Below, one piece after another: positions 1 to 64,000 of a DNA stretch of 64,000 bases (position 1 is its first letter; every line of letters begins with the position of its first letter). A program made the position numbers and the translations under genes. The notes beneath the pieces were generated by a model. The model was given only the letters and a program-made list of their open reading frames with translations, was not told where the DNA came from and ran no database searches. The DNA comes from Blattabacterium cuenoti (GTDB taxonomy: Bacteria > Bacteroidota > Bacteroidia > Flavobacteriales > Blattabacteriaceae): positions 372,001 to 436,000 of the forward strand of contig NZ_CP059181.1 of assembly GCF_014251235.1 (NCBI RefSeq). Direction: 5' to 3'.

Positions 1-719
1 TGTCCAACTATTGTATCTCCTCCTAAAATTGTTGCTCCAGCATAAATAGTCACTTTATCTTCTATAGTTGGATGACGTTTCTTGTTTGCTAATTTTTTAT
101 CTACATAAATAGCACCCAAAGTTACTCCCTGATAAATTTTAACATCATTTCCTATTTTTGTACTGGAACCTATAACTATTCCTGTTCCATGATCTATCAC
201 GAAAGCTTTTCCAATTTTAGCTGAAGCATGAATATCTACACCCGTTCTGCTATGAGCATATTCTGTTATTAATCTAGGAAAAATAGGGATTTTCATCATC
301 CATAGTTCATGTGCTATTCTATATAATGCAGTAGCAAAAAAACCTGGATAAGATAAATAAATCTCCTCTATTACTGTGGAAGCTGGATCAAAGTCTAAAA
401 TGGCATATGCATCTACGACCAGTGTTTGATAGATAATAGGTATTTTTTCAAAAAAAATTTTAGATATATTTTTCGATTTTTTTTCCTCAAAATTTAATTC
501 GATAAGAATTTTGTATAATTCTATTTCTAATTTATTATAAATTTCTTTTAAAGAATTAAAATCTTCTAATTTTTCAGGAATAAAAAGAAAATTAAATAAT
601 TTATCAACAAATTTTTCGGACTTTTCCTTGTTAAGATAAGAAGGATAAAATCCATTTTTTATATTTTGGTTATTTTTTTGGAATAATTTTTTCAAAAAAT
701 GTGAACTAGTAGAATTCAT
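1..719 (-). CDS. cysE: Serine O-acetyltransferase, 3' part beyond the window
   Basis: Transfers acetyl from acetyl-CoA to serine, the first committed step of cysteine synthesis, in the cytosol. About 239 N-terminal residues are visible; the C-terminus lies beyond base 1. The first ~85 residues are a poorly conserved helical region. After that come a region matching the SATase N-terminal domain (DFDPAS, LSYPGFFATALYRIAHELW) and the start of the left-handed beta-helix with hexapeptide repeats (KIGKAFVIDHGTGIVIG, KIYQGVTLGA), including the catalytic-type DHGTG motif. The ATG at 717-719 is the only sensible start. The gene is divergent from icd across a 222-base spacer. The call rests on recognising the family; the missing end cannot be judged. 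Confidence 0.88.
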   Translation of the reverse strand, partial: MNSTSSHFLKKLFQKNNQNIKNGFYPSYLNKEKSEKFVDKLFNFLFIPEKLEDFNSLKEIYNKLEIELYKILIELNFEEKKSKNISKIFFEKIPIIYQTLVVDAYAILDFDPASTVIEEIYLSYPGFFATALYRIAHELWMMKIPIFPRLITEYAHSRTGVDIHASAKIGKAFVIDHGTGIVIGSSTKIGNDVKIYQGVTLGAIYVDKKLANKKRHPTIEDKVTIYAGATILGGDTIVG

Positions 720-941
720 TATGATTATTAAAATTTCAATATAACAAATTCAACAAACAGTCATGGAAGACATATTCATAAATAAAATTCATGAAAATAT
801 TTGATGATCTTCTTTCTCGAAGAAAAGAAACAACAAATATAAGAATTTATTTTTTTTTCTGTTAAAAAAATATAATATTTATTGTTGATTAAACTTAATC
901 TAAATAATAGAACTGAATTAATTTTCATCTACATAAATAAT

Positions 942-2195
942 ATGAAAAAAATAAAAGTATATAATCCTATAGTAGAAATGAATGGAGATGAAATGGCAAA
1001 AATTATATGGAAATATATAAAAGAATATTTCATTTTTCCTTATTTAGATCTGAAAATTGTTTATTTTGATCTTGGAATAGAAAATAGAGATAGAACTAAT
1101 GATCAAATAACAATAGAAGCAGCACATGCAATAAAAAAATATAATGTAGGAATAAAATGCGCAACTATAACACCAGACCATGAAAGAATGAAAGAATTTC
1201 ATTTGAAAAAAATGTGGAAATCTCCAAATGGAACTATACGAAACATTTTAGGCGGTACTATTTTTAGAGAGCCTATTTTGGTAAAAAATATTCCAAATAT
1301 CGTAAAAAATTGGAAAAAACCTATATGTATAGCTCGTCATGCAAATGCAGATCAATATAATGCAACTGATTTATTGATTAAAAAAAAAGGAAAATTATAT
1401 TTCCATTTTATTCCAGAGGAAAATCAAAAAGAAGAACAAAAAAAAATTGAAATTCACCATTTTTTAGAACCAGGAATTGCTATGGGAATGTACAATACAG
1501 ATAAATCTATTAATGAATTTGCTAATTCCTGTTTTAATTATTCTATTCAAAAAAAATATCCACTTTATCTTTCAACAAAAAATACCATATTAAAAATATA
1601 TGATGAACGATATAAAGAAATATTTCAATATTTATATGAAAATAAATTCATATCCATATTTAAAAAATATGGAATAACTTATGAACATCGTTTAATTGAT
1701 GATATGGTAGCTTTTTCCCTAAAATCAAAAGGAGGTTTTATCTGGGCTTGTAAAAATTACGATGGAGATGTACAATCTGATTATATTGCTCAAGGTTTTG
1801 GATCATTAGGGATGATGACTTCTTTTTTACTTAGTTCAGATGGAAAAACAATGGAATCTGAAGCGGCTCATGGAACAATAAAAAAACACTATGAAAGATA
1901 TAAGAAAGAAAAAAAAACATCTACAAATCCAATAGCTTCTATTTTTTCCTGGACACGTGGATTAAAACACCGCGCTAATTTAGATCAAAATTTAGATTTA
2001 AAAATTTTTTCGGAAGAAATAGAAAAAACTTGCTTAGATGTTATTATTTCTGGAAAAATGACTAAAGATTTATTCAATCTATCTTATGAAAATAATTTAG
2101 ATATAAAAAAAAATAATTATTTAGATACAGAATCTTTTTTTTACATTTTAAAATGTAAATTTGAAAAAAGAATGAAATTTTTATTCGGAAAATAA
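942..2195 (+). CDS. icd: NADP-dependent isocitrate dehydrogenase
   Basis: Oxidatively decarboxylates isocitrate to 2-oxoglutarate in the TCA cycle, making NADPH. The 417-residue protein is of the eukaryotic-like (type II) dimeric class: VEMNGDEM at residues 11-18, the substrate loop KSPNGTIRN at 93-101, GGTIFRE at 104-110, and EAAHGT with TSTNPIASIFSWTRGL in the C-terminal half. The reading frame stays open 20 codons further upstream, but family members begin close to the ATG at 942, so that start is preferred. Its last 55 bases overlap the 3' end of the convergent menE. It stands alone on this strand. Length and motifs look complete. Confidence 0.93.
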   Translation: MKKIKVYNPIVEMNGDEMAKIIWKYIKEYFIFPYLDLKIVYFDLGIENRDRTNDQITIEAAHAIKKYNVGIKCATITPDHERMKEFHLKKMWKSPNGTIRNILGGTIFREPILVKNIPNIVKNWKKPICIARHANADQYNATDLLIKKKGKLYFHFIPEENQKEEQKKIEIHHFLEPGIAMGMYNTDKSINEFANSCFNYSIQKKYPLYLSTKNTILKIYDERYKEIFQYLYENKFISIFKKYGITYEHRLIDDMVAFSLKSKGGFIWACKNYDGDVQSDYIAQGFGSLGMMTSFLLSSDGKTMESEAAHGTIKKHYERYKKEKKTSTNPIASIFSWTRGLKHRANLDQNLDLKIFSEEIEKTCLDVIISGKMTKDLFNLSYENNLDIKKNNYLDTESFFYILKCKFEKRMKFLFGK

Positions 2196-3226
2196 TTTTT
2201 AATTAGAAAATTTCTAATTTCTTTTCTTTTCAATTTTTCATAAGGTTTTTCCATAAAATTTTTAATAAAAAAAGTATATTTTGGTTTATAAAATCTTTTT
2301 TTTCCTTTGAAAATATGTTTTGGTATTTTAACAAAAAAAGAATTTCCTTCAATAACTAAGACTATTTTTTCTCCTAAAATATTATCTGGAATAGAAGTTA
2401 TTATAAATCTTTTGTAAATAAAGGGATATAATTCTTTTTCTATTAACTCAGGAATAATTTTAATACCTCCACTATTTATAACATTATCATATCTACCTAT
2501 CCAATTAAATTTATGTTCAGAAAATAGGTTAACAATATCATTTGTTTGGATAAATATTTTTTTTTTCATAAAAATTCCTAAACAATTTCTTTTATCTACA
2601 TTAAGAGAGATATCTTGTAAAGATTGGAAATAAGATTTTTTCTTTTTTCCATTAATTCTTTTTAAAGCTATATGACCTAAAGTTTCTGTCATTCCATATG
2701 TAAGATAACATCTTGTGGAGATCTTTTGTAATTTTTTTTCTATTTCTATAGAAATAGGACCTCCTCCTATAAGAATAATTTTTAATTTTTCTAATTGATA
2801 TAAACTAGAATAAAAAACTTGAAGAGGAACCATCGAAACAATATCAAAATTTTCCTTTATATTTTTTAAAGGATTAGAAGTTGGAGGAATGCAATAAATA
2901 TTCCAAGAGAATATGATTGAACGTATCAAAAACATTTTACTTGCTATATAATCTGGAGATAGACATAATAATCCTTTAATTTTTTTACTTCCTAATTTTA
3001 AAGTATCAACTGTTTTTTTCGCATTTTCATACAATTCATTTTTTTTTAAAAAAATTTTTCTTGGAAAACCTGTACTACCAGAAGTAAAACATTCCAATGT
3101 TTTTTGATTATTATCTTTCCAATTCTTTATAATAGAAAAAATTGATTCTTGCCAAGAATATAATGGATGTTTTCTTGCTAATAAATTATTAGAATATATT
3201 TTTTTTTGAGAAAAATTAATCCACAT
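2141..3226 (-). CDS. menE: o-Succinylbenzoate--CoA ligase
   Basis: Activates o-succinylbenzoate to its CoA thioester with ATP, in menaquinone synthesis. It is an ANL-superfamily adenylate-forming enzyme of about 361 residues: P-loop TSGSTGFPRK near residues 48-57, TYGMTE near 176-181, and the hinge motif GRYDNVINSGGIKI near 244-257. It is short for the superfamily but typical of flavobacterial MenE. The ATG at 3224-3226 comes two bases after the menC stop. A GTG nine codons upstream (3253) would overlap menC and is a possible alternative start. It is the last gene of the menB-menA-hydrolase-menC-menE operon and its 3' end overlaps icd. Confidence 0.85.
   Translation of the reverse strand: MWINFSQKKIYSNNLLARKHPLYSWQESIFSIIKNWKDNNQKTLECFTSGSTGFPRKIFLKKNELYENAKKTVDTLKLGSKKIKGLLCLSPDYIASKMFLIRSIIFSWNIYCIPPTSNPLKNIKENFDIVSMVPLQVFYSSLYQLEKLKIILIGGGPISIEIEKKLQKISTRCYLTYGMTETLGHIALKRINGKKKKSYFQSLQDISLNVDKRNCLGIFMKKKIFIQTNDIVNLFSEHKFNWIGRYDNVINSGGIKIIPELIEKELYPFIYKRFIITSIPDNILGEKIVLVIEGNSFFVKIPKHIFKGKKRFYKPKYTFFIKNFMEKPYEKLKRKEIRNFLIKNYFPNKNFILFSNLHFKM
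2201..2219 (+). terminator. Possible icd terminator inside the menE 3' end
   Basis: A perfect inverted repeat (9-base arms AATTAGAAA / TTTCTAATT around one base) begins six bases after the icd stop and is followed by a T-rich run. As RNA it could form a 7-bp AU-rich stem with a 5-base loop. It lies within the last codons of menE on the other strand, so the sequence also has a coding role. The stem is weak because it is AU-rich. Confidence 0.35.
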
Positions 3227-3228
3227 TT

Positions 3229-4305
3229 TTAAATATGATTTTTTATTTTCCACTTTTTTAAAGGATTATACCAAATAGATCCTTTTTTAACTATTAAAGG
3301 AGATAAGAAATCATTATGAAAATGACCTATGTTTAATCCATGTAAACCTCTACTACTATTATTGTTATATAATATTTTTTTCTCTAAATGAAAAAGCCAT
3401 TGAGATATAGAGTTTATTCCTATATGACTTTCTAATGAAGAACTAATCCACCATCCTATTTTCCTTTCATTTGCTATCTCAATCCACTCCTTAGTCCCTG
3501 AAAAACCTCCACATACACTTGGTTTTAATACTATATAATTTGGATTAATAATGTCTAAAAAAATTTTTTTCATTTCTAAATCTTTAATATTTATTAATTC
3601 CTCATCTAAAGCTATAGGTATATTTGATTCTCTACAAACTTCAATAAGATCTTTAAAATTTCCAGGTTTTATAGGTTGTTCAATAGAATGAATGATATCT
3701 AAATTTTTCGTTTTTTTAATAAAACTAAAAAAATCTTTTTTTTCAAAAGAACCATTTGCATCTAAAGATATTTTAACATTTGGATATTTTTTTTTTATTT
3801 TTTCTAAAAAAAAACCTTTATGTAGAAATATTTTTGGATTTATCTTTATTTTTAAAAATAAAAAACCTTGAATAATTTTTTTTTTTATTTCTTTTTCTAT
3901 TTCTTTTAAAGAGGAAATCCATATCAAACCATTAATAGGTATACCTTTTTTACCATCAGTAAATTCTGAATTATATAAAATAGGAAAACCTTTTTTTAAT
4001 CCAAAAAGAGCTTGTTCTAATCCAAATAGAATTGAAGAAAAAGAAATATAAGGACGATAAAAATTCGTTTCTTCCTTCTTTAAAAAATTTATTTTTTCAG
4101 AAAGAAAGAATAATTCTTTTTTGTAAGAACTTAATTTTTTTAAGTTGGTTACCTCCAATAATGGATTACATTCTCCTATTCCTATTTTATTTTTTTTTTT
4201 AATTATTAAAAACCAAATTAATATTTTTTTAAAAACTCTAGAAGAATTTTGAATTCTTTTTTCAAAAAAAAATACACGTTTCTTCAATACAGATTTTAAT
4301 TCCAT
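3229..4305 (-). CDS. menC: o-Succinylbenzoate synthase
   Basis: Dehydrates SHCHC to o-succinylbenzoate in menaquinone synthesis. An enolase-superfamily protein of 358 residues with the expected catalytic set: K152/K154 (KIKINP), metal ligands D182 (LDANGS), E209 (IEQP) and D234 (LDEE), and K261 (LKPSVCGG). The ATG at 4303-4305 is clear. It sits between the metallo-hydrolase gene and menE on the minus strand with very short spacers, so cotranscription is likely. All active-site residues appear intact, so a functional enzyme is inferred. Confidence 0.9.
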   Translation of the reverse strand: MELKSVLKKRVFFFEKRIQNSSRVFKKILIWFLIIKKKNKIGIGECNPLLEVTNLKKLSSYKKELFFLSEKINFLKKEETNFYRPYISFSSILFGLEQALFGLKKGFPILYNSEFTDGKKGIPINGLIWISSLKEIEKEIKKKIIQGFLFLKIKINPKIFLHKGFFLEKIKKKYPNVKISLDANGSFEKKDFFSFIKKTKNLDIIHSIEQPIKPGNFKDLIEVCRESNIPIALDEELINIKDLEMKKIFLDIINPNYIVLKPSVCGGFSGTKEWIEIANERKIGWWISSSLESHIGINSISQWLFHLEKKILYNNNSSRGLHGLNIGHFHNDFLSPLIVKKGSIWYNPLKKWKIKNHI

Positions 4306-4329
4306 AGTTTTACAGTTAAAAAAAAGCTA

Positions 4330-5031
4330 TTAAAATAGAATTTTTTCTCCTTTTTCCAATAAAAAAAGTTTTTTTTTCTTTTCAGAAAACCTTTTTATTG
4401 CCAATTTTTTATTAATTTGAATTGGTTTAAAAGTGTTATAATGAACACCTAATATTTTATCACACTTCAAAAAAGAAGAAGCTATAATAGCTTCTTCTAT
4501 ATCCATAGTATAAATTCCTCCTATAGGAAGGATAGATATTTTTATCTTACCAAAAGTAGGAATAAGTTTCATTTCATATGTTAATGAAGTATCTCCTGAT
4601 ATATATATATTTCCTTTTTCCGTATGTAATAAAAAACCTCCAGGATTTCCACCATAAGTTCCATCTTTAAAAACACTAGAATGTGAAGCCCAAACATATT
4701 TTATATATCCAAAAGGAAAAGAAATAAAAGATCCATAATTTATTCCATATGTTTGTAATCCTATTTTATCATAATAAGAAGAAATTTCATAATTTGAAAT
4801 AATTAAAGAATTAAATCTTCTTGCGATAAATTCTACATCACATACGTGATCATAATGAGCATGAGTTATTAAAATGTATTCAAGTTTTTTTATAGAAAAA
4901 AAATCTTCTCTTAATAAGGTTTTTTCCTTTTCTTGAAAAAAAGGATTTTCTGTAAAAAATGGATCTATTAATAAAGAATATTCTCTAATTTTTAACAAAC
5001 ATGTACTATGAGTAAAATACGTTAATTCCAT
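4330..5031 (-). CDS. Metal-dependent hydrolase of the metallo-beta-lactamase fold (UPF0173-like)
   Basis: A 233-residue single-domain protein with the metallo-beta-lactamase signature HAHYDH at residues 57-62, plus D23 (LIDPFF), H117 (ASHSS), D147 (SGDTS) and H197 (GVHYN). These make up a full dinuclear metal site, so a hydrolytic role in the cytosol is inferred; the substrate is unknown. It lies between menA and menC in what looks like one operon. That position suggests a role in menaquinone synthesis. One candidate is hydrolysis of 1,4-dihydroxy-2-naphthoyl-CoA, a step with no other candidate in this window. The family is broad (UlaG-like and RNase Z-like relatives), so the function stays open. 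Confidence 0.82.
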   Translation of the reverse strand: MELTYFTHSTCLLKIREYSLLIDPFFTENPFFQEKEKTLLREDFFSIKKLEYILITHAHYDHVCDVEFIARRFNSLIISNYEISSYYDKIGLQTYGINYGSFISFPFGYIKYVWASHSSVFKDGTYGGNPGGFLLHTEKGNIYISGDTSLTYEMKLIPTFGKIKISILPIGGIYTMDIEEAIIASSFLKCDKILGVHYNTFKPIQINKKLAIKRFSEKKKKLFLLEKGEKILF

Positions 5032-5073
5032 TTTTTTATTATTATGACTATAATTAATAAATTTAAATATTAA

Positions 5074-5985
5074 TTAATAAGTAAAACTACTAATTCCTAT
5101 ACTCATGGAATAAAAAAAAATCAAAAAAATAAGTTTATTTAATTCTAAAGTAAATTCTTTTGGTCTACTACTATAGTAAATAGTTTTCAAATGATCTATA
5201 AAAAAAGGAATATTTATTATATAAAAAAACCATTGAATAAAATTTTTATAAGTCAAAAAAATAAAAAATACACCAAAAAATAAGGATGTTATAACAGATA
5301 TAAAATGATAAAATTTTGCATACTTTTTTCCTAAAAAACCTGCTAACGTATTTTTTCCATTTTTAAAATCATTTTCCATATCCCTCATATTATTGATATT
5401 CAAAACAGATGAATTCAACAAACCTATTGATAAAGATAAAAAAAACATTTCTAATGAAAAAAAACGAGTATATAAAAAAAAACTTCCTTCTATAGAAAAA
5501 AGTCCAAAAAAAATGAAAACAAGTAAATCTCCTATTCCTACTATATATCCATAAGGTTTGTTTCCTAAACTATATTTTATAGAAAAAAAAATACATAACA
5601 ATAAACCTATTATGTACAACAAAAAAAGGAAAAAGTTTTTTTTCATAGAAATAGAATGAAAAATTAATAAAAAACCTAATAAAAAAGACAAAAAAGAAAA
5701 TAAATATATAGCTATTCTCATTTCTGAGAATGAAAAAAAACCACTTTGAATGGCTCTTCTTGGACCAACACGATTTAAATTATCTAAACCATAAATACTA
5801 TCACCATAATCATTTGCTAGATTAGATAATATTTGTAAAGAAACTGCTGTAGATAGAGATAATAAATATGTTGTTATATTTGTAATATTTTTAGATAAGG
5901 AGATTAAAAAACTTAATGTTATTCCAGAGAAGGATAACATTAAAGTATTAATACGGATAGCATATAGAAATTTTTTAAATTTCAT
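5074..5985 (-). CDS. menA: 1,4-Dihydroxy-2-naphthoate polyprenyltransferase
   Basis: Attaches the polyprenyl tail to 1,4-dihydroxy-2-naphthoate, giving demethylmenaquinone, in the inner membrane. The UbiA-family protein has 303 residues, about eight or nine hydrophobic segments, a first Asp-rich motif NLANDYGD (55-62) and a second, [18 protein letters not shown] (198-215). The ATG at 5983-5985 overlaps the TGA of menB in an ATGA arrangement, which implies translational coupling. The gene is transcribed from menB towards menE. Nothing appears missing. Confidence 0.9.
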
Positions 5986-6809
5986 AAAAATTTAGGAAAT
6001 TTTTTAAAATTTGGATTTCTTTTTTCTAAAAAAGCTTTTTTTCCTTCTATAGATTCATCCATTAAATAAAACATTAAAGTAGCATCTCCAGCCAATTGCA
6101 TTATACCATGTTGTCCATCTAATTCTGCATTTAAACAACGTTTAATCATTCTTAAAGCCATTGGGCTTCTTTTTTGAATAATCTTGCACCATTTTATGGT
6201 AACATTTTCTAAATCTTTTAGAGGAACAACTTTATTTATTAACCCCATATTTAGTGCTTCATTTGCAGTATATTTTTTGCATAAAAACCACATTTCACGA
6301 GCTCTTTTTTGACCTATATGACGAGCTAAATATGAAGAACCAAAACCTCCATCGAAAGAACCTACTTTTGGACCAATTTGACTAAAAATGGCATTGTCTG
6401 AAGCAATAGTTAAATCACAAACAACATGCAAAACATGTCCACCTCCTATAGAAAAACCGTTAACCATAGCTATAACTGGTTTAGGAAGTTCTCTTATTTT
6501 TTTATAAAAATCTAAGATATTTAATCTAGGAATACCATCTTTTCCTAAATATCCTCCTTTATCTCTCGTCTTTTGATCTCCCCCAGAACAAAAAGATTTA
6601 TTACCAGAACCAGTTATAATCAATACATCTATATCCATTCTTTTATAACATATATCTATAGCATCAATCATTTCATTCACTGTTTCTGATCGAAAAGCAT
6701 TATGACATTTAGGTCTATTAATTTCTATTTTTGATATTCCTTTACAAAAGGTAAATAAAATATCCTTATATTCTTTTATTAGAATCCAATTTATTGAAGA
6801 ATCAACCAT
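5982..6809 (-). CDS. menB: 1,4-Dihydroxy-2-naphthoyl-CoA synthase
   Basis: Crotonase-fold enzyme that closes the second ring by turning o-succinylbenzoyl-CoA into DHNA-CoA. It has 275 residues, with SGGDQ (75-79), the oxyanion-hole loop GGGH (122-125) and the MenB-specific segment [13 protein letters not shown] (146-158) carrying the catalytic Asp near 153. It is highly conserved and complete. It is the first gene of the menaquinone operon and is divergent from the 136-residue membrane-protein gene at 6902, so the operon promoter should lie in 6810-6901. I could not pick out a convincing promoter there. Confidence 0.95.
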
Positions 6810-6901
6810 AAGAAAATATATATTAAAAATTGATATTTATTTTAAAATTATAGGAAAGAGTACAAAATAATAAAAAAAATTTTACTATTAATTGTGTTAT
6901 T

Positions 6902-7312
6902 ATGTTTAGAAATATTTTTTCAGTATTAATTGGAATATTAATCAGTTTTATTGAAATCCTTTTTTCTATAAAATATATTAAAAAAGGATTTATAAATATT
7001 CAATCTATTTCTATAATAGATTTAAAATCTATATTTTATTATGCTCCTGATAAATTTTTCATAATATTATTCATTTTTTATATATTTAGTACTTTTTTAG
7101 GGTGTATTTTAACTGCTTTTTTTGTGAAAAAAGCTAAAAAAGCATATGCTATGCTAACTGGATTTATTTTATTTATTTTTTCTTTTATTCATATATTTAT
7201 ATACACTTTTCCATTATGGTTTAGATTTTCTATTCTTACAATATTTTTTCCTTTTTCATATCTAAGTGGAGAATTTGTAGAATTTTTACAGAAAAAAAAA
7301 TGGATAAAATAA
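6902..7312 (+). CDS. Small membrane protein of unknown function
   Basis: A 136-residue hydrophobic protein I do not recognise. Four membrane segments can be proposed at about residues 5-25, 50-72, 82-104 and 107-126, separated by short basic loops (FVKKAKK near 74-80), with a lysine-rich C-terminus. It starts at an ATG after an AT-rich spacer divergent from menB. Its last 27 bases overlap the convergent nhaD. It is probably a real gene: it is long for the intergenic space, has ordinary codon use, and keeps a regular pattern of hydrophobic and basic stretches. Function unknown; the neighbours do not clearly indicate one. Confidence 0.68.
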   Translation: MFRNIFSVLIGILISFIEILFSIKYIKKGFINIQSISIIDLKSIFYYAPDKFFIILFIFYIFSTFLGCILTAFFVKKAKKAYAMLTGFILFIFSFIHIFIYTFPLWFRFSILTIFFPFSYLSGEFVEFLQKKKWIK

Positions 7313-8572
7313 TAAGTATAAAAAACCAGAAAAATATCCAATTAATGCTATCCATCCTATTTTTTTGAAATACCAAAAAAAATCAATATTTTCCATACCC
7401 ATAGCAGCTACTCCAGAAGCTGATCCTATAAGAAAAATGCTACCTCCTGTTCCAGAAACATAAGCTATAAAATGCCAAATATCATGATCTAATGGATAAG
7501 AAAACATAGCTATAGTTGCAGCAACTAATGGTACATTATCTATAATAGAAGATATCAATCCAAATAAAAATGCAGTAATTTTCCATGAAGAAACAGTGTT
7601 ATTTATCCATTGAGATAAATTATATAATATTCCTAAAGATTCTAATGAAGAAACAGAAAGTAAAATACCAAAAAAAAATAAAATACTAGAAAGATCTAGA
7701 TTCTTAAAAATTTCATCTATAGAAAAATTTTTTTCTGAAAAATTAGTTGTTGCTATTCCTAATATTCCAAGAGAAAAAATCATTCCCATATATGGAGGTA
7801 AACCAGTAATAGTTTTAAATATTGGAACAAATAATAGTAAACTTATACCCAAATTTAATATGAAAAAAGCTTTTTGAAGATCCTTTCTAGACAATTCACT
7901 TTTCTTTATAGAAAGAAAACCATTAAAAACAGGCATAAAAGAACCAATTAAAGTGGAGATAATCAAACATAAAATAGAAGGAATAAAAACTTTTCTAAGA
8001 AGATTTAAAGTTGTTACTTTGTTAGATATCCATAACATAGTAGTGGTAATATCCCCTATTGGAGACCATACTCCTCCTGCATTTGCAGATATAATAACTA
8101 AACCAATATAATATAAACGTTCTTTATAATCAGAAATTATTTTTCTTAAAATAGTAATAATAACCATAGTAGACGTTAAATTATCTATAATAGCAGATAA
8201 AAAAAAAGATAAAATACTTATTATCCACAAAAATTTACGTTTTGTTATACTGTCAGTAATAAATAAATTTCTTAATGCATCAAAACCAGAATATCTATCA
8301 ATAATAGATATTATTAACATTGCTCCTACAATAAAAAAAACTATTTCTGAAGTTTTTCCCAAATGATATAACAATAAAGATTTAGTATTTATGTTAAGTG
8401 AAATCGTTGATTTGTCATTTAAATCATAAACAGGAATTTTAAAAAACATAATTAATGACCAACAAACTGACGCCATAATTAAGGAAGAAAAAACCTTATT
8501 TAAGGATATAATATTCTCAATGGTAATAAATAAATATCCAATGATAAAAACTAATATTATCATTGATTCCAT
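7286..8572 (-). CDS. nhaD: Na+/H+ antiporter, NhaD type
   Basis: A polytopic inner-membrane exchanger of 428 residues with roughly 11-12 hydrophobic helices, assigned to the ion transporter/NhaD family. Recognisable segments are SAIIDNLTSTMVIITIL (near 125-141), NAGGVWSPIGDITTTMLW (near 164-181) and, in the second half, SSIIDNVPLVAATIAMF. The two repeated D-N motifs, one per inverted repeat, are typical of the family. It would exchange sodium for protons and so affect pH and sodium balance. The ATG at 8570-8572 is clear. It overlaps the convergent small membrane gene at its 3' end and lies just downstream of eno on the same strand. Confidence 0.85.
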   Translation of the reverse strand: MESMIILVFIIGYLFITIENIISLNKVFSSLIMASVCWSLIMFFKIPVYDLNDKSTISLNINTKSLLLYHLGKTSEIVFFIVGAMLIISIIDRYSGFDALRNLFITDSITKRKFLWIISILSFFLSAIIDNLTSTMVIITILRKIISDYKERLYYIGLVIISANAGGVWSPIGDITTTMLWISNKVTTLNLLRKVFIPSILCLIISTLIGSFMPVFNGFLSIKKSELSRKDLQKAFFILNLGISLLLFVPIFKTITGLPPYMGMIFSLGILGIATTNFSEKNFSIDEIFKNLDLSSILFFFGILLSVSSLESLGILYNLSQWINNTVSSWKITAFLFGLISSIIDNVPLVAATIAMFSYPLDHDIWHFIAYVSGTGGSIFLIGSASGVAAMGMENIDFFWYFKKIGWIALIGYFSGFLYLLFYPFFFL

Positions 8573-8599
8573 AATCTTATTTTGGAATTTATTTTTTTT

Positions 8600-9874
8600 T
8601 TAATACCATCCTGCGTAATCAGATTTACCACTTAACATTTCTTCTATACGAAGTAATTGATTATATTTAGCTGTTCGTTCAGAACGACAGATAGAACCTG
8701 TTTTTATTTTTCCAATATTTAAAGATACAGTTAAATCTGCTATAAAAGTATCTTCTGTTTCTCCAGAACGATGAGAAATAATATTATGATATCTGTGTTT
8801 TTTTGCTAAATTTATAGTTTCGATAGTTTCTGTTAATGTTCCTACTTGATTAAGTTTTATTAAAATAGAATTTGCCGAAAAATTTTTTATTCCTTTATTT
8901 AATTTTTCTACCTGAGTAACAAAAAGATCATCCCCTACTAATAGAATATCTTCACCTAATTCTTTAGTTAGAATATTCCATCCTATCCAATCATTTTGAT
9001 CCATTCCATCTTCTATAGATACAATTGGGTAACGCTTGACTAAATAAGATAAATATCTTACATGTTCTTCTCTAGATCTTTTTATACTTCCTTTCTCAAA
9101 TTTAGAATAATCATATACATTATTTGAATAAAATTCAGATGAGGCACAATCTAATGCTATTCCTATTTGATCATAAGGTATATAACCTGATAAATGAATA
9201 GATTCTAAAATATGATCTAAAACATCTTCTATTCCATTAAAATTAGAAGAAAAACCTCCTTCATCTCCAACACTTATTGATAATTTTTTTTTAAATAAAA
9301 GGTTTTTTAACTGATAAAAAACCTTATGTCCCATTTCAATAGCATCGTAAAAAGTATTAGCCTTCATAGGTACTATCATAAATTCTTGAAATGCTACAGG
9401 AGCATCAGAATGTCTTCCTCCATTTACTATATTAATCATAGGAACTGGTAATACATTTGTACTAAATACACCTCCAATATATTTATAAAGAGGAATATCC
9501 AATTCTTTAGCAGCAGCTTTTACTGCAGCGATAGATACACCTAATATAGAATTAGAACCCAATCTACTTTTATTTTTTGTTCCATCTAAATCTATCATTA
9601 GATGATCTATATAGATTTGATCTATAATAGATACACCTGTTAATTCTGGTGCTATAATATTATTAACATTATATATAGCTTTATATACTTCTTTTCCTAA
9701 AAATTTCTTTCCACCATCTCTTAATTCAAAAGCTTCATGTTCTCCTTTAGAAGCTCCAGAAGGAACAGAAAAACGTCCCAAAACATTATTATTTGTTATA
9801 ACATCTACTTCTATTGTTGGATTTCCTCTTGAATCTAATATCTGTCTGGCTTTTATCCTTTTAATTTTTCTCAT
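8600..9874 (-). CDS. eno: Enolase
   Basis: Interconverts 2-phosphoglycerate and phosphoenolpyruvate. 424 residues with the N-terminal signature RGNPTIEVDV, loop PSGASKGEHEA, GDEGGF, the metal-binding IEDGMDQNDW and GDDLFVTQ, catalytic lysine in LIKLNQVGT, and SHRSGETEDTFIADL near the end. Complete and ordinary. Its ATG (9872-9874) overlaps the end of rplQ by 14 bases, so it is probably read through from the alpha operon. In free-living Flavobacteria another gene (carA) often lies between rplQ and eno; here they abut. Confidence 0.97.
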   Translation of the reverse strand: MRKIKRIKARQILDSRGNPTIEVDVITNNNVLGRFSVPSGASKGEHEAFELRDGGKKFLGKEVYKAIYNVNNIIAPELTGVSIIDQIYIDHLMIDLDGTKNKSRLGSNSILGVSIAAVKAAAKELDIPLYKYIGGVFSTNVLPVPMINIVNGGRHSDAPVAFQEFMIVPMKANTFYDAIEMGHKVFYQLKNLLFKKKLSISVGDEGGFSSNFNGIEDVLDHILESIHLSGYIPYDQIGIALDCASSEFYSNNVYDYSKFEKGSIKRSREEHVRYLSYLVKRYPIVSIEDGMDQNDWIGWNILTKELGEDILLVGDDLFVTQVEKLNKGIKNFSANSILIKLNQVGTLTETIETINLAKKHRYHNIISHRSGETEDTFIADLTVSLNIGKIKTGSICRSERTAKYNQLLRIEEMLSGKSDYAGWY

Positions 9875-10310
9875 TACTGATCAAACTTATATCTCTTTTT
9901 TTTTTACCACTACGTCTTGTTGCCTTTGATGATTGTTTAGAATTATAAATTCTATTAAAATCAACTAATTCTATTAAAGATAATTTACCCATATCACCAA
10001 GTCGAGATCCTATTTTTATAATTCTTGTATATCCACCAGACCTTTCTCTAACTTTTCTGAAAGATTCTTCAAAAAGTTCCTGAACAGCTTTTTTATCTCT
10101 TAATAAAGAAAATATATTTCTTCTAGAATGTGTAGTATCTATTTTAGATTTAGTGATAATAGGTTCTATATATTTTCTTAACACTTTAGCTTTTCCTAAA
10201 GTCGTATAAATTCTTTTTTCTTTAATTAAAGAAGAAGACATATTAGATAAAAGTGATTTTACATGTTCTTTTTTTCTTCCTAAATGGTTATTTTTTTTTC
10301 TATGATTCAT
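9861..10310 (-). CDS. rplQ: Large-subunit ribosomal protein bL17
   Basis: Binds 23S rRNA domain III near the exit tunnel. 149 residues, with the usual MNHRKKNNHLGR start, LIKEKRIYTTLGKAKVLRKYIEPIITK, and a basic C-terminal tail (SSKATRRSGKKKRD) longer than in E. coli, as is common in Bacteroidota. Last ribosomal gene of the alpha operon, five bases after rpoA and overlapping eno by 14 bases. Confidence 0.96.
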   Translation of the reverse strand: MNHRKKNNHLGRKKEHVKSLLSNMSSSLIKEKRIYTTLGKAKVLRKYIEPIITKSKIDTTHSRRNIFSLLRDKKAVQELFEESFRKVRERSGGYTRIIKIGSRLGDMGKLSLIELVDFNRIYNSKQSSKATRRSGKKKRDISLISNEKN

Positions 10311-10315
10311 AAATC

Positions 10316-11308
10316 CTAATTTAATTTAAAATCTGAAATATCCATTCCAAAATATAAACCTTTTTCTTTCATTTTATTTTCTAATTCTTCTAGTGATTTT
10401 TTACCAAAATTTCTCATTTTTAACATAGTGGATTTACTACATTTCACTAAATCATATATAGATTCTATAGAAGCATTTTTTAAACAATTTTTTGTACGAA
10501 CAGATAAATCCATATCCATTAATTTAGATTTTAATAATGTTCGCATTCGTAAAAATTCATCATCATATTTTTTTGCTTTATTATTAATCTCATTATTTTC
10601 TATTTTTCCTATTTTTTCATGAGAAAAAATAGAAAAGTATTTTATCAGGATTAAAGACGCTTCCATTAAAGCGATTTTTGGACAGATAGATCCATCTGTT
10701 TTTATTTCTAAAGAAAGACTTTCAAAGTCTGTTTTTTTACCTACTCGGCAATTTTCAACTGTATATTTTACATTTTTTATAGGAGTATAAATAGAATCTA
10801 TAGGAATATTTCCTATTAAATCTTCATCTTTTTTATTCATTTCAGCAGGAATATACCCTCTTCCTTCTTCTATAGTAAAACTCATTTCTAATGGAACTGA
10901 TTTTTCTTTATTACAAAGAACTAAATCTTTGTTAATAATTTGAAAACTAGAAATAAATTCATTTAACATATCTCCAGTAATTTTTTCATGATTCTTAATT
11001 AGGATGTTCACTATTTCTTTAGAAACTCCATCAATTTTCTTCTTGAAACGAATTTTTTTAAAATTTAAAATAATTTCAGTTACATCTTCCACTATTCCTT
11101 CTATTGTAGAAAACTCATATTTTACTCCTTTTACTCTAATCGAGGTTACAGCATAACCTTTTAAAGAGCCTAATAAAACTCTTCTTAAAGAATTTCCTAA
11201 CGTTAAACCATATCCTGGCTCCAAAGGTTGTAAATGAAAAATACCATTTTTATCCGAAAGTTCTGATACCGTGATCTTATCAGGTTGAACAAAATCAATA
11301 ATAGACAT
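10316..11308 (-). CDS. rpoA: RNA polymerase alpha subunit
   Basis: Assembles the core polymerase and contacts promoters and activators. 330 residues. The N-terminal assembly domain (about 1-230) has LEPGYGLTLGNSLRRVLLGSLKGYAV near residues 27-53. The C-terminal domain (about 265-330) keeps a helix-hairpin-helix segment (VRTKNCLKNASI, MRNFGKKSLEELENKM). It lies in the alpha operon between rpsD and rplQ. Full length, with no sign of decay; the retained CTD means activator contact remains possible. Confidence 0.97.
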   Translation of the reverse strand: MSIIDFVQPDKITVSELSDKNGIFHLQPLEPGYGLTLGNSLRRVLLGSLKGYAVTSIRVKGVKYEFSTIEGIVEDVTEIILNFKKIRFKKKIDGVSKEIVNILIKNHEKITGDMLNEFISSFQIINKDLVLCNKEKSVPLEMSFTIEEGRGYIPAEMNKKDEDLIGNIPIDSIYTPIKNVKYTVENCRVGKKTDFESLSLEIKTDGSICPKIALMEASLILIKYFSIFSHEKIGKIENNEINNKAKKYDDEFLRMRTLLKSKLMDMDLSVRTKNCLKNASIESIYDLVKCSKSTMLKMRNFGKKSLEELENKMKEKGLYFGMDISDFKLN

Positions 11309-11319
11309 ATAATTTTTCC

Positions 11320-11928
11320 TTATTTTGAATAAAACTCAACAATGAGTTGTTCTTTAATGTTTTCGGGAATTTCCTTTCTCTTTGGCATAATTCTAAATAT
11401 TCCAAACATTTCTTTTTCATTTGAAACTAACCAATCCATTACAGATCTTGTTTTATCATTTATAGTATTTAATATAACAGGATGTTTTTTAGATTTATTT
11501 TTCACACTTATACGATCTCCAACTTTTAATTTAAAAGATGGAATATTAACAATATGATCATTTACCATAATATGCCTATGAGAGACTATCTGACGGGCAG
11601 ATGATCTAGATGGAGCAAAATTTAAACGAAAAACAATATTATCCAAACGTGATTCACACTCTTGTAATAATAATTCTCCAGTTATTCCTTTTTTTCTTGA
11701 AACCTCAAAGAATAATTTTTTGAATTGATTTTCTAATATACCATAAGTATATTTAGCTTTTTGTTTTTCTGATAGTTGAATAAAATATTCTGAACGTTTT
11801 ACTCTACGACGACTATTTCCATGTTGACCAGATGGATATCTTCTTCTGTCAAAATATTTATCTTCTCCATATATACATTCTCCAAACTTACGAGAAATTT
11901 TTGTTTTTGGTCCTACATATCTTGCCAT
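11320..11928 (-). CDS. rpsD: Small-subunit ribosomal protein uS4
   Basis: Primary 16S rRNA binder that nucleates 30S assembly. 202 residues starting MARYVGPKTKISRKFGE, with the S4 RNA-binding motif near residues 90-150 (CESRLDNIVFRLNFAPSR, VSHRHIMVNDHIVNIPSF). The zinc-free form. In E. coli S4 represses the alpha operon; no clear equivalent operator was seen here. Lies between rpsK and rpoA. Confidence 0.97.
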   Translation of the reverse strand: MARYVGPKTKISRKFGECIYGEDKYFDRRRYPSGQHGNSRRRVKRSEYFIQLSEKQKAKYTYGILENQFKKLFFEVSRKKGITGELLLQECESRLDNIVFRLNFAPSRSSARQIVSHRHIMVNDHIVNIPSFKLKVGDRISVKNKSKKHPVILNTINDKTRSVMDWLVSNEKEMFGIFRIMPKRKEIPENIKEQLIVEFYSK

Positions 11929-11950
11929 AAAAATATTTATAAATAAATTT

Positions 11951-12343
11951 TTATACTCTTCTCCTTTTAGGAGGACGACAACCGTTATGAGGTAACGGTG
12001 TTATATCCTTTATTATAGTTACTATCAAGCCAGAATTACTCAAGGATCTTATAGCAGAATCTCTTCCACCTCCAGGTCCTTTAATATTTATTTCTATTTT
12101 TTTTATTCCAGCATTTAATCCTTTTTTTGCTACATCTTCTGCCGCTATTTGAGCAGCATATGGAGTATTTTTTTTGGATCCTTTAAAGTTCATTTTTCCG
12201 GCAGAAGACCATGCTATTACATCTCCTTTTTTATTAGTTAAAGTAATAATAATATTATTAAAAGTAGATTGAATATGTGCAACTCCAAAAGAATCAACTA
12301 TTACAGATTTTTTTTTCTTTAATAACTTTTTTTTTCCATACAT
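11951..12343 (-). CDS. rpsK: Small-subunit ribosomal protein uS11
   Basis: Platform protein of the 30S subunit. 130 residues, with the conserved core [35 protein letters not shown] and the C-terminal [10 protein letters not shown]. The lysine-rich N-terminus ([10 protein letters not shown]) is slightly extended. Between rpsM and rpsD with short spacers. Confidence 0.97.
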
Positions 12344-12356
12344 AGTAAAAATTTTT

Positions 12357-12740
12357 TTATTTCGTAATCTTCTTCTTATTTGCTACAGTTTTCTTTTTCC
12401 CTTTTCTTGTCCTACAATTATTTTTTGTTTTCTGTCCTCTTAATGGTAAATGTTTTCTGTGTCTAGTACCCCTATAACATCCAATATCCATTAGTCTCTT
12501 AATACTTAATTGTACTTCTGACCTTAATTCTCCTTCAATTTTTATATAATCTGATACATATTTTCTTATACGACTTAATTCTTCATCAGACCAATTTTTT
12601 ACTTTAACATTTTCATCAATTCTAACAGATAATAATATTTTTTTAGATAAACTTATATTTATTCCATACAAATAAGTAAGTCCAATTACACCTCTTTTTG
12701 ATTTAGGGATATCAATCCCTGATATTCTAATTCTGGACAT
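12357..12740 (-). CDS. rpsM: Small-subunit ribosomal protein uS13
   Basis: Head protein of the 30S subunit contacting the 50S (bridge B1) and P-site tRNA. 127 residues beginning [21 protein letters not shown], with [17 protein letters not shown] near residues 88-104 and a basic tail. The ATG at 12738-12740 follows the rpmJ stop by six bases. Confidence 0.97.
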
Positions 12741-12746
12741 AAATTA

Positions 12747-12863
12747 CTAACCTTGTCTTTGTTTAAATCTAGGATTTTTTTTATTAATAATTCGCAAACG
12801 ACCTTTTCTAATAATAATTTTACAATCTTTTGTCCTTTTTTTTAAAGATGATTTAATTTTCAT
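12747..12863 (-). CDS. rpmJ: Large-subunit ribosomal protein bL36
   Basis: A 38-residue protein found by translating the gap between rpsM and infA. It starts [15 protein letters not shown] and ends NPRFKQRQG. Of the four zinc ligands of the zinc-binding form only one Cys (residue 14) remains; the positions of the other two Cys and the His are Thr, Asn and Phe, so this is the zinc-independent form usual in Bacteroidota. The ATG lies 12 bases after the infA stop. The order infA-rpmJ-rpsM is the conserved one. Confidence 0.95.
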
Positions 12864-12875
12864 AAAAATTTTTTT

Positions 12876-13091
12876 TTAATATCTATACGTAATTCTTCCC
12901 CTTTCTAAATCATAAGAAGACATTTCTAATTTAACTTTATCACCAGGTAATATTTTAATATAATGCATCCTCATTTTACCAGAAATATGAGCTTTAACAA
13001 TACATCCATTTTCCAATTCTACACGAAACATTGCATTTGGAGATGATTCTATAATTTTACCGTCAACTTCAATATGTTTTTGTTTAGCCAT
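12876..13091 (-). CDS. infA: Translation initiation factor IF-1
   Basis: Binds the 30S A site during initiation. The 71-residue S1-like OB-fold protein is complete: [49 protein letters not shown] and the terminal GRITYRY. Located between secY and rpmJ as in most Bacteroidota, with a 56-base spacer to secY. Confidence 0.97.
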
Positions 13092-13147
13092 ACACTTTCT
13101 TTATATTTGTTATAAATATAACAAAAAATTAAATTTTATTATATAAA

Positions 13148-14530
13148 TTATATGGGATACCTAATGTTTCTATTTTTCATCATCATTAAATCATCATAAT
13201 AATAATTTAATAAATGCATATTCACTTGTTGAATAATATCTAAAACAACTCCAACTAAGATTAACAAAGAAGTTCCTCCATAAAATAGGGAAAAATTTTG
13301 GGTGATTCCAATACGAAAAACAATAGAAGGTAATATAGCTATTAAAGCTAATAAAATAGAACCAGGAAATGTTATTTTAGACAAAATAGAATCTAAATAT
13401 TTTGCTGTATCTTTTCCAGGTTTAATTTTAGGTATATGTCCTCCATTTCTTTTTAAATCATCAGCTATTTGATTCACTGGAATAGTAATAGCTGTATAAA
13501 AAAAAGTAAAAATTATAACTAAACTTGAAAAGGCTAAATTATACCATAAACCATATACATCTTGAAATAAATGAAAAAAATTTTTTATTTTATTATTGGA
13601 TACATAATCATAAAAAGTTAAAGGAAAAAGCATAATTGCCTGAGAAAAAATAATTGGCATTACACCTGCAGATGTCATTTTTAATGGAATATACTGATGT
13701 TTTCTATGCATTATTTTAGAACTAAAGACTGTTGATTTATGATGAGAAACATATTGAACTTGTATTTTCCTAATTGCTTGTATAATTACAATAGAAAAAA
13801 GGATAACTAATAACCATAACATTAATTCAAGAAATAAAACTATTAAACCACCATGTCCGACTTCGGTTTTATTATATATTTCTTTAATTACTGCGTCTGG
13901 AAAACGAGCTACAATTCCTGACATGATAATTAAAGATATTCCATTTCCAACACCTTCTTCTGTCATCTTATCTCCTAACCACATAGTGAATATTGTTCCA
14001 GAAGTTAATACAACCATCCCTATAATCCAAAATAACATTTTTTCATAAAAAAAATCTATATTTAACAAATAAGCATGAGATAAAGTAGTATAAGGAATAA
14101 ATTGCTTTGTTAAAGATATCAAATACAAAGGACCCTGAATCATACATATTCCAATAGTTAACCATCTTATTATTAGATTTACTTGTTTTTTTCCACTTTC
14201 TCCATCCTTTTGCAGTCTTTGTAAAGAAGGAACAACTAAACACATTAATTGTATAATAATAGAAGCAGAAATATAAGGCATTATACCTAATGCAAAAATA
14301 GAAGCACGATTAAATGCCCCTCCTGTGAAAGAAGATAAAATTTGCATAATTCCCTTGGATCCTAAATTCATTTTATCTATAAAATCACTGATACCTAAAG
14401 GATTAATTCCAGGAAGAGGAATATATGCACCTAATCGGTATATTAATAAAAAATTTAAAGTTGTTATTATTTTATCACGTAATTCTTTTGCATTCCAAAT
14501 ATTATGAAATATAGTGAAGAAATTTTTCAT
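13148..14530 (-). CDS. secY: Preprotein translocase channel subunit SecY
   Basis: Pore of the Sec translocon in the inner membrane. 460 residues with ten predicted transmembrane helices. Conserved parts include YRLGAYIPLPGINP near 31-44, the plug/TM2 region with FALGIMPYISASIIIQL near 79-95, and EEGVGNGISLIIMSGI. It works with SecG (53924-54160 here) and YidC (38130-39851). Directly downstream of rplO, two bases apart, as the usual tail of the spc operon. Confidence 0.97.
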   Translation of the reverse strand: MKNFFTIFHNIWNAKELRDKIITTLNFLLIYRLGAYIPLPGINPLGISDFIDKMNLGSKGIMQILSSFTGGAFNRASIFALGIMPYISASIIIQLMCLVVPSLQRLQKDGESGKKQVNLIIRWLTIGICMIQGPLYLISLTKQFIPYTTLSHAYLLNIDFFYEKMLFWIIGMVVLTSGTIFTMWLGDKMTEEGVGNGISLIIMSGIVARFPDAVIKEIYNKTEVGHGGLIVLFLELMLWLLVILFSIVIIQAIRKIQVQYVSHHKSTVFSSKIMHRKHQYIPLKMTSAGVMPIIFSQAIMLFPLTFYDYVSNNKIKNFFHLFQDVYGLWYNLAFSSLVIIFTFFYTAITIPVNQIADDLKRNGGHIPKIKPGKDTAKYLDSILSKITFPGSILLALIAILPSIVFRIGITQNFSLFYGGTSLLILVGVVLDIIQQVNMHLLNYYYDDLMMMKNRNIRYPI

Positions 14531-14532
14531 TT

Positions 14533-14994
14533 CTATTCAAATAAAGCTTTTCCTCCAGATTTATTTATAACAAAAAGTGCTTTTTTACTAAATTTAGAAG
14601 CTTTTATTTTTAATGAATAACAAAATTTATTTTTTCCTGATAAAATTTTGATAATAGAATTTTTTTTAATTAATTTTTTCTCATATAAAACACTTTTAGT
14701 TATGATATTCTCATTGGATATTTTTTTATCATTTATCCACTTTTGTAAAGTGTCCAAACTAATTACAAAATATTTTTTTTTATTATAACTACGAAATCCA
14801 AATTTTGGAATTCTTCTTTGTATAGGCATCTGTCCTCCTTCAAATCCTACTTTTTTAGAAAATCCAGAGCGAGATTTCGCTCCTTTATGTCCTCTTCCAC
14901 AAGTTCCTCCTTTCCCACTTCCTTGTCCTCTACCTAATCTCAATTTTTTCTTTTTAGATCCTTTTTTTGGAGTTAAATATTTTAATGATTGCAT
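14533..14994 (-). CDS. rplO: Large-subunit ribosomal protein uL15
   Basis: Assembly protein in the middle of the 50S subunit. 153 residues with the glycine-rich basic N-terminus ([41 protein letters not shown]) and a C-terminal globular part. Only 21 bases separate its ATG from the rpsE stop, leaving no room for rpmD (L30), which normally sits between them. Confidence 0.96.
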
Positions 14995-15015
14995 AAAATT
15001 AATTAATCTATAAAA

Positions 15016-15549
15016 TTACCCATTGTATACTCTTTCAATGGAAATTCCTCTTTGTTTTGCTATTATTTTAACATCCCTCATATAACTGAGAGCTTTTATT
15101 GTTGCTTTAATAATATTATGAGGATTTGAAGATCCTTTTGATTTAGATAAAACATTCCTTAATCCAACAGATTCAAGAACAGCTCTTAAAGGTCCTCCAG
15201 CTATTACTCCTGTACCTTCAGATGCTGGTTTAATTAAAATTTTAGCCCCTCCATATTTTGCTTCTTGTTCATGAGGAATAGTTCCATTAGGCAATATACA
15301 AACTTTACATAAACTTTTTTTTGCTCTTTCTCCAGCTTTACGAATTGCATCAGGTGCTTCTTTTGATTTTCCAAAACCATAACCAACCATTCCTTTTTCA
15401 TTACCTTTAATAACGATAGCGCTAAAACTAAAATATCTTCTTCCTTTAGTTACCTTGCATACTCTAGTCACGCCAATCAATTTTTCTCTTAATTCTAATC
15501 CAAGATATTTTTTTTTTTTTTCTTTATCAGATGTATTTTGGGCTTTCAT
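15016..15549 (-). CDS. rpsE: Small-subunit ribosomal protein uS5
   Basis: Contributes to decoding accuracy and mRNA unwinding at the 30S entry. 177 residues: S5 dsRNA-binding domain with [21 protein letters not shown] and [24 protein letters not shown], then the S5 C-terminal domain ([23 protein letters not shown]). Unusual: codons 10-14 run through 14 consecutive A on the coding strand (T run at 15508-15521), the longest homopolymer I noticed in a gene here. The reading frame is intact as given. Confidence 0.96.
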
Positions 15550-15560
15550 ATAATATCAAA

Positions 15561-15899
15561 TTAAAAATCTAATTCTTTCTCTCTTGCTCCTTCAGCTAAA
15601 GATTTCACTCGTCCATGATATAAATATCTACCTTTATCAAAAACAACTTTTTTTATATTTAATTTTTTAGCTCTTTCACCTAAAAGTTTTCCAACTTCAT
15701 TGGAAATTTCCATTTTTGTTTTTGATTGATTCATCAATAATAACTTTTTTTCTTGAGAAGATGAGTATGTCAATGTTTTTCCGGTTTGATCATCTATCAA
15801 TTGAGCATATATAGCTTTATTACTTCTAAAAATAGATATTCTCGGTTTATCTAATTTTCCAAGAAAATTTTTTTTTCTTTTAAAATTCTTTTTTACCAT
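15561..15899 (-). CDS. rplR: Large-subunit ribosomal protein uL18
   Basis: Binds 5S rRNA with L5. 112 residues: basic N-terminus, KPRISIFRSNKAIYAQLIDD, and the C-terminal FDKGRYLYHGRVKSLAEGARE. Complete. Separated from rplF by a 58-base gap carrying a short direct repeat. Confidence 0.96.
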   Translation of the reverse strand: MVKKNFKRKKNFLGKLDKPRISIFRSNKAIYAQLIDDQTGKTLTYSSSQEKKLLLMNQSKTKMEISNEVGKLLGERAKKLNIKKVVFDKGRYLYHGRVKSLAEGAREKELDF

Positions 15900-15915
15900 A
15901 ATATAATATTTTTTA

Positions 15916-15950
15916 TTATTACGTCATATATATCTTTATTTATTACGTCA
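15916..15950. repeat. Two direct copies of TTATTACGTCA
   Basis: The 11-base word TTATTACGTCA occurs at 15916-15926 and again at 15940-15950, 24 bases apart, filling most of the short spacer between rplF and rplR. Nothing else is seen in the gap. It may be a vestige of a small duplication or a paired protein-binding site; the sequence alone cannot tell. Confidence 0.6.
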
Positions 15951-15957
15951 ATAATAA

Positions 15958-16506
15958 CTAAGCAGTTTTACCTTCTTTTCTTCTGATTTCTTCTTTCAAA
16001 TATCTAATTCCTTTTCCTTTATATGGTTCTGGTTTTCTAAAAGAACGAATTTTTGCAGCAACTAAACCCAATAATTGTTTATTATACGATTTTAAAAGTA
16101 AAATAAAATTACTTCCTTTTTCTGTTTTTATATCTACAGATATTTCTTTTGGAATTTGAATCATAATACTATGAGAAAAACCCAAATTTAATTCTAAAAT
16201 ATTATTATCTCTATTAATAGCTCTATATCCAACACCTACCAATTCTAATTCTTTTTTAAATCCTTTAGTTACTCCTTGAATCATATTAAAAATTAAAACA
16301 CGATATAAACCATGTAGAGATTTAATTTTTTTAGATTCTATATTTCTAGTTAAATATAACTTATTATTATCTATTAATAATTTTATCTCCTCAGGAATTT
16401 TCAGGTTTAAAACACCTAATTTTCCTTTAACAATTATTAAATTTTTATCAATTTTTATATTTAAATCTTTAGGAATAAAGATAGGAATTTTTCCAATTTT
16501 AGACAT
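15958..16506 (-). CDS. rplF: Large-subunit ribosomal protein uL6
   Basis: Sits near the factor-binding site of the 50S. 182 residues made of two tandem L6 domains, ending with the diagnostic KPEPYKGKGIRYLKEEIRRKEGK. Starts MSKIGKIPIFIPKDL. Complete; in the spc operon between rpsH and rplR. Confidence 0.96.
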   Translation of the reverse strand: MSKIGKIPIFIPKDLNIKIDKNLIIVKGKLGVLNLKIPEEIKLLIDNNKLYLTRNIESKKIKSLHGLYRVLIFNMIQGVTKGFKKELELVGVGYRAINRDNNILELNLGFSHSIMIQIPKEISVDIKTEKGSNFILLLKSYNKQLLGLVAAKIRSFRKPEPYKGKGIRYLKEEIRRKEGKTA

Positions 16507-16521
16507 AGAAAATATATTTTT

Positions 16522-16911
16522 CTAATATATATAACACAATATTTCTCCTCCTAATTTTCTTTTTCTTGCTTGTTTATCCGTTAAAATACCATAAGATGTA
16601 GAAAGTATAGCTATACCCAATCCATTCAAAACACGAGGTAGTTCTTTGTATTTTGAATATTTTCTTAGACCTGGCTTGCTTATTCTAATAATTTTTTGTA
16701 TTACTGATACATTTTTATAATATTTTAAAGCAATCTTAATCGTTTTTATTTTTTTATCTCCTAATTTATAATCAAATATATAACCATTATCTAATAAAAC
16801 TTTGGATATTCCTTCTCTTATATTAGAAAATGGAACTTCTATGAATTTATGTTTAACCATACAAGCATTTCTAATTCGAGTTAAAAAATCTGCAATAGGA
16901 TCAGTATACAT
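16522..16911 (-). CDS. rpsH: Small-subunit ribosomal protein uS8
   Basis: Central 16S rRNA binder; in E. coli it represses the spc operon. 129 residues starting at the ATG of [16 protein letters not shown], the family's usual start, five bases after the rpsN stop. A TTG four codons upstream would overlap rpsN and is not needed. The C-terminus has [22 protein letters not shown] and GGEILCYIY. Confidence 0.96.
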
Positions 16912-16916
16912 AAAAA

Positions 16917-17186
16917 TTACCAACTTGCTTTCTTAACTCCGGGAATAAGACCTTGAGAAACCATATCTCTAAAAACAATGCGGGAAATACCAAATTTCCT
17001 CATATAACCTCTACATCTTCCAGTAATAGAACATCTATTTTTTAAACGGACAGGAGATGCATTTCTAGGCAACTTTTGTAACAATTCATAATTCTTAGAG
17101 TCTTTCAAAAACTTACGTTTTTTCGCATATTTTAAAACTATTTTTTCTCTTTTTCTTTGTCTTGCTTTTACTGATTCTTTAGCCAT
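16917..17186 (-). CDS. rpsN: Small-subunit ribosomal protein uS14
   Basis: Head protein of the 30S. 89 residues, the longer zinc-free class: [17 protein letters not shown], then [23 protein letters not shown] and [11 protein letters not shown] at the end. Located between rplE and rpsH, the standard order. Confidence 0.96.
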
Positions 17187-17191
17187 ATTTT

Positions 17192-17746
17192 CTATTTATT
17201 TTTAAATGGAATACCAAATGAAGATAAAAGATCTTTTCCTTCTATATCACTTTTTGCAGACGTTACAAACGTAATATTCATTCCCATATTTTTTTTTATC
17301 TTATCTATATTTATTTCTGGATAAATCACTTGTTCGTTAATTCCAAGATTATAATTTCCAAAACCATCAAAACTGTTATTCTTTAAACCTTCAAAGTCTC
17401 TTACTCTTGGCAAAGAAATTACAATTAACCTTTCCAAAAATTCATACATCCTAACTTTTCTCAAAGTAACCATTACACCTATAGGTGTACCTTTTCTCAA
17501 CTTAAATCCAGATTCATCATGTTTAGAATAACATAAAACAGATTTTTGTCCAGTTATAGAAGATATTTCTTTTAATGAAAAATCAACTATTTTTTTATCT
17601 AAAACAAAAAATGATCCTATTCCTTGATGAATAATTATTTTTTTTAATCTTGGAACTTCCATAACAGAAGTATATTTAAACTTTTTCATCAATTTAGGAA
17701 TAATTTCAATATTATATAATATTTTTAATCTAGGATGATAAATCAT
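17192..17746 (-). CDS. rplE: Large-subunit ribosomal protein uL5
   Basis: Binds 5S rRNA and forms bridge B1b. 184 residues with [16 protein letters not shown] near 29-44, [33 protein letters not shown] and [15 protein letters not shown]. The ATG (17744-17746) overlaps the rplX TGA as ATGA, implying coupled translation. Confidence 0.97.
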
Positions 17747-17958
17747 GAGTTTATCTTTTTGACATTTGAAATATGTATAGGCGCTTCTTTTTCTACAATA
17801 GAACCTTTCAGATTATTTCTATTTGGTTTTAAATGTTTTTTAATCATATTAATACCATGTATTAATACTTTATTTTTTTTTTTAATAACCTTTAGGATTG
17901 TTCCTTTTTTTCCTTTATTATTACCAGATAAAATATATACTAAATCTCCTTTTTTCAT
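17743..17958 (-). CDS. rplX: Large-subunit ribosomal protein uL24, short form
   Basis: Assembly initiator that binds the 5' region of 23S rRNA. Only 71 residues, against about 100-105 in most bacteria. The KOW segment (KGDLVYILSGNNKGKKGTI) and the middle part (INMIKKHLKPN, IVEKEAPIHISNV) are present, but the C-terminal ~30 residues are absent because the frame ends at the overlapping rplE start. The N-terminal RNA-binding part is intact, so the protein is probably still functional. Confidence 0.9.
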   Translation of the reverse strand: MKKGDLVYILSGNNKGKKGTILKVIKKKNKVLIHGINMIKKHLKPNRNNLKGSIVEKEAPIHISNVKKINS

Positions 17959-17972
17959 ATATAAAAATATGT

Positions 17973-18341
17973 TTATAAAACTTCCTGTGCTAATGATATA
18001 ATCTTCATGTATTCTTTATCTCTTAATTCTCTAGCAACAGGGCCAAAAACTCTAGTTCCCATTATTTCTCCAGTAGTGTTAATAAGAACACATGCATTAT
18101 CATCAAAACATATATAAGAACCGTCTTTTCTCCTTTTTCTATTTTTTGTCCGAATAATAATAGCTTTTATTACTTGACCTTTTTTCACTAATCCACCCGA
18201 AACTGCTTCTTTAATAGTAACAATAATAGAATCTCCCAATGATGCATATTTTTTTCCTGTACCACCTAAAACTCTAATAATTAAAGCTTCTTTTGCTCCT
18301 GTGTTATCCGAAACTCTACATCTAGATTCTTGTTGTAACAT
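17973..18341 (-). CDS. rplN: Large-subunit ribosomal protein uL14
   Basis: Forms intersubunit bridges and is the docking site of the silencing factor RsfS, whose gene lies at 36902-37234. 122 residues beginning [18 protein letters not shown], with [25 protein letters not shown] and [14 protein letters not shown]. Complete. Confidence 0.97.
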
Positions 18342-18348
18342 ATATAAT

Positions 18349-18654
18349 TTATTTTAATATTTCCTTTTTTTTTTCTAAAACAGAAACCAATCTCCAACAT
18401 TTTTTCTTACTAATAGGACGTGTTTCCATTATAAAGACTACATCACCTTTTTTAGAAATATTTTTCTCATCATGAACCATATACTTTTTTCTTTTCAGAA
18501 TTCTTTTCTCATAAAATTTATGTTTTACTCTTTTTATTTCAGAAACAATAACAGTTTTATCCATTTTATCACTAGTGACTATTCCTTTTCTTTCTTTTCT
18601 TTTTTTCCTAATCTTAATAAAAGAATCTTTATTCTTTTTATCTTGAATAATCAT
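18349..18654 (-). CDS. rpsQ: Small-subunit ribosomal protein uS17
   Basis: Binds 16S rRNA helices 7 and 11. 101 residues, with a basic N-terminal extension of about 18 residues before the family core [20 protein letters not shown]. The core continues with [26 protein letters not shown]. Start ATG 18652-18654 overlaps the rpmC stop. Confidence 0.95.
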
Positions 18655-18842
18655 TTTGCTTTTTTTCTATTAAATTCAGTTTTTAATTTAGCTATATCTC
18701 TTCTTAACCATCTAATTTCCATAGTATTTTTTTTTAAACCAATAGAATGATCAAATTTCATTTTTTTGTAATCATTTCTTTTATTTTCTAAATATTTTAG
18801 AATTTCTTTTTCAGAAAGTATTTTCAAGTCAGAATATTTCAT
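18651..18842 (-). CDS. rpmC: Large-subunit ribosomal protein uL29
   Basis: Small helical protein near the tunnel exit. 63 residues beginning [18 protein letters not shown], with a C-terminal helix containing [18 protein letters not shown] overlaps on both sides (with rplP and rpsQ) indicate coupled translation. Confidence 0.94.
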
Positions 18843-19255
18843 ATATATTCTTTAGAATAAATAAATTTTATTTTTATAGGTAATTTTTGTGCAGCTAATC
18901 TTAAAGCTTCTTTTGCTATATCAATAGTAACTCCATCTATTTCAAATAAAATTCTTCCTGGTTTTACCACTGCAACCCAAAATTCCACAGGCCCCTTTCC
19001 TTTTCCCATACGTACTTCTTGTGGCTTTTTTGTAGCAGGTTTATCTGGAAAAATATTTATCCATAAATTTCCTTCTCTTTTCATATATCTTGTGGCAGCA
19101 ACACGAGCAGCTTCTAATTGCTTAGAACTAATCCATCCTCCTTCTAAAGCTTTTATCCCATATAAACCTCTCGATAAAAATATTCCTTTTGACGCATACC
19201 CACGTATTCTTCCTTTCTGTCTTTTCTTATATTTTGTTTTTTTCGGTTGTAACAT
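18839..19255 (-). CDS. rplP: Large-subunit ribosomal protein uL16
   Basis: Positions A-site tRNA near the peptidyl transferase centre. 138 residues beginning [19 protein letters not shown], with [40 protein letters not shown] and [12 protein letters not shown]. Complete; between rpsC and rpmC. Confidence 0.97.
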
Positions 19256-19262
19256 ATTTTTA

Positions 19263-19961
19263 TCAAAACTTTTTTCTACGAAATGTTTTATGGTTAGAAA
19301 ATCTATATTTTTTTTGCATTAATGAAGGAGATAATTCTTTTTTTCCATATATTTCTCCTTTCATTATCCATACTTTAACTCCTATACTTCCATATATTGT
19401 ATGAGCTACAGACATATAATAATCAACCTCTGCTCTAAACGTACCTAAAGAGATTCTTCCTTCCTTGTAAATCTCACATCTTGCCATCTCTGCTCCATTT
19501 AATCTTCCTGATATCTGAATTTTTACACCTTTGGCATTCATTCTCATAGCAGCAATCATAGATAATTTAATTAATTTTTTATAAGAAATTCTATTTTCTA
19601 ATTGTCTTACCAAATTTTTTGCAACTAAAGGAGCATCTAATTCAGGACGTTTCACTTCAGATATATTTATTTGAATTTCTTTTTTCGTTAGTTTTTTTAA
19701 TTCTTTTCTTACAGTATCAACTTCATCTCCACCCTTTCCTATAACAAGAGCTGGACGAGAAGTCCTAATGGTTAAAGTAATGAATTTCATAGTTCGTTCT
19801 ATAAAAATTCTAGAAATTATTCCTTTAGGAAATCTTGCTTCTATATATCTTCTAACTTTAAAATCTTCTAATATTCTTTCTTTATAATTGTTACACCAAC
19901 TAGATTGCCATCCTACAATAATACCTAATCGATTCATCATTGGATTCGTTTTTTGTCCCAT
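19263..19961 (-). CDS. rpsC: Small-subunit ribosomal protein uS3
   Basis: mRNA-entry protein of the 30S. 232 residues: N-terminal [18 protein letters not shown], the KH domain ([20 protein letters not shown] near residues 69-88) and the C-terminal domain ([28 protein letters not shown]). Complete. Confidence 0.97.
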
Positions 19962-19967
19962 AATATT

Positions 19968-20330
19968 TTATCTTTTTTCTAAAACAACTAAAATTTTACT
20001 CGATCTTTTCCTTATTCTATTTCCTCTTCCTTGAGGGACTGGACGTAATCTTTTCAAAGTTTTTCCTTGATTAACTACTATTTTACCAATATATAAATTA
20101 GAATCTTTTTCCAAAATATTTTTATAAATTTTATTCCAATTAGATAAAGCAGATAATAGTAATTTTCTCAAAATCAAAGATATTTGATGTTTCTTACTAT
20201 ATTTTAATATATCTAAAGCCTCTTGTATTTCTTTATTTTTAACTAAGTTAACTACTAGCCTAATTTTTCTTGGAGAAATAGAAACTTCATTTGAAGAAGC
20301 AAAAATAATATTTTTTTTATGTTCTTCCAT
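19968..20330 (-). CDS. rplV: Large-subunit ribosomal protein uL22
   Basis: Lines the exit tunnel. 120 residues; the family core starts near SPRKIRLVVNLVKNK (residues 19-33) and ends with the hairpin region LKRLRPVPQGRGNRIRKRSS. Between rpsS and rpsC. Confidence 0.95.
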   Translation of the reverse strand: MEEHKKNIIFASSNEVSISPRKIRLVVNLVKNKEIQEALDILKYSKKHQISLILRKLLLSALSNWNKIYKNILEKDSNLYIGKIVVNQGKTLKRLRPVPQGRGNRIRKRSSKILVVLEKR

Positions 20331-20348
20331 AGATAGAATAAATAAAAT

Positions 20349-20633
20349 CTAATTTTTAACTTTTACTTTATTTTTTGATCCAGAATGTTTTCTAAAAGTA
20401 CGTGTAGGAGCGAATTCACCCAATTTATGTCCAATCATATTTTCTGTTATATAAACAGTGATAAATTGTCTTCCATTATGAACAGAAAAAGTTTGACCTA
20501 CAAAATCAGGTAAAATAGTAGAAGGTCTAGACCATGTTTTAATAACAATTTTTTTTTCGTTTTTTATATTTTTTAAAACTTTTTTGTACAATTTATGAGA
20601 AACATAAGGTCCTTTTTTAAGAGATCTTGCCAT
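20349..20633 (-). CDS. rpsS: Small-subunit ribosomal protein uS19
   Basis: 30S head protein. 94 residues: [38 protein letters not shown] and [18 protein letters not shown]. Complete and strongly conserved. Confidence 0.97.
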
Positions 20634-20636
20634 AAT

Positions 20637-21461
20637 TTATTTTTTTCTTCTTTGCAAAATATATTTATCAGAATATTTTTTTTTCGAACGTGTTCGAAAA
20701 CCTTTAGATGGAATTCCTTTCCTACTTCTAGGTATACCACCAGAAGCTTTCCCTTCACCACCTCCCATTGGGTGATCTACAGGATTCATTGCCACTCCTC
20801 TAGTTCTTGATCTTCTTCCTAGATGTCTATTTTTTCCAGCTTTTCCATATTTTTCTAATTGATGATCAAGGTTTGAAACAATACCTATTGTTGCCATACA
20901 TTGATTCAATATTATCCTTACTTCTCCAGATGGAAGCTTAATTGTTGCATATTTATTATCTCTTGCATATAATAAAGCATAAGAACCTGCACTTCTAGCT
21001 ATTTTTGCTCCTTCTCCAGGCCTCAATTCTATACAGGAAATATTTGTCCCTAAAGGAATTTCACTTAGAAAAGTAGAATTTCCTATATTAAACGGTATTC
21101 CTTTTCCAGAAATAATTTCTTGTCCTATTTTTAATTTATCTAAAGCTAAAATATATCTTTTTTCACCATCTTTATAATGAAGTAAAGCAATAAAAGAAGA
21201 TCTATTAGGATCATATTCTATAGTTTTTACTATAGAAGTAATTCCAAACTTTCTTCTCTTAAAATCAATTATTCTATACCTTTTTTTATGTCCTCCTCCA
21301 AGATAACGTACAGTCATTTTACCATAATTATTCCTTCCTCCAGATTTTGATTTTCCTCTTGTTAAATTTCTATCAGGAATAGAATGTGTAATTTGATCAA
21401 AATTATTAACTATCTTAAAACGTTGACCGGGTGTTAATGGTTTTAATTTTCTTATTGACAT
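20637..21461 (-). CDS. rplB: Large-subunit ribosomal protein uL2
   Basis: Core 23S rRNA binder needed for peptidyl transfer and subunit joining. 274 residues: [36 protein letters not shown], and the catalytic-region loop around [20 protein letters not shown] (near 218-237, including the conserved His). Complete. Confidence 0.97.
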
Positions 21462-21466
21462 TAAAT

Positions 21467-21781
21467 TTATTTTTTAGATATATCTATATCTTCTTTTTTT
21501 TTCTTAAAAAAACTAATTTTTTGATCTACTTCTAATTTAACAATTGCTTTTTTAACTTTAGAAGTTCTTCCATATAAATATCCTTTTTTAGTATACCTTG
21601 ATTTATTTTTTCTAGGATAAATCATAGTACAAATTTTTCTCACAGAAACTCCAAACATTTTATTTATTTCTTCTTTAATTTCTTTTTTATTAGAATTAAT
21701 ATATACCAGAAAAGTATAACATAAATTTTTTTCCTTTCCAGATGATTTTTCTGTAAGATAAGGTTGATTTAAAATAATCAT
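21467..21781 (-). CDS. rplW: Large-subunit ribosomal protein uL23
   Basis: Tunnel-exit protein that docks SRP and trigger factor. 104 residues: [52 protein letters not shown] lysine- and aspartate-rich tail follows. The ATG (21779-21781) overlaps the rplD TGA. Confidence 0.95.
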
Positions 21782-22419
21782 AAATTTAAGGGATCAAGAA
21801 AATTCTTAATTTTTTTAGCGGAACTCTCCGAGAATAGAATATATGAATATTTTAATAACAAATAACTATTTACTTCACAAATAGTAGATAATCTAAATTT
21901 ATCTAAATTTCTAGAAGATAAATACAAATTTGTATTTTTTTTTTCGACTATCATTAATAATTTTTCATTTATTAATCCTAAGTATTCTAATATTTTTAAA
22001 AAAGGTTTCATTTTTGGTTTATCCAATCTAATGTCTTCTATTATTTTAACTTTATTTTTTTTCAATTTATATTCTATAATAGATTTTCTAACTAAAAATT
22101 TAGTTTGTTTGTTCATTTTAGATAAATAAAGTCTTGGACGAGGACCAAAAACTCTTCCTCCTCCTCTAAATATAGGATTTTTTATATCCCCTTTTCTAGA
22201 TGCACCTGTTCCTTTTTGCCTATGTAATTTTTTTGTACTTCCAGATAAATCACTTCTTTCTTTAGATTTATGTTTTCCATGACGTTGAGCTGATAAATAT
22301 CTTTTAATTTCTAAATATATAGAATGATTATAAGGTTTTGTCTTTTCAAAAAAATTATCATTTAATACAATCTTACGATTCGTTAATTCACCCTTAATAT
22401 CTAATATTTCTAACTCCAT
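21778..22419 (-). CDS. rplD: Large-subunit ribosomal protein uL4
   Basis: Exit-tunnel constriction protein; in E. coli it also represses the S10 operon. 213 residues with the signature loop [19 protein letters not shown] and [14 protein letters not shown] near 65-105. Its start overlaps the last 26 bases of rplC, the largest overlap in the ribosomal block. Confidence 0.96.
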
Positions 22420-23065
22420 TTTTTTTCTTTATTATTAAATATGAATTTTTATTACCAGGAACAGATCCTTTTAATAAAAGGACATTGTTATCTAAATCTA
22501 TTTTTAATAGAATCAAATTTTTTACAGTCATATAACATCCTCCCATTCGTCCACCCATTTTTTTACCTTTAAAAACTCTAGAAGGATCCGATCCTGCTCC
22601 AACAGATCCAGGAGATCTTAATCTATTATGTTGCCCATGACTACTTTCTCCTACACCAGAAAATCCATGTCTTTTAACCACTCCTTGAAATCCTTTTCCT
22701 TTAGTTTTCCCCTTTACATCAACTAATTCTCCTTCTGAAAATATATTTATATCAATTAAATCTCCCATTTTAATTTCTTCTTTTGAAGAATTTAAGATTT
22801 TTCCTCTAAATTCCATTAATTGTTTTTTTGGAGTAATTCCTGCTTTTTTAAAATGACCCTGTAAAGCTTTAGTTGTATGTTTTTTTTTCTTATTTATCAT
22901 TCCTAATTGAATAGAAGAATAACCATCTTTTTCTAAGTTTTTTATTTGAACAATATAACAAGGATATATTTTTACAATAGTACATGGGATATTTTCCCCA
23001 TTCTTAGAAAAAATACTAGTCATTCCAAAATGGATTCCCATTAAACCAAACATTTCTTTTTTCAT
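22394..23065 (-). CDS. rplC: Large-subunit ribosomal protein uL3
   Basis: Reaches the peptidyl transferase centre. 223 residues: [54 protein letters not shown] and [17 protein letters not shown] overlap with rpsJ upstream. Complete. Confidence 0.97.
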
Positions 23066-23367
23066 ACTTTAATTTCAGCTTCTACACCACTTGGTAATTC
23101 TAATTTCATTAAAGCATCTACTGTTTTAGAGGAAGCATTATGAATTTGCAAAAGTCTTTTATGCGTAGGAAGTAAAAATTGTTCCCTTGACTTTTTATTT
23201 ACATGTGGAGAACGCAATACTGTAAATATTTTTTTCTCTGTAGGTAACGGAACCGGACCATTCAATACAACACCTGTTGGAAGTACAGATTTTACTATTT
23301 TCTCAGCCGATTTATCTAATAAATTATAATCATAAGATTTTAATTTAATTTTTATATCATGCCCCAT
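23062..23367 (-). CDS. rpsJ: Small-subunit ribosomal protein uS10 / NusE
   Basis: 30S head protein and, with NusB (59198-60154), part of the antitermination complex. 101 residues: [40 protein letters not shown] and EVEIKV-type C-terminus (VEAEIKV). Fourteen bases after fusA. Confidence 0.97.
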
Positions 23368-23381
23368 GCTTATTTATTTTC

Positions 23382-25520
23382 TTATTTTTTCTTAATTTTC
23401 TTTTTTTTATCATCTAAATTATTCTTTTCTTGCTTTTGATTTACAAAGATTATGTTTTCCATTATATTTTTTGGAACTACATCATAGTGATAAAATTCCA
23501 TAGTTGATGTTCCTCTACCTGAGGAAAGAGTTCTTAAGATAGTAACGTAACCAAACATTTCAGATAAAGGAACTAAAGACTGAATTATTTTTATATTTTT
23601 TTTGTCATTCATATTTTGTACAATTCCCCTCCTACGATTCAAATCACCTATTACATCTCCCATATTTTCTTCTGGTACTACTATCTCCAATTTCATAATT
23701 GGTTCTAAAAGAATAGGTTTAGTTTTTTTTACTGCTTTTTTAAAACCTAATCTTCCTGCTATTTCAAATGCTAATTGATCAGAATCAACAGAATGATAAG
23801 ATCCGTCTAAAATAATTATTCTTGCGTTATCAATTTCATATCCTGACAAAGGGCCTCTTTTCATCATTTCTACACAACCCTTTTTTATTGATGGAATATA
23901 TTCTTTAGGAATATTTCCACCTTTTATTTTATTAATGAATTCTAAACCTTTACTTCCTTTACTTCCCGGACCAACTTTAAACAAAATATCAGCATATTTA
24001 CCACGTCCTCCTGTTTGTTTTTTATATATTTCTCTATGTTCTACCAAAGTAGTTAGCGCTTCTTTATATTCTACTTTTGGTTTACCTTGATTAACTTCTA
24101 CTTTGAATTCTCTATTCATTCTGTCTAAAAGTATTTCTAAATGTAGTTCACCCATACCAGAAATTATAGTTTGTCCTGTATAATTATCTACACGTACTTG
24201 AAAAGTTGGATCTTCTTCCATTAGTTTGGACAAAGCTAAACTCATTTTGTCAATATCTGATTTATATTTTGGTTCTATGGCTATTCCTATGACAGGATCA
24301 GGAAAAGAAATACTTTCCAAAAGTATTGGGTTTTTTTCATCACATAACGTATCTCCCGTTCTAATATTTTTAAATCCTACTATCGCAGCTATATCTCCTG
24401 CTTCTATTTGACAAATAGGATTCTGTTTATTAGCGTGCATTTGATATATACGGGAAATTCTTTCTTTACTTCCAGATCTAGGATTTAAACCATATGATCC
24501 TGCTTCTATTTTACCAGAATAAACTCTAAAAAAAGCCAATCGTCCAACAAATGGATCGCTAGCTATTTTAAAAGCTAAAGCAGAAAATGGTTCTTTCTCA
24601 CTAGGTTTTCTTGTTTCTTTTGTTTGATAAACAGGATGTATACCTACAATATCCTTTACCTCTAAAGGAGAAGGCAAATAACGACATATAGCATCTAATA
24701 CTGTTTGTACTCCTTTATTTTTAAAAGAAGAACCACATAATATTGGAATAATCTTCATTTCAATTGTGCTTTTATGCAAAGAAGATATTATTTCTTCTTC
24801 AGAAATAGAATAATCATTAGATATATACTTTTCCATAAGTACATCATCATATTCAGATAATGATTCGATTAACTTGTTATGATAATCATTTACAATATCT
24901 TTCATATTTTCAGGAATAGGTATTTTTTGATACGTTATACCATAATTATGATCATCCCATATAATTGCTTTATTTGATATTAAATCTACTACTCCTTTAA
25001 ATCCATTTTCAGATCCAATAGGAATTTGTAAAGGAACAGAATGAGCCCCAAACATATCTGTTATTTGGAAACAAACATTAAAAAAATCTGCTCCTTGACG
25101 ATCCATTTTATTAATAAAAGCTATTCTAGGTATAGAATATTTATCTGCTTGTCTCCATATTGTTTCTGATTGAGGTTCAACTCCATCTACAGCACTAAAT
25201 AAAACAACCATTCCATCTAATATTCTTAAAGATCTTTCCACTTCTACTGTAAAATCTACATGACCAGGTGTATCTATAATATTGATTTGATATTTCTTAT
25301 TTTTATAATTCCATTTACAACATGTAGCAGCTGAAGTTATAGTTATTCCACGTTCTTGTTCCTGTAACATCCAATCCATTGTAGCTGTTCCATCATGGAC
25401 TTCCCCTATTTTATGATTAATTCCTGTGTAAAAAAGAATTCTTTCTGTTGTTGTTGTTTTTCCAGCATCAATATGTGCTGCAATTCCTATATTTCTTGTA
25501 TATCTTAAATCCTTTGACAT
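23382..25520 (-). CDS. fusA: Elongation factor G
   Basis: GTPase that drives translocation and, with RRF, ribosome recycling. 712 residues in five domains: G1 [13 protein letters not shown] near 15-27, G3 DTPGHVDF near 84-91, G4 NKMDRQGAD, domain [10 protein letters not shown] with [13 protein letters not shown], and domain V ending before a lysine-rich tail ([11 protein letters not shown]). Second in the str-type order rpsL-rpsG-fusA. Complete. Confidence 0.98.
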
Positions 25521-25522
25521 GA

Positions 25523-25999
25523 TTAAAATCTAAAATGAGAAAAAGCTTTATTAGCTTCCGCTATTTTATGAATATTTTCCTTTCTTTTTACCGCTTCTCC
25601 TTGCTCATTGTAAGCATCAAATATTTCATAAGCCAATCTAGAAGACATTGTTTTTTCTTTTCTAATAGAAGCACAAGAAATAAGTAATTTTATTGCTTTA
25701 GTTATTCTGCTGTTAGAAGAAATAGACGTGGGTATTTGTATATTGGATCCTCCCATTCTACGACTTCTAACTTCTACATTAGGTGTAACATTTTTTAATC
25801 CATCTTTCCATATTTCTAAAGAGGATTTTTCTTCTTTATCTTTGATTTCCTCTATTTTTTTCATTGCATTATAAAATATCCTATAAGCTAAATTTTTTTT
25901 TCCATTTTTCATTAAATGATTGATAAAACGAGAGACAAGAATATCATTAAATCTTGGATCAGGAAAATAAATTCTTTTTCTTTTTTTAGATTTTCTCAT
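25523..25999 (-). CDS. rpsG: Small-subunit ribosomal protein uS7
   Basis: Nucleates 30S head assembly. 158 residues: [54 protein letters not shown] and a C-terminal [15 protein letters not shown]. Two bases separate it from fusA and one from rpsL. Confidence 0.97.
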
Positions 26000-26000
26000 T

Positions 26001-26381
26001 TTATTTTCCTTTTTTTTCTATTTTAGCTCCATACTTACTTCTACTTTTTTTCCTTCCGTTAACCCCCGCAGTATCACGAGCACCACGTACCACTTTATAT
26101 TTTACTCCTGGTAAATCTTTCACTCTACCTCCTTTTACCAAAACAATTGAATGTTCTTGTAAATTATGTCCCTCTCCATTTATATAACTAATAACTTCTT
26201 TACCATTTGTAAAACGAACACGAGCTACTTTTCGCATCGCAGAATTAGGTTTTTTTGGAGTAGTAGTATAAACTCTTGTGCATACTCCTCTTTTTTGCGG
26301 ACAAAAATCTAAGGCAATAGATTTTCTTTTTTTAGAAGAAGATTTTCTTCCTTTTCTAATTAATTGTTGTATAGTAGGCAT
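26001..26381 (-). CDS. rpsL: Small-subunit ribosomal protein uS12
   Basis: Decoding-centre protein. 126 residues from [15 protein letters not shown]. The frame stays open 44 codons upstream into map, but the family always starts at this [19 protein letters not shown] and [15 protein letters not shown] carry Lys at the positions linked to streptomycin sensitivity, so the wild-type decoding loop is kept. The 82-base spacer to map suggests its own promoter. Confidence 0.97.
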
Positions 26382-26424
26382 AATATACTGCAAATAGTAT
26401 TTTATCTTTAATAAATAATAATTG

Positions 26425-26454
26425 CAAATTATATTATTTAATAATAAATTACAA
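26425..26454 (-). promoter_or_regulatory. Possible promoter for the rpsL-led operon
   Basis: Read on the minus strand, a TTG (26452-26454) and a TATAATTTG element (26425-26433) are separated by 18 bases, close to the Bacteroidota -33 TTG / -7 TAnnTTTG pattern, though the -7 box has one extra base. The rpsL ATG is about 44 bases downstream. It lies in the only sizeable gap in this part of the translation block. AT-rich sequence makes chance matches common. Confidence 0.35.
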
Positions 26455-26463
26455 CTAATTTGT

Positions 26464-27276
26464 TTAATAATTAATTTTTTTATTTTTAAATAAATCCTCT
26501 TCTGAGGATTCAATTTCTAGTTCGTTATATATATACCTAAAAGTAGAAAGTAAACAAGGTTTTCCATCCACTATAGCTACATTATGCTCAAAATGAGCAG
26601 AAAGATCTTGATCAGAAGTTGTTATAGTCCACCCATCTTCATGAAAAATAACATCAGGTTTTCCTTTGTTGACCATAGGTTCTATAGATAGAACAAGACC
26701 TTCTTCTAGTTTTAAACCTTCTCCCCTTTTTCCGAAATTAGGAACTTGAGGTTCTTCATGTATTTTTTTTCCTAAACCATGACCTACAAGATCTCTAACT
26801 ACACTATATCCATATTTTTCAACACTAGATTGAATAGAAAAACCTATATCACCAATATGATTTCCTTTTATACAATTAGATAATCCTTTATATAGGGATT
26901 CTTTTGAACACTTGACAAATTTTTTAACATCTTTAGAAACTTTTCCTACTTCAAATGTATATGCATGTTCTCCATAATAACCATTCATATATACACCACA
27001 ATCTATAGATAAAATATCACCTTCACATAAAAGTTTTTTATTAGGTATTCCATGTACTACTTGATTATTTGGTGAAGAACATAAAGTATGATCAAAATTA
27101 TATAATCCTAGAAAAGCAGGCATACCTCCATGATCTCTAATAAATTTTTCAGCTATTTTATCCAAATAAAGAGAATTTATTCCTGGTTTAATTTCTTTTG
27201 CCAACATTCCCAATGTTTTAGATGCTAAAAAAGCACTTTTTTTAATAAGAATTATTTCTTCAATTGTTTTTATCAT
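26464..27276 (-). CDS. map: Methionine aminopeptidase
   Basis: Removes the initiator methionine from new proteins. 270 residues, type I. The expected metal ligands are D92 (SIDCG), H166 (VGHGLG), E199 (SIEPM) and E230 (HFEHN), and substrate His H75 (VVHGIP) is present. The second Asp of the family (GDxA) is replaced by Glu at residue 103 (YYGEHAY), a conservative but unusual change. It lies between gpmI and rpsL rather than in the secY-infA interval where many bacteria keep it. Otherwise full length. Confidence 0.93.
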
Positions 27277-27312
27277 ATTCTTCGAATATAATTTATTTGA
27301 TATTTCCTAATT

Positions 27313-28851
27313 TTAATTTATTATGGAACATCCATTCATAATTTTAGGTTTTTGCAAACCCATTATTTGAATAATAGTAGGAGATACATCAGATAATGTT
27401 GCAATTTTTTTTAAACAATTTTTATTTTTATATGTAGAATCTATAAGAATAAAAGGAACTAAAGAATTAGTATGATTTGTATTAGGACTTCCATCTTTAT
27501 TAATCATGCAATCTGCATTTCCATGATCTCCAACTATTATAACTGTATAATAATTTTTCATAGCTTCCTCAGAACATATTTTCGTACATAAATCTACAAA
27601 TTCACATGCTTTAATAGTCTCTAACATTTTTCCAGTATGACCAACCATATCTGGATTAGAAAAATTTAAACATACAAAATCAACTTCTTTTTTTTTTAAC
27701 TCTGGACATATTTTTTTAACTATTTTTTCTGCACTCATTTCGGGTTTTAAATCATAAGTTGAAATTTTTGGAGAATTACATAAAATTCTTCTTTCTTTAT
27801 CAAAAGGTTTTTCTCTTCCTCCTGAAAAAAAAAAGGTTACATGTGGATATTTTTCTGTCTCAGCTATACGAATTTGTTTTTTCCCTTCTTTTTCTAGTAC
27901 TTCTCCCAAAGTATTTGACAAATTTTTCTTCTTAAAAAGAATATGAACATTCTTATATATAGGATTGAAACAAGTCATTGTTATATACATTAAATCTAAT
28001 TTCTTAGAAAAAGAAAAAATTTTCTTACTATTATTTGTCAGTAATTCGGTTATTTGTCTAGAACGATCTGAACGAAAATTAAAACAAAAAACGACATCTC
28101 CTTTATCTATTCTGGAAACAGGAACCCCTGATTCATTAACAATAATTATAGGAGGAATAAATTCATCAGTTACTCCATTTTTGTATAATGATGTTATAGA
28201 ATGAATTATATTATTAGTATATTCACCTTCAGAGTAAACCAAGGCTTTATATGCAATCTTAGTTCTATTCCATCTTTTATCTCTATCCATAGAATAATAT
28301 CTACCCATCACAGATGATAATTTTCCAACAGATTTTTTTGTTTTTTCTAATAAATTTTTTAGAAAAAAAATTCCACTTTTTTGAAAAGTATCTCTACCAT
28401 CTGTAAATGCATGTATAAAAACGTTAGATACATTTTTTTGATAAGCAACGTCTAATATAGAGAAAAGATGATTTATATGAGAATGAACTCCTCCATCAGA
28501 TAACAATCCAATCAAATGAATATTCTTTTTAAATGAAATAACATAATCAAAAATAGGATTTATTTTTTCGAAAAAATCTTCATTATCAATAGATCGATTT
28601 ATTTCTTCTAAACTTTGAATAATTTTTCGTCCAGACCCTAAACTTATATGACCAACTTCTGAATTCCCCATTTGATTTTCTGGTAAACCAACAAAATAAC
28701 CCGAAGCATGTAATTTACTAAATGGATATTGTTTATAGCAATAATCTATAAAAGGAGTATGAGCTAATTCAATAGCTGAATATTCAGAATTTTTTGAAGA
28801 TAAACCCCAACCATCTAATATTAACAACATTAACTTTTTTTTTTCTTTCAT
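27313..28851 (-). CDS. gpmI: Phosphoglycerate mutase, 2,3-bisphosphoglycerate-independent
   Basis: Interconverts 3- and 2-phosphoglycerate using a phosphoserine intermediate and two Mn ions. 512 residues of the alkaline-phosphatase superfamily: D13 (LDGWG), nucleophile S64 in GNSEVGH, FTDGRD, FNFRSDR, and C-terminal metal motifs FSNPDMVGHTG and GDHGNADCM. The ATG overlaps the tsf TGA (reading tsf downstream of rpsB and upstream of gpmI), giving ATGA coupling to a translation factor gene. Enolase, the next enzyme of the pathway, closes the same gene block at 8600-9874. Confidence 0.96.
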   Translation of the reverse strand: MKEKKKLMLLILDGWGLSSKNSEYSAIELAHTPFIDYCYKQYPFSKLHASGYFVGLPENQMGNSEVGHISLGSGRKIIQSLEEINRSIDNEDFFEKINPIFDYVISFKKNIHLIGLLSDGGVHSHINHLFSILDVAYQKNVSNVFIHAFTDGRDTFQKSGIFFLKNLLEKTKKSVGKLSSVMGRYYSMDRDKRWNRTKIAYKALVYSEGEYTNNIIHSITSLYKNGVTDEFIPPIIIVNESGVPVSRIDKGDVVFCFNFRSDRSRQITELLTNNSKKIFSFSKKLDLMYITMTCFNPIYKNVHILFKKKNLSNTLGEVLEKEGKKQIRIAETEKYPHVTFFFSGGREKPFDKERRILCNSPKISTYDLKPEMSAEKIVKKICPELKKKEVDFVCLNFSNPDMVGHTGKMLETIKACEFVDLCTKICSEEAMKNYYTVIIVGDHGNADCMINKDGSPNTNHTNSLVPFILIDSTYKNKNCLKKIATLSDVSPTIIQIMGLQKPKIMNGCSIIN

Positions 28852-29702
28852 CTCAACAAACTTATTCTTTTGAAGATATTGATCTTTATTTTTTCATTAA
28901 ATTTTCTAATATATTCCTGAATAGTTTCTTCTTCATTTTTTATATATTTTTGATGAAGAAGGGTATTTTCCATAATAAATTTTCTTTTTTTTCCAAGAAA
29001 AATTTTTTCTTTTATTTCATTACTTTTATCCTTAGTTTTTTCATTAATATTATGCCAAATAATTTTTTCTTCTTTTTTTATTAAATCATCTGGAATTCCT
29101 TGTTCATCTATGGCTATAGGATTCATAGCTGTTATATGCATTGCTATATTTCTAGCAAATAAAATATTTTCAGATAAAGAAGTATCAAAAGATGAAGAAG
29201 AACAAATAGAAAAACCTACTAAAGTTGCAATTTTATTATTATGGGTATAATTTATAACAATTGTAGATTCTACATTTTCAAATATTTTCAATTCTAATTT
29301 TTCGCAAAATAAACCCATTTTTTCTATAATTATTTGTTGAATAGTCCTATTATTTTCAACTATACTAGATAAAAATTCATTTTTATTTCTATAGAATAAT
29401 GATTTTTTTGACAAAAAAGATAAAAATTCAATAAATTCAGTACTTCTAGAAAGAAAATCTGTTTCACATGTTAACCCAATTATACTTCCTTTATTAAATT
29501 CAGGATTAACAGAAGAAATAATAGAACCTTCTTTTATTTGAATAGATGAACGATTCAATGCTATATTTTCTCCCTTTTTTCTTAGAATATAAATAGCTTT
29601 GTCTAAATTTCCTTTAGATTTTATTAAAGATTTTTTACAATCCATAATTCCAATTCCAGTAATTTCTCTAAGCTTTTTTATTTTAGAAGTAGTTATTTTC
29701 AT
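28848..29702 (-). CDS. tsf: Elongation factor Ts
   Basis: Nucleotide exchange factor for EF-Tu. 284 residues: UBA-like N-terminus (KKLREITGIGIMDCKKSL, GNLDKAIYILRKKG) and the conserved TDFLSRSTEF near residues 79-88, followed by the core domains. ATGA overlap with rpsB at one end and with gpmI at the other. The order rpsB-tsf is nearly universal. Confidence 0.95.
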   Translation of the reverse strand: MKITTSKIKKLREITGIGIMDCKKSLIKSKGNLDKAIYILRKKGENIALNRSSIQIKEGSIISSVNPEFNKGSIIGLTCETDFLSRSTEFIEFLSFLSKKSLFYRNKNEFLSSIVENNRTIQQIIIEKMGLFCEKLELKIFENVESTIVINYTHNNKIATLVGFSICSSSSFDTSLSENILFARNIAMHITAMNPIAIDEQGIPDDLIKKEEKIIWHNINEKTKDKSNEIKEKIFLGKKRKFIMENTLLHQKYIKNEEETIQEYIRKFNEKIKINIFKRISLLR

Positions 29703-30430
29703 GGTTTTACATTTGTAATTAATTTAACTTCTTTCTTTTTTCTTGAATTAAAAATATTAATTCCTTCCTGAATAGAAGATGTTATAACTTTTAAAATAAT
29801 ATCAATAGATTTGGAAGAATCATCATTAGATGGAATAGGATATTTTATTCCATTTGGATTTGTATTAGTGTCAACCATAGCATAAACTGGTATTTTAAGT
29901 TTTATCGATTCGGACAAAGCTATTTTTTCTTTGAATGGATCGATTAAAAAAATTCCTCCAGGTAAATGAGTCATAGATGATATACTTCCTAGATTTTTAT
30001 ATAATTTTTCATGTAATCTGTCTATTAATAATCGTTCTTTCTTAGAAAAAGAAGAAAATGTTCCATTTTTTTTCAATTTATCTATGTTATTCATTTTCTT
30101 TACAGAACGACGTATGGTCATAAAATTAGTCAAAAAACCCCCTAGCCATCTTTCTGTAACAAACGGCATATTTACATTTTTAGCGTAAAATGCTACTTTT
30201 TCCTGAGCCTGAGCTTTTGTTCCTACTAACAAAATTTTTTTTCCCATAGAAACAATTTTTTTTAAACTGTTACAGGCTTGATCTAATTTTTCTATTGTTT
30301 TTGATAAATCTATAATATGGAAGCCCCTTTTTTTCATGAATATAAAAGGACGCATATTTGGATTCCATTTGCATGCAATATGTCCAAAATGAACTCCAGC
30401 TTTCAATAAATCTTTAGTATTAATTTTCAT
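29699..30430 (-). CDS. rpsB: Small-subunit ribosomal protein uS2
   Basis: Late-binding 30S protein that recruits S1. 243 residues from the ATG of MKINTKDLLKAGVHFGH. A TTG four codons upstream is possible but unlikely. Conserved parts: TKAQAQEKVAFYAK, RWLGGFLTNF and the C-terminal AMVDTNTNPNGIKYPIPSNDD. Sixteen bases after rpsI. Confidence 0.96.
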   Translation of the reverse strand: MKINTKDLLKAGVHFGHIACKWNPNMRPFIFMKKRGFHIIDLSKTIEKLDQACNSLKKIVSMGKKILLVGTKAQAQEKVAFYAKNVNMPFVTERWLGGFLTNFMTIRRSVKKMNNIDKLKKNGTFSSFSKKERLLIDRLHEKLYKNLGSISSMTHLPGGIFLIDPFKEKIALSESIKLKIPVYAMVDTNTNPNGIKYPIPSNDDSSKSIDIILKVITSSIQEGINIFNSRKKKEVKLITNVKP

Positions 30431-30446
30431 ATATAAAAACAATTTT

Positions 30447-30830
30447 TTAACGTTTTGAAAACTGAAATTTTTTTCTCGCTTTTTTTTGCCCGAATTTTTT
30501 TCTTTCTACTTCTCTAGAATCACGAGTTAATAAACCCTCAGCTTTTAATATTTTTCTATGATTTAAATGTATCAAACAAAGAACACGGGAAATAGCTAAA
30601 CAAATGGCTTCAGCTTGACCATTGAAACCTCCTCCACAAACTTTAATTTTTATATCAAAATTTTGATTTCCTATTTTCTTTAAAGGATATAAAATTTTTA
30701 AATGAAGATTTTGAGGAAAATATTGTTCATAACTCTTAGAGTTTATTGTGATTGACAATTTTTCACTAGATTGTAAATACACGCGAGCAAGAGATCTTTT
30801 CCTCCTTCCTACGGAATGATGAACTGTCAT
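30447..30830 (-). CDS. rpsI: Small-subunit ribosomal protein uS9
   Basis: Its C-terminal tail reaches the P-site tRNA. 127 residues: [27 protein letters not shown], and the conserved tail [27 protein letters not shown], ending in the expected KR. ATGA overlap with rplM. Confidence 0.97.
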
Positions 30831-31285
30831 ATAGTATTATTATAATTTTTTAATAAAACAGGATTTTGAGCATTATGCTTATGATCTTTTCCTTTATAAA
30901 TACGTAATTTTTTTATCATTTTTTTTCCTAAACGATTTTTAGGAAGCATACCTTTAACTGCTTTATATATTAAAATTCTCGAATCCTTTTTAAAAAGATC
31001 TTTCACTGTAGTTATTCTTTTTCCCCCTGGATAACCAGTATAACGAATATATTTCTTTTTTAACCATTTTTTTCCAGTCAATTGAATTTGATCAGAATTA
31101 ATTACAATTATATAATCTCCACAATCAAAATTAGGAGAAAAAAAAGGTTTATCTTTTCCTTTTATTCTAAATGCTATTTCTGAAGAAAAACGACCAAGTT
31201 TTTGATGATTTGCATCCATAATGATCCATTTTTTCTTGTGAAAAAAATTCTTTCCAGAGTCAGTTTTAAAACTTAACGGGTCCAT
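30827..31285 (-). CDS. rplM: Large-subunit ribosomal protein uL13
   Basis: Early 50S assembly protein. 152 residues: [28 protein letters not shown] and [24 protein letters not shown]. First gene of the minus-strand translation block; its promoter must lie in the 200-base spacer shared with dnaK, where a terminator-like hairpin is found upstream of it. Confidence 0.96.
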
Positions 31286-31334
31286 GTTCTTTTTCTATTT
31301 CTTTTTTTATTATTAACCTAATATAAGAATTTTT

Positions 31335-31359
31335 AAAAAAAAATTCCTAAATAAGGAAT
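31335..31359 (-). other. Terminator-like hairpin upstream of rplM
   Basis: Read on the minus strand, ATTCCT and AGGAAT (31343-31359) can pair around a 5-base loop and are followed at once by about nine T. This has the form of a small intrinsic terminator about 50 bases before the rplM start, so it could act as an attenuator if transcription starts above it. It might equally stop antisense reading from the dnaK side. The stem has only six pairs. Confidence 0.4.
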
Positions 31360-31404
31360 GACTTTTTGTCATAAAAAAACTAAACATTTCAATTTAAATA
31401 AGTT

Positions 31405-31412
31405 TATTTTTG
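31405..31412 (+). promoter_or_regulatory. Possible -7 box of dnaK
   Basis: TATTTTTG matches the Bacteroidota -7 consensus TAnnTTTG exactly and lies 74 bases upstream of the dnaK ATG, with the perfect palindrome at 31432-31448 just downstream. No clear -33 TTG is seen at the usual distance. Such 8-mers arise by chance in AT-rich DNA. Confidence 0.35.
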
Positions 31413-31431
31413 TCTACTAAATATAATAACT

Positions 31432-31448
31432 TCATTATGGCATAATGA
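31432..31448 (+). promoter_or_regulatory. Perfect 17-bp palindrome upstream of dnaK
   Basis: TCATTATG-G-CATAATGA: two 8-base arms around one base, 38 bases before the dnaK ATG. It contains the 11-mer CATTATGGCAT, which recurs inside a palindrome upstream of groES (54163-54177). The one-base centre makes a protein operator more likely than an RNA hairpin. It does not resemble the CIRCE element. A role in chaperone control is inferred only. Confidence 0.5.
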
Positions 31449-31485
31449 TTGGAGAATTCTTCATAATTAAAAAAAGTAATAAATA

Positions 31486-33390
31486 ATGAGTAGTAAAATT
31501 ATAGGAATAGATTTAGGAACAACAAATTCTTGTGTTTCCGTTATGGAGATAAATGATCCTGTGGTTATACCAAATTCAGAAGGAAAAAGAACGACCCCGT
31601 CTATAGTTGCTTTTGTAAGTGGAGGAGAAAGAAAAATAGGAGATCCTGCTAAAAGACAGGCTGTGACTAATCCACAAAAAACTATTTTTTCAATCAAACG
31701 TTTTATGGGAAGAATGTATTCTGAAGTAACTGAAGAATTAAAAAATATTCCATATAAAATTGTGAAAGGTGGAAATAATACACCTCGTGTTGATATAGAA
31801 AATAGATTATATGCTCCACAAGAAATATCTGCTATGATACTTCAAAAAATGAAAAAAACTGCGGAAGATTATCTAGGAGAAGAATTGAAAAGAGCAGTTA
31901 TTACTGTTCCCGCTTATTTTAATGATGCTCAAAGACAAGCAACAAAAGAAGCTGGAGAAATAGCAGGATTAAAAGTGGAAAGAATTATTAACGAGCCTAC
32001 TGCTGCGGCATTGGCCTATGGTTTAGATAAAAGTAAACAAAACAAAAAAATTGCAGTCTATGATTTAGGAGGAGGAACGTTTGATGTTTCAATATTAGAA
32101 TTAGGAGATGGAGTATTCGAAGTCCTTTCAACTAATGGTGATACTCATTTGGGTGGAGATGACTTTGATCAAGTAATAATAGATTATCTCGCAAACGAAT
32201 TTTCTTCTAGAGAAAATATAGATCTAAGAAAAGATCCTATGGCTTTACAACGTTTAAAAGAAGCAGCAGAAAAAGCTAAAATTGAATTATCTTCTTCTAC
32301 TCAAACAGAAATAAATTTACCATATATAACAGCTACAGAATCTGGACCTAAGCATTTAGTTTTATCATTAACTCGTTCAAAATTCGAACAAATTTCTGAA
32401 AAATTAATACAAAGATCTGTTAATCCATGTTCTAAAGCGTTAAAAGATGCAAATTTATCTACTAAAGATATAGACGAAGTCATTTTAGTAGGTGGATCTA
32501 CTAGAATTCCAAGAGTACAGAAAAGTGTAGAAAATTTTTTTCAAAAAAAACCATCTAAAGGTGTTAATCCTGATGAAGTTGTTGCTATTGGAGCTGCTAT
32601 ACAGGGTGGAGTTTTAACTGGAGATGTTCAAAATGTTTTATTATTAGATGTTACTCCTTTATCATTAGGTATTGAAACATTAGGAGGAGTTTTTACAAAA
32701 CTTATAGAATCAAATACTACCATTCCTACTAAAAAATCAGAAACCTTTTCTACAGCTTCAGATAACCAATCAGCAGTAACCATAAGAGTAGGACAAGGTG
32801 AACGATCTATGTTTAATGATAATAAAGAAATAGGTAGATTTGACTTAGTAGATATCCCTCCTGCACCTAGAGGTATTCCTCAAATAGAGGTTAGTTTCGA
32901 TATTGATGCAAATGGTATACTTAACGTTTCAGCAAAAGATAAAGGGACTGGAAAAGAACAGTCTATACGTATTGAAACATCATCAGGCTTAAATAAAGAT
33001 GAAATAGAAAAAATGAAGAGAGAAGCAAAAGAAAACGCTCAAAAAGATGAAAAAACAAAAGGAGAAATAGAGAAATTAAATTCAGCAGATAATCAAATAT
33101 TTCAAACAGAAAAACAACTAAAAGATTATGAAAATAAATTGTCCGAAGACAATAAAAAAAAGATTACACAATTCTTGGAAGAATTAAAAGAAGCCTATTC
33201 TAAAAAAGATTTTGAAAAAATAGATCTTTCTATAAAAAATTTAAACGAAATTTGGACAAAAGTGTTACAAGAAATATATGAATCTTCTAAGAACAAAAAT
33301 GAAAACAAAAATGAGGAAAAAAAAGAAAAAAAAGATAAACAAAGTAGTAATGAAAATGTACAAGATGTAGATTATGAAGAAGTAAAATAA
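31486..33390 (+). CDS. dnaK: Chaperone DnaK (Hsp70)
   Basis: ATP-driven chaperone for folding and protection of cytosolic proteins. 634 residues: nucleotide-binding domain with [13 protein letters not shown] near residues 5-17, [21 protein letters not shown] near 138-158 and [15 protein letters not shown] near 192-206; substrate domain with [14 protein letters not shown] near 386-399; and a charged helical lid ending in DVDYEEVK. Full length. Stands alone: neither grpE nor dnaJ is adjacent. Divergent from the rplM operon. Confidence 0.98.
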
Positions 33391-33411
33391 ATATATTAGG
33401 GACGAAAATTT

Positions 33412-34068
33412 TTATGGAATAAAAGATATTACAGTTTTTCCAGCAATAACTTTTTCTCCCTTTTTCACAAAAAAAGTAGTATTCAATGGTAAATAAAGAT
33501 CTATTCTAGATCCAAATTTAATAAATCCAAATTCTTCTCCTTTTTCTGCTAAATCATTCTTTTTAGAATATAGAATTATACGACGAGCTATAATTCCTGC
33601 AATTTGTCTAAATAAAATTTTTTTTTTCGTTTTTGTTTCAACAACTACTGTTGTTCTTTCGTTATTTAGTGAATTTTTATGATCCCATGCAAACCAATAT
33701 TTACCAGGATGATATTTAACATAAATTACTTTTCCAGAAACAGGGAATCTGTTTACATGAACATCAAACGGGGACATAAAAATAGAAATGCACCAACTAT
33801 TTCTTTTTAAAAATTCATTTTCATAGATTTTTTTTATTATTATTACTTTTCCATCAGCAGGAGAAATAATCTCTTTATCATTATTTGTTTTTAAAACTGT
33901 TCTTTTTGGATTTCTAAAAAAAAAAAGAAAAAAACAGTATAACATGATTGAAAAAAAAGAAATAATAAAACTTATTTTTTTTTGGAAAAAAAATAAGGAA
34001 ATAAAAATACATATTAATATGAAAACTAACGTATAAATTAAAAAAAAGTAACCTTCTTTATGAATCAT
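33412..34068 (-). CDS. psd: Phosphatidylserine decarboxylase-like protein
   Basis: Converts phosphatidylserine to phosphatidylethanolamine at the inner membrane. 218 residues, the short class: two N-terminal hydrophobic segments (about 7-50), ISPADGKVI near 66-74, FMSPFDVHVNRFPVSGKV near 98-115, and the self-cleavage site FGSR with Ser187, which becomes the pyruvoyl cofactor. The start ATG at 34066-34068 is clear. It lies downstream of cdsA, which makes the CDP-lipid precursor; the synthase for phosphatidylserine is not in this window. Confidence 0.9.
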   Translation of the reverse strand: MIHKEGYFFLIYTLVFILICIFISLFFFQKKISFIISFFSIMLYCFFLFFFRNPKRTVLKTNNDKEIISPADGKVIIIKKIYENEFLKRNSWCISIFMSPFDVHVNRFPVSGKVIYVKYHPGKYWFAWDHKNSLNNERTTVVVETKTKKKILFRQIAGIIARRIILYSKKNDLAEKGEEFGFIKFGSRIDLYLPLNTTFFVKKGEKVIAGKTVISFIP

Positions 34069-34101
34069 AAATTTTTATATTTATACTTAAAATTTTTTTT
34101 C

Positions 34102-34911
34102 TTATAAAGAATAAATTAGAATAATTATAAACATGATAGGAATAACAAATATAAGACTATCTAATCTATCTAAGAAACCACCATGTCCAGGAAACCATAT
34201 TCCAGAACCAGAATTTTTTACATCGTAAGATCTTTTAATGTATGATTCTACAAGATCTCCTATAGTAGAAAAAATAGGAATAATAAAAGAAAAAAAACAC
34301 CAGTATTTTTTATCCCATATTTTATATAGAAAAATTCCAAAAATTAAACAAAAAAATAAACCTCCAAAAAATCCTTCCAAAGATTTTTCGGGAGATATAA
34401 AACTAGCTATTTTTCTTTTTCCAAATTTTTTTCCTATTAAATAGGATAAAGTATCATGAATCCATATCAAAATAAATATACCTAAAATTAAATTTTTTCC
34501 ACTATTAACAGTTTTATAAATATAAAAAGTTAAAAAAAAAGGTAATACAATATAAACTAAACCAAAAATTAAATTACTTATTTGCATTATATTTTCCTTT
34601 TTTGGAAGCGTTTTTTGATAAAAAATCTGTATTCCAAGAAAAAATATAGGAGAAAAAATAAAACTTATAACATAAGGTAATGTCTCCTCTTTCATTTCCA
34701 TAAAAAAATCAAAAAATATTGATAATAAAAAAAATAGTGAAATTATTTTTATAAAAAAAGACTTTGTTTTTGAAATAACCAAAAATTCATAAAGACAAAA
34801 AAAAGATAGAATCATCATTAAAATTCTAAAATATTTTTCTCCTTTTTCTATAGAAAATAAAATTAAAAAAATATAAATAAATCCAGTAAAAAATCTTATA
34901 AAAAAATTCAT
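34102..34911 (-). CDS. cdsA: Phosphatidate cytidylyltransferase
   Basis: Makes CDP-diacylglycerol from phosphatidate and CTP in the inner membrane. 269 residues with about eight hydrophobic helices and the C-terminal family signature: GDLVES, IKRSYDVKN, then PGHGGFLDRLDS (near 240-251). The two metal-binding Asp (GDL and LDR) are present. The usual KD of the signature reads KN here, and two extra residues precede PGHGG. Between ftsH and psd, with short spacers, suggesting an envelope operon. Confidence 0.9.
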   Translation of the reverse strand: MNFFIRFFTGFIYIFLILFSIEKGEKYFRILMMILSFFCLYEFLVISKTKSFFIKIISLFFLLSIFFDFFMEMKEETLPYVISFIFSPIFFLGIQIFYQKTLPKKENIMQISNLIFGLVYIVLPFFLTFYIYKTVNSGKNLILGIFILIWIHDTLSYLIGKKFGKRKIASFISPEKSLEGFFGGLFFCLIFGIFLYKIWDKKYWCFFSFIIPIFSTIGDLVESYIKRSYDVKNSGSGIWFPGHGGFLDRLDSLIFVIPIMFIIILIYSL

Positions 34912-34927
34912 TATTTCTTATAATATA

Positions 34928-36883
34928 TCAAGATAATGCATGATGATTAATTGTTAGTATATCTTCAATATCATCAGAAAAAGGTCTTTTTCCAAAAATT
35001 TTTTTCAAATCTTCTCTAAATATAACCTCCTTGTCTAACAATTGATTAGCTAACATTGATAATTTATCTTTATTCTTTTTCAATAAATTTTTAGCTCTCT
35101 GATATTCTTCTTCTATAATTTTAGATACCTCTTCGTCTATAATTTGCGCTGTTCTTTCACTATAAGGTTTTGTAAAAGAAAATTCATTTTGACCAGCAGA
35201 ATCATAATAAGAAATATTTCCAATTTTGTTATTCAATCCAAAAATAACGACCATAGATTGTGCTTGTTTAGTTACTCTTTCTAAATCATTTAAAGCCCCA
35301 GTAGATATACTATTGAAAATAATCTCTTCTGCAGATCTTCCTGCTAATAAGGCACATATTTCATCCTTCATTTGTTCTAAAGTAGTTAATTGTCTTTCTT
35401 CTGGTAAATACCATGCAGAACCCAAAGATTTTCCTCTTGGAACTATCGTCACTTTTACTAAAGGAGCTGCATGTTCTAATAACCAACTTATAGTAGCATG
35501 TCCTGCTTCATGATATGCTATCCTTTTTTTTTCATTTGGTTTAATTATTTTACTCTTTTTTTCCAATCCTCCTATAATTCGATCTATAGCGTCTAAAAAA
35601 TCCTGATGGTATATTTTAGGTCTATTTTTTCTAGCAGCAATGAGAGCAGATTCGTTACAGATATTAGCAATATCTGCTCCACTAAAACCTGGAGTTTGTC
35701 TAGCTAAAAAATCAATATCAACTTTATCTGATAAAATTAAATTTTTTAGGTGAACACGGAATATTTCTTTTCTTTCATTTAATTCAGGTGGATCTACTAT
35801 TATAGTACGATCAAATCGTCCTGGACGAAGTAATGCTTTATCTAAAATATCAGATCTGTTAGTAGCAGCTAAAACAATAACGTTAGTATGGGTTCCAAAA
35901 CCATCCATTTCTGTAAGTAATTGATTTAATGTATTCTCTCTTTCATCATTAGATCCTGCTATACTGCTTTTTCCCCTAGCTCTTCCAATGGCATCAATTT
36001 CATCTATAAATATCATACATGGAGATTTTTCTTTAGCTTTTTCGAATAAATCTCTAACTCTAGAGGCTCCTACACCTACAAACATTTCTACAAAATCCGA
36101 TCCAGATAGAGAAAAAAAAGGAACTCTTGCCTCACCAGCAACTGCTTTTGCTAATAGAGTTTTACCAGTTCCGGGTGGTCCTATTAAAAGAGCCCCTTTT
36201 GGAATTTTACCTCCTAATTTAGTATATTTTTGAGGACTCTTTAAAAACTCAACAATTTCTTGAACTTCTTCTTTAGCCCCTTCTAAACCAGCTACATCTT
36301 TAAATGTTATTTTCACATTATCATTTTCATCAAATAATTTAGCTCTCGATTTTCCAATATTGAATATTTGTCCTCCTGCTCCTCCTCCAGCTGCTCCTAT
36401 TTTACGAAATATAAACATCCAAAAAAGAACAAATAATATTAAAAATATACCATAATCAAAAAAAAATTTAGTAAGAGTATATTCTTGCTGATTTTTAAAA
36501 TCAATCAGAGTGTCTAATTTGTATTTATTTTTATATTCTTCAAATTTTTTTTGAAAGAATTGCAAATCACCTATTTCAAATTCATATTGTAAAGGATTTG
36601 TTATAAATTTATAACTGTTATTATTTTTTAGTGAATAATTTGAATTTAAAAAATTATTAGAAGATAAAAATTCTTTTTTTAAATAAACATATACAATTTC
36701 TCTGTGTTTGACTATAATTTTCTGAACTTCTCCTTTTACTAATATTTTGAAAAAAGTATCTTGATCTATTTTTCTAGGGTTAGAAAAAGAAGTTTTAAAA
36801 AAAAATATACCTAAAAATATAGCTAATATAACTGCATATATCCAAAAAAAGTTATTTTTATTTTTTACTTTTTTATCTATCAT
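34928..36883 (-). CDS. ftsH: ATP-dependent zinc metalloprotease FtsH
   Basis: Membrane-anchored AAA+ protease that degrades misfolded membrane and regulatory proteins. 651 residues: membrane helices at about 13-30 and 143-160 around a periplasmic domain, Walker A GPPGTGKT at 235-242, Walker [11 protein letters not shown] near 291-300, second region of homology LLRPGRFDR near 351-359, and zinc site HEAGH at 458-462. A low-complexity Gly/Ala stretch (165-171) links membrane and ATPase parts. Full length. Downstream of rsfS and upstream of cdsA. Confidence 0.97.
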
Positions 36884-36901
36884 AAGATTGTCTTCATTGT
36901 T

Positions 36902-37234
36902 TTAAATATAAACCGTTCCATTTTTTTTCCAAATTTGTTCTATATTGTAATAATTTCTTGCTTTTTTCTGAAAAATATGAACAACAATAGAAACGTAGTC
37001 CATTAATATCCATTCTCCATTTTTTAAACCTTCAACATGCCATGGTTTTTCTTTTAACTCTTCTATTGTTATTTCTTGTATAGATCTAAATATAGCATGA
37101 ACTTGGTTTTTAGTAGATCCACTACAAACTACAAAATAATCACAAACAAAATTATCTCTTTCTTTTAAGTTAAAGATAGAAATTTCTTTACCTTGAACTA
37201 TTTCAATTCCTTCTATGATTTTTTGCAATAACAA
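36902..37234 (-). CDS. rsfS: Ribosomal silencing factor RsfS
   Basis: Binds L14 (rplN at 17973-18341) and blocks joining of the ribosomal subunits in starvation. 110 residues: KGIE-like start (QKIIEGIEIVQGKEISIFNL), CDYFVVCSGSTKNQV near residues 29-43, KPWHVEGLKNGEWILMDY near 62-79 and VVHIFQKKAR. No in-frame ATG exists before an upstream stop, so the start is the TTG at 37232-37234; the protein lacks about ten N-terminal residues compared with relatives. First gene of the rsfS-ftsH-cdsA-psd run. Confidence 0.9.
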   Translation of the reverse strand: MLLQKIIEGIEIVQGKEISIFNLKERDNFVCDYFVVCSGSTKNQVHAIFRSIQEITIEELKEKPWHVEGLKNGEWILMDYVSIVVHIFQKKARNYYNIEQIWKKNGTVYI

Positions 37235-37282
37235 AATGGGTTTGTTTATTTAATAAAATTTTATTTAATTTAATTTCGAAAA

Positions 37283-37290
37283 CAAAAATA
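37283..37290 (-). promoter_or_regulatory. Possible -7 box of rsfS
   Basis: On the minus strand TATTTTTG, a full match to TAnnTTTG, lies 49 bases upstream of the TTG start of rsfS, in the spacer shared with birA. A matching -33 element was not found. Confidence 0.35.
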
Positions 37291-37338
37291 AGGTTTTCAC
37301 ATTATTTAAGGAAGTTAAATGTTTTAAAACAAAAAAAA

Positions 37339-38115
37339 TTGAAAAATTTCATTTGGCCAATATATTTAATCTTTATAAAAAAAGTTGATTCTACAAATAA
37401 ATACCTGAAAAAAAATAAATCAATTTATTATAACAAAGATTGGATTATTGTTTGGTCTAAAAATCAAACAAAAGGAAGAGGAGTAGGAAAAAATAACTGG
37501 ATATCAGAAAAAGAAAAAAATTTAACTTTTAGCATTTTTATAAAATCTATTACTCTAGATACTAAAAAAGCGTATATAATTAATTTACTTATAAGCAATG
37601 CTATTCATAAAATATTGTTTTTTCATTATAAAATGTTAGTTTGGATAAAATGGCCTAATGATATTATCCTCATGAATAAAAAAATTGGTGGTATTTTAAT
37701 TGAAAATGAAATTTTTTTCAAAAAAATAAAGAAGATTATTGTAGGAATAGGTTTAAACGTAAATCAAACAAATTTTGATATTCAAACTAATATTTCTTCT
37801 ATGAAACAAATTTATAATAATCATTTTCATTTAGATAAATTATTATATGAAATAATCTATTCTATTCAAAATGAATGTTTTCTTTTTACAAGCTATGGAG
37901 AATCATTTATAAGAAAATATTATATAAAATTTTTATACAGAAAAAATAAAAAAACTCGTTTTTTTATTTTCAATAATTCCAATTGTGAAATAAAAGGATT
38001 TACTGATGGAATCATACGAAATATTACAAATGAGGGACATTTAATTGTTGAATTATTATACAACAAGAAAAAAATATCTTTTTTTTCTCAAAAAGAAATA
38101 AAAACTTTTTTTTGA
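37339..38115 (+). CDS. birA: Biotin--[acetyl-CoA carboxylase] ligase
   Basis: Attaches biotin to the carrier domain of acetyl-CoA carboxylase. 258 residues without an N-terminal DNA-binding domain: KKVDSTNKYL near 14-23, the biotinyl-AMP loop NQTKGRGVGKNNW at 42-54, KWPNDII at 104-110, KIGGIL at 115-120 and GIGLNVNQ near 137-144. The only start that gives the usual N-terminus is the TTG at 37339; the nearest ATG upstream is followed at once by a stop. Codes for a stand-alone enzyme, not a repressor. Convergent with yidC. Confidence 0.9.
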   Translation: MKNFIWPIYLIFIKKVDSTNKYLKKNKSIYYNKDWIIVWSKNQTKGRGVGKNNWISEKEKNLTFSIFIKSITLDTKKAYIINLLISNAIHKILFFHYKMLVWIKWPNDIILMNKKIGGILIENEIFFKKIKKIIVGIGLNVNQTNFDIQTNISSMKQIYNNHFHLDKLLYEIIYSIQNECFLFTSYGESFIRKYYIKFLYRKNKKTRFFIFNNSNCEIKGFTDGIIRNITNEGHLIVELLYNKKKISFFSQKEIKTFF

Positions 38116-38129
38116 AAAAAAAATCAACA

Positions 38130-39851
38130 TTAATTACGTTTTTGTCTTTCCTGAATTTTTTGACGAATTTTATTTTCATTCAACATGTATTTTTTTATAA
38201 AAAAAATTAATCCAATATTAATAACATTAGATGTAAAATAATAAAGTGAAAGTCCAGATGCATAGCTGTTTATAAACAATAACATAACTACAGGCATGAA
38301 ATATAATAAAAAATCCATATTAGAGATATCTTCACTGTAATTATTTTTTTCATTGTTACTTAATTTAGTATAAACTAAAAGAGCTATTGAATATAATAAA
38401 GTAAGAAGACTTACATGATTTCCATAAAATGGAATAAAAAATGGTAATTCTAAAATTGAGTCATAAGATGTCAAATCTTTAACCCATAGAAAATGTTTTC
38501 CTCTAAGATTTATCAAAGTAGGAAAAAATTTAAATAAAGAATAAAAAATAGGGATTTGAAAAATAGCTGAAAAACATCCAGACATAGGATTGATTCCTGC
38601 TTTTTTATACAATTTTATTATTTCTCTTTGTTTTATTAATGTATCATAATTTTTGAATTTATTATTTATATTATCTATTTCTGGACGTATAAATTTCATC
38701 ATAGCACTTAACTTATATTGTTTATAAGTTATGGGTGATAAAATCAATTTAACTACAATAGTCATCAGAATAATGATTATTCCATAATTTAAATTTGTTT
38801 TTTCTAAAAAAGAGAAAATTAACAAAAAAAAATATTTATTTATCCATTTTAAAAAACCCCAACCAAATGGAATAATGTTTTCTATTTTTTGATCATATTT
38901 TTTTAGAAAAGAAAAATCCAATGGACCAAAATATAATCGAAATAAAATTTTTATTTCCTTATTCTTTTTTATTTTGAAAAGAAATTTTGATTTAACTTTT
39001 TTTAAAAATGGTCCAGAAAGGAAATTCTCAGAACGAACAAAAGAATGATCAAATGGTTTTTTAAAGATAAATATAGATGCGAAAAATTGTTGTTTATTAG
39101 CTAACCAATTTAAATCAGTTATTTTTTTCTCTTCTTCCTCTTTTTCAGATAAGTATTTAATTTTTCTATTTTCATTATTATTTATAGTAGAATAATAAAC
39201 TTGTGTATAAGAATTTTCCCATTTTTTATCCTTTTCTAAAGAAAAAATCTTCTGTTCTAAATTTATTGATGCTTCCTCACCTATTTTAAAAGAAGAAGAT
39301 AAATTAATTGTACGGATCTGAAAATCTAAATCATATTGATTCTTCGATTTTAAAATATAAATATGTTCTATAAAACCATTATTATAAGGATTTTTAGCCC
39401 TCATAACAAGAATTGTAAAGTTTTTTTCGTTTTTAAAAAAAAAAGGATAAAATAATAGAGAATTTGTATGTATTAATTTTTCATTTCCTTTTTTATTCGA
39501 AAAAGGAAAAGCCATGTTGTATAAAAAACTAGAATCTTTTATTAGATAAAGATTTTTTTTATGAACTAAATAATTAGCATCGTATGCCTTATATTTTTTT
39601 AAAAAGACTTCACTAATAGATCCTCCTAAACTAGTGACCTTTAATCTTAAAACTTTATTTTCTAAAATAAAATCTTTTGTTTTACTATTTCTATTGTTAG
39701 AATTTTTTAAAAAAAAAGTTTCTATCTTTTTTTTTTTTACATATTTTTTATTTTCAATATTTTCCTTATTGAAATAAGTAAAAAATATTAAGATAGATAA
39801 AATAAGAAACAAACCAATTATAGAATTATAATCTAAATTTCTAACCTTCAT
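38130..39851 (-). CDS. yidC: Membrane protein insertase YidC
   Basis: Inserts and folds inner-membrane proteins, alone or with SecYG. 573 residues: an N-terminal membrane helix (about 12-26), a large periplasmic domain (about 60-320), then the insertase core with five hydrophobic segments, including LILSPITYKQYKLSAMMKFIRPEI and AGINPMSGCFSAIFQIPIFYSLF. The N-terminus contains a 12-A run (coding strand; 39727-39738) that stays in frame. Its ATG overlaps the pyrG stop by 11 bases, a conserved flavobacterial pairing. Confidence 0.93.
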   Translation of the reverse strand: MKVRNLDYNSIIGLFLILSILIFFTYFNKENIENKKYVKKKKIETFFLKNSNNRNSKTKDFILENKVLRLKVTSLGGSISEVFLKKYKAYDANYLVHKKNLYLIKDSSFLYNMAFPFSNKKGNEKLIHTNSLLFYPFFFKNEKNFTILVMRAKNPYNNGFIEHIYILKSKNQYDLDFQIRTINLSSSFKIGEEASINLEQKIFSLEKDKKWENSYTQVYYSTINNNENRKIKYLSEKEEEEKKITDLNWLANKQQFFASIFIFKKPFDHSFVRSENFLSGPFLKKVKSKFLFKIKKNKEIKILFRLYFGPLDFSFLKKYDQKIENIIPFGWGFLKWINKYFFLLIFSFLEKTNLNYGIIIILMTIVVKLILSPITYKQYKLSAMMKFIRPEIDNINNKFKNYDTLIKQREIIKLYKKAGINPMSGCFSAIFQIPIFYSLFKFFPTLINLRGKHFLWVKDLTSYDSILELPFFIPFYGNHVSLLTLLYSIALLVYTKLSNNEKNNYSEDISNMDFLLYFMPVVMLLFINSYASGLSLYYFTSNVINIGLIFFIKKYMLNENKIRQKIQERQKRN

Positions 39852-41466
39852 ACATAATACTTTTTCTATAATTTTTAGACGCTTTTACAAAATTCTTGAA
39901 TAAAGGATGTGGTTTTGTAATTGTACTACTATATTCAGGGTGATATTGAACTCCTAAGAAAAAAATATGATTTTTTAACTCTATTGCTTCTACCAATCCT
40001 GTCTCATTATTAATTCCTACTGATTCCATTCCAGATTTAGAAAAAAGATGTATATAATCATTATTAAATTCATATCTATGACGGTGTCTTTCTAAAATTT
40101 CTTTCTTTCCATAGATAGAAAATATCTTAGAATTTTTTATTAAAGAACATTTCCATTCTCCTAAACGCATAGTTCCACCCTTTCTAGTTAAATTTTTTTG
40201 TTTTTTCATCAGATTGATAACAGGATAAATAGTATTAGGATTCATTTCAATGCTATCCGCTTCTTTTATATTTAAAACATTTCTAGCAAATTCTATTAAT
40301 GCTATTTGCATTCCTAAACATATTCCTAAAAAAGGAATTTGATTTTCTCTTGCATATTTTGTGGCAAGAATTTTACCTTCTATTCCTCTACTACCAAATC
40401 CAGGAGCAATCAGTATTCCAGATATTTTATCAAAATATTTGTTTACATTTTTTTCTTTGATCATTCCAGAATAAATCCACCTAATATTAATACGAACTTC
40501 ATTTTCTGTTCCTCCATGAATTAATGCTTCTTCTATAGATTTATAAGAATCACGTAAAGAAATATATTTACCTACTAAAGCTATATTTATCTTATACTTA
40601 GGATTTTTGTATCTATTTATAAAAACATTCCATTTATCTAACTTTGGAGAGGTGGAAGTTGATAACTTTAAACAATTCAATACTACTTTATCAAAATTTT
40701 GCTTGTATAAGAGAAATGGAAGATCATAAATCATTTTAGTATCAATAGATTCTATAACATGTTCAGATTCTATATTACAAAATAATGCTAATTTATCACG
40801 TATATTTTTGGTTATATGTTTTTCTGTTCTACAAACTAAAATATCAGCTTGAATTCCTTTTTCCATTAAATTTCTTACAGAATATTGTGTAGGTTTTGTT
40901 TTTATTTCCCCTGTAACTGATATATATGGCAATAAAGTTAAATGAATAACAAGACTATTAAATCTTCCCAAATTCCATTTTAGTTGACGTACAGTTTCTA
41001 TATAAGGTAAACTTTCTATATCACCAACTGTCCCTCCTATTTCTATAATAACAATATCATAATTTTTTTTTTCGATAAGTTTTTTAATACATTTTTTAAT
41101 TTCATCTGTAATATGTGGTATAACCTGTACCGTTTTACCTAAATAGACACCTTTCCTTTCATTGTCTATGACTGTTTTATATATCAACCCAGATGTAACA
41201 TTATTATCTTTAGTCATTGATTGATCTAAAAATCTTTCATAATATCCTAAATCTAAATCTGTTTCATAACCATCTTTTGTAACAAAACATTCCCCATGTT
41301 CATAAGGATTTAAAGTTCCAGAATCAATATTAAAATAAGGATCTAATTTTTGTATCGTTATCTTATAACCTCTTTTTTTTAATAACATTCCTAAAGAAGC
41401 AGATATAATACCTTTACCTAATGATGAGGTAACACCTCCTGTGACAAAAATGTATTTTGTTCCCAA
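39841..41466 (-). CDS. pyrG: CTP synthase
   Basis: Aminates UTP to CTP with glutamine and ATP. 541 residues: synthase domain (1 to ~265) with KYIFVTGGVTSSLGKGI near residues 4-20, and a class I glutamine amidotransferase domain with the nucleophile Cys in FLGICLGMQ (near 380) and the His-Glu of VQYHPEYSS. The frame is closed by a stop two codons before the TTG at 41464-41466, and the family normally starts just there, so TTG is the start. Upstream of yidC. Confidence 0.95.
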   Translation of the reverse strand: MGTKYIFVTGGVTSSLGKGIISASLGMLLKKRGYKITIQKLDPYFNIDSGTLNPYEHGECFVTKDGYETDLDLGYYERFLDQSMTKDNNVTSGLIYKTVIDNERKGVYLGKTVQVIPHITDEIKKCIKKLIEKKNYDIVIIEIGGTVGDIESLPYIETVRQLKWNLGRFNSLVIHLTLLPYISVTGEIKTKPTQYSVRNLMEKGIQADILVCRTEKHITKNIRDKLALFCNIESEHVIESIDTKMIYDLPFLLYKQNFDKVVLNCLKLSTSTSPKLDKWNVFINRYKNPKYKINIALVGKYISLRDSYKSIEEALIHGGTENEVRINIRWIYSGMIKEKNVNKYFDKISGILIAPGFGSRGIEGKILATKYARENQIPFLGICLGMQIALIEFARNVLNIKEADSIEMNPNTIYPVINLMKKQKNLTRKGGTMRLGEWKCSLIKNSKIFSIYGKKEILERHRHRYEFNNDYIHLFSKSGMESVGINNETGLVEAIELKNHIFFLGVQYHPEYSSTITKPHPLFKNFVKASKNYRKSIMYEG

Positions 41467-41549
41467 AATCTAGAAATATAATTTTTATTTTTTCAATTGT
41501 ATTTAAGAAGTCTTTACTAATCTAAAAAAATGAATTTAAATTTTTTTTT

Positions 41550-41557
41550 TATATTTG
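41550..41557 (+). promoter_or_regulatory. -7 promoter box of the SRP RNA gene
   Basis: TATATTTG is a full match to the Bacteroidota -7 consensus TAnnTTTG and ends six bases before the 5' stem of the SRP RNA, exactly where a -7 element should lie. It follows a run of ten T (41541-41550). No clear -33 TTG is seen. The tight spacing to an RNA gene with defined ends makes this the best promoter call in the window. Confidence 0.55.
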
Positions 41558-41563
41558 CCAAAC

Positions 41564-41667
41564 AAGGAGCAAGTTCTACACAATCAGCTCCCTATGAATC
41601 CTCCAGGGTGGGAACACAGCAAAGGTTATTAGGTTGTAGCGATGTGATGTAGAATCGCTTGCTTCTT
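41564..41667 (+). ncRNA. ffs: Signal recognition particle RNA, small bacterial type
   Basis: RNA scaffold of the SRP that binds Ffh and targets membrane proteins to the translocon. The ends pair: AAGGAGCAAG (41564-41573) with CTTGCTTCTT (41658-41667), one G-U wobble. The tip is the diagnostic domain IV: CAGG (41604-41607), a GTG/CAC stem, GGAA tetraloop (41611-41614) and AGCA (41618-41621) on the other side. About 104 bases, the 4.5S class without an Alu domain. It lies 39 bases before clpX. The exact ends may differ by a few bases. Confidence 0.92.
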
Positions 41668-41706
41668 AATAATAAAACTTCTTATTCAGAAACCATAAAA
41701 AAAATT

Positions 41707-42918
41707 ATGGAAAATTCATTAATCTGCAATTTCTGCGGTAAAAAAAAAGATGAAATTACTTTTATTATATCAGGTATTAATGGTCATATTTGCAATTTTT
41801 GTATAGAAAAGACTTATTCTATTATTCATAAAAATTTTTCTGCAAAAAAAGAAAATAAAAATGAAAATAACGAAAAAATAGAAATTAAAAAACCTAAAGA
41901 AATAAAAAAATTTTTAGATGAATATCTAATAGGACAAGAAGATACAAAAAAAATTATTTCTGTAGCTGTTTATAATCATTATAAACGTATTTTTTTTGAA
42001 AAAAAAAAGAAAAATGAAAAAGATAAACATGATGTAGAGATAGAAAAATCTAATATATTATTAATAGGAAATACAGGTACAGGAAAAACATTACTTGCAA
42101 AAAGTATATCTAAACTTTTAAAAGTTCCTTTTACAATAGCAGATGCTACTTCATTAACAGAAGCAGGTTACGTTGGAGAAGATGTAGAATCTATTTTAAC
42201 AAGATTATTACAATCTGCTAATTACAATGTAAATTATGCTGAAAAAGGAATAGTATTTATAGATGAAATTGATAAAATCTCAAGGAAAAAAGGAAATCCA
42301 TCTATTACAAGAGATGTGTCCGGAGAAGGGGTACAACAAGCTTTACTTAAAATATTAGAAGGTTCTAATATCAATGTTCCTCCTCAAGGAGGAAGAAAAC
42401 ATCCAGATCAAAAAATGATACAAATGAATACAAATAATATTTTATTTATAGCTGGAGGAACTTTTGATGGCATAGAAGATATTTTATATGATAGAATACA
42501 CAAAATATCTATAGGATTTTTTTCGAATAGAAATGAAAATAAAAATATGATAAAAAATATCATGGCTCATGACTTAAAATCATTTGGATTAATACCTGAA
42601 CTTATAGGTAGATTTCCTATCATTACATATTTGAATCCATTAAATAAAGATTTATTAAAAAGAGTTTTATTAGAGCCTAAAAATGCTTTAATAAAACAAT
42701 ATCAAAAATTATTTGAAATGGAGAACATATCTTTAAATTTAACAGGAGATGCTGCAGATGTAATAGTCGACCATACAATAAAATTAGGCTTAGGAGCTAG
42801 AGGTTTACGTTTTTTTTGTGAAAAAATATTTTTAGATTATTTTTTTAACATCAATAAAAAAACTAAAAAAACAAAACTAAATATAGATAAAGATATAGTT
42901 GTAAAAAAATTATCTTAA
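41707..42918 (+). CDS. clpX: ATP-dependent protease ATPase subunit ClpX
   Basis: AAA+ unfoldase feeding ClpP. 403 residues from the ATG at 41707; the open frame runs back to a TTG inside the SRP RNA, which is rejected because the family starts with the zinc finger. Zinc ligands C7, C10, C29 and C32, Walker A GNTGTGKT at 121-128, Walker [10 protein letters not shown] near 182-190, and the ClpP-docking IGF loop at 269-271. The IGF loop implies a ClpP partner, but clpP is not next to it here. The 3' end overlaps obg by four bases. Confidence 0.95.
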
Positions 42919-43919
42919 TTTGAATTATTCAAATTAATTTGATTCCACAATTCTTTTTTTAAACTAAAAATTCCATTATTTTTAATAGATGAAATGAAAA
43001 AAATTTTTTCTCCAAAAAAATCTTTTTCAATCACTTTTTTTTCTTTTTCTTTTGTTTCATGTTCTATTAAATCTGATTTTGAAATAACTAGTATACGTTT
43101 TTTTTTTAATAATATTGGATTAAATTTTTCTAATTCTTTTAATAATATAGAGTACTCTTTTTTCTTGTTTCTTGTTTCTGAAGAAATCAAAAATAATAAA
43201 ATAGAATTTCGTTCTATATGTTTTAAAAAAAAAAGGCCCAAGCCTTTTCCTTCTGATGCATCTTCTATAATACCAGGTATATCTGCAACAATAAATTTAT
43301 TATAACCAAATTCAACTATTCCCAAATTTGGAATAATAGTAGTGAAAGGATAATTTCCTATTTTTGGTTTAGATTTTGTTATTTTAGATAGTAAAGTAGA
43401 TTTTCCAGCATTAGGAAATCCAATAATACCAACATCTGCCAATATTTTTAATTCTAATAAAAACCAGTTGCCTTTAGTTTTTATTCCCGATTGAGAATAG
43501 TAAGGAGATCTCCATGTAGAACTTCTAAAAAAAGAATTACCTCTTCCACCTTTTCCTCCTTCTAACAATATTTTTTCTTGAAAATTTTTTTCAATTTCAA
43601 TCAGAATATTTTTATTTTCATCTTTTATTATAGTGCCTATAGGTACTTCTATAAGTAAATTTTTACCATTAGCTCCGGTTGAATTATTTTTTTTACCTGT
43701 AAATCCAGTTTTTGCTACCCAATATCTATTATATTTTAAATGAATAAATGTTTGAATACGAGAATTTCCTCTTATAATAATATCTCCACCTTTTCCTCCA
43801 GAACCTCCATCTGGTTTTCCTTTTATTATATATTTTTCCCTATGAAAATGAATACATCCTTTACCTCCATCTCCACTTTTACAATAGATTTTTATAGAAT
43901 CTATAAAATTTTTTTTCAT
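42915..43919 (-). CDS. obg: GTPase Obg/CgtA
   Basis: GTPase for late 50S assembly. 334 residues: glycine-rich OBG domain (IKIYCKSGDGGKGCIHFHREK, GGSGGKGGDIIIRG), then the G domain with GFPNAGKST (G1) near 167-175, TTIIPNLGIVEF (G2), ADIPGII (G3) and SKSDL (G4). No C-terminal TGS domain. One base overlap with adk upstream; 3' end overlaps the convergent clpX. Confidence 0.96.
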   Translation of the reverse strand: MKKNFIDSIKIYCKSGDGGKGCIHFHREKYIIKGKPDGGSGGKGGDIIIRGNSRIQTFIHLKYNRYWVAKTGFTGKKNNSTGANGKNLLIEVPIGTIIKDENKNILIEIEKNFQEKILLEGGKGGRGNSFFRSSTWRSPYYSQSGIKTKGNWFLLELKILADVGIIGFPNAGKSTLLSKITKSKPKIGNYPFTTIIPNLGIVEFGYNKFIVADIPGIIEDASEGKGLGLFFLKHIERNSILLFLISSETRNKKKEYSILLKELEKFNPILLKKKRILVISKSDLIEHETKEKEKKVIEKDFFGEKIFFISSIKNNGIFSLKKELWNQINLNNSN

Positions 43920-44506
43920 TAAAAATATTTTATTCTTTTTAAGATATTTTTCTCTATAAAAAAAGATATATTATTAATAGATAAAGAAGCTTGTATGTTC
44001 ACAATATATTTTTTCCATTTTTCATTATTCCAAATGTATTCTGTGTTATTTTTATATTCTTCAATTCTTTTGTAAATAGTTAAAATATTGTTATCATCAT
44101 CACGATCACTTATTTTTCCTCTTTTTATCAATCTATCTATTAGTAATTTTTCTCTTATAAAAAAAGAAAAAATTATATTTATATTTCCTAAATAAAGATT
44201 CTTCAATATTTCTTCTAAAAAGAAAATTTGATTTTTTGTTCTAGGATATCCATCGTAAATAATTCCATCTGAAAAAACATTTTTTTCAATTTCTATTTTC
44301 ACTAGATTTTTAGTTATATAATCAGGAACTAATTTTCCTTCTTTGAGAAAAGAAAAAATTTTTTTTCCAAAATCTGTTTTAAACTTGATATGTTTTCTAA
44401 ATATTTTTCCAGTAGATAAATGATACCATCCAAATTTTTTAGATAATATACGGGCTTGAGTTCCTTTTCCACATCCTGGTGGTCCAAATAATATGATATG
44501 TATCAT
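43919..44506 (-). CDS. adk: Adenylate kinase
   Basis: Balances AMP, ADP and ATP. 195 residues, the short-LID form: P-loop GPPGCGKGTQ at 7-16, the AMP-binding YHLSTGKIFRKH near 28-39, YDGYPRTKNQ near 89-98, and RLIKRGKISDRDDD before a short LID without zinc cysteines. ATG at 44504-44506. Upstream of obg; overlap of one base suggests cotranscription. Confidence 0.93.
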   Translation of the reverse strand: MIHIILFGPPGCGKGTQARILSKKFGWYHLSTGKIFRKHIKFKTDFGKKIFSFLKEGKLVPDYITKNLVKIEIEKNVFSDGIIYDGYPRTKNQIFFLEEILKNLYLGNINIIFSFFIREKLLIDRLIKRGKISDRDDDNNILTIYKRIEEYKNNTEYIWNNEKWKKYIVNIQASLSINNISFFIEKNILKRIKYF

Positions 44507-44536
44507 AAATAAATAAGTGTAAGACTGTAATGAAAC

Positions 44537-44565
44537 AAAAAAGTTAGAAAGTTCTTTTTTAACTT
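44537..44565 (-). terminator. Weak intrinsic terminator after lpdA
   Basis: On the minus strand AAGTTA (44560-44565) can pair with TAACTT (44541-44546) around an inner A-rich loop that could itself form AAAG/CTTT pairs, followed by a short T run. It lies 11-39 bases after the lpdA stop. The stem has few GC pairs. Confidence 0.4.
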
Positions 44566-44575
44566 ATATTATATT

Positions 44576-45967
44576 TTATAAATGGATCGCTCTTCCATAA
44601 GCATTTGAAATAGATTCTATTATACATTCACTTAATGAAGGATGTGGGTGAATACAATTTATAATTTCATAGTTGGTAGATTCTAAATTTCTGGCAACAA
44701 CTACCTCTGAAATAAGATCCGTCACATTATATCCTATCATATGACAACCTAACCATTCATCATACTTATCGTCAAATATGACTTTAACAAATCCTTCTGT
44801 TTTTTCATTACAAACAGATTTTCCGATAGCGCTAAAAGGAAATTTACCTACTCTTATTTGATAACCTTTTTCTATTGCTTCTTTTTCTGTATAACCAACT
44901 GATGCTATTTCAGGATAACAATAAACACACTTAGGTATATTATTATAATCTATTTTTTGTGTATTTAAACCTTTTATATTTTCTACACAAGTTATAGCTT
45001 CACGTGAAGCTACATGAGCCAAGGATGGACCTTCTATTACATCTCCAATAGCATAATATCCATCTATATTCGTTTTATATTTTTCATCTACAATAATAAA
45101 ACCTTTTTCATTAGTGTGAATTCCTATATTTTTCAATCCTAAAAATTTAGTATTTGGAATTACTCCAGTAGCATAAAATATTATATCCGCTTTCTCCTTT
45201 AATAGAAAATTCGGTGTTTGAACATCTGCTGTTATAACTCCTTGATTGTTTTTTATTATTTTTTTAATAAAGGAAGAAACATAACATTCTATTCCCATTT
45301 GATTAAAATATGTCTTTATAGAATCAGATATTTCTTGATCTCCACTTGGAAAAATACGAGAATTTTTTTCTATAAGAATGACTTTTACTCCCATAGAATG
45401 ATAAAAATAGGAAAATTCCAACCCTACGGAACCAGAACCAACAATAATTATTTTTTTAGGCAAAAAAGATAGATTTAATGCTTCCTTATATCCTATTATT
45501 TTTTTATTCAATTCTTGAAACTTTTTTTTTCTAGGAATAGAACCTGTAGCTATAATTATATATGTAGATATATATTCTTTTATTTTATTTCCATTTTGAT
45601 AAATTTCAACAATTTTTCCTTTTTTTAGTCTTGCAATACCATAAACAATATGTATTTGATTTTTTTTCATTAAAAATGATATTCCATTCCTCATTTTTTT
45701 TACTACATCTCTGCTTTTAGAAAGAATTTTAGAATAATCTAGATTAATAGGATCATGTAATCCAAATAAATCCTTATTTTCTTTTATATTCTGTAATATT
45801 TGAGCACTTCTCAAAAGAGATTTTGTAGGAATGCAACCCCAATTTAAACATACTCCACCAAGAGATTCCTTCTCAATCATCGCTACTTTCATACCCAATT
45901 GTGCTGCACGAATAGAAGCAACGTAACCTCCTGGTCCACTTCCTAAAACAATAACATCAAAATGCAT
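44576..45967 (-). CDS. lpdA: Dihydrolipoyl dehydrogenase
   Basis: FAD enzyme that reoxidises dihydrolipoamide in 2-oxoacid dehydrogenase complexes and the glycine cleavage system. 463 residues: FAD motif VIVLGSGPGGYVASIRAAQLG (about 5-25), redox cysteines C40 and C45 (GGVCLNWGCIPTKS), NAD motif IIVGSGSVGLEF, second FAD motif YYAIGDVIEGPSLAHVAS, and the C-terminal active His in IHPHPSLSE. Complete. No E1 or E2 gene is adjacent. Confidence 0.96.
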   Translation of the reverse strand: MHFDVIVLGSGPGGYVASIRAAQLGMKVAMIEKESLGGVCLNWGCIPTKSLLRSAQILQNIKENKDLFGLHDPINLDYSKILSKSRDVVKKMRNGISFLMKKNQIHIVYGIARLKKGKIVEIYQNGNKIKEYISTYIIIATGSIPRKKKFQELNKKIIGYKEALNLSFLPKKIIIVGSGSVGLEFSYFYHSMGVKVILIEKNSRIFPSGDQEISDSIKTYFNQMGIECYVSSFIKKIIKNNQGVITADVQTPNFLLKEKADIIFYATGVIPNTKFLGLKNIGIHTNEKGFIIVDEKYKTNIDGYYAIGDVIEGPSLAHVASREAITCVENIKGLNTQKIDYNNIPKCVYCYPEIASVGYTEKEAIEKGYQIRVGKFPFSAIGKSVCNEKTEGFVKVIFDDKYDEWLGCHMIGYNVTDLISEVVVARNLESTNYEIINCIHPHPSLSECIIESISNAYGRAIHL

Positions 45968-46083
45968 AATTTTTTATTCATAATATGCCATGGATAAATT
46001 TACAGTATTTTTTTAATAAAGATAAATTTCCATAAATTTGTATTTTATTATGTTTCAATTCCAATTAATTTAATTATTAAATT

Positions 46084-46752
46084 ATGAAATTTTTTATAGA
46101 TACAGCTAATGTAGAAGAAATAAGAAAGGCTAAAAATTTAGGAGTACTTGATGGTGTTACAACTAATCCTTCCTTATTATCTAAAGAGAATCTTTCAATA
46201 AAAGAAATTGACAATCATTATTTATCTATTTGCAAAATTTTAGAAGAAACAGGAAAAAAAGGAGATATTAGTGCAGAAATAATTAGTTCAAATTATGAAG
46301 ATATAATTCAAGAAGGTGAAAAATTATCTTCTATACATCCAAAAATAGTAGTCAAAATACCTATTTCTAAAAATGGATTAAAAGCTATTCAATATTTCTC
46401 AAAAAAAAATATTAAAACAAATTGTACTCTTGTTTTTTCTTCTGGACAAGCTCTTTTAGCAGCAAAAGCAGGATCTAATTATGTTTCTCCATTTATAGGA
46501 AGAATAGATGATTTATCATCTAATGGTTTAACTTTAATCAAGGAAATAAAAGATATATATGATACTTTTCATTTCAAATCTAAAATTATAGGAGCATCTA
46601 TACGTAATACATTACACATTATTGAATGTGCTAAAATAGGAATATACGCTGTTACCTCTCCTCTAAAAATAATAGAAACTCTTTTATATCATCCTTTAAC
46701 AAACAAAGGATTAGAAAAATTTTTAAAAGATTATAAAGAAAAAATTTATTAA
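46084..46752 (+). CDS. tal: Transaldolase, short (TalC/MipB-type)
   Basis: Moves a dihydroxyacetone unit in the non-oxidative pentose phosphate pathway; relatives of this size can also be fructose-6-phosphate aldolases. 222 residues forming one beta/alpha barrel: MKFFIDTANVEEI, VTTNPSLL near 25-32, Schiff-base Lys K91 in VVKIPIS, and CTLVFSSGQALLAAKAG. Single gene divergent from lpdA; its last four bases overlap the convergent omega-subunit gene. The choice between transaldolase and aldolase activity is not visible in sequence. Confidence 0.9.
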   Translation: MKFFIDTANVEEIRKAKNLGVLDGVTTNPSLLSKENLSIKEIDNHYLSICKILEETGKKGDISAEIISSNYEDIIQEGEKLSSIHPKIVVKIPISKNGLKAIQYFSKKNIKTNCTLVFSSGQALLAAKAGSNYVSPFIGRIDDLSSNGLTLIKEIKDIYDTFHFKSKIIGASIRNTLHIIECAKIGIYAVTSPLKIIETLLYHPLTNKGLEKFLKDYKEKIY

Positions 46753-47060
46753 CGTATTTTTAGTTTTCCATCTAACAAATATTGAATTGCTATGGATGTT
46801 GATTTTGGCAATTTTTCATAAAATTTCGATAAATCTATTTGTTCTTTATTTTCAATAATTTCTTCTAAATTATTTTTAGATAATACATAAAATTCCTCTA
46901 ATTTTTTATCTAAATCTTCTTTAAGATTTTTATTTAGTTTCTGACTAACTCTATCTAAAATACAAATAGTTTCATATATATTTTTACCGGATTTTTTTTC
47001 TAATTTTGAACGATCAATAGTTATTGTATTTATTGGAGCATGAAAATCTTTTAAATTCAT
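46749..47060 (-). CDS. rpoZ: RNA polymerase omega-like (Rpb6 fold) subunit
   Basis: Small core-polymerase subunit of the divergent Bacteroidota omega family. 103 residues: MNLKDFHAPINTITIDRS, GKNIYETICILDRVSQKLN near 25-43, a charged helix, and the conserved end FYEKLPKSTSIAIQYLLDGKL. Poor likeness to E. coli omega; the call rests on the Bacteroidota family and its fixed place after bamD, with which it shares an ATGA overlap. Confidence 0.82.
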   Translation of the reverse strand: MNLKDFHAPINTITIDRSKLEKKSGKNIYETICILDRVSQKLNKNLKEDLDKKLEEFYVLSKNNLEEIIENKEQIDLSKFYEKLPKSTSIAIQYLLDGKLKIR

Positions 47061-47740
47061 AATCTTATTAATTTTTTATAATACATTTGTAACTCTTTTA
47101 TTCTAGAATTTGAATTAGGATATAATTTTACATATTCATTATATGAATCAAAAAAAGTTGATGCTTTCTCTTTGTTATCTGCCATTTTATATTTTATTAC
47201 ACAAATTTTATATAAAACTTTTTCTTTAAAAATACTATCTGGATATCTTTTTATGAAATCTTGAAAATAAATTAAAGAAGATTTATATTTTTGCATAAGA
47301 AAATAGGAATTTGCTATATAAAAATCTTTTTTTTCTAATTTTTTCATTAAAATATCTAGAATATTTTTTGCTTCTTTTATTTTTTCATGATTAGGATATC
47401 TTTGAATAAATGTTTTTAACAAATCAATTGCTACAAGTGTTTTTTTTTGATCTAAGTTAAAATCTAAAGATTTAATAAATTCATCTACTGCATGTTTAAA
47501 CAAACGATTTTCATCAGAAAACATTTCTACAGAATTAGAAGTAAATTTTTTAAATTTCAAATTTTCAAAAAATCTTCTCAGGATAACGATTTCATATTTA
47601 GAAAAATGAATTTTTAAAGAATTCCACCATTTTTTAGGAAAAAAAAAAGAAAAAATATCATCTGATTTAAAAGAATGTGAATCTCCAGAACATCCAATCG
47701 TTATTAATAATAATAAGAAAAAAATAATTTTTTTTTTCAT
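47057..47740 (-). CDS. bamD: Outer-membrane assembly lipoprotein BamD
   Basis: Part of the BAM complex that folds beta-barrel proteins into the outer membrane. 227 residues: lipoprotein signal MKKKIIFFLLLLITIGC with the modified Cys at residue 17, then tetratricopeptide-like helices (KKTLVAIDLLKTFIQRYPNH, NSYFLMQKYKSSLIYFQDFIKRYPDS). Shorter than E. coli BamD. Its presence indicates that an outer membrane with barrel proteins is kept. Upstream of the omega-like gene and downstream of ferritin. Confidence 0.88.
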   Translation of the reverse strand: MKKKIIFFLLLLITIGCSGDSHSFKSDDIFSFFFPKKWWNSLKIHFSKYEIVILRRFFENLKFKKFTSNSVEMFSDENRLFKHAVDEFIKSLDFNLDQKKTLVAIDLLKTFIQRYPNHEKIKEAKNILDILMKKLEKKDFYIANSYFLMQKYKSSLIYFQDFIKRYPDSIFKEKVLYKICVIKYKMADNKEKASTFFDSYNEYVKLYPNSNSRIKELQMYYKKLIRL

Positions 47741-47757
47741 GATTTATAATATTTTTT

Positions 47758-48300
47758 TTACTTGATAATTTTAATTTTTCTAACATCCAAATCAAATAAA
47801 TATAAACCGATTTTATCTTCTCCTATAAAAGAAATTTTATCCAATAAAATTTTTGTAATTGATTCTTCTTCAATTTGTTCCTCAACAAACCATTGTAAAA
47901 AATTATAAGTAAAATAATCTTTTTCTTTCAAGGTTAAATTAATTAAAAAATTAATTTCTTTCGATATTTTTTTTTCATGTTCAAACAAAATTTGAAATAA
48001 ATCTCTTAAAGAAGATTCATTTTTTAAAAAAAAAGTTGATTCTTTTTCAACTCTATTTTCTTTAAAATTTAAAAAAGAATAAACACCTCTTTTATTTATA
48101 TATCTTATTATTTTTAACATATGCTTTCTCTCTTCATCAGAATGATCATACAAAAAATTATAAATACCTTCCAAATGACCATATTTACATTCTACCAAAG
48201 ATCCCATAGATAAATATAATTCAGAAGATTCTGATTCTCTATATAATTGTTTATATAAACTTTCTTGTATTTTTTTGCTAAACATAAATTTATTATTCAT
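47758..48300 (-). CDS. ftnA: Ferritin, bacterial non-heme type
   Basis: Iron-storage cage protein. 180 residues of four-helix ferritin fold. The ferroxidase ligands match E. coli FtnA by alignment: Glu22 (RESESS), the Glu and His of DEERKH (near 56-60), the Glu of FEHEKKIS and the Glu of VEEQIEEE. All are conserved, so iron oxidation should work. Typical end GLYLFD. Between dapA and bamD on the minus strand; probably transcribed with dapA. Confidence 0.9.
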   Translation of the reverse strand: MNNKFMFSKKIQESLYKQLYRESESSELYLSMGSLVECKYGHLEGIYNFLYDHSDEERKHMLKIIRYINKRGVYSFLNFKENRVEKESTFFLKNESSLRDLFQILFEHEKKISKEINFLINLTLKEKDYFTYNFLQWFVEEQIEEESITKILLDKISFIGEDKIGLYLFDLDVRKIKIIK

Positions 48301-48309
48301 TTTTATTAC

Positions 48310-49191
48310 TTAAGATTTCTCGTATGTGTTCAATCTTTCTAACATTCTTTTTCTCAAAAAAGAAGATCCATTTAATAATGGAAGTCTAACATATGAAGAA
48401 CATAAGTTTTTAATATTTAATAGTGTTTTAATACCTGTTGGATTTCCTTCTTCGTAAATAAGTTCAATTATTTCCATTATTTTGTAAAATAAATTAAAAG
48501 CTTCTTTCGCTTTGTTTTTCATAGAGTATGAAATCATTTGTGATACTTCACATGGTAAAGCTTGAGCTATTACGGAAATAACTCCTTCTCCTCCTCCTAA
48601 TATTATAGGGACAGAAATAAAGTCATCTCCAGATATTAAAAGAAAACTCTTAGGTTTTTTTTCAATAATTTTATAAGATTGTAAGATATTTCCAGAAGCT
48701 TCTTTAATTCCTATTATTTTTTTAAAATCATTAGCTAATCGAAGGACTGTATCTGGAAGAATATTAGAACCTGTTCTTTTAGGAACGTTATAAATAATAA
48801 TTTTAGCATCTGTATGATTAATAATAGATTTAAAATGTTGGTAAATTCCTTCTTGAGTTGGTCTACTATAATATGGAGTAACGGAAAGGATTGCATAAAA
48901 ATCAGATAAATCAACATCTCTTATTTCTTGAATAATATTACTTGTATTATTTCCTCCAATTCCTAAAACTAACGGTAATTGTTTTTGGTTAATACTTTTA
49001 ATATATTCAATGATATCTTTTTTTTCTTTTTTATCCAAAGTTGATGTTTCTCCTGTAGTTCCCATAATAACTAAATAATCAACCTTGTTTATTACATATT
49101 TAACTACTTTTTCAATTCCTTTGAAATCTACATTTCCATCTTTTTTAAAAGGAGTAACCAACGCTACACCTGTTCCATACAATTTTTTCAT
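48310..49191 (-). CDS. dapA: 4-Hydroxy-tetrahydrodipicolinate synthase
   Basis: Condenses pyruvate with aspartate semialdehyde, the first step to diaminopimelate and lysine. 293 residues in a beta/alpha barrel: GTTGETSTL near 44-52, catalytic Tyr134 (IIYNVPKRTG), Schiff-base Lys163 (GIKEASGNI) and the C-terminal GNPTGIKTLL. All catalytic residues intact. Serves peptidoglycan and lysine supply. An intrinsic terminator for the upstream gene lies before it. Confidence 0.95.
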   Translation of the reverse strand: MKKLYGTGVALVTPFKKDGNVDFKGIEKVVKYVINKVDYLVIMGTTGETSTLDKKEKKDIIEYIKSINQKQLPLVLGIGGNNTSNIIQEIRDVDLSDFYAILSVTPYYSRPTQEGIYQHFKSIINHTDAKIIIYNVPKRTGSNILPDTVLRLANDFKKIIGIKEASGNILQSYKIIEKKPKSFLLISGDDFISVPIILGGGEGVISVIAQALPCEVSQMISYSMKNKAKEAFNLFYKIMEIIELIYEEGNPTGIKTLLNIKNLCSSYVRLPLLNGSSFLRKRMLERLNTYEKS

Positions 49192-49250
49192 GGTATAATA
49201 AAATATGTCATATTTATTTTTTCACTTATTTATATTTATTATTCATTTTT

Positions 49251-49280
49251 TAAAAAAAAAATAACAGATGTAGACGTCTG
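49251..49280 (-). terminator. Intrinsic terminator after the RRM gene
   Basis: On the minus strand CAGACG-TCTA-CATCTG (49265-49280) forms a 6-bp stem with one G-U pair and a 4-base loop, then TTA and ten T (49251-49260). This is a classic rho-independent terminator placed about 35 bases after the stop of the RRM-protein gene and 60 bases before dapA. Confidence 0.7.
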
Positions 49281-49314
49281 GATAACGTTTTTTATTTCTC
49301 AAATAAAATGAGAA

Positions 49315-49590
49315 TTAAAAATCTTTTTTGGCTCTTGGTCTTGCGACAGAAACAATAATATTACGTCCCATAAATTCTTTTCCATTTAATTTTTCTATAG
49401 CTTTTTTTGCACTTTCTTCGCTAGACATCTCTATAAAACCAAATCCTTTACTTCTTTTTCTATTAGAACTTGTTTCATCAAAGATGATTTTTGTATGTAA
49501 TACTTCTCCTATAGATTCAAAATACTTTTGTAATTCTTGTTCTTTTACTTCATAAGATAAATTGCCAACGTATAATTTCGTATTGTCCAT
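49315..49590 (-). CDS. RRM-domain RNA-binding protein
   Basis: A 91-residue protein that is almost all one RNA recognition motif: RNP2 KLYVGNLSY near residues 5-13 and RNP1 KGFGFIEM near 48-55, then ALRRLNG-like AIEKLNGKEFMGR and a basic tail (RPRAKKDF). Such single-RRM proteins occur in Bacteroidota and cyanobacteria and are thought to bind single-stranded RNA; targets are unknown. Stands alone with its own promoter-like box and a good terminator, so it is probably monocistronic. Confidence 0.92.
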   Translation of the reverse strand: MDNTKLYVGNLSYEVKEQELQKYFESIGEVLHTKIIFDETSSNRKRSKGFGFIEMSSEESAKKAIEKLNGKEFMGRNIIVSVARPRAKKDF

Positions 49591-49618
49591 ATTAATTAAA
49601 AATAAATTGTTTGGTAAA

Positions 49619-49626
49619 CAAATTTA
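49619..49626 (-). promoter_or_regulatory. Possible -7 box of the RRM gene
   Basis: On the minus strand TAAATTTG, a full match to TAnnTTTG, lies 29 bases upstream of the RRM gene ATG, giving a leader of about 20 bases. The -33 element is not evident. The rest of 49591-49837, up to pncB, shows no other feature. Confidence 0.4.
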
Positions 49627-49837
49627 GATAAATATTTTTTCTAAAAAAGAAAAAATCTTCTACAAAAAGAAATTATAATAAAAATGAACAATACTTCTAA
49701 AATTGTATCTTTTCTTTACTTAACCTAAAATAATTCATTAAAACTGTTAAATATTTTATCTTATAAAACAAAAAAAATGAGGAATGTTTTTTCATTAAAA
49801 ACAGAAAATGATTTTTTAAATAAAAATTTTTTAATGA

Positions 49838-51019
49838 ATGAAAATGAAAGGATTATCAATAATATCATCATTGTTAGATAATGATTTTTATAAATTCACA
49901 ATGCAAAATGCAATAATAAAATTATTTCCTTATGCAAAAGCTAGATATGAATTTATCAATAGAGGAAAACATTCCTTTCCAAAAAATTTTTCAGAAAAAT
50001 TAAAAGAATGTTTAAAACAGATGTCCTATCTAAGACTATCAAATGAGGAAAAAAATTTTTTAGAGAAATCTTGTCCATATTTTGATTATGAATATTTAAA
50101 TTTTCTAAAAAATTATCAATATAATCCAAAAGAAGTCTGTATAACACAATATGGAGAAAATATAAAAATTTATATAGAAGGATTATGGAACCGTATTATA
50201 TTATGGGAAGTTCCATTAATGGCTGTAATATCTGAATTATATTACAAATTGACAGGAGCTGAACCTATATCAGATAAAAAAATAATTCTTTTAACAAAAG
50301 AAAAACTGAACAGATATAAGAAATTAAATGTTAAAATTGGAGAATATGGAACCAGAAGAAGATTTTCTTACAAAATACAAAAATTAGTTGTTAAAGTTTT
50401 AAAAAAAGGAGGAGGTTCTCTTTTTATGGGAACTAGCAATGTTCACTTATCCAATTTTTTTTCTACAAAACCACTTGGAACACATGGACATGAATGGATA
50501 ATGTTTCATGCGGCAAAATATGGATTTAGTATAGCAGATAGAATTGCTATGGAAAACTGGTTAAATGTATATAGAAATAATATAGGAGTTGCCTTATCTG
50601 ATACTTATACTTCTTCTATTTTCTTTCAAAATTTTAATCAGAAATTATCCAATATTTTTAACGGAATACGACATGATAGCGGTGATCCTATTTTGTTTAT
50701 AAAAAAAACAATAGATCATTATAAAAAATTTAAGATAAATCCTTTAAAAAAAGAAATTATATTTTCTGATAATTTAAATCCAAATAAAGTAGCATATATA
50801 TCATCTTTTTGTAAAAAGAAAATAAATCCTATTTTCGGAATAGGTACAAATTTTACAAATGATGTAGGTGTTCCTTCTATGAATATTGTGATTAAAATGG
50901 TAAAAGCTACTCCAAAAAAAGATTGGGTATCTGTTGTAAAACTTTCTAATGTAAACGAAAAATCAACAGGAGACAAAAATATGATTTTTTTAGCTAAAAA
51001 AATCTTACACCTATTCTAA
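49838..51019 (+). CDS. pncB: Nicotinate phosphoribosyltransferase
   Basis: Salvages nicotinate to nicotinate mononucleotide for NAD synthesis. 393 residues: LLDNDFYKFTMQNAI near residues 11-25, FINRGKHSFP, EYGTRRRFSYKIQ near 168-180, GTSNVHLSN near 198-206, HEWIMFHAA, and GIRHDSGDP near 276-284. Start ATG 49838; a second in-frame ATG follows two codons later. Single gene after a 247-base AT-rich spacer. Complete. Confidence 0.94.
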   Translation: MKMKGLSIISSLLDNDFYKFTMQNAIIKLFPYAKARYEFINRGKHSFPKNFSEKLKECLKQMSYLRLSNEEKNFLEKSCPYFDYEYLNFLKNYQYNPKEVCITQYGENIKIYIEGLWNRIILWEVPLMAVISELYYKLTGAEPISDKKIILLTKEKLNRYKKLNVKIGEYGTRRRFSYKIQKLVVKVLKKGGGSLFMGTSNVHLSNFFSTKPLGTHGHEWIMFHAAKYGFSIADRIAMENWLNVYRNNIGVALSDTYTSSIFFQNFNQKLSNIFNGIRHDSGDPILFIKKTIDHYKKFKINPLKKEIIFSDNLNPNKVAYISSFCKKKINPIFGIGTNFTNDVGVPSMNIVIKMVKATPKKDWVSVVKLSNVNEKSTGDKNMIFLAKKILHLF

Positions 51020-51124
51020 ATTATAGAAAATAAATAAAGTAGTTAAACTAATAACAATTTATTTTTATAATTTTATCTTATCTTAAAGGTCGTATTATTT
51101 ATCTTAAATTTAATATTTAATGAT

Positions 51125-52540
51125 ATGGATAAAGATAAACCTTCTTTTTATATAGAAAGTTATGGATGTCAAATGAATATTTCTGATAGTGAAATCGTTG
51201 TTTCTATTTTACTAGAAAAAGGATATTCTTTAACATACGACTTGAAAAAAGCTCATTTAATTTTGTTAAATACTTGTTCAATACGAAAAAAAGCTTTTTT
51301 AACTATAAAAAATAGATTAGAAAATCTAAAATATTTAAAAATAAAAAACAAACAATTCCCATTGTTTGGAATTTTAGGATGTATATCTAAAACAACAGAA
51401 AAATCTTTTTTAGATAAAATTGATTTTTTTGTTGACCCTGATGATTATAGAAATATTTCAAACGTGATTGATTCGGTAATTAATAAAGGGTCAAAATCAT
51501 ATATTCCTTCTTTTTCTTTTAAAAAAAATTATAAAGATGAAACCTATGAAGGAATAGAACCTTATTTCCCTTTTAAAAAAAAACAAAGTAAAGTAACAAG
51601 TTTTCTAAGCATAACTAGAGGTTGTGATAATATGTGTACATTTTGTATTGTTCCATTTACAAGAGGAAGAGAAAGAAGTAAAAGTCCTTCTTATATAATT
51701 GAGGAATGTCAAAAACTATATGAACAAGGATATAAAGAAATAACCCTTTTGGGACAAAATGTGGATTCATATCTTTGGTTTGGTGGTAGATTAAAAAAAG
51801 AAATAAAAAATAGTAAAAAGATAGAAAAAAAAATAATAGATTTCTCCAATCTTTTAGACCTTATAGCTAAGGAATTTCCATCCATGAGGATTAGATTTTC
51901 TACTTCTAATCCTCAAGATATGTCTTATGAAGTTATAGAGATAATGTCTAAGCATTCAAATATTTGTAAACATATTCATTTACCAGTTCAATCTGGAAGC
52001 AATAAAATACTTAAAATAATGAATAGAAAATATACCCGTGAAATATATATTTCGTTAATAAAAAGAATTAGATCTATAATACCAGAATGTTCTATCTCCC
52101 ATGATATTATGGCAGGTTTTTGTCACGAAACGGAAGAAGATCATCAAGAAACTTTAAGTTTAATGAATGAAGTTAAATATAATTATGGTTATATGTTTAG
52201 TTACTCACCTAGACCAGGTACTTTTTCTTATAAAAAATTAAAAGATACTGTTCCAATAAGAGTGAAGAAAAGAAGGTTAAAAGAAATTATTGAGTTACAA
52301 AAAACTCATTCCATTTTTCATATGAAAAAATTTTTAGGAAAAACAGAAAAAGTATTAATCGAAGGTGAATCCAAAAAAAATCATAACAATTGGTATGGAA
52401 GAAATACACAAAATATAGTTGTTGTATTTCCAAAAAAAAATACAAAAATAGGAGAAACGATTCTTATTAAAATAATTAATTTTTCATCTGCAACCCTAAT
52501 AGGAAAAATAGAAAATAAACATTCTAATTGTTCCAATTAA
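51125..52540 (+). CDS. miaB: tRNA-2-methylthio-N6-dimethylallyladenosine synthase
   Basis: Radical-SAM enzyme that adds the methylthio group to i6A37 of tRNA. 471 residues: N-terminal UPF0004 domain with three cluster cysteines C15, C51 and C86, radical-SAM motif CDNMCTFC (C167, C171, C174), ITLLGQNVDSY, IHLPVQSGSNKIL and a C-terminal TRAM domain. Complete. Directly followed by the sigma-54 type activator gene, nine bases on. Confidence 0.94.
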   Translation: MDKDKPSFYIESYGCQMNISDSEIVVSILLEKGYSLTYDLKKAHLILLNTCSIRKKAFLTIKNRLENLKYLKIKNKQFPLFGILGCISKTTEKSFLDKIDFFVDPDDYRNISNVIDSVINKGSKSYIPSFSFKKNYKDETYEGIEPYFPFKKKQSKVTSFLSITRGCDNMCTFCIVPFTRGRERSKSPSYIIEECQKLYEQGYKEITLLGQNVDSYLWFGGRLKKEIKNSKKIEKKIIDFSNLLDLIAKEFPSMRIRFSTSNPQDMSYEVIEIMSKHSNICKHIHLPVQSGSNKILKIMNRKYTREIYISLIKRIRSIIPECSISHDIMAGFCHETEEDHQETLSLMNEVKYNYGYMFSYSPRPGTFSYKKLKDTVPIRVKKRRLKEIIELQKTHSIFHMKKFLGKTEKVLIEGESKKNHNNWYGRNTQNIVVVFPKKNTKIGETILIKIINFSSATLIGKIENKHSNCSN

Positions 52541-52548
52541 ATACATAC

Positions 52549-53856
52549 ATGGATAAATTTATTCAGAATATAAAACAAAAATTTAATATCATAGGAAATG
52601 ATCATTCTTTACAAAGAACCATAGAAAAATCTATTCAAGTGGCTCCTAGTGATATTTCTGTCTTGGTTCTTGGTGAAAGCGGTGTAGGAAAAGAAATTAT
52701 TCCAAAAATAATTCATCAATTTTCTTTCAGAAAACATAATTCATTTATAGCTGTCAATTGTGGAGCAATTCCAGAAGGAACTATTGATAGTGAGCTTTTT
52801 GGTCATGAAAAAGGTTCTTTTACCGGTGCTATAAATATGAGAAAAGGCTATTTTGAAGAAGCAAATGGAGGTACTATTTTTTTAGATGAAGTAGGAGAAT
52901 TACCCATAACAACTCAAGTTCGTCTCCTTAGAATTTTAGAATCAGGTGAGTTTATAAAAGTTGGATCTTCTCATGTTCAAAAAACTAACATACGTGTTGT
53001 TGCTGCAACTAATTTAAATATGATAGAATCTATACGAAAAGGGAAATTTAGGGAAGATTTGTATTACCGTTTAAACACAGTACAAATAAACATACCACCT
53101 TTACGATTTCGGAAAAATGATATTGAACCATTATTTAAAAAATTTTCTAATGATTTTTCCGAAAAATATAAAATTCCTCCAATTAAACTTACTGAAAAAT
53201 CTTTAAGATACTTAGAAGATTATCCTTGGCCAGGAAATATAAGACAATTGAAAAATTTAATTGAACAAATTTCTATAATAGAAAAAAAAAGAGAAATATC
53301 TATTGATAAATTGAAAGAATATATTCCAGAAAATTCTCCTTCTTTATCTTTTCCATCATCAAACAACGAACGTATTTTTCAAGATTTTTCATCCGAAAGA
53401 GATTTTCTGTATAAAGTTTTATTTGATATGAAAAAAAATTTCAATAATCTAAAAAGTTTAATATTTCAATTTATCAAAAATAAAAATAACGAAAACAATA
53501 ATTTTATAAAAAAAAATCAAAAAATTATAGAAAAAGTTTTCGGAAAAATAATAAACTCTTCTGATAATTCTTCTTCTGTAGAATCCACTATAATGGAAGA
53601 TCCTATTTTTAGATTAGAGCATTCATCTTCAGATCTTACTACTAATTCTCAAGAACAAGAAGAAGATCTAGATTATGAAGAGATAGAGGAAGATTCTTAT
53701 AAAAATGAATCAAAAAATTTTTCTTTACAAAAAAAAGAAATAGAATTTATTCAAAAATCTTTGAAAAAAAATAATGGAAAAAGAAAAAAAACGGCTAAAG
53801 AATTAGGTATATCAGAAAGAACCTTATATAGAAAAATTAAACAGTATGGCTTATAA
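52549..53856 (+). CDS. Sigma-54 dependent, Fis-type transcription activator
   Basis: An AAA+ enhancer-binding protein of 435 residues without a receiver domain. Walker A GESGVGKE at 42-49, NSFIAVNCGAIP near 64-75, the sigma-54 contact loop GSFTGA at 89-94 (usually GAFTGA), Walker B TIFLDEV at 109-115 and the R-finger region RLNTV. A long Ser/Glu-rich linker (about 270-395) leads to a Fis-type helix-turn-helix at the end (TAKELGISERTLYRKIKQYG). Whether the partner sigma-54 (rpoN) exists cannot be seen here. Between miaB and secG, the position it has in Flavobacteria. Confidence 0.9.
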   Translation: MDKFIQNIKQKFNIIGNDHSLQRTIEKSIQVAPSDISVLVLGESGVGKEIIPKIIHQFSFRKHNSFIAVNCGAIPEGTIDSELFGHEKGSFTGAINMRKGYFEEANGGTIFLDEVGELPITTQVRLLRILESGEFIKVGSSHVQKTNIRVVAATNLNMIESIRKGKFREDLYYRLNTVQINIPPLRFRKNDIEPLFKKFSNDFSEKYKIPPIKLTEKSLRYLEDYPWPGNIRQLKNLIEQISIIEKKREISIDKLKEYIPENSPSLSFPSSNNERIFQDFSSERDFLYKVLFDMKKNFNNLKSLIFQFIKNKNNENNNFIKKNQKIIEKVFGKIINSSDNSSSVESTIMEDPIFRLEHSSSDLTTNSQEQEEDLDYEEIEEDSYKNESKNFSLQKKEIEFIQKSLKKNNGKRKKTAKELGISERTLYRKIKQYGL

Positions 53857-53923
53857 AATTTTTTTTCATCTAATAGATTAAAATTATTTTATAAATTATC
53901 TAATAATTAAATAAATATTTATT

Positions 53924-54160
53924 ATGAAATTATCCATATTTATTATAGGTTTTTTTATTATTTTAACTTGTTTTTTTCTTATCACAATAATTTTGATACA
54001 AAATCCAAAACAAGGATTTATTTCTCAATCTTTTATGGAAGATAATTTCAGATTTTTTGGAGTCAAAAGAACTAATATTCTTCTAAAAAGAATAACTTGG
54101 TTATCATCAATAATGATATTATTTCTCATTTTACTCTTCAATTTAATATTAAAACATTAA
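53924..54160 (+). CDS. secG: Preprotein translocase subunit SecG
   Basis: Small accessory protein of the SecY channel. 78 residues with two membrane helices (about 5-24 and 56-76) and the conserved loop IQNPKQGFISQSF (near 25-37). It lacks the long Ser/Gly tail of many SecG proteins. Located before groES as in other Flavobacteriales; the lptE gene that commonly stands between the activator and secG in free-living relatives is not here. Confidence 0.83.
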   Translation: MKLSIFIIGFFIILTCFFLITIILIQNPKQGFISQSFMEDNFRFFGVKRTNILLKRITWLSSIMILFLILLFNLILKH

Positions 54161-54162
54161 AT

Positions 54163-54177
54163 ATGCCATTATGGCAT
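54163..54177 (+). promoter_or_regulatory. Perfect 15-bp palindrome upstream of groES
   Basis: ATGCCAT-T-ATGGCAT, beginning two bases after the secG stop. It holds the 11-mer CATTATGGCAT that also lies in the palindrome upstream of dnaK (31432-31448). One-base centre, so a protein-binding site is likelier than a hairpin. Its function is inferred only from its placement before both chaperone genes. Confidence 0.5.
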
Positions 54178-54200
54178 TTAATCACTTAATATATGTAATT

Positions 54201-54229
54201 AACATACCAAATTTTTTATTTGGCATGTT
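54201..54229 (+). other. Hairpin between secG and groES
   Basis: AACATACCAAAT (54201-54212) and ATTTGGCATGTT (54218-54229) pair over 11 of 12 positions around a TTTTT loop. The following bases are T-rich but broken by GG, so it is a mediocre terminator for secG or, alternatively, part of groES control. Confidence 0.5.
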
Positions 54230-54237
54230 TTTGGCTT

Positions 54238-54257
54238 TTAACGATTAATATCGTTAA
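54238..54257 (+). promoter_or_regulatory. Perfect inverted repeat next to the groES start
   Basis: TTAACGAT-TAAT-ATCGTTAA, 8-base arms with a 4-base centre, ending 19 bases before the groES ATG. It could be an operator or an RNA hairpin in the leader. It is not CIRCE (TTAGCACTC-N9-GAGTGCTAA), although it has the same general placement. Confidence 0.5.
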
Positions 54258-54276
54258 CCTTAAAAAATTATTAGAT

Positions 54277-54555
54277 ATGGTGGAAGTAAAAATTAAACCA
54301 TTAGCAGATCGAGTTCTTATACAACCTGATCCAGCTGAAACAAAAACAGAATCAGGTATTATTATTCCAGATACAGCAAAGGAAAAACCACAAAAAGGAA
54401 AAGTAATAGCCATTGGAAATGGTAAAAAAAATGAACCTATGATTTTAAAAAAAGGAGATAGAGTTTTATATGGTAAATATTCAGGAACTGAATTAAAATG
54501 GGAGGGAGAAGAATATCTCGTTATGAGAGAATCTGATGTTATAGCTATTATTTGA
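54277..54555 (+). CDS. groES: Co-chaperonin GroES
   Basis: Heptameric lid of the GroEL chamber. 92 residues from the ATG of MVEVKIKPLADRVLIQPD; the frame is open 19 codons further upstream but that part crosses the inverted repeat and is not conserved. Mobile loop ETKTESGIIIPDTAKEKPQ near 20-38 and the ending SDVIAII. Followed by groEL after 60 bases. Confidence 0.97.
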   Translation: MVEVKIKPLADRVLIQPDPAETKTESGIIIPDTAKEKPQKGKVIAIGNGKKNEPMILKKGDRVLYGKYSGTELKWEGEEYLVMRESDVIAII

Positions 54556-54609
54556 TTATAAAGGGTGTATCTTGTAAATAAATCATCCATTTAAATAAAA
54601 AAAATATAA

Positions 54610-56256
<1,647 letters not shown>

Positions 56257-56271
56257 TATTTCCCTTATAAT

Positions 56272-56310
56272 AAAAAAAAATAGTGTCATAAACAGACACT
56301 ATTTTTTTTT
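56272..56310 (+). terminator. Strong bidirectional terminator after groEL
   Basis: TAGTGTC (56281-56287) and GACACTA (56295-56301) pair perfectly around a 7-base loop, with nine A before and nine T after, so the stem extends as AU pairs and works on both strands. It ends groESL and, read the other way, the kdsC side. Confidence 0.88.
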
Positions 56311-56331
56311 ATTTAGTTCGGTTTTTTTTAT

Positions 56332-56835
56332 TTATTCAGTCCATTTCCTTTGAACTTTTAAAGTTTGTTCTATTACATCTCTAACACATCCTTTTCCTCC
56401 TTTTTTTGGAGATATATATTTAGATATATCTTTTACTTCTTGAATTGCATCTTTTGGACAACAAGGAAATGCAACCATCTTCATTATTTCAATATCCGGA
56501 ATATCATCTCCCATATATAGAATTCTTTCTTTAGAAAGATTTAATATTTTGCAAAAATCATTCAAACAACTTATTTTGTTCTCTGTTCTTTGGTAGATAT
56601 AACGAATATTTAACCTTCTTAAACGTCTAAATACCATTAAATCTGAACCTCTTGTTATTACACATAAGTTATAACCTCTCATTTCTGCTAATTGCATAGC
56701 ATAACCATCTTTTGCAAACATTTGACGAACCATATTCCCATCAGGAAATAAATTTAAAGAGCAATTAGTCAATACTCCATCTACATCAAATACAAAAGTA
56801 TCTATATTCTTCATTATATTTCTATAATCTTCCAT
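56332..56835 (-). CDS. kdsC: HAD phosphatase, KdsC-like
   Basis: A 167-residue HAD-superfamily phosphatase without a cap domain, as in 3-deoxy-manno-octulosonate-8-phosphate phosphatase (KDO synthesis for lipopolysaccharide). Catalytic Asp17 and Asp19 in FDVDGVLTN, GYAMQLAEMRGY, ITRGS near 61-65 and MGDDIPDIEIM near 107-117. The family also contains related sugar-acid phosphatases, so the substrate is inferred. No other KDO gene is in this window. Convergent with groEL. Confidence 0.82.
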   Translation of the reverse strand: MEDYRNIMKNIDTFVFDVDGVLTNCSLNLFPDGNMVRQMFAKDGYAMQLAEMRGYNLCVITRGSDLMVFRRLRRLNIRYIYQRTENKISCLNDFCKILNLSKERILYMGDDIPDIEIMKMVAFPCCPKDAIQEVKDISKYISPKKGGKGCVRDVIEQTLKVQRKWTE

Positions 56836-56911
56836 GATGCAATAATTATAAAACTTTAATTAATTATAGAAATTATATAATATAAAAAGAAGAAAAAATA
56901 AAATTTAATAT

Positions 56912-57298
56912 TTAAAGATCCTCAAAATTAACATTTGTAAATTTTTTTGAATCTGATATTCTTTTTTCTTTCATTTCTTGATGATGAAAAGAATGATTTT
57001 TGAAATCTTTTTGATGACGTTCTGAAATTACTTCTCTTCCCTTTTCATTAATAATAAATCGAATCATATCATCGAGTATATTCTGAAATTTAGAAAAATC
57101 TTCTTTATACAAATAAATTTTGTGTTTCTTATATATGATTTCTCCTGTTTCAGTAAAATTTTTTTTACTCTCAGTAATAGTTAAATAATAATCACCAGCT
57201 CTTGTTTCTCTTGCATCAAAAAAATACGTACGACTTCCAGTTTTTAATGTACGTGAACAAATTTCATTTTTTTCTTTAAAATTTTCTTTTTCGTCCAT
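56912..57298 (-). CDS. PUR-alpha-like nucleic acid-binding protein (DUF3276)
   Basis: A 128-residue protein of the PUR family found across Bacteroidota and spirochaetes. The PUR repeat spans about residues 14-100: ICSRTLKTGSRTYFFDARET, DYYLTITESK and HKIYLYKEDFSKFQNILDDMIRFI. A charged, His-rich tail follows. Relatives bind DNA and RNA (Borrelia BpuR). Alone between kdsC and the ABC exporter. Role here unknown. Confidence 0.87.
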   Translation of the reverse strand: MDEKENFKEKNEICSRTLKTGSRTYFFDARETRAGDYYLTITESKKNFTETGEIIYKKHKIYLYKEDFSKFQNILDDMIRFIINEKGREVISERHQKDFKNHSFHHQEMKEKRISDSKKFTNVNFEDL

Positions 57299-57354
57299 TT
57301 CAAAAAATTTAAATATTCCTTAATAAAGCAAATCTAATTAAAAAAAAAGAATTT

Positions 57355-59103
57355 TTAGTTAATTTCAGAAAAAAAATAACGATGATCTATTATTTTGCAT
57401 ATTTTTCCATTTTTTAAAAAAATAACTAAATCAAAATCAGATATATATGATGTGTCATGTGTAATAATAATTATTATACTATTTTTCATCTCCTCTTTTA
57501 TATAACGAAGAATAAGTTTTCTAGTTTTTTGATCTATAGCAGAAAAACTATCATCAAAAATGAGAATGCTTGGATTTCTTATAATAGCTCTCGCTATACA
57601 TATTCTTTGTCTTTGTCCAACAGATAACGTCATACCTCTTTCTCCTATTATAGTATGATACCCTTTTTTTAAATTAAGAATATCATCTTCTATCATAGCG
57701 TTTTTAGCTGCATTATAAACTTGATAAGGTTTTACTTTTTTTAGACATCCTATTGCTATATTGTTATATATTGAATCAGAAAAAAGAAAAGATTCTTGAG
57801 GAACATATCCTATTTTACTTCTAAAACTATATAAATCGTAATTCTTGATAGACAAATTATCGATTAATATTTCTCCTTTATTTGGATCATATAAACGAGA
57901 AATTAATCTTCCAATTGTTGTTTTTCCAGAACCTGTCTCTCCAGTTAAAATTAAAGTCTTTCCTTTATGAATAGTAAAGGAAACTTGTTTAATAGAAATT
58001 TTTTTTTTCTTTTCTTTTAAAGAATTATAAATAAAACTAACATTTTTAAATTGTATTTTTCTAAAAAATTTTCTTTGAATCAATTTATTACTATAATTAT
58101 AACTTATTTTAGGTTTTTTATCTAAAAATTCACAAATTCTTTCTTTCGAAACTTTAGCTCTCTCTACAATAGATACAATCCATCCTAAAATAATAAAAGG
58201 AAAAATTAAAGTGTTTATATACGTAAGAAATTCAGCGATAACTCCTATTTCTTTTATTTCTCCTCTAAAATACTTTTTTCCCCCAAAAAAAAGAATTAAC
58301 AAATGACTAGTTCCTATAAGGAAAATTATAACGGAAGATAATATTGTATCCACCTTTACTAATTCTATATTTTTTCTCCTATATTTTGACAATATTTTTA
58401 TATGTCTTTTTTGAAAAAATGATTCCGAAACAAAAGATTTAATTACATGAATTCCAGAAAAAGTTTCTTGCATAAAAGAACAAATAGATGATTGACAATT
58501 TTGAACTTCTTCACTTCTTTTTGCTATATAAATGCTAATTAAATAGACGGAAATAAAAAGAACAGGAATAGGTATTATTACATAATATGTTAAAGTTTTA
58601 TCTATAAAAAACATTTGTATAAAAACCATAAAAAATAAAACAATAAGATTTACAAAATACATAATACACGGACCTATATACTGTCGTATAAAAGAAACGT
58701 CCTCTGTAAGACGATTCATTAAATCTCCTGTTGAATTTTTTTTATAAAAAGATAAATTCAATTTTTGATAATGAGTGAATATTTCATTTTTGAGATCAAA
58801 TTCTATCATTCTAGACGTCGTGATAATACATTGTCTCATATGATATTTAACATAACCTCCTATGATGGGAACAATAAGTATAACGCTCGTATATACATAA
58901 ATTTCTCTTTTTATTAAATGATAATCTATCTTAGATATAGAGGTATTTATAAATATTTTTTTAATTGCATCAATAGATTTTCCTATGTAAGGAATAGGGA
59001 AAAGAGTTAAAAAATTTGACAATAAAATTAACGAGAATCCTACACATAAACGTAATGTATACTTACGTATATACTTTTTGCTGAAAATCAGTAAATCAAC
59101 CAT
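57355..59103 (-). CDS. ABC exporter half-transporter
   Basis: A 582-residue fusion of a six-helix membrane domain (about 12-320) and an ATPase domain. Walker A GETGSGKT at 388-395, Q-loop YVPQESF near 433-439, signature LSVGQ at 493-497, Walker B ILIFDD at 513-518 and H-loop His549. The residue after the Walker B Asp is Asp518 instead of the usual catalytic Glu, as in one half of heterodimeric exporters (BmrC, MdlA type). No partner half is adjacent. Substrate unknown; lipid, peptide or drug export are possible. Confidence 0.9.
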   Translation of the reverse strand: MVDLLIFSKKYIRKYTLRLCVGFSLILLSNFLTLFPIPYIGKSIDAIKKIFINTSISKIDYHLIKREIYVYTSVILIVPIIGGYVKYHMRQCIITTSRMIEFDLKNEIFTHYQKLNLSFYKKNSTGDLMNRLTEDVSFIRQYIGPCIMYFVNLIVLFFMVFIQMFFIDKTLTYYVIIPIPVLFISVYLISIYIAKRSEEVQNCQSSICSFMQETFSGIHVIKSFVSESFFQKRHIKILSKYRRKNIELVKVDTILSSVIIFLIGTSHLLILFFGGKKYFRGEIKEIGVIAEFLTYINTLIFPFIILGWIVSIVERAKVSKERICEFLDKKPKISYNYSNKLIQRKFFRKIQFKNVSFIYNSLKEKKKKISIKQVSFTIHKGKTLILTGETGSGKTTIGRLISRLYDPNKGEILIDNLSIKNYDLYSFRSKIGYVPQESFLFSDSIYNNIAIGCLKKVKPYQVYNAAKNAMIEDDILNLKKGYHTIIGERGMTLSVGQRQRICIARAIIRNPSILIFDDSFSAIDQKTRKLILRYIKEEMKNSIIIIITHDTSYISDFDLVIFLKNGKICKIIDHRYFFSEIN

Positions 59104-59117
59104 ATCTAACCAAAATA

Positions 59118-59142
59118 CAAAAATACAAACTTTTTAAGTTTG
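59118..59142 (-). promoter_or_regulatory. Promoter-like box with adjoining inverted repeat before the ABC exporter
   Basis: On the minus strand TATTTTTG (59118-59125) matches TAnnTTTG, 15 bases before the exporter ATG. Directly upstream lies a perfect inverted repeat, CAAACTT-TTT-AAGTTTG (59126-59142), where a repressor could cover the promoter spacer. The same repeat followed by T residues could act as a weak hairpin on the plus strand, towards nusB. Confidence 0.4.
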
Positions 59143-59197
59143 GCTTTTTGTTGATGATAAAATTATATATATCATCATATATTTATATGAAAAATTT

Positions 59198-60154
59198 ATG
59201 TTGTTAAAAACAATATCAATCAGACGATATTTCAGAATAAAAAGTCTTCAATTTTTATATGCTCAAAAGTTATCTAAAATAGACTCAAAAAAAGTAGAAA
59301 AAAATATGCTTCAAAGTATTGAAGGATTACATGATTTATATATATATCTTCTTTATTTAATATTAAAGATGAGAGATAGAGCTATAAGGATAAATAATAA
59401 AATAAAAAATAAAACAGGTCTTATCCAAAGGATGGCATATAATTCTATCTTAAAAACATTATCAAGTAATAAATATTATTTACTAGAATATAGAAATCTA
59501 AAAAATTCTAAAAAAACTTTATTAGAAAAAAATGAATATATTCTCTCCTTCTTTCTAAAAGAAATGAATACATCTAAAATTTATAAAAAATTTATTCAAA
59601 AATCCAATTTTTCTTTCGAAGAAGATAAAAATTTTATTATTAAATTTTATAGAAATTTTATTATATCTAATAATAAAAAATTGATAGAATATACAGATGA
59701 TTTAATATATCTAAATGGATCAAGTGATTTATACATAGCACATATGATGGTATGCAAAACTTTAAAATTTATTCAACTAACCACTCCAAAGAATTTTAAA
59801 TTATATAATATTTATAAAAATAAAGAAAATAAAAAATTTATAGTTGATTTATACAGAAACACTATTCTTTACAAAGAAGAATTCAACAGTTTAATCCGTG
59901 ATACATCTAATAATTGGGATATAAAAAGAATATCAACTATAGATTTAATCATACTACAAATGGCTATTTGCGAATTTTTATACTTTCCTACTATTCCTCC
60001 AAAAGCAACTATGAATGAATATATTGAAATAACAAAAATATTTTGTATGGAAAAAAGTAAAATTTTTATTAATGGAATTCTAGATCAAGTATTTAAATGT
60101 TTATATAAAAACAAAAAAATTTTTAAAGAAAAAAATAAGGGAATAATAAAATAA
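59198..60154 (+). CDS. nusB: Transcription antitermination factor NusB
   Basis: Binds boxA RNA with S10 (rpsJ) and supports rRNA transcription. 318 residues, twice the size of E. coli NusB, as in Bacteroidota: an N-terminal part (IRRYFRIKSLQFLYAQKLS near 8-26), a divergent middle, and the NusB core at the C-terminus (IKRISTIDLIILQMAICEFLYFP, KATMNEYIEITKIF, INGILDQV). Followed by yajC and coaE; the DUF1573 gene common between nusB and yajC in relatives is absent. Confidence 0.88.
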   Translation: MLLKTISIRRYFRIKSLQFLYAQKLSKIDSKKVEKNMLQSIEGLHDLYIYLLYLILKMRDRAIRINNKIKNKTGLIQRMAYNSILKTLSSNKYYLLEYRNLKNSKKTLLEKNEYILSFFLKEMNTSKIYKKFIQKSNFSFEEDKNFIIKFYRNFIISNNKKLIEYTDDLIYLNGSSDLYIAHMMVCKTLKFIQLTTPKNFKLYNIYKNKENKKFIVDLYRNTILYKEEFNSLIRDTSNNWDIKRISTIDLIILQMAICEFLYFPTIPPKATMNEYIEITKIFCMEKSKIFINGILDQVFKCLYKNKKIFKEKNKGIIK

Positions 60155-60198
60155 ATTTTTATTTTTTATATTCAAAAATAAATCCTATTTTCTTCTTT

Positions 60199-60528
60199 AT
60201 GTTTTCTCTTTTACAACAAAATCCTATGATAAGCACACTATGGATGTTTGCTTTAATATTTATTGTTTTTTATTTTTTCATGATACGTCCTCAAATACGA
60301 AAGCAAAAAATCGAAAAAAATTTTCAAGAAAATATAAAAAAAGGGAATCACATAGTGACAAATTCAGGTATACATGGTAAAATAATAGAAATAACGGATA
60401 TTATTCTTGTAATAGAAACCATTGTAGGAAAGATAAAACTTGAAAGAAACACAATATCTAAAGAACTAACTCAATTACGTTATCATAATAACAAAGATGA
60501 TAAAAAAGAAATAAAGAAAAAAAAATGA
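60199..60528 (+). CDS. yajC: Preprotein translocase accessory protein YajC
   Basis: Inner-membrane partner of SecDF. 109 residues: one N-terminal membrane helix (about 12-30) then the conserved FMIRPQIRKQK, KGNHIVTNSGIHGKI near 47-61, and a basic tail. The TGA overlaps the coaE ATG as ATGA. Neither secD nor secF is in the window. Confidence 0.92.
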   Translation: MFSLLQQNPMISTLWMFALIFIVFYFFMIRPQIRKQKIEKNFQENIKKGNHIVTNSGIHGKIIEITDIILVIETIVGKIKLERNTISKELTQLRYHNNKDDKKEIKKKK

Positions 60529-61157
60529 ATCATTTTTTAGTTGGAATAACTGGTCAAATGGGAACTGGAAAAAGTATATTTAGTTCTTTTTTTAAAAAAA
60601 AGGATATTCCTATATATTATTCAGATAAAAAATGTAAAAAATTAATGAATACCGTCAAATATATCAAACAAAATATTAAAAAATATTTTGGATATAAATC
60701 TTATCAAGACAACAAAGTTAATACGAATTTTTTATCGGAAAAAATATTTAAAGATCAAAATTCATTAAAATACTTATGTTCCATTTTATATCCATGGATA
60801 TTTTTAGATTTTAAAAACTGGATTTCATTACAGAAAAAAACTATTTATCTTATAAAAGAATCAGCATTATTATTTGAAAGTGGAACATATAAAAATTGTA
60901 ATCTTATCATAAACATGATTTCTCCTATAGATCAAATGATTGATAGAGTAAAAAAGAGAGATAATCTAAATAAAAGACAGATTCTGGATCGTATTAAATT
61001 TCAACTTTCCAATAAAGAAAGAAAAAAATATTCTAATTTCAATATTGAAAATTCCAAAGATTTTTCTTTTTTAGAAAAAAAAGCAGAAATTATACACAAT
61101 CAAATCATTTCATTTTTATGGGAAAAGGAGATAAAAAAACAAGAAGAGGAAAAATAA
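60525..61157 (+). CDS. coaE: Dephospho-CoA kinase
   Basis: Last step of coenzyme A synthesis. 210 residues: P-loop GITGQMGTGKS at 8-18, the substrate Asp region YYSDKKCKKLM, ESALLFESGTYKN near 114-126 and VKKRDNLNKRQILDRI near 142-157. The 3' end overlaps the bTHX gene by 40 bases in another frame, and its TAA lies in the first copy of a tandem repeat. Confidence 0.9.
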   Translation: MNHFLVGITGQMGTGKSIFSSFFKKKDIPIYYSDKKCKKLMNTVKYIKQNIKKYFGYKSYQDNKVNTNFLSEKIFKDQNSLKYLCSILYPWIFLDFKNWISLQKKTIYLIKESALLFESGTYKNCNLIINMISPIDQMIDRVKKRDNLNKRQILDRIKFQLSNKERKKYSNFNIENSKDFSFLEKKAEIIHNQIISFLWEKEIKKQEEEK

Positions 61158-61258
61158 GAAACAAAACATATGGAAATCTACGTCCAAAACCTAAAAACTT
61201 AAGGAAAAATAAGAAACAAAACATATGGAAATCTACGTCTAAAAACCTAAAAACTTAA
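61118..61258 (+). CDS. Small-subunit ribosomal protein bTHX
   Basis: A 46-residue basic protein in a frame overlapping the end of coaE. The first 23 residues, MGKGDKKTRRGKIRNKTYG plus NLRP, match the small 30S head protein Thx (Thermus type MGKGDxxTRRGKI...TYG..RP). That protein is normally about 25-45 residues. Here the gene runs into a second copy of a 55-bp tandem repeat, read in a shifted frame, which gives an unrelated tail (KQNIWKSTSKNLKT). Without the duplication the product would end after about 31 residues, at NLRKK. Found by translating the repeat region. Confidence 0.85.
   Translation: MGKGDKKTRRGKIRNKTYGNLRPKPKNLRKNKKQNIWKSTSKNLKT
61148..61258. repeat. Tandem duplication of 55-56 bp inside the bTHX gene
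   Basis: Copy 1 is 61148-61202 (55 bases) and copy 2 is 61203-61258 (56 bases). They differ only by one C-to-T change and one added A in a run. A third partial start (AAAAATAAG) follows. Copy 1 holds the coaE stop and the bTHX core; copy 2 only alters the bTHX tail. The near identity indicates a recent event. Confidence 0.92.
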
Positions 61259-61278
61259 GAAAAAATAAGTAATTAAAA

Positions 61279-61971
61279 TTAATCTTCTTCTTTCCTATTA
61301 AGAACAGATAAAAAATAAATAAATTGAACTAGACTACCCATTGCTGATATTATATATGTCATAGAAGCCCATTTTAACGAATCTTTCGCTTGATCATATT
61401 CTTGATAAGAGACTATATTCTTTTCTTTTAACCAATTTAATGCTCTTTTACTTGCATCAAATTCTATAGGAAGTGTAACAAACGAAAAAAGTACAGCTAA
61501 AAAAAAGAAACATAAACCCATTTTTAATAGAATAGAACTTTTTCCTCCACTACTGTAAAAAACTGTAAGTCCAGATATTATTAGTAAACTTGTAAATCTT
61601 GAACTAAAATTTAAAAAAGGAATTAAATAATTCCGTAATTTTAACATATTATAACCATGTTTATGCTGTAATGCATGTCCACATTCATGAGCGGCTACAG
61701 AAGCAGAAGCTGCTGTATTTTCATAATATACTTTTTCACTTAAATTAACGGTTTTATTTATGGGATCATAATAATCTGTTAAAAAACCTTCAATCGATAT
61801 AACTTCAACATCATAAATACCACAATCACTTAACATTTTTTCTGCTATTTCTTTACCGCTCATATTATTCTGTAATTTACATTCAGAATAAATTTGAAAT
61901 TTATCTTTTAATATTTTACTAACAATTATACTAATAGTAAATGTGATTCCTACAATTAAATAATAAATCAT
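61279..61971 (-). CDS. Zinc metallopeptidase, YugP-like membrane protein
   Basis: A 230-residue membrane-anchored zinc peptidase (Zn_peptidase_2 family). N-terminal membrane helix (about 2-20), zinc motif HECGH at 95-99 followed by ALQHKHGY, then three hydrophobic segments (about 118-138, 148-168, 205-225), the middle part with LPIEFDASKRA near 168-178. The family is widespread in Firmicutes and Bacteroidota; its substrates are unknown. Convergent with bTHX, 20 bases apart. Confidence 0.87.
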   Translation of the reverse strand: MIYYLIVGITFTISIIVSKILKDKFQIYSECKLQNNMSGKEIAEKMLSDCGIYDVEVISIEGFLTDYYDPINKTVNLSEKVYYENTAASASVAAHECGHALQHKHGYNMLKLRNYLIPFLNFSSRFTSLLIISGLTVFYSSGGKSSILLKMGLCFFFLAVLFSFVTLPIEFDASKRALNWLKEKNIVSYQEYDQAKDSLKWASMTYIISAMGSLVQFIYFLSVLNRKEED

Positions 61972-61991
61972 TTCAATTAATTTAACTAAAA

Positions 61992-61999
61992 CAAAATTA
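61992..61999 (-). promoter_or_regulatory. Possible -7 box of the zinc peptidase
   Basis: On the minus strand TAATTTTG, a full match to TAnnTTTG, lies 21 bases before the peptidase ATG. No -33 element was found; a chance match is possible in this AT-rich spacer. Confidence 0.35.
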
Positions 62000-62074
62000 T
62001 TAATTTAATAATTAAAATTAAAATATATAAATATATATTTATAGGTTATAACTTGGTAAGTCAAACTTTTAACC

Positions 62075-63358
62075 ATGAATATTCCAACAAAAAATAATCT
62101 AAAAAGAGTTGTTATTATTGGTTCCGGATTTGCTGGTTTACAAGTTGCAAAAAAATTAAAAAGAAATAAATTTCAAATAGTCCTTATAGATAAAAATAAT
62201 TATCATACTTTTCAACCTTTATTGTATCAAGTAGCTACAGCTGGTTTAGAACCAGATTCAATTGCACATTCTATCAGAACAATTATTAAAAAAACTGAAA
62301 ATTTCTTTTTTAGATTAGCTAATGTTCATTATATAAATACAAAAGAACAAAAAATATATACTTCTGTAGGATATTTACAGTATGATTACTTAATTATTGC
62401 TACTGGTTCTATAACGAATTATTTTGGTAATAAAAATATAGAATATTTTTCATTTCCTATGAAATCTATTCCAGAAGCATTAAACTTAAGAAGTTTAATA
62501 TTACAGGATTTTGAATCAGCTTTAATTTCTAAAGATCCACTGGAAAAAGATAGACTTATGACTTTTGTTATTGTAGGAGGGGGACCTACCGGAGTTGAAT
62601 TAGCAGGAGCTCTAGCTGAAATGAAAAAATTTGTATTACCTCATGATTATCCTGATTTAGATATAGAACGTATGAATATTTATTTATTACAAGCATCTCC
62701 AAGATTGTTAGATGGAATGTCCGAAATATCTGCTAAACATGCATTTAAAAATTTAAAAGAATTAGGAGTAAAAATTTGGTTAAATTGTTTTGTTAAAGAT
62801 TATAATGGTAAAATTATTTTTATAGACAAAAATAAAAAGATAGAAACTTCTAATGTGATATGGGCCGCAGGAGTTAAAGGCGCAATGATAAAAGGGTTTC
62901 TAAAAAAAGATATGGAAGGACAAAGATTATTAGTAGATAAACATTTAAAAACTTTAAATTATCATAATATTTTTGCAATAGGAGATATTGCTTGCATGGT
63001 TGAAAATAAAATGTATCCAAACGGACATCCTATGATGGCTCAAACCGCTATTCAACAAGGAAATTTTCTTTCTGAAAATTTTGATCTTATTTTAGAAAAT
63101 AAGCTTAAAAAGTCTTTTAAATATAAAAATTTTGGAGTAATGGCGACTATCGGTAGAAATAAAGCTGTTTGTGATTTTTCTTTTTTTAAACTAAAAGGAT
63201 TCTTAGCATGGATTATTTGGATGTTTGTACATTTAATTAGTCTGATTAGTTTCAGAAATAAAGCAATAGCCTTAATGAATTGGGTTATTCAATATTTTCA
63301 ATATAATAAAAGTGTACGATTAATTATAAGACCATTTAGAAGAAAAAAAATTAATTGA
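62075..63358 (+). CDS. ndh: Type II NADH dehydrogenase
   Basis: Single-subunit flavoprotein passing electrons from NADH to menaquinone without pumping protons. 427 residues: FAD motif VVIIGSGFAGLQVAKKL near 12-28, FQPLLYQVATAGLEPDSIAHSIR near 46-68, NADH motif VIVGGGPTGVELAGALAEM near 164-182, FAIGDIACM near 300-308, and a C-terminal amphipathic and hydrophobic membrane anchor (about 365-395). Fits with the menaquinone genes at both ends of the window. The 3' end overlaps menF by eight bases. Confidence 0.93.
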   Translation: MNIPTKNNLKRVVIIGSGFAGLQVAKKLKRNKFQIVLIDKNNYHTFQPLLYQVATAGLEPDSIAHSIRTIIKKTENFFFRLANVHYINTKEQKIYTSVGYLQYDYLIIATGSITNYFGNKNIEYFSFPMKSIPEALNLRSLILQDFESALISKDPLEKDRLMTFVIVGGGPTGVELAGALAEMKKFVLPHDYPDLDIERMNIYLLQASPRLLDGMSEISAKHAFKNLKELGVKIWLNCFVKDYNGKIIFIDKNKKIETSNVIWAAGVKGAMIKGFLKKDMEGQRLLVDKHLKTLNYHNIFAIGDIACMVENKMYPNGHPMMAQTAIQQGNFLSENFDLILENKLKKSFKYKNFGVMATIGRNKAVCDFSFFKLKGFLAWIIWMFVHLISLISFRNKAIALMNWVIQYFQYNKSVRLIIRPFRRKKIN

Positions 63359-64000
63359 AAATAAATTTTGAAAGAATACTTTTTATTTTTTTTTCCGTTT
63401 CTATATATTCTTTTTCTATTTCACTTTTTTTAGTGATTCCACTTCCTGCATATAAAATTATTTCTTTCTTATCCATTTTTATTCTTGCACATCTTAAATT
63501 TACATATAGTTCTATCTTATTTTCATTTTCACACAATGGACCAAAAAAGCCTGAATAAAACTCTCTTTTAAATCCTTCATTTTCTTGAATAAAAGAAAAA
63601 GATTTTTTTTTTGGAAAACCACAAACAGAAGGAGTTGGAAATATTTGATTGATTAATTGATAACAATTAGGTTTTTTTGAAAAAGAAAAATAAATAGGTG
63701 TTTTTAAATGATATAATTTTCCTAAGTTCATAACTCTGGTTTTTTCTACAGAAAGAAATCCAGAATATTTCTTTAAAAAATTAGTGATATAGTTAACAAC
63801 TATATAATGTTCTTCTGATTCTTTAAAAGTCCATTTTTTATCTTTTTTATTTCCCCAAATAGTACCAGCAATTGCTACTGTTTCCAATTGATTATCATCT
63901 AATTTAATTAATAATTCTGGTGTAGCACCTATCCAGAAACCATAATTTAAATCATACCATAAACTAATAAATGCATTAGGATAAGAAAAGATTAGTTTTT
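63351..64000 (-). CDS. menF: Isochorismate synthase, C-terminal part
   Basis: Isomerises chorismate to isochorismate, the entry to menaquinone synthesis. About 216 C-terminal residues are visible; the start lies beyond base 64000. Chorismate-binding-domain motifs: GFWIGATPELLIK, VAIAGTIWG, HYIVVNYI, FPTPSVCGFPKK and the end region CARIKMDKKEIILYAGSGI with Glu-rich helices. The frame continues without a break to the window edge. An apparent start at 63887 is an internal TTG. Family members include menF and entC; with menB, menA, menC and menE at 2141-6809 menF is preferred. Confidence 0.88.
   Translation of the reverse strand, partial: KLIFSYPNAFISLWYDLNYGFWIGATPELLIKLDDNQLETVAIAGTIWGNKKDKKWTFKESEEHYIVVNYITNFLKKYSGFLSVEKTRVMNLGKLYHLKTPIYFSFSKKPNCYQLINQIFPTPSVCGFPKKKSFSFIQENEGFKREFYSGFFGPLCENENKIELYVNLRCARIKMDKKEIILYAGSGITKKSEIEKEYIETEKKIKSILSKFIFN

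Follow-up and report, generated by a model that had tools for sequence, protein, structure and literature searches.

The dnaK and groES upstream regions

The window, a 64,000-nt stretch of the one 613,216-bp contig of this Blattabacterium cuenoti genome, holds dnaK and, in a second group, a miaB-like gene, a sigma-54 activator gene, a secG-like short ORF, groES and groEL (Table 1). As an earlier note on this DNA had pointed out, each of the two chaperone loci is preceded by a perfect palindrome: one of 17 bp, TCATTATG-G-CATAATGA, ending 37 nt from the dnaK ATG (31486), and one of 15 bp, ATGCCAT-T-ATGGCAT, which leaves ~100 nt to the groES ATG (54277). Both contain the 11-mer CATTATGGCAT, whose only exact matches in the 613,216 bp of the genome are these two, and the judgement that such sharing is improbable by chance holds up, as only ~0.07% of dinucleotide shuffles gave two upstream regions sharing any 11-mer with at least four G/C. 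The note was also right in finding no CIRCE element: the window has no match to TTAGCACTC-N9-GAGTGCTAA with up to three mismatches allowed.

Table 1. Genes and candidate regulatory features at the two chaperone loci, in window positions
Feature	Position	Strand	Basis
Candidate dnaK activator site ATGACTTTTTGTCAT	31358..31372	.	Present in 49/49 with no more than one change; helically phased distances
17-bp palindrome overlapping the -24 element of dnaK	31432..31448	.	Perfect in 25/49; left arm less conserved
Putative sigma-54 -24/-12 promoter of dnaK, TGGCATAATGATTGG	31438..31452	+	TGGCATAATNATTG before dnaK in 49/49
dnaK	31486..33390	+	ORF; DnaK N-terminus matched in 49 genomes
miaB-like gene, directly 5' of the activator	51125..52540	+	ORF and translation
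Sigma-54 activator, AAA+ with GESGVGKE and GSFTGA, Fis-type HTH	52549..53856	+	PF00158 E 1e-65, HTH_8 E 1e-10
Short secG-like ORF separating activator and groES	53924..54160	+	Read from sequence; named by position
15-bp palindrome, candidate groES enhancer, core TGCCATTATGGCA	54163..54177	.	Present in 47/49 genomes, mostly symmetric despite a variable letter pair
Putative sigma-54 -24/-12 promoter of groESL, TGGCATGTTTTTGGCT	54221..54236	+	GG and GC invariant, 49/49
groES	54277..54555	+	Translation; genus-wide match
groEL, 546 aa, 3' of groES	54616..56256	+	ORF; named by position and size

We compared the two regions across 49 genomes of the genus, this one and 48 others of ~0.5–0.64 Mb. The two palindromes do not superimpose because base 8 of CATTATGGCAT is the dyad centre at dnaK but base 4 at groES, an offset of 4 bp, and the 11-mer stands at both genes together in only 4 of the 49 genomes (G000, G020, G045 and G048). 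Its 45 exact matches across the genus are divided among dnaK (~27 upstream), groES (8), grpE (1) and other places (9); the groES palindrome of most relatives is TGTCATAATGACA, which does not contain it. A shared dyadic operator was rejected on these two grounds, the offset of the centres and the lack of conservation of the word at both genes.

At dnaK, footprinting across the 49 genomes gave a conserved block, TGGCATAATNATTG, that extends beyond the palindrome on its right side only. We read the dnaK palindrome as being mostly the -24 element of a putative sigma-54 promoter, with the 11-mer there forming the left part of the -24/-12 promoter. The candidate activator site upstream is centred 73 bp 5' of the -24 T in this genome, and often a second TGTCA precedes dnaK besides the conserved ATGACTTTTTGTCAT. 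Two features count against a sigma-54 reading at this gene: its -12 box is TTGG or TTGA instead of TTGC, and the candidate activator site has the geometry ATGAC-N5-GTCAT, unlike that at groES.

The predicted sigma-54 promoter of groES, TGGCATGTTTTTGGC, is a separate word near the palindrome, near-invariant in the genus as TGGCATGTTTTTGGCT, and the palindrome is centred 51 bp 5' of its -24 T in this genome. The conserved words of dnaK and groES alike place GG and G at the spacing of sigma-54 -24 and -12 elements (TGGCA-N6-TTG(C)). Across the 47 genomes that keep it the palindrome is mostly symmetric despite changes of letter pair, the variable pair being T-A in 28, C-G in 3, A-T in 3 and mismatched in 13. 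It is predicted to be an upstream activator (enhancer) site, with the 11-mer lying inside it. The dnaK and groES palindromes are thus very probably different parts, promoter and enhancer respectively, of one sigma-54 (RpoN) switch. The common repressor or activator site that the earlier note had thought plausible survives in part: both sites appear to be regulatory, they are kept in sister genomes and they would belong to one chaperone control system, but a single operator marked by the 11-mer finds no support.

Two other inverted repeats lie close to the groES promoter. One of 20 nt (54238–54257), TTAACGAT-TAAT-ATCGTTAA, lies immediately 3' of the -12 box, where the transcript is predicted to start, is partly conserved across the genus (AACGATTAGTATCGTTAACC in many) and may form a hairpin at the 5' end of groES mRNA. 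The other (54201–54229), AACATACCAAAT / ATTTGGCATGTT, overlaps the -24 element, reads AAATGAAAAA...TTTTTCATTT in several relatives and is a possible terminator of the operon upstream.

Further predicted targets, enhancer word and helical phase

A relaxed sigma-54 search placed a promoter-like site before grpE-dnaJ (TGGCAAATATTTTGC, genome position ~92296 here), where TGGCAAATNTTTTGC lies 18–20 bp 3' of a palindrome centre at nearly all loci. At htpG, TGGTATAATCTTTG is preceded by TGACATAATGTCT, and this promoter-like word is present in all five genomes looked at. The C of the -12 box is present at groES and grpE and absent at dnaK and htpG. No sigma-54 site was seen in the region upstream of clpB, and a search of the genome by pattern gave no other conserved sigma-54 target beyond the chaperone set. 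Four matches to the -24/-12 pattern were set aside: that at 220374 lies inside a yggS-like coding sequence, that at 12133 inside an FtsW/RodA-like ORF and that at 348203 in letters that we take, from their look, to be 16S rRNA, while that at 251925 was a one-off.

The enhancer pattern TGNCATNATGNCA occurs at 119 places summed over the 49-genome search, as against four for the reversed control pattern, and is found in 47 of the 49 genomes with one to four copies in each. Its recurrent places are groES, grpE-dnaJ and, in many relatives, the miaB-activator operon; htpG carries a near match (variant).

The enhancer centre at groES lies 49–53 bp from the -24 T in 39 genomes, 39–42 bp in seven and 19 bp in one. 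The same distance is 18–20 bp at all grpE loci but one and 19 bp at htpG in this genome, and at dnaK the distances of the candidate activator site from the -24 T cluster near 62, 73, 84, 94 and 114 bp. Periodicity was strongest at 10.7 bp for groES and at 10.6 bp for dnaK (p<0.002 versus random distinct distances, a value that is optimistic because the test ignores shared descent and clumping), and the phase is nearly equal at 8.8 bp for groES and 9.2 bp for dnaK. The separated distance clusters are a stronger argument for phasing than the p-values. An enhancer ~20 bp before the -24 element, as at grpE and htpG, is unusually close for sigma-54 and counts against the sigma-54 reading.

RpoN, its activator and the wider Bacteroidota

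Every one of the 49 genomes has a single rpoN (one PF04552 match each), and the RpoN box ARRTIAKYRD is intact in this genome. The activator is the sole strong PF00158 match per genome and is encoded just before secG-groES; the remaining PF00158 matches are far weaker and resemble other AAA+ proteins such as ClpB. Its GESGVGKE and GSFTGA motifs and its HTH_8 domain supply the Walker A motif, the GAFTGA-type loop and the DNA-binding part expected of a sigma-54 activator. A receiver or other N-terminal regulatory domain is usual, though not universal, among sigma-54 activators, and here the AAA+ domain starts at residue 21 with no Pfam domain ahead of it. PspF-type activators consist of an AAA+ domain and a Fis-type HTH with no N-terminal receiver, an architecture that this protein shares, whereas its ~130-aa linker between AAA+ and HTH, its predicted chaperone targets and the lack of a Psp partner identified here set it apart. 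The linker (53344–53742) is partly acidic and is a candidate sensing region. Lacking a receiver, the protein may be active constitutively; alternatively, it may be controlled by chaperone titration. High chaperone levels are commonly reported in insect endosymbionts, which would fit a constitutive activator.

The enhancer palindrome of many relatives also stands a few tens of bases 5' of the miaB-activator operon, which suggests that the activator may control its own expression. It is absent there in this genome (51020–51124) and was not found in G037, and no -24/-12 site was seen beside it in the relatives that have it.

Beyond the genus, a sigma-54-like site lies within 200 nt of groES in 97.5% of 80 named Bacteroidota regions, compared with 2.9% of shuffles and 7.5% on the reverse strand. 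The top enriched 5-mer 5' of that site is TGACA/TGTCA (2.18 versus 0.29 per 120 nt), although part of this enrichment may come from terminator-like hairpins. When 4 kb were read, an activator relative was found 5' of groES in 6 of 14 free-living Flavobacteriales; in the five that were readable through, it lies 1.7–2.1 kb away and leaves no room for a receiver domain ahead of AAA+. That distance explains why no activator was seen within 1.5 kb of groES at the 80 named loci. The layout at groES is common to free-living Bacteroidota.

The proposed switch, its alternatives and its setting

Given the promoter and enhancer words found at these genes, their conservation and spacing, the gene set and the single rpoN and activator, we infer RpoN-dependent transcription from enhancer-bound activator. 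RpoN-RNA polymerase would bind the -24/-12 promoters of dnaK and groESL and, elsewhere in the genome, those of grpE-dnaJ and htpG. The activator, under whatever signal acts on it, if any, would bind palindromes of the TGNCAT-N-ATGNCA type lying on the same face of the DNA as the promoter, ~2 to 11 helical turns 5' of it, and would spend ATP to open the promoter.

The palindromes might instead be bound by a protein other than this activator while the sigma-54 promoters are as we describe them. The dnaK and groES palindromes are indeed unlike in geometry, and the activator could work without binding an enhancer; nevertheless, the single strong sigma-54 activator in each genome, the helical phasing of palindrome and promoter and the palindrome at the activator's own operon in many relatives argue against another binder, which we consider unlikely. 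A poorer prospect still is that one heat-shock repressor or activator acts on both palindromes through CATTATGGCAT. The uniqueness of the word to these two sites and its improbability by chance speak for such a regulator, as do the ATTA bases left of the dnaK -24, which are 92–96% conserved, but the dyad centres are out of register, few genomes have the word at both genes, the conserved dnaK block passes the palindrome on one side and the dnaK palindrome is often imperfect. A reading of the palindromes as RNA hairpins, as terminators or as dyads that arose by chance beside ordinary sigma-A promoters is scarcely credible: the groES palindrome does start 3 nt past the secG-like stop codon, with a terminator-like score on the minus strand, but the plus strand has no terminator-like site at either palindrome, a centre of one base would fold poorly as a hairpin and the same palindrome precedes grpE and miaB, in helical phase with the -24 element.

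In the CIRCE/HrcA system, inverted repeats stand before dnaK and groESL. The sigma-54 switch proposed here likewise has inverted repeats at these genes, but without a CIRCE match in the window, and the evidence points to activation, unlike the repression exerted through CIRCE/HrcA.

Closer parallels come from Flavobacterium psychrophilum, in which mapped transcript starts have sigma-54 motifs at groESL, dnaK, grpE-dnaJ, htpG and lon; these genes make up one co-expression cluster (B254, motif SM4) and clpB belongs to another (PMC9723704). The two organisms thus have groESL, dnaK, grpE-dnaJ and htpG as predicted or mapped targets and an activator a few genes before groES in common, and the absence of a clpB site here matches the separate clpB cluster there (PMC9723704). 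F. psychrophilum differs in having three activators, none of which is assigned, and many other sigma-54 targets, whereas one activator is found here (PMC9723704). A 2025 PSSM survey, in the portion of its text considered here, predicts GroEL, GroES, GrpE, DnaJ and DnaK as sigma-54 targets, most strongly in Flavobacteriia; within that portion it assigns neither an enhancer motif nor an activator, and Blattabacterium appears only in a reference (PMC12316311). The sigma factors of Blattabacterium are RpoD and RpoN, and it has been described as unusual for flavobacterial insect symbionts to retain RpoN, a retention tentatively tied to nitrogen use (PMC3971599). In the literature that we searched, sigma-54 control of chaperones was not reported for Blattabacterium. 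Such control is itself known; what is new, relative to that literature, is that it is recognised in these symbionts, that one activator is assigned to it and that an enhancer word is named.

The chaperone switch is apparently the reason why this reduced genome still keeps RpoN; within the reach of the promoter and enhancer searches, the sigma factor would serve protein folding here. Since each symbiont genome has a sole activator and few sites, the activator and the enhancer word that belong to the sigma-54 chaperone promoters in Bacteroidota can be singled out there. More speculatively, the receiver-less activator could be a dedicated heat-shock (unfolded-protein) regulator of the Bacteroidota, controlled through its linker or by titration, with symbionts keeping RpoN only for this circuit and losing all of its parts together; we hold this to be possible, with more doubt than confidence. 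If true, the groES-adjacent activator does in Bacteroidota what RpoH or HrcA does elsewhere, and promoters, activator and RpoN are lost together once the circuit goes.

Among genomes of the family, three (G064, G138 and G153) have retained the activator together with promoter and enhancer, and G141 has the activator and promoter. Eleven that have no activator within ~1.8 kb of groES also have no promoter. Two small genomes, G154 (263,431 bp) and G155 (309,299 bp), have the activator beside groES and degenerate sigma-54 sites at that gene, a state that counts against the sigma-54 switch as the best explanation and in which the chaperone circuit is possibly in decay.
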